From positions 1-25,422 of the IMG/VR virus record IMGVR_UViG_3300017743_000108: a stretch of 25,422 nt of DNA, one strand, 5' to 3'. Both the position numbers and the translations under genes were made by a program. Below the pieces are notes generated by a model. The model saw only the letters and a list, made by a program, of their open reading frames with translations. It was not told where the DNA came from and did no database searches. Origin of the DNA: a virus. Numbering within the stretch: position 1 is the first letter of the stretch; every line of letters starts with the position of its first letter. Shown here piece after piece: positions 1-25,422 of this stretch.

Positions 1-63
1 AAGAAAAAAATATTAGATGATCTAAAAAACTATACTGACTTACTTCGCAAGCATATTACCTGA
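1..63 (+). CDS. C-terminal end of an upstream gene (partial)
   Basis: Frame 1 is open from the left edge to a TGA at 61-63 and encodes about 20 residues ending in LLRKHIT. The peptide is lysine-rich and helical in character. It is too short to assign a family. The stop lies just before the TATTTAT box at 64-70, so this gene probably closes the preceding transcription unit. Its function cannot be judged from what is visible. Confidence 0.5.
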   Translation, partial: KKKILDDLKNYTDLLRKHIT

Positions 64-70
64 TATTTAT
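64..70 (+). promoter_or_regulatory. Putative late promoter box TATTTAT
   Basis: TATTTAT lies 19 nt before the ATG at 90, directly after the upstream stop. The same box occurs at nearly the same distance before five other genes in this window. That makes it the best candidate for a phage late promoter element of the -10 type. The role is inferred from position and recurrence only. Confidence 0.5.
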
Positions 71-89
71 TGGTATATATACCCTCATA

Positions 90-443
90 ATGACACAGAA
101 AGAAGCTCTTGAATTAGTTTTATCTGAAATAAAACATATTAAGACTCACATGCCCAATGGTGAGTTAAAACAGATGCAGAGAGATATGGGAGATATGAAA
201 GATGATATCTCTGATCTCAAGTATACACTTCTCAACCCAGATAACGGTGTTATAGTTAGTACTAATAAGAATACTGATTTCAGAGTAGAGATGCAGTCAA
301 ATGAAAAAGACTTTCGAAATCAAATGCTTGAATTAGAAGAGCTGAAGAGATGGAAGAATGGAGTGACTAAAGCATTATGGATTATTTTTGGTACTATGGT
401 TATTATTATTTTTCAAATATTATCACATAATGGACAACTCTAA
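90..443 (+). CDS. Small coiled-coil protein with a C-terminal membrane anchor
   Basis: This 117-residue protein is not recognised as a named family. Residues 1-48 and 62-90 are heptad-like and rich in charged residues and methionine, suggesting coiled coils. Residues 94-112 (KALWIIFGTMVIIIFQIL region) form one hydrophobic segment, followed by a five-residue polar tail. The expected topology is therefore N-in, tail-anchored, with a long cytoplasmic coil. The layout resembles small accessory membrane proteins of phage lysis or structural modules, but no holin, spanin or endolysin neighbour supports a lysis role. It is the first gene after a TATTTAT box, and its end overlaps the next start by 14 nt, so the two are translated together. 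Confidence 0.65.
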   Translation: MTQKEALELVLSEIKHIKTHMPNGELKQMQRDMGDMKDDISDLKYTLLNPDNGVIVSTNKNTDFRVEMQSNEKDFRNQMLELEELKRWKNGVTKALWIIFGTMVIIIFQILSHNGQL

Positions 444-1437
444 AATAAAACCAGATATGCATGCTTTCATGAGAGAGCTTGTAAAAGAATCTTTAAGAGA
501 TTGGTTTAAAAAAGAGAAATGGGTACGTATTACTACTGCCGGTAATATAGCAGGACCATGTGGAACATCAAAAAATACTAAAAATCCCGATAGGTGTTTA
601 CCTAAAGCTAAAGCACAATCATTAACTAAAGCTCAAAGAGCGGCTACTGCTAGAAAGAAAAAGAAAGCAGGAGCTAAAGGAAAGACAGTCGTGAAAAATA
701 CAAAAGCAGCAACAGTGAGAAAAGAATCAAAAGAAAATTGGCCTAAAACACTTTCTTCTTCATATGCAGATGAATATGAGTATAGACTAAAAGAAGTACT
801 ATCTGACGGAAGAGCTAAATACGATATAATAGATTTAGAAAAATTAACTACTTACGGTACCATAATCTTTGACACTGTTGATGATTTGAAAATACATGCC
901 GACGATCTAATTAAACCTCAAGGCGGTACACAGTCAACTCATTTAGGAGAAACCAAAGAAGCACCAGACGGTACTTACTTTACCAAATCAGGTAATCTCG
1001 TAAAAGGTAGAATGACAAAGGCTGCAAAAGAAAGAGGTGCACGAAAAAGTGATCCAAAAGATAAAATGAGATCAAAAGTACCTCCTGTGACTCAATATAC
1101 AGAAACAGCTGATCCACAAGACGGAAAAGCAGCACCTTACGGTTCTGGTTATGGACCTGTAACCAAAGAAGATATTCGTAATTTGGTAGTAGGTATGATG
1201 CAAGAAAACGAAGTACTGATGGAAAAAGATGATAGATGTACTCGTATAGCCAAACGGAAGTACGATACTTGGCCATCGGCTTATGCTTCAGGAGCAGTGG
1301 TAAGATGCAAGAGAGGTGATATATGGAAAGGAGTTAAAGAAGAAGAAATAAGCGAATCTAACTGCAAACACGGACGTTATTATTGTAATCACGATAAAAA
1401 ATACAAGTGTAGAAAAGGACCTAAAAAATCAAGATGA
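430..1437 (+). CDS. Basic cysteine-containing modular protein (DUF5872-like N-terminus)
   Basis: The frame is open from 388, but the ATG at 430 gives 335 residues starting MDNSKIKP and a 14-nt overlap with the preceding gene, so I prefer it. Residues 10-24 form an amphipathic helix. Residues 25-95 carry a Trp/Cys module (WVRITTAGNIAGPCGTSKN, then a second Cys at 56) running into a very basic Lys/Arg/Ala stretch. From memory this resembles DUF5872-type modules seen in marine phages and large DNA viruses. Residues 268-300 contain CTRIAKRKYDTWPSAYASG, another recurrent phage module. Residues 312-327 carry three more cysteines with histidines, suggesting metal binding. The basic character would suit nucleic-acid binding or internal head packing. 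The function is unknown. Confidence 0.75.
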   Translation: MDNSKIKPDMHAFMRELVKESLRDWFKKEKWVRITTAGNIAGPCGTSKNTKNPDRCLPKAKAQSLTKAQRAATARKKKKAGAKGKTVVKNTKAATVRKESKENWPKTLSSSYADEYEYRLKEVLSDGRAKYDIIDLEKLTTYGTIIFDTVDDLKIHADDLIKPQGGTQSTHLGETKEAPDGTYFTKSGNLVKGRMTKAAKERGARKSDPKDKMRSKVPPVTQYTETADPQDGKAAPYGSGYGPVTKEDIRNLVVGMMQENEVLMEKDDRCTRIAKRKYDTWPSAYASGAVVRCKRGDIWKGVKEEEISESNCKHGRYYCNHDKKYKCRKGPKKSR

Positions 1438-1907
1438 AATTAATCAAAGTAATTAAAGACTTAGTAATCGAAGGTAAGCTTTCTGATTTTGGAGATAATA
1501 ATACTCCTGCTGCTCTTAAAAAAGAAAAAGAGATAAAAAACAAGAAAGTTAAACCTATGGATTCTTTAGAAGATTTAGATTTAAATACTTTAGGGAGAAA
1601 TGTTACTGTAAAAGAGTATAGATACGGACCTCTCAATCCGGACGATGAAAAAGGTTCTAAAACATTCTGGGAGGATAAAGCCGAGATGTGGGATACCACA
1701 GTTGAACATGCTAAGACTTCTAGATGTTCAAATTGTGTTGCTTTCAATCAAAAACCTGCTACTCTTAAAAAGATGGAAAAAGCTATTGGAGAAGAAGGTA
1801 AAAAAATAGTTAAAGAGGCTAATTTAGGCTTCTGTGAGTTCTTTTGGTTTAAATGTGCCGGTGCTAGAACTTGTGATGCTTGGGTAGCAGGAGGACCATT
1901 AAAATGA
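1434..1907 (+). CDS. Five-cysteine protein, possible metal or Fe-S binder
   Basis: This 157-residue protein overlaps the previous stop by 4 nt (ATGA). The N-terminus, MKLIKVIKDLVIEGKL, is a short amphipathic helix containing a glutamate-glycine pair reminiscent of phage prohead protease sites. Residues 30-45 are lysine-rich. The C-terminal half holds C98-x2-C101, C134, C141 and C147 within a compact block that ends TCDAWVAGGPLK. The CxxC plus spaced cysteines and aromatic residues (FCEFFWFKC) is compatible with a zinc site or an iron-sulphur cluster of the high-potential type. That assignment is an inference from pattern alone. The neighbours are other small accessory proteins. No enzymatic role is evident. 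Confidence 0.7.
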   Translation: MKLIKVIKDLVIEGKLSDFGDNNTPAALKKEKEIKNKKVKPMDSLEDLDLNTLGRNVTVKEYRYGPLNPDDEKGSKTFWEDKAEMWDTTVEHAKTSRCSNCVAFNQKPATLKKMEKAIGEEGKKIVKEANLGFCEFFWFKCAGARTCDAWVAGGPLK

Positions 1908-2572
1908 CAAAAAATCAATTAAGAGAGTTAGTAAGAGAGGTTCTTCAAGAAAGACTTTCCAAGCGAGTTTTACAGGAAGTCGGGGAAGCTAATGTTGAAC
2001 CTTACTCATGGCAAAAAGAAAAATCAAGCCGTGACTCTCTTGTTAATTACACATTCACCACAGATAGTCAAACAGATTATTTTATAAAATTTACTACTAT
2101 TGATAAAGGGGTTGAATGGGATATTAGCTTCTTTGTTGGCAAAGTTAGGAGTTCTTCTATAGTTGTAAATGAAGGAGAGTTATATAAAGTTATGTCCACT
2201 ATAACCGACATTACTTTAAGCTTTATTGACGAACATCCAGAGATACAAAGGCTTACCTACGATCCTACACCTTCAAAAGGAGACCCAGATATTGACAACC
2301 AGAGAGACAAACTTTATAGAAGGTATATTTTTAATAAGTTACCACATGCTAAAATAAGCGATGAGTCCGGCACAGTTACTGTTACTATAAAAGAAAACTA
2401 TGCTGACGGGAAAGTAAAAGGTAAATCTAGACCTGGCAGAGTTAAAAAAGCAGGAGCTTCATGTAAAGGTTCAGTTACTGACCTGAGAGCAAAAGCTAAG
2501 AAGTACGGAGGAGAGAAAGGTAAGATGTATCACTGGTGCGCTAATATGAAATCAGGTAAAAAGAAAAAATGA
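1904..2572 (+). CDS. Hypothetical protein with LREL-REVL N-terminal helix and MYHWCANMKSG C-terminus
   Basis: The frame is open from 1880, but the ATG at 1904 overlaps the previous stop in an ATGA arrangement and yields 222 residues. It begins MTKNQLRELVREVLQE, a helix nearly identical to the start of the small protein at 10985. The middle (about residues 30-150) looks like a globular alpha/beta domain I do not recognise. The C-terminal 40 residues are basic, with two cysteines: SCKGSVTDLRAKAKKYGG followed by GKMYHWCANMKSG. I recall this tail as a recurrent module in marine phage proteins. A GGAGG lies 10 nt before the start but is also codon content of the upstream gene. The function is unknown. 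An internal head protein is possible because of the N-terminal helix. Confidence 0.7.
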   Translation: MTKNQLRELVREVLQERLSKRVLQEVGEANVEPYSWQKEKSSRDSLVNYTFTTDSQTDYFIKFTTIDKGVEWDISFFVGKVRSSSIVVNEGELYKVMSTITDITLSFIDEHPEIQRLTYDPTPSKGDPDIDNQRDKLYRRYIFNKLPHAKISDESGTVTVTIKENYADGKVKGKSRPGRVKKAGASCKGSVTDLRAKAKKYGGEKGKMYHWCANMKSGKKKK

Positions 2573-3195
2573 ATCTAACTTCAAATACATTAAATAAAGA
2601 CCCTTTTTTTCTTAACCCTACAAACGATGTAGATACTCTTAAGAACAGTAATAGTGTAGATTTATTTGACCAAAATGGATACCATCTAACAAAAGCCGAG
2701 CAAGTTTTCTTATCTTATAATGGATATAAACCTATAGAGAGAAGACATGAAGATTGTTTAAGGTATGATTGGCTTGTATGGGATAAAAGAGACGGTGCTC
2801 ATATAAATCATTCAGATTTATTCGAAAGAAAAGGATTTGAATCTGAAGCATTAGTACAATTGTATATGTCTGCTGAATCTAATCCAATGTTACATAAATT
2901 GATAAAAATGAAACCGAAATGGGGTATAGATATTTCTATCGATTATGTTTCGGAAGATGCTGTTTTTGAAGTATTTCATTACGAATGGGATTCATTTGAA
3001 TATGATCCTGTAATAGAAAAAAAGCAAGAAATAGAAGAGTTTGTATTAAATCAAGATTGGGATGAAGTTGCTAAAACTTTATGGAAAAAGAAAAATGAAT
3101 GGTACGATTTAGATTTTTTTGAACAAACCAAATGGAGAACAGATTATTTCGGACTTACACCAGAAAAATTTAAAAACGTTATTTGGCTTAATTAA
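2569..3195 (+). CDS. Hypothetical acidic/aromatic protein
   Basis: This 208-residue protein starts in an ATGA overlap with the previous gene and is the last of the 90-3195 unit. It is rich in Trp, Tyr, Phe, Asp and Glu, with no signal peptide or membrane segment. Visible blocks include DLFDQNGYHLTKAEQVFLSY (about residues 31-50), WDKRDGAHINHSDLFERKGF and a C-terminal tract EWYDLDFFEQTKWRTDYFGL. I do not recognise a catalytic signature. Proteins of this look are frequent in T4-like marine phages but are uncharacterised, so no function is assigned. Confidence 0.65.
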   Translation: MNLTSNTLNKDPFFLNPTNDVDTLKNSNSVDLFDQNGYHLTKAEQVFLSYNGYKPIERRHEDCLRYDWLVWDKRDGAHINHSDLFERKGFESEALVQLYMSAESNPMLHKLIKMKPKWGIDISIDYVSEDAVFEVFHYEWDSFEYDPVIEKKQEIEEFVLNQDWDEVAKTLWKKKNEWYDLDFFEQTKWRTDYFGLTPEKFKNVIWLN

Positions 3196-3197
3196 TA

Positions 3198-3204
3198 TAT
3201 TTAT
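3198..3204 (+). promoter_or_regulatory. Putative late promoter box TATTTAT
   Basis: TATTTATA lies in the short gap between genes, 20 nt before the ATG at 3225, matching the spacing seen at the other boxes. A T4-like TATAAAT also occurs at 3209-3215 but is not shared by the other gaps. Confidence 0.5.
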
Positions 3205-3224
3205 ATAATATAAATTCTTATAAG

Positions 3225-5402
3225 ATGACCTATCAAGAAATGCAGGAAAGACTGACCAAAGTAGAAACATTAATACAGGCAGTTCAGCAACCGCGTTATC
3301 AAAATAAAGTACAGAATGTTCAAGAAACTTTAACGCAGTTAAATACTATAAAAGAAAATCTTGAAAATAAGATGAAGATTATAGCCGAGGCTGAAGGTAT
3401 GATTACTACCGATGATGAAGCACAGGCAGAAAAGCTTGCTAGAAAAGGTCATAATGTAAATCTTAAAGAAGGAGAATTAAATGTTGATTATGATCTTTTA
3501 GTTAAATTAATTCTTGGGGCTAATAATCCTCAAAAATTAGATATAAGAGTAGAAGGATTTCGAGTGTTTACTGGACGAACTGCTCCTGAATTAGGAGAGT
3601 TTTCTCAATTTTTTAAAAATAGAGAGTACGGTAAAAGTGCCTCGTTTGTACAAAATATGTTCATTGCTGCAAAAAAACAACCTGAAATAACCAAACAAGA
3701 AGTAGAAAAAAGAAGCAACGGTAAGATAAAAGTTGAATTTGAATACAGCCCAGCCTTACAACTTATTTTCAAAACAAAGTTTGATGTTGATGAATCTATT
3801 AAAGAAGCACCAGATGATATGTACCTTATCAAAGTAAAAAGAACAGATAAAGCAAGTTTAAATGGACTTCAAGATGTAATCGAAACTTGGTACAGCCCAG
3901 TTAAATTCGCTCATATAGTAGATGACGATGGAGCCGGTAACGTAATATTCTACATACATAAGAAAGATTGGGACCCGGGAATGGAAGATGATATAATAGG
4001 CAACGGAGTACAAATAGTAAGTTCCACTTTTCCTACATTAAACGAAGAAAAAATTGAAGTAGACGGTGATACTGAATTTACTTTAAAATTAAACCACCTT
4101 CTTGATAAACACGTAAAAGAGATTATAGACGAAATGTCTAAGGAAGAAGACGTTGAAGATGGAGAAGATACCGATTATGCAAAACGTAGAAAAGAACAAG
4201 ACGACTACTATGAAGATCCAGACTACTATAAAGAAAATCATGACCCAGATGCAGAACAGTTAGAAGATGAAGAAGACATTCCTATGTCACGCGATGACGA
4301 TGGAGTACCTTTAGGAGAAGGAGATAAACATCACGATGATGGAGATTTAGATTTAGGACACCAAGATGATGAGCCTCATATGCTTAAAAAAGAAGTTTAT
4401 GATATTGCAGTATATGCAGCCAAGCTTTACAAGCAATTAAAGAAATATGATGCTATGGAAAATGAAGTTGATTTTCCTCACTGGTGGCAAAGAAAAGTAA
4501 CTCTTGCAAGAGAGTATATGTCTAAGGCACAACACTACTTAGAGTTCGAAGAAAAAGAACCTATGATCGACCAGCTTGCTTTAGAAGGTAAAAAGTACAA
4601 ATCAGATGCTCAAAGAAAAGCAATCTATGCTGCTAAAGCTGAAAAAGGAGAACTTAAAGAAAGAACTCATACAGCTATTAAGAAAGCTTTAGACATTGAG
4701 TTAAGAAAAAGAAAAGAACGTGTTAAAGATTATGTAAGAGCTCAAGGTAAAGAGAAACAAAAAATTAAAGATGAGTTAAAACAAATGACAGATAAGATAA
4801 ATGGACTTGAAAAAGAGCACAATAATGCTGTCTCAGGGATAAATAGAAATCAAAAACTATCAGATACAAACGAAACTAAAATTTCAAAAAAAAAGTTTAA
4901 AAAACTTTTAGCGGAAGCTTACTATGAAGTTTTAGCTGAAGCCGAAGCACCGGAAAGCGTAGAAACATTTACCAGGAGATACCCAGACTTAGAAAAGGCC
5001 CTCATTAAGTTACATACAGATGATTATTCTGATTTTGTTAAGGAAGTAAGATTGATTACTCCTAAGCCTACTGAATTAGCAGTTGTTATAAAAAACAATC
5101 AAGAATATACTTTAAAATGGTTAGGTAAAGATTGGGAGATATCTGTACGAGGAGAAAGACATTATTTAGGCAATGCCTCAGAGGTTCAAGAAGCACTTAA
5201 AGATATAGCTATCCTTGCCAAAGAAGCACCAATGGGTGAACCAGAAGATGAACAAGAAGAAACTGGCGGTGATGCAGGATTTGATGATTTAGGAGGAGGC
5301 GGAGGAGCCGATACCGGAGGATTAGACGATATAGGAGGGGAAGATGAAGCCGGAGGAGCAGACCTATCAGACGAACCAATTGATTTTGAAGACGAAGCAT
5401 AG
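3225..5402 (+). CDS. Large mosaic acidic protein, probable prohead or structural component
   Basis: This 725-residue protein appears assembled from several modules. Residues 1-52 form a coiled coil leading to IIAEAEGM. About residues 60-305 form a globular alpha/beta region. Residues 303-385 are a strongly acidic, low-complexity linker (Asp, Glu, His, Tyr). Residues 386-445 hold a helical module containing VDFPHWWQRKVTLAREYM, which I recall as widespread in marine phage structural proteins. Residues 480-535 are a second, highly charged coiled coil. Residues 556-573 hold two LAEA segments that match gp21-type cleavage signals. A small domain follows at 578-665, and the tail is Gly/Asp/Glu-rich. 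It heads the unit that ends with terminase. The size, acidity and candidate cleavage sites suggest a prohead core or internal role, but this is inference. Confidence 0.7.
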   Translation: MTYQEMQERLTKVETLIQAVQQPRYQNKVQNVQETLTQLNTIKENLENKMKIIAEAEGMITTDDEAQAEKLARKGHNVNLKEGELNVDYDLLVKLILGANNPQKLDIRVEGFRVFTGRTAPELGEFSQFFKNREYGKSASFVQNMFIAAKKQPEITKQEVEKRSNGKIKVEFEYSPALQLIFKTKFDVDESIKEAPDDMYLIKVKRTDKASLNGLQDVIETWYSPVKFAHIVDDDGAGNVIFYIHKKDWDPGMEDDIIGNGVQIVSSTFPTLNEEKIEVDGDTEFTLKLNHLLDKHVKEIIDEMSKEEDVEDGEDTDYAKRRKEQDDYYEDPDYYKENHDPDAEQLEDEEDIPMSRDDDGVPLGEGDKHHDDGDLDLGHQDDEPHMLKKEVYDIAVYAAKLYKQLKKYDAMENEVDFPHWWQRKVTLAREYMSKAQHYLEFEEKEPMIDQLALEGKKYKSDAQRKAIYAAKAEKGELKERTHTAIKKALDIELRKRKERVKDYVRAQGKEKQKIKDELKQMTDKINGLEKEHNNAVSGINRNQKLSDTNETKISKKKFKKLLAEAYYEVLAEAEAPESVETFTRRYPDLEKALIKLHTDDYSDFVKEVRLITPKPTELAVVIKNNQEYTLKWLGKDWEISVRGERHYLGNASEVQEALKDIAILAKEAPMGEPEDEQEETGGDAGFDDLGGGGGADTGGLDDIGGEDEAGGADLSDEPIDFEDEA

Positions 5403-6584
5403 ATGAATCTTATAGATAGAATAATATTAGAATGGTCATATAGAACCAAAAAAGGATACCCAGATATTAATAATCAAGAAGATTTAGCAGTCTTTGAATC
5501 TACTTTTGGATTTAACTTAAAAGAAGGGAAGAAAGAAAGAGATGCAGTACAGGCTATTATCTCTGCTAATCCTGGTAAGTTTGAAACTATGTCTAATGAT
5601 TCAAGAATTGCTAACAAAACTGAGATTTCAGAAAAAGAATTTATCAAAGCAATTCAAAATACTTTCGGTGAAGAAACTGACGTTGTAGTAACACCCCCAG
5701 GTAACTATCCAAATCCAAGTAAGAAATTTAATCTTTTTACTTTTGAAGCTGAAGGTAAAGAAATTAGTTTAATTCTAGCAGGCGGAGCATCTGCTAATCT
5801 TGGGCAAAAATTTGAAAATATGATAGCAGAAGGGTTGATAAATTCTATTGGCTCAAGTATAGAAGATATAGAAGATCCTAGAATAGCAAAAATATTTACC
5901 CATCTTGGTATTAATCCTGAAACTTTAGAACCAGGTTCAATCGAGCAAACTGGCGGTAAGGACACCTTAAGACCTTTAAATTTAGAAAAAGGCCCTCAAG
6001 ATAGAGGGTATACTATAGCAGACGTTAGCATTACATCTCAAGGTAACCCTTATTATATTTCGATCAAAAACAAAACTGGAGACAATATATATAATGGTGG
6101 TAACGTATCTGCTATTAGGTATAATCAAGATAAAACTGAAATCATATTTGATCCTGAGACTTATTACCGTGATACTCTTAAGGTAAAAATATTTGAAATT
6201 TTTAAGTTAGATCCTAAAAAAGTTACAACTGGTCTAAATGAATATATTAAACAAGAAGGAGTAGGGTCATCTTGGATACAAGTAGATTTGGATACTCAAG
6301 ACATTTTAAAGTTCATAGGATCAGCAGTAGACTACGGATACTACTACTTAAGAGAAGATAAAGCAGACATAAAAATATTAGACATATTATCTCCAGAAGA
6401 CACTTATAAATTTATCGGAACTCCCGGTGTAGCGCAAATCAAATATCCTAGTAGTAGTTCTAAAACTACGTATGCTAGAGTTCAATTACTTAATAGCAAT
6501 GCAGGGTTAAAGCATGTTGAAGTTCAAATAAGAAATGCTCAAGGAGGAGTTGATAGACCTTCTATAAAGGTACAAGTAAAATAA
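5403..6584 (+). CDS. Possible PD-(D/E)XK-fold protein next to terminase
   Basis: This 393-residue protein starts immediately after the preceding stop. It opens with MNLIDRIILE, another short helix ending in I-L-E. The central part resembles a restriction-endonuclease-like core: a helix with E138 (GQKFENMIAEGL), then a strand with D207 (TIADVSI), then a strand with S220-x-K222 (YYISIKNK). The spacing D-x12-S-x-K fits the family, but the usual Asp/Glu before the lysine is serine, so activity may be lost or altered. A C-terminal region (about residues 290-393) is beta-rich. The gene lies between a probable structural protein and the terminase, which could suggest DNA processing or packaging. I do not recognise a named family, and the fold call is tentative. 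Confidence 0.5.
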   Translation: MNLIDRIILEWSYRTKKGYPDINNQEDLAVFESTFGFNLKEGKKERDAVQAIISANPGKFETMSNDSRIANKTEISEKEFIKAIQNTFGEETDVVVTPPGNYPNPSKKFNLFTFEAEGKEISLILAGGASANLGQKFENMIAEGLINSIGSSIEDIEDPRIAKIFTHLGINPETLEPGSIEQTGGKDTLRPLNLEKGPQDRGYTIADVSITSQGNPYYISIKNKTGDNIYNGGNVSAIRYNQDKTEIIFDPETYYRDTLKVKIFEIFKLDPKKVTTGLNEYIKQEGVGSSWIQVDLDTQDILKFIGSAVDYGYYYLREDKADIKILDILSPEDTYKFIGTPGVAQIKYPSSSSKTTYARVQLLNSNAGLKHVEVQIRNAQGGVDRPSIKVQVK

Positions 6585-6587
6585 GTT

Positions 6588-8162
6588 ATGGCACAAGACA
6601 TAAAAAAAATTATAGCACAGGAGTATATCAAATGTGCTAAAGATCCTTCGTACTTCATGAAGAAGTACTGCTATATACAGCACCCTACACGTGGTAGAAT
6701 CTTATTTAACCTCTACCCTTTTCAATCTAAAGTATTACATCTATTTAGAGATCATCAATATTTGATTACTCTAAAGTCTAGACAGCTTGGTATATCAACT
6801 CTTGCTGCTGGATATTCTCTTTGGTTAATGCTTTTTCATAAAGATAAAAACGTATTAGCTTTGGCTACCACTCAGGCTACAGCTCGTAACTTAGTTTCTA
6901 AGACTATGTTTATGTACGATGAGCTGCCTAAATGGTTAAAATTGCCGGCGGTAGAAAAAAATAAATTATCTTTAAGGTTAAAAAACGGATCTAAAATAAC
7001 AGCTAAATCATCTAATGCTGATGCTGCAAGATCAGAAGCAGTATCGTTATTATTAATAGATGAGGCAGCCTTTATCGATAATATTGAAGAGACCTTTACT
7101 GCAGCACAACAAACGTTGGCTACCGGTGGACAGTGTATGGCATTATCAACACCTAACGGTATCGGTAACTGGTTTCATCAAACCTGGGCAAAAGCCGAAA
7201 CAAGAGAAAATAGTTTTATCCCTGTTAAATTACCATGGACAGTACATCCTGAAAGAAACCAAGAGTGGAGAGATCAACAAGACTCAGATCTAGGGCCTCG
7301 TATGGCTGGGCAAGAATGTGATTGTGATTTCTTAGCTTCTGGGGATACTGTCTTCGAACCTGATGATATGACTTTTATAGAACAAACTTCTTTAAAAGAA
7401 CCTATGGAACGAAGAGGTGTCGATGGTAATTTTTGGATATGGGAAGCTCCTGATTATACTAAATCGTATATGGTTGTAGCCGATGTTGCAAGAGGAGATT
7501 CAACAGATTATTCTGCCTGTCATATATTTGATATAGCAAATGCAATACAGGTAGCAGAATATAAAGGTAAGATATCACCAAAAGAATATGGAAACGTACT
7601 TGTAGGTATAGCATCAGAATATAACGATGCTCTATTAGTAGTAGAAAATGCCAATATTGGATGGTCTACAATAGAACAAATACAGGAACGTGAATATAAA
7701 AATTTATATTTCTCTCCTAAATCACATAATGAGACAGTAGAGTCTTATATGCAAAAATATGAAAGAGATAAATTAGTTCCCGGGTTTACAATGTCTATGA
7801 GGACTAGACCTTTAGTTATTGCAAAGATGATGGAGTATATTAGAGATAGATCAGTTACTATTCAATCAAAAAGACTACTTGAAGAAATGAGAGTGTTTAT
7901 TTGGAAAAACGGTAAAGCTCAAGCACAGATAAGATACAATGACGATTTAGTAATGTCCTTTGCAACAGCACTGTATGTAAGAGATACAGCATTAAGATTA
8001 CAACAGCAAGGCATGGATCTAGCTAGAGCACAATTATCTTCTTTTGCAAATTCTAACGCTAGAAATAAAGTTATAATGTCCTCAGTTGCTAATCGACAAG
8101 AAAATCCGTATCTTTATAAGACCCAACACGGTGAAGAAGACATCAGTTGGTTATTGAAATAG
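6588..8162 (+). CDS. 17: Terminase large subunit (gp17-like)
   Basis: This 524-residue protein is the DNA-packaging motor. The N-terminal ATPase pumps DNA into the prohead and the C-terminal RNase H-like nuclease cuts concatemers. The ATPase shows a Walker A-like SRQLGIST at 64-71, Walker B LLLIDEA at 154-160 with catalytic E159, and a coupling motif STPNG at 187-191. The nuclease acidic residues are D299 (VADVARGD), E353 (VVENAN) and D452/D453 (NDDLVMS). The length is slightly below T4 gp17 (610 residues). Walker A has Ile where T4 has Lys in SRQLGKTT. No small terminase is recognisable nearby. It is the last gene of the 3225-8162 unit and is followed by the portal, its docking partner. Confidence 0.95.
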   Translation: MAQDIKKIIAQEYIKCAKDPSYFMKKYCYIQHPTRGRILFNLYPFQSKVLHLFRDHQYLITLKSRQLGISTLAAGYSLWLMLFHKDKNVLALATTQATARNLVSKTMFMYDELPKWLKLPAVEKNKLSLRLKNGSKITAKSSNADAARSEAVSLLLIDEAAFIDNIEETFTAAQQTLATGGQCMALSTPNGIGNWFHQTWAKAETRENSFIPVKLPWTVHPERNQEWRDQQDSDLGPRMAGQECDCDFLASGDTVFEPDDMTFIEQTSLKEPMERRGVDGNFWIWEAPDYTKSYMVVADVARGDSTDYSACHIFDIANAIQVAEYKGKISPKEYGNVLVGIASEYNDALLVVENANIGWSTIEQIQEREYKNLYFSPKSHNETVESYMQKYERDKLVPGFTMSMRTRPLVIAKMMEYIRDRSVTIQSKRLLEEMRVFIWKNGKAQAQIRYNDDLVMSFATALYVRDTALRLQQQGMDLARAQLSSFANSNARNKVIMSSVANRQENPYLYKTQHGEEDISWLLK

Positions 8163-8164
8163 AC

Positions 8165-8171
8165 TATTTAT
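8165..8171 (+). promoter_or_regulatory. Putative late promoter box TATTTAT
   Basis: TATTTATA starts 3 nt after the terminase stop and ends 18 nt before the portal ATG at 8190. The spacing matches the other boxes, and the portal may therefore be transcribed separately from the terminase. Confidence 0.5.
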
Positions 8172-8189
8172 AATTAAAATTATACCTAA

Positions 8190-10094
8190 ATGGCGGATAC
8201 TTCATTATTTGGAAGGCTGAAAACGTTATTCTCTAACGACGTTGTAATACGTAATGTTGGAGGAACTCAGTTAAAAATTGCTGACGTCAATCAAATACAG
8301 ACTACCGGTAGATATCAAACTAACTCTTTAATAGATAGATTTAGTCGTTTATATATTTACAACAATAAAAATATTTTTAATCCAAATCTCAACTATCAGA
8401 CCCTACGTATTCAACTGTACTCTGATTATGAGGCGATGGATACAGATCCTATCTTAGCTTCTGCTTTAGATATAATTGCAGACGAGGCTACAGTCAGAAA
8501 TGAAATGGGAGAGCTACTTTCTATTAAATCTTCCGATGAAAATATCCAGCGTATACTTTATAATTTATATTATGATGTTCTGAACATAGACTTTAACTTA
8601 TGGTCATGGACTAGAAATATGTGTAAGTATGGAGACTTCTTTTTAAAGTTAGAAGTAGCAGAAAAATTTGGTGTTTATAATGTTCTTCCCTACACTGTGT
8701 ACCATATGGTTAGAGAAGAAGGACTTAACCCAGATAACCCCTCTGCAGTAGAGTTCGTATTAGATCCTGACGGTATTGCAGCTTCACAGAATCCAAACTA
8801 CCTTCCTAAAAGAGACGGAAATGAAAGACAGATTAGATTTGATAATTACGAGGTAGCTCACTTCAGATTAATATCAGATACTAATTACTTACCTTATGGA
8901 CGTTCTTACTTAGAGCCTGCTAGAAAAATCTTTAAGCAAGTTACTCTTATGGAAGATGCTATGTTGATTCATAGAATCATGAGAGCACCTGAGAAAAGAA
9001 TTTTCTATATTAACGTCGGTACTATTCCACCAAACGAAGTTGAGCAATTTATGCAAAAGACTATTAATCAGATGAAAAAGACTCCTTATCTTTCTGAAGA
9101 TGGTCAATATAACTTACGTTTCAATATGCAGAACATGATGGAAGATTTCTATCTTCCAGTTCGTGGAGGAGATACCTCTACTAAGATTGATACCACACCA
9201 GGATTACAGTATGACGGAATTCAAGATGTAGAGTTCTTACAGCAAAAAATGTTTGCAGCTTTAAAGATTCCTAAAGCTTATTTTGGATATGAAGGAGACT
9301 TACAAGGTAAAGCAACTCTTGCAGCAGAAGATATAAGATTTGCAAGAACGGTAGAACGTATCCAAAAAATAATGGAATCTGAGTTGACTAAGATTGGATT
9401 AGTTCATTTATATACTCAAGGATTTACAGGAGAGAGTTTAACTAATTTTGAAATAAAATTATCTACTCCTTCTATCTTATTTGAACAGGAAAAAATAGCT
9501 TTATTTAAAGAGAAGGTAGATTTAGCCGAACAAATGAAATCCTCAGGATTATTCTCTACTAATTTTATTTACGAAAAGATATTTGACTTATCTAAAGATG
9601 CTTACGAAGAGCAGAGAGATTTGATGAGAGAAGATAGTAAGAGAGACTTTAGAAAAGCTCAAATTGAAAACGAAGGTAACGATCCTGCCAAATCAGGAGT
9701 TACTTACGGTACTCCTCACGATCTAGCCTCTATGTACGGAAGAAGATCAGAATCTACTCCTAAAGGTAGCGGACCTTTTGAATTACCAACAGGATACTCA
9801 GAATTTGATCCTGCAAAAAAATCAGACTGGGGACAACCTGGTCCTGAAGGAGGTCGACCTAGAGAAAGAGCTTCTAGATACGGAACTAATGATGGAATAG
9901 GAGGAAGAGATCCATTAGGACAGCAAGGCATGAAAGGAGGATTTCCATCAGATAATGAAAATGTAAATGAAAATAACCTTACTCAGTCGGTGTTAGAACA
10001 GAATAAAGAAGCGTTGAAGGACATAGTATTCAAACAAAATTTACAGGAAGATAACGACAACCTTTTAAGTGATGCAAACATTAAGGATATTTAG
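8190..10094 (+). CDS. 20: Portal vertex protein (gp20-like)
   Basis: This 634-residue protein is the dodecameric portal at the unique head vertex, through which DNA enters and leaves and on which prohead assembly starts. Recognisable portal features are the N-terminal IQLYSDYEAMDTDPILASAL block, the clip/stem region with MEDAMLIHRIMRAPEKRIFY, and the conserved block GIQDVEFLQQKMFAALKIPK followed by YFGYEGDLQGKATLAAEDIR. It is about 110 residues longer than T4 gp20. The extra length is a C-terminal Gly/Pro/Ser/Asn-rich, probably disordered tail from about residue 505, ending in a short helical segment. It has its own upstream TATTTAT box and lies directly after terminase. Confidence 0.95.
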   Translation: MADTSLFGRLKTLFSNDVVIRNVGGTQLKIADVNQIQTTGRYQTNSLIDRFSRLYIYNNKNIFNPNLNYQTLRIQLYSDYEAMDTDPILASALDIIADEATVRNEMGELLSIKSSDENIQRILYNLYYDVLNIDFNLWSWTRNMCKYGDFFLKLEVAEKFGVYNVLPYTVYHMVREEGLNPDNPSAVEFVLDPDGIAASQNPNYLPKRDGNERQIRFDNYEVAHFRLISDTNYLPYGRSYLEPARKIFKQVTLMEDAMLIHRIMRAPEKRIFYINVGTIPPNEVEQFMQKTINQMKKTPYLSEDGQYNLRFNMQNMMEDFYLPVRGGDTSTKIDTTPGLQYDGIQDVEFLQQKMFAALKIPKAYFGYEGDLQGKATLAAEDIRFARTVERIQKIMESELTKIGLVHLYTQGFTGESLTNFEIKLSTPSILFEQEKIALFKEKVDLAEQMKSSGLFSTNFIYEKIFDLSKDAYEEQRDLMREDSKRDFRKAQIENEGNDPAKSGVTYGTPHDLASMYGRRSESTPKGSGPFELPTGYSEFDPAKKSDWGQPGPEGGRPRERASRYGTNDGIGGRDPLGQQGMKGGFPSDNENVNENNLTQSVLEQNKEALKDIVFKQNLQEDNDNLLSDANIKDI

Positions 10095-10106
10095 GTAACT
10101 TCAACA

Positions 10107-10113
10107 TATTTAT
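10107..10113 (+). promoter_or_regulatory. Putative late promoter box TATTTAT
   Basis: The box lies in the 36-nt gap between the portal gene and the next gene, ending 17 nt before the ATG at 10131. It would start the unit running to the terminator at 14076. Confidence 0.5.
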
Positions 10114-10130
10114 TATAGTAAACGTATATT

Positions 10131-10985
10131 ATGAAGATTAAACACTCTAAATTCCGTAATACCGGACTAATATATGAATTATTAGTAAAGCAGGTAGCGG
10201 CTGATACTCTGAATAACAAAGATTCAGCAGCCATTCCTATCTTGAAAAAATTCTTTAGTAAAAAGAGTGCTCTGACAAAAGAGTTAAACTTATACGAAGT
10301 TATATCTCGTAACACTTCTATCTCACAATCTAAAGCTGAAGCAGTACTGTCCACCATTACTGAAGTATCTAGAAGATTAAATTATAAATCTCTCAAAAAG
10401 CAAAAATACGATCTTATATCAGAGATTAAAAAACACTATAATGCAGATGAATTTTTTGCTATGCCTGTAAGGGATTATAAATCTTATGCTGCTCTATACT
10501 GTTTACTTGAAGCTCAAAATAATTTCGATTTAGTTGATCCTCAATATCTAATAGACAATAAGACAACTATATTAGAACATCTTACAAGTCAAAAACAGAA
10601 TAAAGATAATGTTAAAGATACTATAATAGAAGAGTATAGTAAATTTGACAAAGATTTAAAACTACTTACCTTTAAAATTCTTTTAGAGAAATTTAACAGT
10701 AAATACAAAAACCTACTTCCAGAGCAGAAATTTATACTCAAGGAGTTTATAACCTCAGTGGACTCTAATAAAAGGTTATCTAAACTTGTTAACGAGCAAG
10801 TAGATAGTATTAAGAGTACTTTACATGAATTAGTATTAGAAGTAAAAGACGAAGTAGTAAAGATAAAAATCCACGAGGTAATAAAAAATATTAAAACTCT
10901 TAATAACACACAGAAAGTTACAGATACACACTTAATTAATTTAATGCAATATTACGATTTAATTAAAGAGTTAAAAAGTATCTGA
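10131..10985 (+). CDS. Hypothetical helical protein between portal and protease
   Basis: This 284-residue protein is lysine-rich and predominantly helical, with no membrane segment or signal peptide. It starts MKIKHSKFRNTGLIYELLVK and shows repeated helical blocks throughout, ending in HLINLMQYYDLIKELKSI. I do not recognise a catalytic motif. In T4 the corresponding interval between genes 20 and 21 holds small prohead core genes (67 and 68), so a head-assembly role is suggested by position, but the protein is much larger and I see no sequence match to either. Its stop overlaps the next start by one base (TGATG), implying coupled translation. Confidence 0.65.
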   Translation: MKIKHSKFRNTGLIYELLVKQVAADTLNNKDSAAIPILKKFFSKKSALTKELNLYEVISRNTSISQSKAEAVLSTITEVSRRLNYKSLKKQKYDLISEIKKHYNADEFFAMPVRDYKSYAALYCLLEAQNNFDLVDPQYLIDNKTTILEHLTSQKQNKDNVKDTIIEEYSKFDKDLKLLTFKILLEKFNSKYKNLLPEQKFILKEFITSVDSNKRLSKLVNEQVDSIKSTLHELVLEVKDEVVKIKIHEVIKNIKTLNNTQKVTDTHLINLMQYYDLIKELKSI

Positions 10986-11242
10986 TGACTAAAAATAAAC
11001 TTAGAGAGTTAATAAGAGAGGTTCTTTCTGAATTACAAGAGGCAAATGTAACAGGAGGAACCGCAACTTTTTCACCCGGTACTGGAGCTCAATATGCAAC
11101 TCCTTTTGCTTTTTCAAAAAAAGGTAAAAAGAATAGAGCAACAAAATATGGTGAGAAATTAGGTTACACTACTGTAAAAAAGAAAAAAAGACCATACAAT
11201 ACTAAATTAGTAGACTACTTACATAATGAAAACAGTAACTGA
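10985..11242 (+). CDS. Small basic protein with LRELIREVL N-terminal helix
   Basis: This 85-residue protein begins MTKNKLRELIREVLSELQEA, almost the same helix as the protein at 1904. The helix contains two I/L-x-E signals (L-S-E and L-Q-E, the latter followed by A). After it comes a Gly/Thr-rich linker (NVTGGTATFSPGTGAQYATP) and then a very basic tail (KKGKKNRATKYG and VKKKKRP). The layout of a short targeting helix, then a predicted protease site, then a basic mature peptide parallels T4 internal head proteins, which are packed with DNA. That role is inference. It overlaps the next gene by 17 nt and lies in the portal-protease interval. Confidence 0.65.
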   Translation: MTKNKLRELIREVLSELQEANVTGGTATFSPGTGAQYATPFAFSKKGKKNRATKYGEKLGYTTVKKKKRPYNTKLVDYLHNENSN

Positions 11243-12710
11243 AAAATATCACGCAGTAAACGAAGGTACATTAAGCAAAGCCGAGTTTGTGAGACAAATG
11301 AGACTTGCCCACCCTCAACTAATTACCCAATTCAACGGATTTAATGACTCAGTCCAAATCTTGAAAAATAAAGGACTTCTTTTTGAAAAGAAAGAAGAAA
11401 ATGAGTATGAAAATCCTTCTTACAATCTTTCACCAGATGCAGTTAGAAGAGGATTGAGGTATGAACTTATACTTGCCGGTCTAGATCCTGCAGGAGATAT
11501 CTCGGAAGAAGATTATATGAAAGCTCATAAGAAAGCTGAAGATAACATTATAAAAGATCAGCTCCATTATTATAGAATGATTGCTGATGATAAAACTAAA
11601 ATAGAGCATGATAAAATGAAAGAAACTAAAAGAGGTGCTCAAGAAACTGATACAGATAATGCTATGGCAAAAGTAAAATTAAACGAAAGTAAGGATGTTA
11701 AGAAATTGATAAGAGAGCTTATCAAAGAAAATCGTTTAACTAAGGAAATAGAATATCTACAAAATTTATCGAAAGGGACAGTAGTATCTGTAGATGGAAC
11801 AAAATGGACTAAATTAAGCGGTAATAGTTTTAAAAGTGAAAAAGGCGAATTGAAAACAGCTGAATACCTAGTTAATAATTTAGGAGGAATAGACAAACCT
11901 GCAGGAACTGATGATGAAAGAGAAGCTCAATCTCAAGATGCCCCTTTTATAGACGAAACGGAATCTTCAATAAACGAAAGTAGAGGAGATTTGGATATGA
12001 TCACACAAATCATTGACGATAGAGCTGCTGAATCAGGGTTTGAAGCTAGAGAAGAAGCTGCAGAAGTAATTGAAGCAATAGCAAAACATTATAAGTTGAA
12101 TCTTAAATTGATTCAAAATTATATGGACTCTGACGATGAAGTAAATCCATTTGCAGAAGCTAAAGGAAAAGATCACGATGGTGACGGAGATATCGACTCA
12201 GATGATTATATGGCTGCTAAAGATAAAGCTATTAAAAAAGCTATGGGTAAAGGTGTAAATGAAGCAGAAGAAAAAATTAAAAGAGCATTAAAAAAGAAAA
12301 TCGTACAGATTTTAAATGAAGGTTCTTTAAATGAAGCTGCTACTAACCAACTGGCTGACTTGGCCGATCAGTATGCAGGTTTTGATGGAATGAAAGGAGC
12401 TATTTTAGATCTTCAAAATATAGTAACTGATATTGAATCATACTACGATAAGACAAGAGGTAAAATTCAAAGAGTATACGATACGTTAGGTGAAATTAGA
12501 AATGAGGAAGGTTTAAAAGTAGGAGCATTCATTGCACCGGCAGTTGAATCAGCATTCAGTAAAGATCTTAGACCTGTTGTCAAAGACGGATTTACAAAAG
12601 GTTTAGATACTCCTAAAGTTAGAACTTTATCTCAAGCAGATATAGATGCAGCTGGAGGAGATCTAGAAGAGAAGCAAACAGTTTTCAACGAAAATAAGAA
12701 AACCAAATAA
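11226..12710 (+). CDS. Mosaic protein with an EF-hand-like loop and gp21-type cleavage signals
   Basis: This 494-residue acidic protein has visible modules. Residues 12-55 (NEGTLSKAEFVRQMRLAHPQ onward) I recall from other marine phage proteins. Residues 155-175 form a charged helix (KKLIRELIKEN). Residues 177-223 are a small beta-rich KGTVVSVDGTKW module. About residues 253-302 form a helical module. Residues 316-327 form a loop DHDGDGDIDSDD, which fits the EF-hand calcium loop positions. Residues 345-375 carry QILNEGSLNEAA, with two L-N-E sites of the gp21 type. A helical segment and tail follow. The start at 11226 overlaps the previous gene by 17 nt. It lies immediately before the prohead protease, so a prohead core role is plausible. 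The function is not established. Confidence 0.7.
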   Translation: MKTVTEKYHAVNEGTLSKAEFVRQMRLAHPQLITQFNGFNDSVQILKNKGLLFEKKEENEYENPSYNLSPDAVRRGLRYELILAGLDPAGDISEEDYMKAHKKAEDNIIKDQLHYYRMIADDKTKIEHDKMKETKRGAQETDTDNAMAKVKLNESKDVKKLIRELIKENRLTKEIEYLQNLSKGTVVSVDGTKWTKLSGNSFKSEKGELKTAEYLVNNLGGIDKPAGTDDEREAQSQDAPFIDETESSINESRGDLDMITQIIDDRAAESGFEAREEAAEVIEAIAKHYKLNLKLIQNYMDSDDEVNPFAEAKGKDHDGDGDIDSDDYMAAKDKAIKKAMGKGVNEAEEKIKRALKKKIVQILNEGSLNEAATNQLADLADQYAGFDGMKGAILDLQNIVTDIESYYDKTRGKIQRVYDTLGEIRNEEGLKVGAFIAPAVESAFSKDLRPVVKDGFTKGLDTPKVRTLSQADIDAAGGDLEEKQTVFNENKKTK

Positions 12711-12711
12711 G

Positions 12712-13290
12712 ATGTCACAACTTTTAGTAGACGTAACACCTTTCAAACCAATCATCAAAGAGTCTAAGTCTAGACCTGGAGTCTTTGAAGTTGAAGGTGT
12801 AATGCAGAGAGCAGGAGCTCAAAACCAAAACGGAAGAGTATACGAAAAGAAAATCCTCATGAGAGAAGTAAAGAAGTATATGGATGAGTTCGTTAATAAT
12901 GGGAATGCTTTCGGTGAATTAGATCACCCAGAATCTCCTGTAGTTTCTTTAAAAAATGCCTCTCATATTGTAAAAGACCTATATTGGAACGGAAACGACT
13001 TAATGGGTAAGGTAGAGCTGCTAAATACACCGGCCGGTAATATCGTAAAAGAGATTATAAAAGCCGGACATACTATAGGAATCAGTTCTAGAGGTACAGG
13101 TTCAGTACAACAAACAAACGAAGGGCATCTAGAGGTACAACCTGACTTTGAATTAGTATGTTGGGATTTTGTATCTAATCCATCAACACACGGTGCATTT
13201 ATGAACCCAGTTTCTTTAAATGAATCTAAGAAAATTATTAATAAATATAATAAAGTACATTCAATCATAAACGATATATTAAGAGCATAA
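12712..13290 (+). CDS. 21: Prohead core protease (gp21-like)
   Basis: This 192-residue serine protease matures the prohead by cutting scaffold, capsid and internal proteins after I/L-x-E. The family signature is clear: catalytic His72 in GELDHPESP, catalytic Ser125 or Ser126 in TIGISSRGTGS, and a downstream block ELVCWDFVSNPSTHGAF with the probable third residue D152. It is slightly shorter than T4 gp21 (212 residues). The C-terminus contains L169-N170-E171, a likely self-cleavage site. It lies one base after the preceding stop and just before a gene that precedes the scaffold, the usual setting. Assignment is from recognised motifs. Confidence 0.93.
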   Translation: MSQLLVDVTPFKPIIKESKSRPGVFEVEGVMQRAGAQNQNGRVYEKKILMREVKKYMDEFVNNGNAFGELDHPESPVVSLKNASHIVKDLYWNGNDLMGKVELLNTPAGNIVKEIIKAGHTIGISSRGTGSVQQTNEGHLEVQPDFELVCWDFVSNPSTHGAFMNPVSLNESKKIINKYNKVHSIINDILRA

Positions 13291-13293
13291 AAA

Positions 13294-14055
13294 ATGAAAA
13301 ATACTTTTGACTTAAGAAAATTCTTAACCGAGAATAAAAATAGTATTAAAGAAGAAAATATTAATGAACTCACAGGAGATCAGCAAGGAGCTATAATTGA
13401 ACTACAAGATATTTTAGATGAAGCCGCTCAATTAGGAGAACAAGCTAAAGAGATCTTTAGAGAGCATTTTCCTTCGTTAGTATCAAAAGGCGAGGCGTAT
13501 GGAGCTTTTGACTTAGGATCAAGTGCAAACAGATACGATACTACTATAGAATCTTTAATTGAAGATATATCACTGCTTGATGATGAAGAAGAGTATGATG
13601 AAGAAGATCTTGATGAAGAAGTAATAAATGAAGACATACTTACGGTACCACTTTTTCTTAAGTTTTTAGGTGCTATGGGTGTTCTAGCTACATTTAATCA
13701 AGCTTATAAGAAAGCTAAACAAGGACTATTCGGAAAAGCAACTCAGAAAATGGCAAACAGATTTTCCGGAGTTATTGATAAATTTATTGATAGAATTACC
13801 GAAGAAGAGGAAATGGAAGAATCAGCACCAGGATACGATCATGATTGTGCAGCACACGTCCTTCACGAAACGTACGGCTACGGTCTTTGTTTAGAAGGAA
13901 GACATACTTTAGTAGAGACTTCTAAAGGAAGAGCTGAAGTAACACATTATGATGTATTCTTTAAAAATGGAAGCAAAATTGTAGAGAATATTCCTGTAGC
14001 AGATTTAGTAATCGAAAGTATCGAAGAGCATCATCACGGTAAAAGAAAGAAGTAA
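13294..14055 (+). CDS. Hypothetical acidic protein between protease and scaffold
   Basis: This 253-residue protein starts MKNTFDLRKFLTENK, with a following I-N-E site at 23-25. Residues 28-95 are helical, and 96-112 is an Asp/Glu run. Residues 114-138 hold a hydrophobic stretch (LTVPLFLKFLGAMGVLATF) that could be a buried helix or a membrane segment. Residues 139-170 are amphipathic. The last 75 residues form a small domain with two cysteines (C185, C199) and beta-like strands (RAEVTHYDVFFKNGSKIVEN), ending in a His/Lys tail. It is the last gene before a strong terminator. Its position suggests a prohead core component. I do not recognise the family. Confidence 0.65.
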   Translation: MKNTFDLRKFLTENKNSIKEENINELTGDQQGAIIELQDILDEAAQLGEQAKEIFREHFPSLVSKGEAYGAFDLGSSANRYDTTIESLIEDISLLDDEEEYDEEDLDEEVINEDILTVPLFLKFLGAMGVLATFNQAYKKAKQGLFGKATQKMANRFSGVIDKFIDRITEEEEMEESAPGYDHDCAAHVLHETYGYGLCLEGRHTLVETSKGRAEVTHYDVFFKNGSKIVENIPVADLVIESIEEHHHGKRKK

Positions 14056-14075
14056 AATTTAACTTTTTATATAAG

Positions 14076-14098
14076 CCCTCCTTTTTGGAGGGTTTTTT
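14076..14098 (+). terminator. Rho-independent terminator
   Basis: CCCTCC (14076-14081) and GGAGGG (14087-14092) form a perfect 6-bp stem around a TTTTT loop, followed by a T-run. It lies 20 nt after the stop at 14055 and ends the 10131-14055 unit, separating the protease genes from the scaffold-capsid pair. Confidence 0.85.
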
Positions 14099-14109
14099 GT
14101 TTCCATATA

Positions 14110-14116
14110 TATTTAT
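14110..14116 (+). promoter_or_regulatory. Putative late promoter box TATTTAT for scaffold-capsid unit
   Basis: TATTTATA occurs 11 nt after the terminator T-run. Unlike the other boxes, it is 97 nt from the next ATG (14214), giving the scaffold-capsid transcript a leader of roughly 90 nt. The role is inferred from recurrence of the motif. Confidence 0.45.
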
Positions 14117-14129
14117 ATAAAATTAAAAT

Positions 14130-14150
14130 ACACTATCCTTTATATAGTGT
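14130..14150 (+). promoter_or_regulatory. Hairpin in the leader of the scaffold-capsid transcript
   Basis: ACACTAT (14130-14136) and ATAGTGT (14144-14150) form a perfect 7-bp inverted repeat with a 7-nt loop. There is no T-run after it, so it is not a terminator. It would lie at or near the 5' end of the gp22-gp23 mRNA if transcription starts just after the box at 14110. It could stabilise the mRNA or affect translation. No function is demonstrated. Confidence 0.4.
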
Positions 14151-14213
14151 CGACAAATTTACTTTCCTATTATAGCTCTTAATAGCTGTAGAAATCAAAA
14201 TTATTTTTAAACA

Positions 14214-15209
14214 ATGAGTAAGGAATTATTCAAAAATGCTATTGCTGAAGCTAAATCAGTTAGAGAAGCAGCAATTGCGAATGCTAAAGAAGCATTAGAA
14301 GAAACTATTACTCCTCACTTGAAAGAGCTGCTTGCAGCAAAACTTCAAGAGATGGATGAAGTAGAAGAAGAAGTTATGGAAGAAGAAGTAGTTGAAGAAA
14401 CTATTGAAGAAGCAGACGGACTTAAAGAAGTTGAAGTTGCCGAAGCAGAAGAGGATGATGCAGAAGAAGCTGCAGACGATTCTGAAGAAGAGCACTCCGA
14501 AGAAGATCATTCAGAAGAAGATCATTCAGAAGGCGAGCCAGAAGGTGATGAAGACTTAGGAGACATTTCCGTTGAGCAATTCAAAGACTTAGTTCGTGAT
14601 ATCATCGCACAAGAAATGAGCGGAGAAGAGGAAGAAGAAATGGAACTTCCTATGGACGTTCAAGGAATGGGCGATGAAGAAATGGAAGAGCCTATCGGTG
14701 ATATGTCTGATGACGATGAAATTGATTTAGATGAAATGCTAAATGAAATTCTTGCAGAAGAAGAAATCGAAGAGGGATCTCACGACAAAGAAGAAATGGA
14801 AGAAGGTCATGATCATGATAAAGAAAAGATGGAAGAAGAGCTTAAAGAAGCTTTAGAAACTATCGATACTTTACGTCAAGATCTTCAAGAAGTTAATCTT
14901 CTAAATTCTAAACTACTTTATGTAAACAAAGTTTTTAAAGCTAACAACTTAACAGAATCTCAAAAAGCAAATGTTATTGCAGCATTTGACAAAGCAGAAA
15001 ATGTTAAAGAAGTTAAATTAGTTTTCGAAACTGTAAGTGAAAATGTTGTATCAAAACAAGCATCTAAACCTGCAAGATCAGTAAACGAATCTAAATTAGG
15101 AAGTGCTTCTAAAGCTACGGGAACGACAGCTAGAAGACCTCAAATTATTTCTGAATCTGACCAAGCAGTTTTACGTATGCAAAAGTTAGCTGGAATTATA
15201 AAAAATTAA
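14214..15209 (+). CDS. 22: Prohead core scaffold protein (gp22-like)
   Basis: This 331-residue scaffold forms the prohead core around which gp23 assembles and is then degraded by gp21. The start MSKELFKNAIAEA contains an I-A-E-A cleavage-type site. Residues 45-205 are extremely acidic (runs of Glu and Asp, several Met and His). A coiled coil at about 203-240 leads into the typical gp22 block VNLLNSKLLYVNKVFKANNL at 227-246 and a helical region KANVIAAFDKAENVKEVKLV. The C-terminus (TGTTARRPQII to the end) is conserved in style with gp22 proteins. It is longer than T4 gp22 (269 residues), mainly because of the acidic region. It has its own long leader and is co-transcribed with the capsid gene 19 nt downstream. 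Confidence 0.9.
   Translation: MSKELFKNAIAEAKSVREAAIANAKEALEETITPHLKELLAAKLQEMDEVEEEVMEEEVVEETIEEADGLKEVEVAEAEEDDAEEAADDSEEEHSEEDHSEEDHSEGEPEGDEDLGDISVEQFKDLVRDIIAQEMSGEEEEEMELPMDVQGMGDEEMEEPIGDMSDDDEIDLDEMLNEILAEEEIEEGSHDKEEMEEGHDHDKEKMEEELKEALETIDTLRQDLQEVNLLNSKLLYVNKVFKANNLTESQKANVIAAFDKAENVKEVKLVFETVSENVVSKQASKPARSVNESKLGSASKATGTTARRPQIISESDQAVLRMQKLAGIIKN
14499..14528 (+). repeat. Perfect 15-bp tandem duplication in the scaffold gene
   Basis: GAAGAAGATCATTCA occurs twice back to back (14499-14513 and 14514-14528), encoding EEDHS twice at residues 96-105. A degenerate EEEHS precedes it. The exact DNA identity suggests a recent slippage duplication inside the acidic low-complexity region. 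Confidence 0.85.
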
Positions 15210-15228
15210 TATTAAAAAAAATTAAATC

Positions 15229-16833
15229 ATGTTAGTAAATAATTTACTTGAAAGCTCTAATACTTATAAGAGCATGCAAGAAGACGCAGCAAGATTAAGC
15301 CAAAAATGGGCTAAATCAGGTCTTCTAGAAGGAATCGCTGACAACCGTGTTAAAGATAACATGGCAGTAATCCTTGAAAACCAAGCCAAGCAAATCGTTG
15401 CTGAGGCAAACACAACTGGAACTGGTGGATCTTTTTCTGCTGGAGCTGGAGAGCAGTGGGCAGGAGTTGCTTTACCGTTAGTACGTAAAGTATTCGCTTC
15501 TATCGTTGCTCAAGATTTCGTATCTGTACAACCAATGAACTTACCATCAGGTCTAGTATTCTATCTAGATTTTAAATACGGATCTGCAGTTAATGGAAGA
15601 AGCGCAGGAGACAATATGTACGGTAACGTATCTACAGCTGGAGATAAAATGGCAGTAGATGAGGATGTATCAGGAGGTCTTTACGGAGCTGGTCAGTTCG
15701 GATACTCGATCAACTCTCAATCTCATGCTTTATCTAGCTATAATGCTATCTACTCTGCATCTACTTCAGCTTCTATCAACTACCAAGATGGACTTAACCC
15801 TAGTGAATTCCATACATTTACAGTTAACTTCACAGGTACTAACTTTGATACAGAAGGAATTAGAGCATTTAGATTAATCTCAGGTTCTACTGACGTAACT
15901 TCTCATGCAGAATTAACTACAGTTAGCGGCAACTTTGTTAGTTTTGTTGTATCTGCTTCTGTAGCACCAGGTGCAGCTAACCTTACAGCTGGGAATGTAA
16001 GCTACCACAAACAACCAGGAGACGATTCAAGAGGAGACTTTGAAGCTAGTTCAACTGCTGCAGTTGATACTACTATTAGTATTCCAGAGATTGACGTACA
16101 ACTTGCAAGTGAAGCTATTGTTGCTAAGACAAGAAAATTAAAAGCTCAATGGACTCCAGAATTCGCTCAAGACCTTAACGCTTACCACAGCATCGACGCT
16201 GAGGCTGAGTTAACTTCTTTATTGAGTGAGTATATTTCAATGGAGATCGATCTTGAGATTTTAGACATGTTAATTAAAGGTGCTGTAACAACTGAGCGTT
16301 GGTCGGCAGTATCAAACAAAACTTGGAACGGTTCAGCTTGGACAACATCTGCTGTAGCAGACGGAGGATACTATAATACTCAAGGACAATGGTTCCAGAC
16401 TTTAGGAACTAAAATCCAAAAAGTATCTAACAAGATTCACCAAAAAACTTTAAGAGGTGGTGCAAACTTTGTAGTAGTATCTCCAACTGTTGCTACTGTA
16501 CTAGAATCTATCCCAGGGTATGCTGCTAATACTGACGGTGACAAAATGGAATTCAATATGGGTGTAGAAAGAGTTGGTTCATTAGCTAACCGATTCAAAG
16601 TATACAAGAATCCATATATGACTGAGAATACAATTCTTATGGGATATAGAGGTTCTCAATTCTTGGAAACTGGTGCTGTATATGCTCCTTACGTTCCTTT
16701 AATGATGACTCCTCTAGTGTATGACCCGGAAACATTCACACCAAGAAAAGGTTTAATGACTCGCTATGCGAAGAAAATGATTAGACCAGAATTCTACGGT
16801 AAGATCTTTGTATCTGATATCGGGACTATCTAA
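15229..16833 (+). CDS. 23: Major capsid protein (gp23-like)
   Basis: This 534-residue HK97-fold capsid protein is similar in length to T4 gp23 (521). Recognisable blocks include the N-terminal QKWAKSGLLEGIADN, VALPLVRKVFASIVAQDFVSV, then QPMNLPSGLVFYLDFKYG, the central TRKLKAQWTPEFAQDLNAYH, and the C-terminal block with PYVPLMMTPLVYDPETFTPR. The likely gp21 maturation cut is after E59 (IVAE before A60), removing an N-terminal propeptide of about the T4 size (65 residues). The variable insertion lies at about residues 150-280. It has no Shine-Dalgarno; the leader is A/T-rich. The gene is followed by a strong terminator, as expected for a highly expressed late gene. Confidence 0.96.
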   Translation: MLVNNLLESSNTYKSMQEDAARLSQKWAKSGLLEGIADNRVKDNMAVILENQAKQIVAEANTTGTGGSFSAGAGEQWAGVALPLVRKVFASIVAQDFVSVQPMNLPSGLVFYLDFKYGSAVNGRSAGDNMYGNVSTAGDKMAVDEDVSGGLYGAGQFGYSINSQSHALSSYNAIYSASTSASINYQDGLNPSEFHTFTVNFTGTNFDTEGIRAFRLISGSTDVTSHAELTTVSGNFVSFVVSASVAPGAANLTAGNVSYHKQPGDDSRGDFEASSTAAVDTTISIPEIDVQLASEAIVAKTRKLKAQWTPEFAQDLNAYHSIDAEAELTSLLSEYISMEIDLEILDMLIKGAVTTERWSAVSNKTWNGSAWTTSAVADGGYYNTQGQWFQTLGTKIQKVSNKIHQKTLRGGANFVVVSPTVATVLESIPGYAANTDGDKMEFNMGVERVGSLANRFKVYKNPYMTENTILMGYRGSQFLETGAVYAPYVPLMMTPLVYDPETFTPRKGLMTRYAKKMIRPEFYGKIFVSDIGTI

Positions 16834-16857
16834 GAAGTAAAATTCTTATAAATTTAA

Positions 16858-16888
16858 GGAGGGCCTTTTCGGGCCCTCTTTTTTTTTT
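16858..16888 (+). terminator. Rho-independent terminator after the capsid gene
   Basis: GAGGGCC (16859-16865) pairs with GGCCCTC (16872-16878) in a 7-bp G/C-rich stem with a 6-nt loop, followed by about ten T residues. It lies 25 nt after the capsid stop and closes the scaffold-capsid unit. Confidence 0.9.
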
Positions 16889-16892
16889 CTTA

Positions 16893-16899
16893 TATTTAT
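16893..16899 (+). promoter_or_regulatory. Putative late promoter box TATTTAT
   Basis: TATTTATA lies directly after the terminator and ends 20 nt before the ATG at 16920, the standard spacing in this window. It would restart transcription for the phoH-like gene. Confidence 0.5.
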
Positions 16900-16919
16900 A
16901 TAAAAGAAAATAAAAGTCT

Positions 16920-17606
16920 ATGGCAAGTAATCATCATACCGATGGAGTGTTTATGGATAAAAAAAGACCTAAAAGGCCGATTAGGTTTAATGTAACGCTT
17001 AATGAAGAGCAGAAGCAGGCAAAGAAGTCAATAATTGACAACCCTGTAACTGTATTGAAAGGAATGGCCGGTAGCGGTAAGACTTTAGTCGCCACCCAAG
17101 TAGCACTCGATTTACTTTTCACCAAACAGATAGATAAGGTTATAATAACTCGTCCGACGGTTTCTAAAGAAGCGATAGGATTCTTACCAGGAGATATAAG
17201 AGAAAAAATGGACCCTTGGTTAGCCCCTATCTATCACAATCTCTACATGTTATACAGTAAAGAGAAGGTTGATAAAGAAATGGAAGAAGAGAGAATAGAG
17301 ATAGTTCCTTTTGCTTTCATGAGAGGAAGAACATTTGTAAACTCTTTTGTAATCGTTGATGAAGCACAAAATGTAACACATAACCAGATGGAAACTATAC
17401 TAGGACGTTTAGGTAAGAGTTCTAAAATGGTAATATGTGGAGATTTAGCACAAATTGATTTAAAAGATAAAAGAGAAACTGGATTTTCTTTTCTTGCCCG
17501 ACTAGAAGAAAGTGTACCGGGCTTTGTTACTCATTCATTAGCACAGAATCATAGACACGAAATTGTAGCTCCAATCTTGGAAGTGTACAAAACCTTTAGA
17601 GACTAG
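16920..17606 (+). CDS. phoH: PhoH-like ATPase
   Basis: This 228-residue P-loop NTPase is of the PhoH type. Walker A is GMAGSGKT at 48-55, the IITRPTVSKEAIGFLPG block is at 75-91, Walker B FVIVDEAQN is at 143-151, the GDLAQID motif is at 174-180, and the C-terminal arginine-containing block LAQNHRHEIV is at 207-216. It is a single-domain form, near the core length of PhoH proteins. PhoH is common in marine phages, where it has been discussed as a phosphate-stress or RNA-metabolism gene, but its role in phage is unknown. A second ATG at 16953 (MDKKRPKRP) is possible. The box spacing favours 16920. It sits alone between the capsid terminator and the neck unit. Confidence 0.93.
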   Translation: MASNHHTDGVFMDKKRPKRPIRFNVTLNEEQKQAKKSIIDNPVTVLKGMAGSGKTLVATQVALDLLFTKQIDKVIITRPTVSKEAIGFLPGDIREKMDPWLAPIYHNLYMLYSKEKVDKEMEEERIEIVPFAFMRGRTFVNSFVIVDEAQNVTHNQMETILGRLGKSSKMVICGDLAQIDLKDKRETGFSFLARLEESVPGFVTHSLAQNHRHEIVAPILEVYKTFRD

Positions 17607-17610
17607 TTAC

Positions 17611-17617
17611 TATTTAT
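17611..17617 (+). promoter_or_regulatory. Putative late promoter box TATTTAT
   Basis: TATTTATA begins 5 nt after the phoH stop and ends 15 nt before the gp13 ATG. It would drive the neck-tail completion-fibre unit. Confidence 0.5.
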
Positions 17618-17632
17618 ATTAAACTTTAGTAA

Positions 17633-18775
17633 ATGTCTCAAACTATTATATGGGCTGGTAGTTCGACCTTTTCCACCGGTCAAACACCATTTGGATTTTA
17701 CGATTCAGATACTGCTTTTCAAACAGATGCCGATAAAGTAGCAAGCTTTTGTGCTACTAGACTTGGATATCCACTTATGGATGTCGAATTGCAATCAGGT
17801 TCTTTTTATGCCTGTTTTGAAGAGGCAATCACTACTTACGGCAATGAGGTATTTCAATATAAAATAAGAGAAAACTACTTGAACTTAGAAGGATCATCAA
17901 CTGGTTCATCAGTTAATGGAGTTTTATTAGAACCTTCTTTGAATAGAACAGTAGAAATAAGTAAGAACTATGGAACTGAAGCAGGTGTAGGCGGTAATAT
18001 TACTAAGTATACAGGTTCTCTACTTGTTACCGCTTCACAACAGAACTATGACCTAGATGCCTGGGCTACAGATCAAGGGATCACAGGTTCTATAGAAGTA
18101 AGAAAGGTATTTTACGAAGCCCCTCCTGCAATTTTAAGGTACTTTGATCCTTATGCCGGTACAGGTACAGGGATACAGTCGTTAATGGATGCTTTCGATT
18201 TTGGATCATTTTCTCCTGGAGTAAATTTCTTATTGATGCCTGCATCTTTTGATATTTTAAAGGTTCAAGCAATAGAATTCAATGATCAAATAAGAAGATC
18301 ATCGTATTCTTTTGAGCTAGTTAACAACCAGTTAAAGTTATTTCCTATCCCAACTAATGGTGGTAGGTTATACTTCGAGTATTTTAAAGTTAATGATAAA
18401 AAAGCAGCAAGTATAGGTAGCGAACGTGGACTGGTAACTAATGTTGGAGAAGTGCCTTATAATAATCCAACTTACGCATATATAAACAGTGTAGGAAGAC
18501 AATGGATATTCAGATATTCACTTGCTTTAGCTAAGGAATTGCTTGGATACATAAGAGGTAAGTACCAAACAGTACAGATCCCAGGATCTGAAACTACTTT
18601 GAATCAAGCCGACTTACTTTCTGATGCAAGATCAGAAAAAGAGGCCTTAATTACTCAACTAAGAGAAATGTTAGAGCAAACTTCACGTCAAACTATGATG
18701 GAAAAGCAGGCTATGGAAGGAGAAAACCTTTCAAAGACGTTAAATCAAGTTCCAATGACAATATACATAGGATAA
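17633..18775 (+). CDS. 13: Neck protein (gp13-like)
   Basis: This 380-residue protein matches the gp13 neck family of marine T4-like phages. It has an N-terminal helical part (VASFCATRLGYPLMDVELQS, FEEAITTYGNEVFQYKIREN), a middle region with SFDILKVQAIEFNDQIRRSS, and a conserved C-terminal half around WIFRYSLALAKELLGYIRGK, then a helical tail ending MTIYIG. In T4, gp13 and gp14 close the filled head and prepare it for tail joining. It is about 70 residues longer than T4 gp13, through the Ser/Thr/Gly-rich insert near residues 85-135. It leads the last transcription unit and lies 3 nt before the next gene. Confidence 0.85.
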   Translation: MSQTIIWAGSSTFSTGQTPFGFYDSDTAFQTDADKVASFCATRLGYPLMDVELQSGSFYACFEEAITTYGNEVFQYKIRENYLNLEGSSTGSSVNGVLLEPSLNRTVEISKNYGTEAGVGGNITKYTGSLLVTASQQNYDLDAWATDQGITGSIEVRKVFYEAPPAILRYFDPYAGTGTGIQSLMDAFDFGSFSPGVNFLLMPASFDILKVQAIEFNDQIRRSSYSFELVNNQLKLFPIPTNGGRLYFEYFKVNDKKAASIGSERGLVTNVGEVPYNNPTYAYINSVGRQWIFRYSLALAKELLGYIRGKYQTVQIPGSETTLNQADLLSDARSEKEALITQLREMLEQTSRQTMMEKQAMEGENLSKTLNQVPMTIYIG

Positions 18776-18778
18776 AGC

Positions 18779-19081
18779 ATGAAACTACAGGAGATAATAG
18801 CAGAAATACAGTATATGACCTATGAATCAATGGCAGAAGTGTCATTTAGTGAGTCTAGTGCTACTAAAGTAGCTGAATTATTAAGAGCCTTACCTGGAGT
18901 TACAACTGTTGCTATCGCAGGAGGTTTTGAAGATAATTCTGACAAAGAAATTTATAAAATAAAACTTATAACACAGAAATCTGGTATTGAAGCATTTACA
19001 GCTTTTAAAAATAACGCACTTAGTAAATATAGTGTGGTAAAAGGTATAAATGTAGCAGATAAAAACATAGTTAAGCTGTAA
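18779..19081 (+). CDS. Small protein with capsid-targeting-like N-terminus
   Basis: This 100-residue protein lies between the gp13 and gp14 genes. It begins MKLQEIIAEIQYM, which closely resembles the T4 internal-protein capsid targeting sequence MKTYQEFIAEA. From residue 28 it shows an alpha-beta pattern (KVAELLRALPGVTTVAIAGG, then YKIKLIT, then a helix) that looks like a small ferredoxin-like or ACT-like fold. I recall similar proteins in marine phages without function. Either it is a packed internal protein cleaved near E9, or it is a neck accessory factor as its position suggests. It overlaps the next start by one base. Confidence 0.65.
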   Translation: MKLQEIIAEIQYMTYESMAEVSFSESSATKVAELLRALPGVTTVAIAGGFEDNSDKEIYKIKLITQKSGIEAFTAFKNNALSKYSVVKGINVADKNIVKL

Positions 19082-19569
19082 TGATATTTGGATCTAATAA
19101 TGATTTTAAACTTTTTAATCGAATCAACCGTGAATTTCTCAAAGAAGTGGTTGAACAGGAGATCCTGTATTATAAATTTAGTTTAGAAGAGTCATTAACT
19201 AATATCTACGGAGAATCAGCAGCAAAAAAGTACTGGACCCCGGTTAAGCTTTACTGTTTAATAACTAGAGGTGATCAAGTCGTTACTACTGACGATTTCG
19301 GACCGGATTTAAACAGAGATGCATCGTTTGCATTTCTAAGACAAGATTTAGTAGATACTTCTGTAGTTCCTGAAGTAGGAGACATATTAATGTGGCACGA
19401 AGACTATTATGAAGTAGATACAGTAAGAGAAAACCAATTATTTTTAGGAAAAGATAACAATTATAATTTAACCGATTATGGATCTCAATTTGGAGCATCA
19501 GTTTCAATCATAGTTGATACCCATATGACAAGAAGAGAAAGAACAGGAATAGAATATGAAAATATTTAA
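19081..19569 (+). CDS. Neck / head-closure protein (gp14-like)
   Basis: This 162-residue protein has the features I associate with gp14-type neck proteins of marine T4-like phages: LFNRINREFLKEVVEQEILY near the N-terminus, NIYGESAAKKYWTPVKLYCL, DDFGPDLNRDASFAFLRQDL in the middle, and PEVGDILMWHEDYYEVDTVR before ENQLFLGKDNNYN. It is shorter than T4 gp14 (256 residues). Position next to gp13 supports a role in closing the DNA-filled head and forming the connector for the tail. The family is recognised from memory, so the exact gene number is uncertain. It overlaps the next gene by 14 nt. Confidence 0.65.
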   Translation: MIFGSNNDFKLFNRINREFLKEVVEQEILYYKFSLEESLTNIYGESAAKKYWTPVKLYCLITRGDQVVTTDDFGPDLNRDASFAFLRQDLVDTSVVPEVGDILMWHEDYYEVDTVRENQLFLGKDNNYNLTDYGSQFGASVSIIVDTHMTRRERTGIEYENI

Positions 19570-19834
19570 CATACTTTTTGAAAAGAATAAAGATCCGTAC
19601 GGTCACAAGCTAGTATCTAAAGGAATTGACCCTGAAACCGGAGCAGTTTCATCAGATGTAGTTTATACTCCTTTACGTAGAGTAAAAGTTAACTTAGATA
19701 TGATGAACGAAGACTTAATAGAAGCCGTTCGAGAGCATCCAGAAGACCCTAAATTGTTAGAGTTACAGAAAACTTTTGAAAGTTTTAAAAGAGACTTTAA
19801 CAGGCATACTAATAAGGTATACGGAAAAATCTAA
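19556..19834 (+). CDS. Small hypothetical protein in neck cluster
   Basis: This 92-residue protein begins MKIFNILFEKNKD, another short N-terminal helix ending L-F-E. It continues with a beta-like DPETGAVSSDVVYTPLRRVK and a helical C-terminus (HPEDPKLLELQKTFESFKRD). There is no membrane segment or catalytic motif. Its overlap with the gp14-like gene and the 10-nt gap to the gp15-like gene place it in the neck operon. I do not recognise the family. A neck accessory or internal head role is possible. Confidence 0.6.
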   Translation: MKIFNILFEKNKDPYGHKLVSKGIDPETGAVSSDVVYTPLRRVKVNLDMMNEDLIEAVREHPEDPKLLELQKTFESFKRDFNRHTNKVYGKI

Positions 19835-19844
19835 TATAAAGTAA

Positions 19845-21116
19845 ATGGCAAATAGAAAACCTTTACCAAAAACCCAAAGACAGCTATCTCAAGACAGTAT
19901 GACTACTTACCGTACTGAGAACTATACAGCTGACAAAGCTAATGTTGATAATGCTAAGAAAAGAGCATATCAACGTACGGTAAAGGCTGATGATGTCAAA
20001 AATTTTAGTATTGGTTTAAAAGATATAGATGAAACTATATTTTACTACTTTAATAATGTGATTAAACCTTCGGTTTTACAAAATGGAGTTGTAAAAACTG
20101 TTCCAATCATATACGGCTCTGCCGAAAGATGGTCAGCCGTTCAAAAAGATGGGTTTTATCGGGATAAAAACGGTAAAATTCAACTACCTCTTATAATGGT
20201 TAAGAGAGACAGTGTAGAAAAGAACAGACAGCTTGGAAATAAGATGGATGCTAACAATCCTAACAATTTTGGAGTGTTTGAAAAGAAGTTTTCACGTAAA
20301 AACATATACGATAGGTTTTCTACCTTAAATAATAGAGTAGAAACTAAAGAATACCACGGTGTAGTAATACCAGATTATGTAAATTTAACATATTCTTGCA
20401 TAATCTTTACAGAATACATCGAACAAATGAATAAAATAGTAGAAAGTATAAACTATGCATCAGATGCTTACTGGGGTGACCCGGATAAATTTAATTTTAG
20501 AGCTATGATCGATAGTTATAACACAACTACAGAGTTAAGTCAAGGTCAAGACCGTTCGGTAAAGACAAATTTCAATATAAAACTGCTAGGACATATAGTC
20601 CCAGACAGTATTAATGCTTTACAGATGGGATCTAAGAAGTTTTTTAGTAAATCTTCTGTAACCTTTGGTCTTGAAACAGTATCAGACATAAATACAGTAG
20701 TATCAACAGGTACAATAACAGGAGATGATAAAACTTCATACAAATTTACTACTGAAGGTGCAAAAGAACTTACCGTTGTTGGTGGAGCAGGAGATGGAGT
20801 AGCAGGTATGACAGCAGAAGAAAAAGCATACACAGGCTTATTAAGATCTTACTCAAGTAATACTGTTAACGTAACGGTAAACAATGAAACAAGAACACTT
20901 ACTTGGACAGGATTAACTATAGCAACACCACCGGCAGGATTTGCAGCATTGACTAAAGATGATTTTCAATTATTTATTAATGGAAGTATAGTGGAAAATG
21001 ATGCTATAGATTCTATTGAACAAAGTAGTTCTAATATAGTAGTTACGGTGAATAGTGGATTAGAATTTGCATTGAGTTCTGATGACGAATATATGATTAT
21101 TGGAAAAATTAATTAG
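19845..21116 (+). CDS. Probable tail completion / sheath stabiliser (gp15-like) with C-terminal extension
   Basis: This 423-residue protein has a basic N-terminal arm (residues 1-45) and then a core beginning at VKNFSIGLKDIDETIFYYFN. The core contains VPIIYGSAERW (86-96), IQLPLIMVKRDS, VVIPDYVNLTYSCIIFTEYI and a conserved NKIVESINYASDAYWGDPDK block. These resemble the gp15 group of tail terminators in T4-like phages, which cap the tail tube and sheath and join the tail to the neck. T4 gp15 is 272 residues. Here about 130 extra residues after the core (from about residue 285) form a Gly/Thr/Ser-rich, beta-type extension. The setting, neck genes before and a fibre after, fits. The assignment to gp15 is from memory and tentative. 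Confidence 0.6.
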   Translation: MANRKPLPKTQRQLSQDSMTTYRTENYTADKANVDNAKKRAYQRTVKADDVKNFSIGLKDIDETIFYYFNNVIKPSVLQNGVVKTVPIIYGSAERWSAVQKDGFYRDKNGKIQLPLIMVKRDSVEKNRQLGNKMDANNPNNFGVFEKKFSRKNIYDRFSTLNNRVETKEYHGVVIPDYVNLTYSCIIFTEYIEQMNKIVESINYASDAYWGDPDKFNFRAMIDSYNTTTELSQGQDRSVKTNFNIKLLGHIVPDSINALQMGSKKFFSKSSVTFGLETVSDINTVVSTGTITGDDKTSYKFTTEGAKELTVVGGAGDGVAGMTAEEKAYTGLLRSYSSNTVNVTVNNETRTLTWTGLTIATPPAGFAALTKDDFQLFINGSIVENDAIDSIEQSSSNIVVTVNSGLEFALSSDDEYMIIGKIN

Positions 21117-21118
21117 GG

Positions 21119-24100
21119 ATGGCTCTAACTAAATGGAAACAAATTGATGGAGACTTAACTGGCTCTAGAGTATTAACTGGTTCGTTAGAACTATCTGGTA
21201 GTTTAAACATACAAGGTAGTATATCTGCTTCTTCCTCTATAACAGGTTCGGATGTAAAAATAAACGATTGGGGCTCAGTATCAGCTTCTTTAGCCAGCGT
21301 TTCAGCTTCAGCAGCCAGTATTCCAACTCTTCAGCAAGTTACAGATCAAGGAGCTACTACAACCAATCAAATAGGTATTGGAACAGCATCACCTTCTTAT
21401 ACTCTGGATGTATCCGGGTCTGGTAATTTTACAGATGGACTTACCGTTACAGGATCGATATTGCATAATGGTAACCTAACAGTAACAGGAACAGTAACAG
21501 CAGAAGAATTTCATACCGAATTCGTTTCTGCTTCTATTATTTATAGCTCCGGTTCTACTAAATTTGGAGATACCTCAGACGATATACATTCTTTCTCAGG
21601 CTCTTTAAGAGTAACAGGGTCAGGTGACCATTATTTCACTAACGGTAACATAGGTATTGGTACAGACTCACCGGCATATAAAGTACAAATAGTAGGAGAA
21701 CCTGGCAGTGCACCGTTACTGTCTCTTAAAAACTCTGGTGCTTTAACCTCGGAAGATATTTTCATGTCTTTTAATAGAGATAATAGCAATACTGCAGGAT
21801 ATGCTATAGGGATCGATTCATCGGATAACTCGTTTAGAATTGCAGAAGACGGAGATACTATAATTACCAATCCACGAATTATTGTTAAATCTTCCTCAGG
21901 TAAAGTAGGTCTAGGAACAACATCACCAGCTTCACCTTTACATGTATATGAAAGCACAGCAACTACCGGTGGAGACAACGGAATCACTATAGAAAATGCA
22001 GGTACTGGAGATGCTATAATGCAATACCTTCTACCTGGAGTACGTAGATGGGTTACAGGTATTGATAATAGTGATAGTGATTCTTTCAAAATTGCTCCTT
22101 CAGTCGATGTAGGCACTGATGCTGCTCTTACCATAAAAACTAATGGTAATACCGGTATAGGTACGTCCTCTCCGGACTATAGATTAGATGTAAATTCAAG
22201 TACTACTAATGCAGTAGCAAATTTTGAATCTACTGATAGCACAGCACTTATTAGAGTAGTTGATTCTACTAAAACTGTAGTTTTTGGAGTCGCAGGCGAT
22301 AGACTGTCTTTAGGACATTCACTGAGTTTCGATAGTAGTAATCTTAACATTCTTTCCGGTTCTGGGTATGTAGGTATAGGAACAACTTCACCAAGTAAAA
22401 CCCTACATATAAGTAATACTGACCCTACAGTAAGACTACAAGACTCAGATGGAAGTAGCCAATGGGGTCAAATAAGACATTCAGGGGCTAATTTTATCTT
22501 TACTTCAAGAAACGGTTCATCAAAAGGTCTTACGGTCTTTCAAACTTATGACGGCACTACTACTACAGATACTTTAACTCTCAAAACTAGCAATCAAGTA
22601 CAACTCAACCAATACGGTTCAGGTACTTACACAGGAACTGCTGCTTATACTCTAGCAATAGATTCTTCTGGTAATATTATTGAAGAAAGTTTAGGAGCAG
22701 GAGCAGTAGATGGAGCAGGACAGGCTAACTATATTACAAGATGGGAAGATAGTGATACAATTACTTCATCTTCTATATATGAAGATACTAACGGTAACGT
22801 AGGTATAGGAACAACATCACCTTCAACCAGACTACACCTCTACTCCTCCTCAGCAGCTTCTACAGCTGATCTAATTTATTTAGAAAATGGAGGTTCAGGA
22901 GGAAACGAAGGAGTTTCTATAAAGTTTAATCCTATGTTTAGTGCAGAGTCAATGATTGCATCTAACAGAGAAGGAGCAAATTCAAATGTATCTAACCTAA
23001 CCTTTCACACTTACTCCGGCAGTATGGCAGAAGCCATGCGTATAACCTCAAAAGGGAACGTCGGTATAGGAACTACTACACCAACCGGATCCTTATTACA
23101 ACTATCGACTACTACAACCGAGATAACACCGTTGTTAAAGTTACATAATAATATTTCAACAAACGATAGCAGTGAAGGGGTATCTATTGACTTTGTAGGT
23201 AGTAGTGATGCATTAGCAGTGGGATCTAGAATCATAGCTACAAGAGCAGCTGCCGGAGCTCACATGGACTTAAGATTCCATACCCGGAGAGATCAATTTG
23301 CAATGATCATCGATGAGAATCAGAACGTAGGTATAGGTACAACATCTCCTGCTAGAGAACTTGAAGTTGCCGGAACTTCCAGAATGGAAAAACTTGAAAT
23401 AGCAGAAGGTGGCACACTTAAAGGGCAATTTAAAGTATCTGGTTCTTCTGAAGGTTCGTTTAAACTTTACAATGGAGTTAATACAGGACTACACCTAAAA
23501 AGCTCAGGTACTTCAGGATGGATTGGAGCTGGTTCACAAGTTAAGTTTGCAAAAATGGACGGTAACAGTAACATCGTTGGTCCAAGAACACTTTTAGTTG
23601 ATGTTACAAACAATACTGTAGATGCAAGCGGTTCTCTTACAGGAGGTGAAGTATTAACAGATGGTGACTATACTGTAAATTACGGTAACGGTCTTACAAC
23701 AGGACTCAAATGGAAAAATTTAGCATATACTAAATTCTCAGCAGCAGTAAAAGCAGTAGACGATGCAAACTTCTCTAGAACGGGATTAGGATTCTTTACC
23801 GGAGATGATTCGGATACTACTACCGATGCTCAAGAGAGAATGAGAATAACTCGAGCAGGTAATGTAGGTATAGGGACAACTTCACCTGGTCAAAAACTAT
23901 CAGTAAACTCAGGAACAACTAACATAACATCTGAATTTAAATCAACAGATAATCAAGCATGGATTAGTGTTCAAGATGATGATAGCGGTACTTACGGTGC
24001 ATTATTCGGTACAGATTCTGATGCAAATCATGCTATAATACTAGCAGATAGTAGTGCTATTAAGAGATTAGTAATTAATACATCAGGTAACGTAGGAATC

Positions 24101-25422
24101 GGTACTGAATCTCCATCAAGAAAATTGACAGTTGGGAATACTACAGCTGCAACCGGTAACATAATAGCATTAGCTTCTACCGGTAGTTCTGGTGCATATT
24201 CTCAATTAGCTTTTGGTGATGAAGGTGATGATAATGAAGCACAAATTATATACACTCCATCAACAGGAACTTTACAGTTACAAACAGGAGGTGGAACAGT
24301 AGCAACTAACAGAGGTTTAACTTTAGATTCATCCGAAAACGTAGGTATAGGAACATTAACCCCTTCTCAAAAATTAACTGTAGCAGGTAACACTTGGATA
24401 TCGTCATCTAATGCTATACTAGCAGTTGGGGATATGTATAGTGGAGGTCGCTTGATATTTGGTTCGACTACAAATTCTACTAAAATTAGTTATGCCTCTG
24501 GAGAATTAGGTATTTTTACCGATCAATCTAAAGGTATAAATTTCTATACTAATGCCTCTGACCACAGAATGGTTATTGAAGACGGCGGTAATATAGGTAT
24601 AGGAACAAACTCACCTTCACAGTCATTTGAAGTAGTAGGAACAGCATATTTTAGAGGAGGAACAGCAGCTGATTTTGGATCTGGAGATACTCCTACAGAT
24701 GTGGCTCTTATAGTAGATGAAGGAGACTTTATCTATACTAGAGATACTGATAACCTGAGAAAACTTATAGGTAAGAACTCCTCTGATGTTATACAGATTG
24801 GACAGCACGGTACTTCCTTAATAGATAATATAGATCTTCTACCAGGCTCTTCGGGTAATGTTCGGATATACGACGGAACTACAGAATATGTAAGATTTGA
24901 TGGTACAAATCAAAGAGTAGGTATAAGAACTACCAGCCCTTCAACCACTTTACAGGTTGGTGACGGAACAGCCGAAGATAAAGTTAGAGCGTACTACAGT
25001 GACGGTTCTTTTGCAGAGATGACGGGATACGGTTTGTACTTCAATAGAAACACTTCCTATATTAGACCTACAGTAGATGCAACTCAAAACTTATATATTG
25101 GTCACGTAAATCAAGCCTGGCAGTATATTCGTTTAAATGCATCGGAAAATATTAGTTTCCTTAGTGGTTCTACCGAAACAATGCGTGTTCATACAGGTGA
25201 TGGTAGAGTAGGTATAGGAACAACTTCACCTAGTTATACATTAGACGTTTCAGGTTCTGGTAACTTTACCGACGGTCTAACAGTTACCGGGTCTATTACA
25301 CATGATGGAGATCTGACAGTAACCGGTACTGTAACTGCACAAGAATTTCATACTGAATTTGTTTCTGCTTCTATAATATATCAATCAGGTTCAACTAAGT
25401 TTGGAGATACGTCTGATGATAT
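21119..25422 (+). CDS. Giant repeat-rich tail fibre / adhesin (3' end outside window)
   Basis: An uninterrupted frame runs from ATG 21119 to the right edge, at least 1434 residues. The ATG is 2 nt after the previous stop. The start, MALTKWKQIDGDLTGSRVLT, leads into Ser/Gly/Thr-rich beta repeats. The phrase N-V-G-I-G-T-T-S-P, followed by x3-L-x-V, recurs 14 times and is typical of long trimeric fibres of marine phages, where each unit probably forms a beta-structured shaft segment. No receptor-binding tip, collar or S74 chaperone is visible within the window, and the C-terminus is missing. Composition is Ser, Thr and Gly-rich, with few cysteines. It is probably a host-recognition fibre. Long, weakly selected repeats suggest it evolves by duplication and exchange. 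Confidence 0.85.
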   Translation, partial: MALTKWKQIDGDLTGSRVLTGSLELSGSLNIQGSISASSSITGSDVKINDWGSVSASLASVSASAASIPTLQQVTDQGATTTNQIGIGTASPSYTLDVSGSGNFTDGLTVTGSILHNGNLTVTGTVTAEEFHTEFVSASIIYSSGSTKFGDTSDDIHSFSGSLRVTGSGDHYFTNGNIGIGTDSPAYKVQIVGEPGSAPLLSLKNSGALTSEDIFMSFNRDNSNTAGYAIGIDSSDNSFRIAEDGDTIITNPRIIVKSSSGKVGLGTTSPASPLHVYESTATTGGDNGITIENAGTGDAIMQYLLPGVRRWVTGIDNSDSDSFKIAPSVDVGTDAALTIKTNGNTGIGTSSPDYRLDVNSSTTNAVANFESTDSTALIRVVDSTKTVVFGVAGDRLSLGHSLSFDSSNLNILSGSGYVGIGTTSPSKTLHISNTDPTVRLQDSDGSSQWGQIRHSGANFIFTSRNGSSKGLTVFQTYDGTTTTDTLTLKTSNQVQLNQYGSGTYTGTAAYTLAIDSSGNIIEESLGAGAVDGAGQANYITRWEDSDTITSSSIYEDTNGNVGIGTTSPSTRLHLYSSSAASTADLIYLENGGSGGNEGVSIKFNPMFSAESMIASNREGANSNVSNLTFHTYSGSMAEAMRITSKGNVGIGTTTPTGSLLQLSTTTTEITPLLKLHNNISTNDSSEGVSIDFVGSSDALAVGSRIIATRAAAGAHMDLRFHTRRDQFAMIIDENQNVGIGTTSPARELEVAGTSRMEKLEIAEGGTLKGQFKVSGSSEGSFKLYNGVNTGLHLKSSGTSGWIGAGSQVKFAKMDGNSNIVGPRTLLVDVTNNTVDASGSLTGGEVLTDGDYTVNYGNGLTTGLKWKNLAYTKFSAAVKAVDDANFSRTGLGFFTGDDSDTTTDAQERMRITRAGNVGIGTTSPGQKLSVNSGTTNITSEFKSTDNQAWISVQDDDSGTYGALFGTDSDANHAIILADSSAIKRLVINTSGNVGIGTESPSRKLTVGNTTAATGNIIALASTGSSGAYSQLAFGDEGDDNEAQIIYTPSTGTLQLQTGGGTVATNRGLTLDSSENVGIGTLTPSQKLTVAGNTWISSSNAILAVGDMYSGGRLIFGSTTNSTKISYASGELGIFTDQSKGINFYTNASDHRMVIEDGGNIGIGTNSPSQSFEVVGTAYFRGGTAADFGSGDTPTDVALIVDEGDFIYTRDTDNLRKLIGKNSSDVIQIGQHGTSLIDNIDLLPGSSGNVRIYDGTTEYVRFDGTNQRVGIRTTSPSTTLQVGDGTAEDKVRAYYSDGSFAEMTGYGLYFNRNTSYIRPTVDATQNLYIGHVNQAWQYIRLNASENISFLSGSTETMRVHTGDGRVGIGTTSPSYTLDVSGSGNFTDGLTVTGSITHDGDLTVTGTVTAQEFHTEFVSASIIYQSGSTKFGDTSDD
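21374..25240 (+). repeat. Fourteen GIGTxSP repeats of the fibre shaft
   Basis: The first G of the G-I-G-T motif lies at 21374, 21653, 21908 (GLGT), 22154, 22373, 22802, 23063, 23330, 23867, 24095, 24344, 24596, 24920 (GIRT) and 25211. Spacing is 73 to 179 residues, most often 76 to 97. All copies are in one frame. The DNA of the motif is itself well conserved (around GTAGGTATAGGAACAAC), more than the segments between copies. Confidence 0.9.
21389..21585 (+). repeat. Long fibre repeat, copy 1
   Basis: This 197-nt segment encodes SPSYTLDVSGSGNFTDGLTV and onward to FGDTSDDI. It aligns without gaps to 25226-25422. The proteins differ at only a few positions, while the DNA differs mainly at third codon positions. 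It lies in the N-terminal part of the fibre. Confidence 0.85.
25226..25422 (+). repeat. Long fibre repeat, copy 2 (runs off window)
   Basis: This is the second copy of the 197-nt segment at 21389-21585, about 3.8 kb downstream and in the same frame. It continues to the window edge, so the repeat may be longer. Differences seen are mostly synonymous, with a few changes such as LHNGN to THDGD, EEF to QEF and YSS to YQS. Confidence 0.85.

What the first reader, a model, noticed from the sequence alone, without database searches (positions are those of the whole stretch)
18779..18817. Near-copy of the T4 capsid targeting sequence on a gene between gp13 and gp14
MKLQEIIAEIQYM aligns with MKTYQEFIAEA at M, K, QE, I, A and E. 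The following 90 residues look like a compact alpha/beta domain. A capsid-targeted protein encoded within the neck cluster would be unexpected, and could mark an ejected effector or a core component.
Basis: partly seen in the sequence, partly recalled or inferred. Interest (0 to 1): 0.5.

Follow-up and report, generated by a model that had tools for sequence, protein, structure and literature searches.

The report
Phage neck-operon protein with capsid-targeting-like tip
A small protein encoded between two neck genes of an uncultured T4-related phage starts with a short, conserved peptide resembling the address label that sends proteins into the T4 head; it is probably a docking tag on an assembly protein rather than the mark of an injected effector.

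Summary
ORF 18779-19081 starts MKLQEIIAE and lies between a gp13 homologue and a gp14-like gene. It resembles the T4 IPII/IPIII peptide MKTYQEFIAE better than any of 225 proteins of a relative. The letters QE are private to the window, but the pattern is not: in 45 family members residues 3, 6, 7 and 9 are conserved while 4, 5 and 8 drift. Shifted by one, these are the T4 residues that matter for targeting and processing. AlphaFold gives a ferredoxin-like domain (13-92) with a less certain helix (3-9) outside it. The gene keeps one place in its lineage, usually overlapping both neighbours by one base. The N-terminal pattern recurs on the major capsid protein and on a small unrelated downstream protein, but not on gp13, gp14, gp15, PhoH, scaffold or protease.

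Cleavage after E9 is doubtful: the next residue is mostly V, I or L, whereas other likely sites have A, S or G. Best reading: a docking peptide on a neck or portal-vertex assembly protein; an ejected effector is unlikely. Virion data are missing. In passing: a separate N-terminal tag, RMQxLAGIITE, on dozens of unrelated phage proteins.

The parts
18779..18805 (+). N-terminal peptide MKLQEIIAE (residues 1-9), CTS-like docking motif
   Evidence: conservation of residues 3, 6, 7, 9; helix 3-9 with block pLDDT 68
18779..19081 (+). 100-aa gene of the family studied here
   Evidence: in 64 of 66 scored loci, always next to the gp14-like gene
18815..19054 (+). predicted ferredoxin-like domain (strand-helix-strand-strand-helix-strand, residues 13-92)
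   Evidence: AlphaFold2 model; VIA-align Z up to 9.4 over 84 residues, model range 11-100
17633..18775 (+). gp13-like head-tail adaptor (Ad2)
   Evidence: phrog_211 E 9.1e-14; T4 gp13 in PDB E 5.2e-09; hhalign 95%
19081..19569 (+). gp14-like head-closure gene (162 aa)
   Evidence: low-confidence AlphaFold model (pLDDT 64.7), whose best Foldseek matches are T4 gp20-gp14-gp13 and portal-neck-tail entries and many other phage neck proteins; no sequence match
19556..19834 (+). 92-aa gene with the same N-terminal pattern (MKIFNILFE) and an unrelated body
15229..16833 (+). gp23-like major capsid protein; N-terminus MLVNNLLE has the same pattern; likely prohead-protease site IVAE|A at residues 56-59
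   Evidence: phrog_138 E 2.8e-75; N-termini; motif count; the site is inferred from the motif
12712..13290 (+). gp21-like prohead protease (Peptidase_S77)
   Evidence: PF03420 E 1.6e-34; phrog_207 E 4.9e-55
14214..15209 (+). acidic scaffold-like protein next to the capsid gene; its C-terminus RMQKLAGIIKN matches an N-terminal tag of other phage proteins
   Evidence: scaffold role inferred from position and composition (no PHROG match)

Best explanation
It is a lineage-specific assembly protein of the head-tail neck region: a ferredoxin-like domain carried behind a separable nine-residue amphipathic docking peptide. Shown by computation: the family, its fixed place between the gp13-like and gp14-like genes, the overlapping start and stop codons, the predicted domain fold, and the conserved pattern h3-x-x-h6-h7-x-E9. 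Inferred: the peptide docks onto the same prohead-core surface that the capsid protein's N-terminus meets, bringing the domain to the portal vertex of the prohead; it therefore works like the targeting half of a T4 capsid targeting sequence. Inferred and less likely: the gp21-like protease later cuts after E9. The gene is made together with gp13 and gp14, so the domain probably acts where these assemble, not in the next host.
For: (1) Conservation of the peptide: weighted entropy 1.50 bits for residues 2-9 against 1.83 for 10-100; E9 is among the most conserved columns; residues 3, 6, 7 and 9 are conserved while 4, 5 and 8 drift. In T4 IPIII residues 4 and 7 serve targeting and 8 and 10 processing (PMC9026906 passages), which is the same set shifted by one. 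(2) [LI]xE occurs in the first 13 residues of 44 of 45 members, against 39 of 233 immuto proteins. (3) The pattern M.{1,2}h..hh.?E fits 13 of 13 distinct capsid-protein N-termini, 30 of 36 of this family and 10 of 12 of the 92-aa neighbour; it fits 0 of 24 gp13, 0 of 29 gp14-like, 0 of 26 gp15-like, 0 of 14 PhoH, 0 of 8 scaffold, 0 of 6 protease, 0 of 2 g10131, 0 of 1 portal and 0 of 1 terminase; background 25 of 671 proteins in three genomes. (4) AlphaFold places the helix outside the domain with the lowest confidence of the chain, and several solved folds start at model residue 10-14. (5) The phage has a gp21-type protease. (6) Synteny: 64 of 66 loci hold the gene, all 64 beside the gp14-like gene; its start overlaps the gp13-like stop by one base in 54 of 60.
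Against: The residue after E9 is V in 19, I in 12 and L in 3 of 45, and only 7 of 45 have a small residue there, while likely sites elsewhere in the lineage mostly have A, S or G. In T4 the neck is added after packaging (PMC9026906 passages), so a core-targeting tag on a neck protein is not required. The pattern in (3) was written after seeing the sequences and is loose; a short N-terminal amphipathic helix can fit it by chance. The gene is absent from the Microcystis phage Mel-JY01, Rhodothermus phage RM378, LR756508 and T4 records, so it is not needed for such heads in general. A docking helix for gp13 or gp14 would also be conserved.
Confidence: 0.42

Rival explanations
1. A plain neck component or neck assembly factor: the ferredoxin-like domain forms part of, or chaperones, the gp13/gp14 connector, and the N-terminal helix docks on gp13, gp14 or portal. 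It never enters the prohead and is never cut.
For: Fixed place directly between the two neck genes in 60 loci, mostly with overlapping codons. T4 gp13 and gp14 pre-assemble and even borrow host Hfq as a transient assembly factor (PMC12270204, abstract and passages), so an extra small factor there is plausible. Hydrophobic residue after E9.
Against: Does not explain why the capsid protein and the 92-aa protein share the pattern while the neck proteins gp13 and gp14 lack it.
Confidence: 0.36
2. A cleaved, ejected effector or internal protein in the strict T4 sense: targeted by residues 1-9, cut after E9, packed with DNA and injected.
For: Close letter match to the T4 IPII/IPIII peptide; [LI]xE in 44 of 45.
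Against: Synteny and coupling with neck genes; near-neutral net charge in the window protein (0, or +1 without the peptide) whereas T4 internal proteins and their substitutes are described as basic (PMC9026906 passages); unusual residue after the cut site.
Confidence: 0.08
3. No targeting at all: an ordinary N-terminal helix of a small domain whose likeness to the T4 peptide is chance.
For: The literal QE letters are private to the window; the pattern is short; about 3.7% of proteins in three genomes (25 of 671) fit it.
Against: Residues 2-9 are more conserved than the domain, with E9 nearly invariant, and the helix is not predicted to pack in the fold.
Confidence: 0.14

Closest known systems
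T4 capsid targeting sequence of IPII/IPIII (MKTYQEFIAEA)
   Same: N-terminal; hydrophobics and Glu at matching relative positions; L/I-x-E; a gp21-type protease is encoded in the same cluster
   Different: One residue shorter; hydrophobic instead of small residue after Glu; sits on a conserved, syntenic neck-operon protein; packaging and cleavage not shown
Flavobacterium phage immuto gp60 (YP_010114623.1) and its relatives in IMG/VR
   Same: Same family (27% identity to the window protein by tblastn), same place after the putative head completion protein
   Different: Peptide is two residues shorter (MRKLVNE); annotated only as hypothetical protein
T4 neck proteins gp13/gp14 with host Hfq
   Same: Same genome neighbourhood and, by inference, same assembly site
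   Different: No sequence relation of this family to gp13, gp14, gp15, gp3 or gp4; T4 has no gene in between
Ferredoxin-like folds (EF1-beta exchange domain, HMA domains, circularly permuted S6)
   Same: Same strand-helix order over residues 10-100
   Different: Common fold, no sequence relation, no function implied

Membership tests
T4-type CTS-bearing head protein | N-terminal ~10-residue peptide with targeting residues (T4 4, 7) and processing residues (T4 8, 10) | tested here: met
   conserved at 3, 6, 7, 9 in 45 members; T4 numbering from passages of PMC9026906
T4-type CTS-bearing head protein | L/I-x-E protease motif at the end of the peptide | tested here: met
   44 of 45 members
T4-type CTS-bearing head protein | residue after Glu like the other likely protease sites of the phage (A, S, G) | tested here: not met
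   small residue in 7 of 45 against mostly A/S/G in capsid, scaffold and protease sites
T4-type CTS-bearing head protein | same peptide on proteins with unrelated bodies | tested here: inconclusive
   pattern shared with capsid protein and 92-aa protein, but the regular expression is loose and post hoc
T4-type CTS-bearing head protein | gp21-type protease encoded | tested here: met
   PF03420 E 1.6e-34 at 12712-13290
T4-type CTS-bearing head protein | cleaved in virions and located inside the head | not testable with these tools
   needs mass spectrometry of virions and proheads
gp13 or gp14 neck protein | sequence homology to T4 gp13, gp14, gp15, gp3 or gp4 | tested here: not met
   hhalign of the family profile against 18 T4 proteins: best 4.6% probability
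ferredoxin-like fold | strand-helix-strand-strand-helix-strand domain | tested here: met
   (Z 9.4, rmsd 2.7, 84 residues), on a predicted model

The most novel reading that the evidence does not exclude
This lineage uses several short N-terminal peptides as address labels for the prohead (RMQxLAGIITE; FDLxxFLTEN; LRxLIREVL; and this h..hh.E peptide, also on the capsid protein). One of them delivers a neck-operon protein to the inner face of the portal vertex, so that a component made with gp13 and gp14 is loaded from inside before packaging.
Probability: 0.18. Interest if true: 0.7.

Novelty: new variant of a known kind. Interest (0 to 1): 0.42.

Why it matters
Capsid targeting by a short N-terminal peptide was worked out in T4. 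A conserved CTS-like peptide on a neck-operon protein, with the same pattern on the capsid protein, would show how targeting looks in a group of mostly uncultured T4-like phages related to Flavobacterium phage immuto, and whether the neck region is partly loaded from inside. Immuto phages on Flavobacterium sp. LMO8 make this testable.

Tried and rejected
Family libraries: no confident Pfam or PHROG match for the protein; scanning all 45 members against PHROGs gave only weak scattered hits, best E 0.0048. PDB sequence search of the profile: nothing (best E 0.28).

Relatives outside the lineage: none in genome contigs. In the phages collection the window, L042 and L051 members find the four immuto records; two weak further matches for L042 (Pseudomonas phage) and two for L065 (Lactobacillus phage) were judged chance. 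In the whole records of Mel-JY01, RM378, LR756508 and T4 the profile finds nothing.

Considered and rejected: internal start at Met13 (not conserved); relation to a T4 protein (18 compared); an ejected effector (see rivals).

Rows dropped: of 47 distinct family sequences, L023 and L063 were left out of A2 because the contig edge cuts their N-termini. In one search, L073 and L074 are refetches of L013 and L021, and L026 is the same genome as L004. In one search loci whose ORF starts at the contig edge, or whose alignment misses the N-terminus, were left out. The late/early border and the pattern were chosen after seeing the data. My simple gene calls for two genomes missed this gene in one of them (G001).

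Literature: one search searched three exact strings of the RMQxLAGIITE tag in open-access papers and found none; one search searched related words without a relevant hit. PMC7077304 (passages) does not mention immuto or mass spectrometry. PMC3012670 was seen as passages; all other papers as search listings only.

Full report
What is there. The window is a T4-like head and neck cluster: terminase, portal (Portal_T4, E 2.8e-71), a gp21-type protease, a scaffold-like gene, a gp23-type capsid protein, PhoH, and a gp13-like adaptor. The capsid protein is 70% identical to that of Flavobacterium phage immuto. The gene of the finding, 18779-19081, encodes 100 residues starting MKLQEIIAE and ends on the first base of the next gene. 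That next gene has no sequence match. Its low-confidence model (pLDDT 64.7) nevertheless has T4 gp14-containing and many other phage neck structures as best Foldseek matches, so I take it as gp14-like.

Is the likeness to the T4 peptide real? The T4 peptide was read from the T4 record: IPII and IPIII both begin MKTYQEFIAEA. The window peptide scores 25 against it. None of 225 immuto proteins reach this and 23 of 46,600 shuffled N-termini do. The exact Q is not kept even in the two nearest relatives, which read MKLGEIIAE, so the letter match is partly luck.

The family. Searches gave relatives in immuto and many IMG/VR contigs. Of 66 scored loci 64 hold the gene; the two without it are Mel-JY01 (L005) and a contig that begins inside the gp14-like gene (L064). 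All 64 have the gp14-like gene directly after it, and 60 have the gp13-like gene directly before it; in the other four (L023, L039, L043, L063) the contig ends there. Its start overlaps the gp13-like stop by one base in 54 of 60, and its stop overlaps the gp14-like start the same way in 60 of 64. It is absent from four more distant records.

The peptide is under constraint. On 45 members (two edge-cut ones dropped; about 15 effective sequences) residues 2-9 have mean entropy 1.50 bits, residues 10-100 1.83. Positions 3, 6, 7 and 9 have 0.81, 1.06, 1.00 and 0.35, while 4, 5 and 8 have 2.51, 2.80 and 2.37. In T4 IPIII the first ten residues are what incorporation requires, residues 4 and 7 serve targeting, 8 and 10 processing, and the protease recognises L/I-x-E (passages of PMC9026906). 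The conserved set here is the T4 set shifted by one.

The peptide is not part of the predicted fold. AlphaFold2 with the 45-row alignment gives helix 3-9 (first block pLDDT 68) and a ferredoxin-like domain from residue 13 to 92 at high confidence. Structural matches cover residues 10-100 and several solved proteins begin at model residue 10-14. The fold is common and implies no function.

Who else carries it. A pattern M.{1,2}h..hh.?E, written after seeing the sequences, fits 13 of 13 distinct capsid-protein N-termini, 30 of 36 of this family and 10 of 12 of the 92-aa protein downstream, which has an unrelated body. It fits none of gp13 (24), gp14-like (29), gp15-like (26; named by position and a weak 17.9% hhalign match), PhoH (14), scaffold (8), protease (6), g10131 (2), portal (1) or terminase (1). 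Background is 25 of 671 proteins in three genomes, including some of these very genes. In immuto, hhxE-type N-termini are 21 of 233 against 10.9 in shuffles, and commoner among late genes (14 of 84) than early ones (7 of 149) (the border was set by eye).

Against cleavage. Likely protease sites of the lineage read [IL]V[AST]E|A in most capsid proteins, AIAE|A in most scaffolds and LKE|S in most proteases. In this family the residue after E9 is V, I or L in 34 of 45. Targeting without cutting, or no prohead entry at all, fits this better than a T4-style propeptide.

What it most likely does. The gene order and overlaps say it is made with gp13 and gp14 and acts where they assemble. The peptide says it docks by a short motif resembling the capsid protein's N-terminus, which by T4 analogy faces the core (recalled, not tested here). 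I therefore favour a docking peptide that brings a small assembly protein to the prohead portal vertex (0.42), with a purely external neck role close behind (0.36). T4 gives a precedent for an accessory neck factor: host Hfq binds gp14 transiently during assembly (PMC12270204, abstract and passages).

A wider lead. Comparing first-30-residue segments of proteins with unrelated bodies in immuto, two relatives and the window gave 54 strong pairs against 0 after one shuffle. Some pairs are remote homologues that the body filter missed. The clear tag groups are FDLxxFLTEN (window 13294), LRxLIREVL (window 1904 and 10985) and MKKQILSEQFxRMQxLAGIITES. In the 80 listed, 91 of 92 occurrences are N-terminal; 90 bodies fall into 53 unrelated clusters, and the residue after ITE is G, S or N in 88 of 92. 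The scaffold-like proteins of the window lineage end in the same kind of peptide, RMQKLAGII. One match was found in the collection of 84,980 species genomes, in a Fluviicola MAG. This looks like a capsid-targeting tag with a cleavable end; that role is inferred, and the finding's own peptide lacks its small residue after the Glu.

Noticed in passing
window 14214-15209 (C-terminus 15174-15206); loci L095-L174; immuto 25061 and 111675: Peptide RMQxLAGIITE is an N-terminal tag on dozens of unrelated uncultured-phage proteins (91 of 92 occurrences N-terminal, 53 body clusters, next residue G/S/N in 88 of 92), and the scaffold-like protein of this lineage ends in the same RMQKLAGII. A likely capsid-targeting tag with a built-in I-x-E protease site; ten tagged bodies had no match above a Pfam cut-off.
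   Followed up: partly
window 13294-14055; immuto 1803, 103806, 117631, 118632: Shared N-terminal segment FDLxxFL[TVS]EN[KR]LT-like on proteins with unrelated bodies.
   Followed up: partly
window 1904-2572 and 10985-11242; immuto 102294, 102880, 113188: Shared N-terminal segment of the type LRxLIREVL / KKSxLxxIIKExL on unrelated proteins.
   Followed up: no
window 19556-19834: 92-aa protein with the same N-terminal pattern as the finding (MKIFNILFE; relatives MKIKDILKE, MKLTDLLEE), followed by a DPETGxxxxxVEYTPL-like stretch; present in only part of the lineage.
   Followed up: partly
L004 12300-12848 (immuto NC_055915): The gp14-like gene is missing from the immuto annotation; two short reverse-strand ORFs are annotated in its place and the next gene's start appears to be set too early.
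   Followed up: partly
L065: In this divergent contig the capsid protein, the family member and the 92-aa protein all carry one extra residue before the h..hh pattern; one case only.
   Followed up: no
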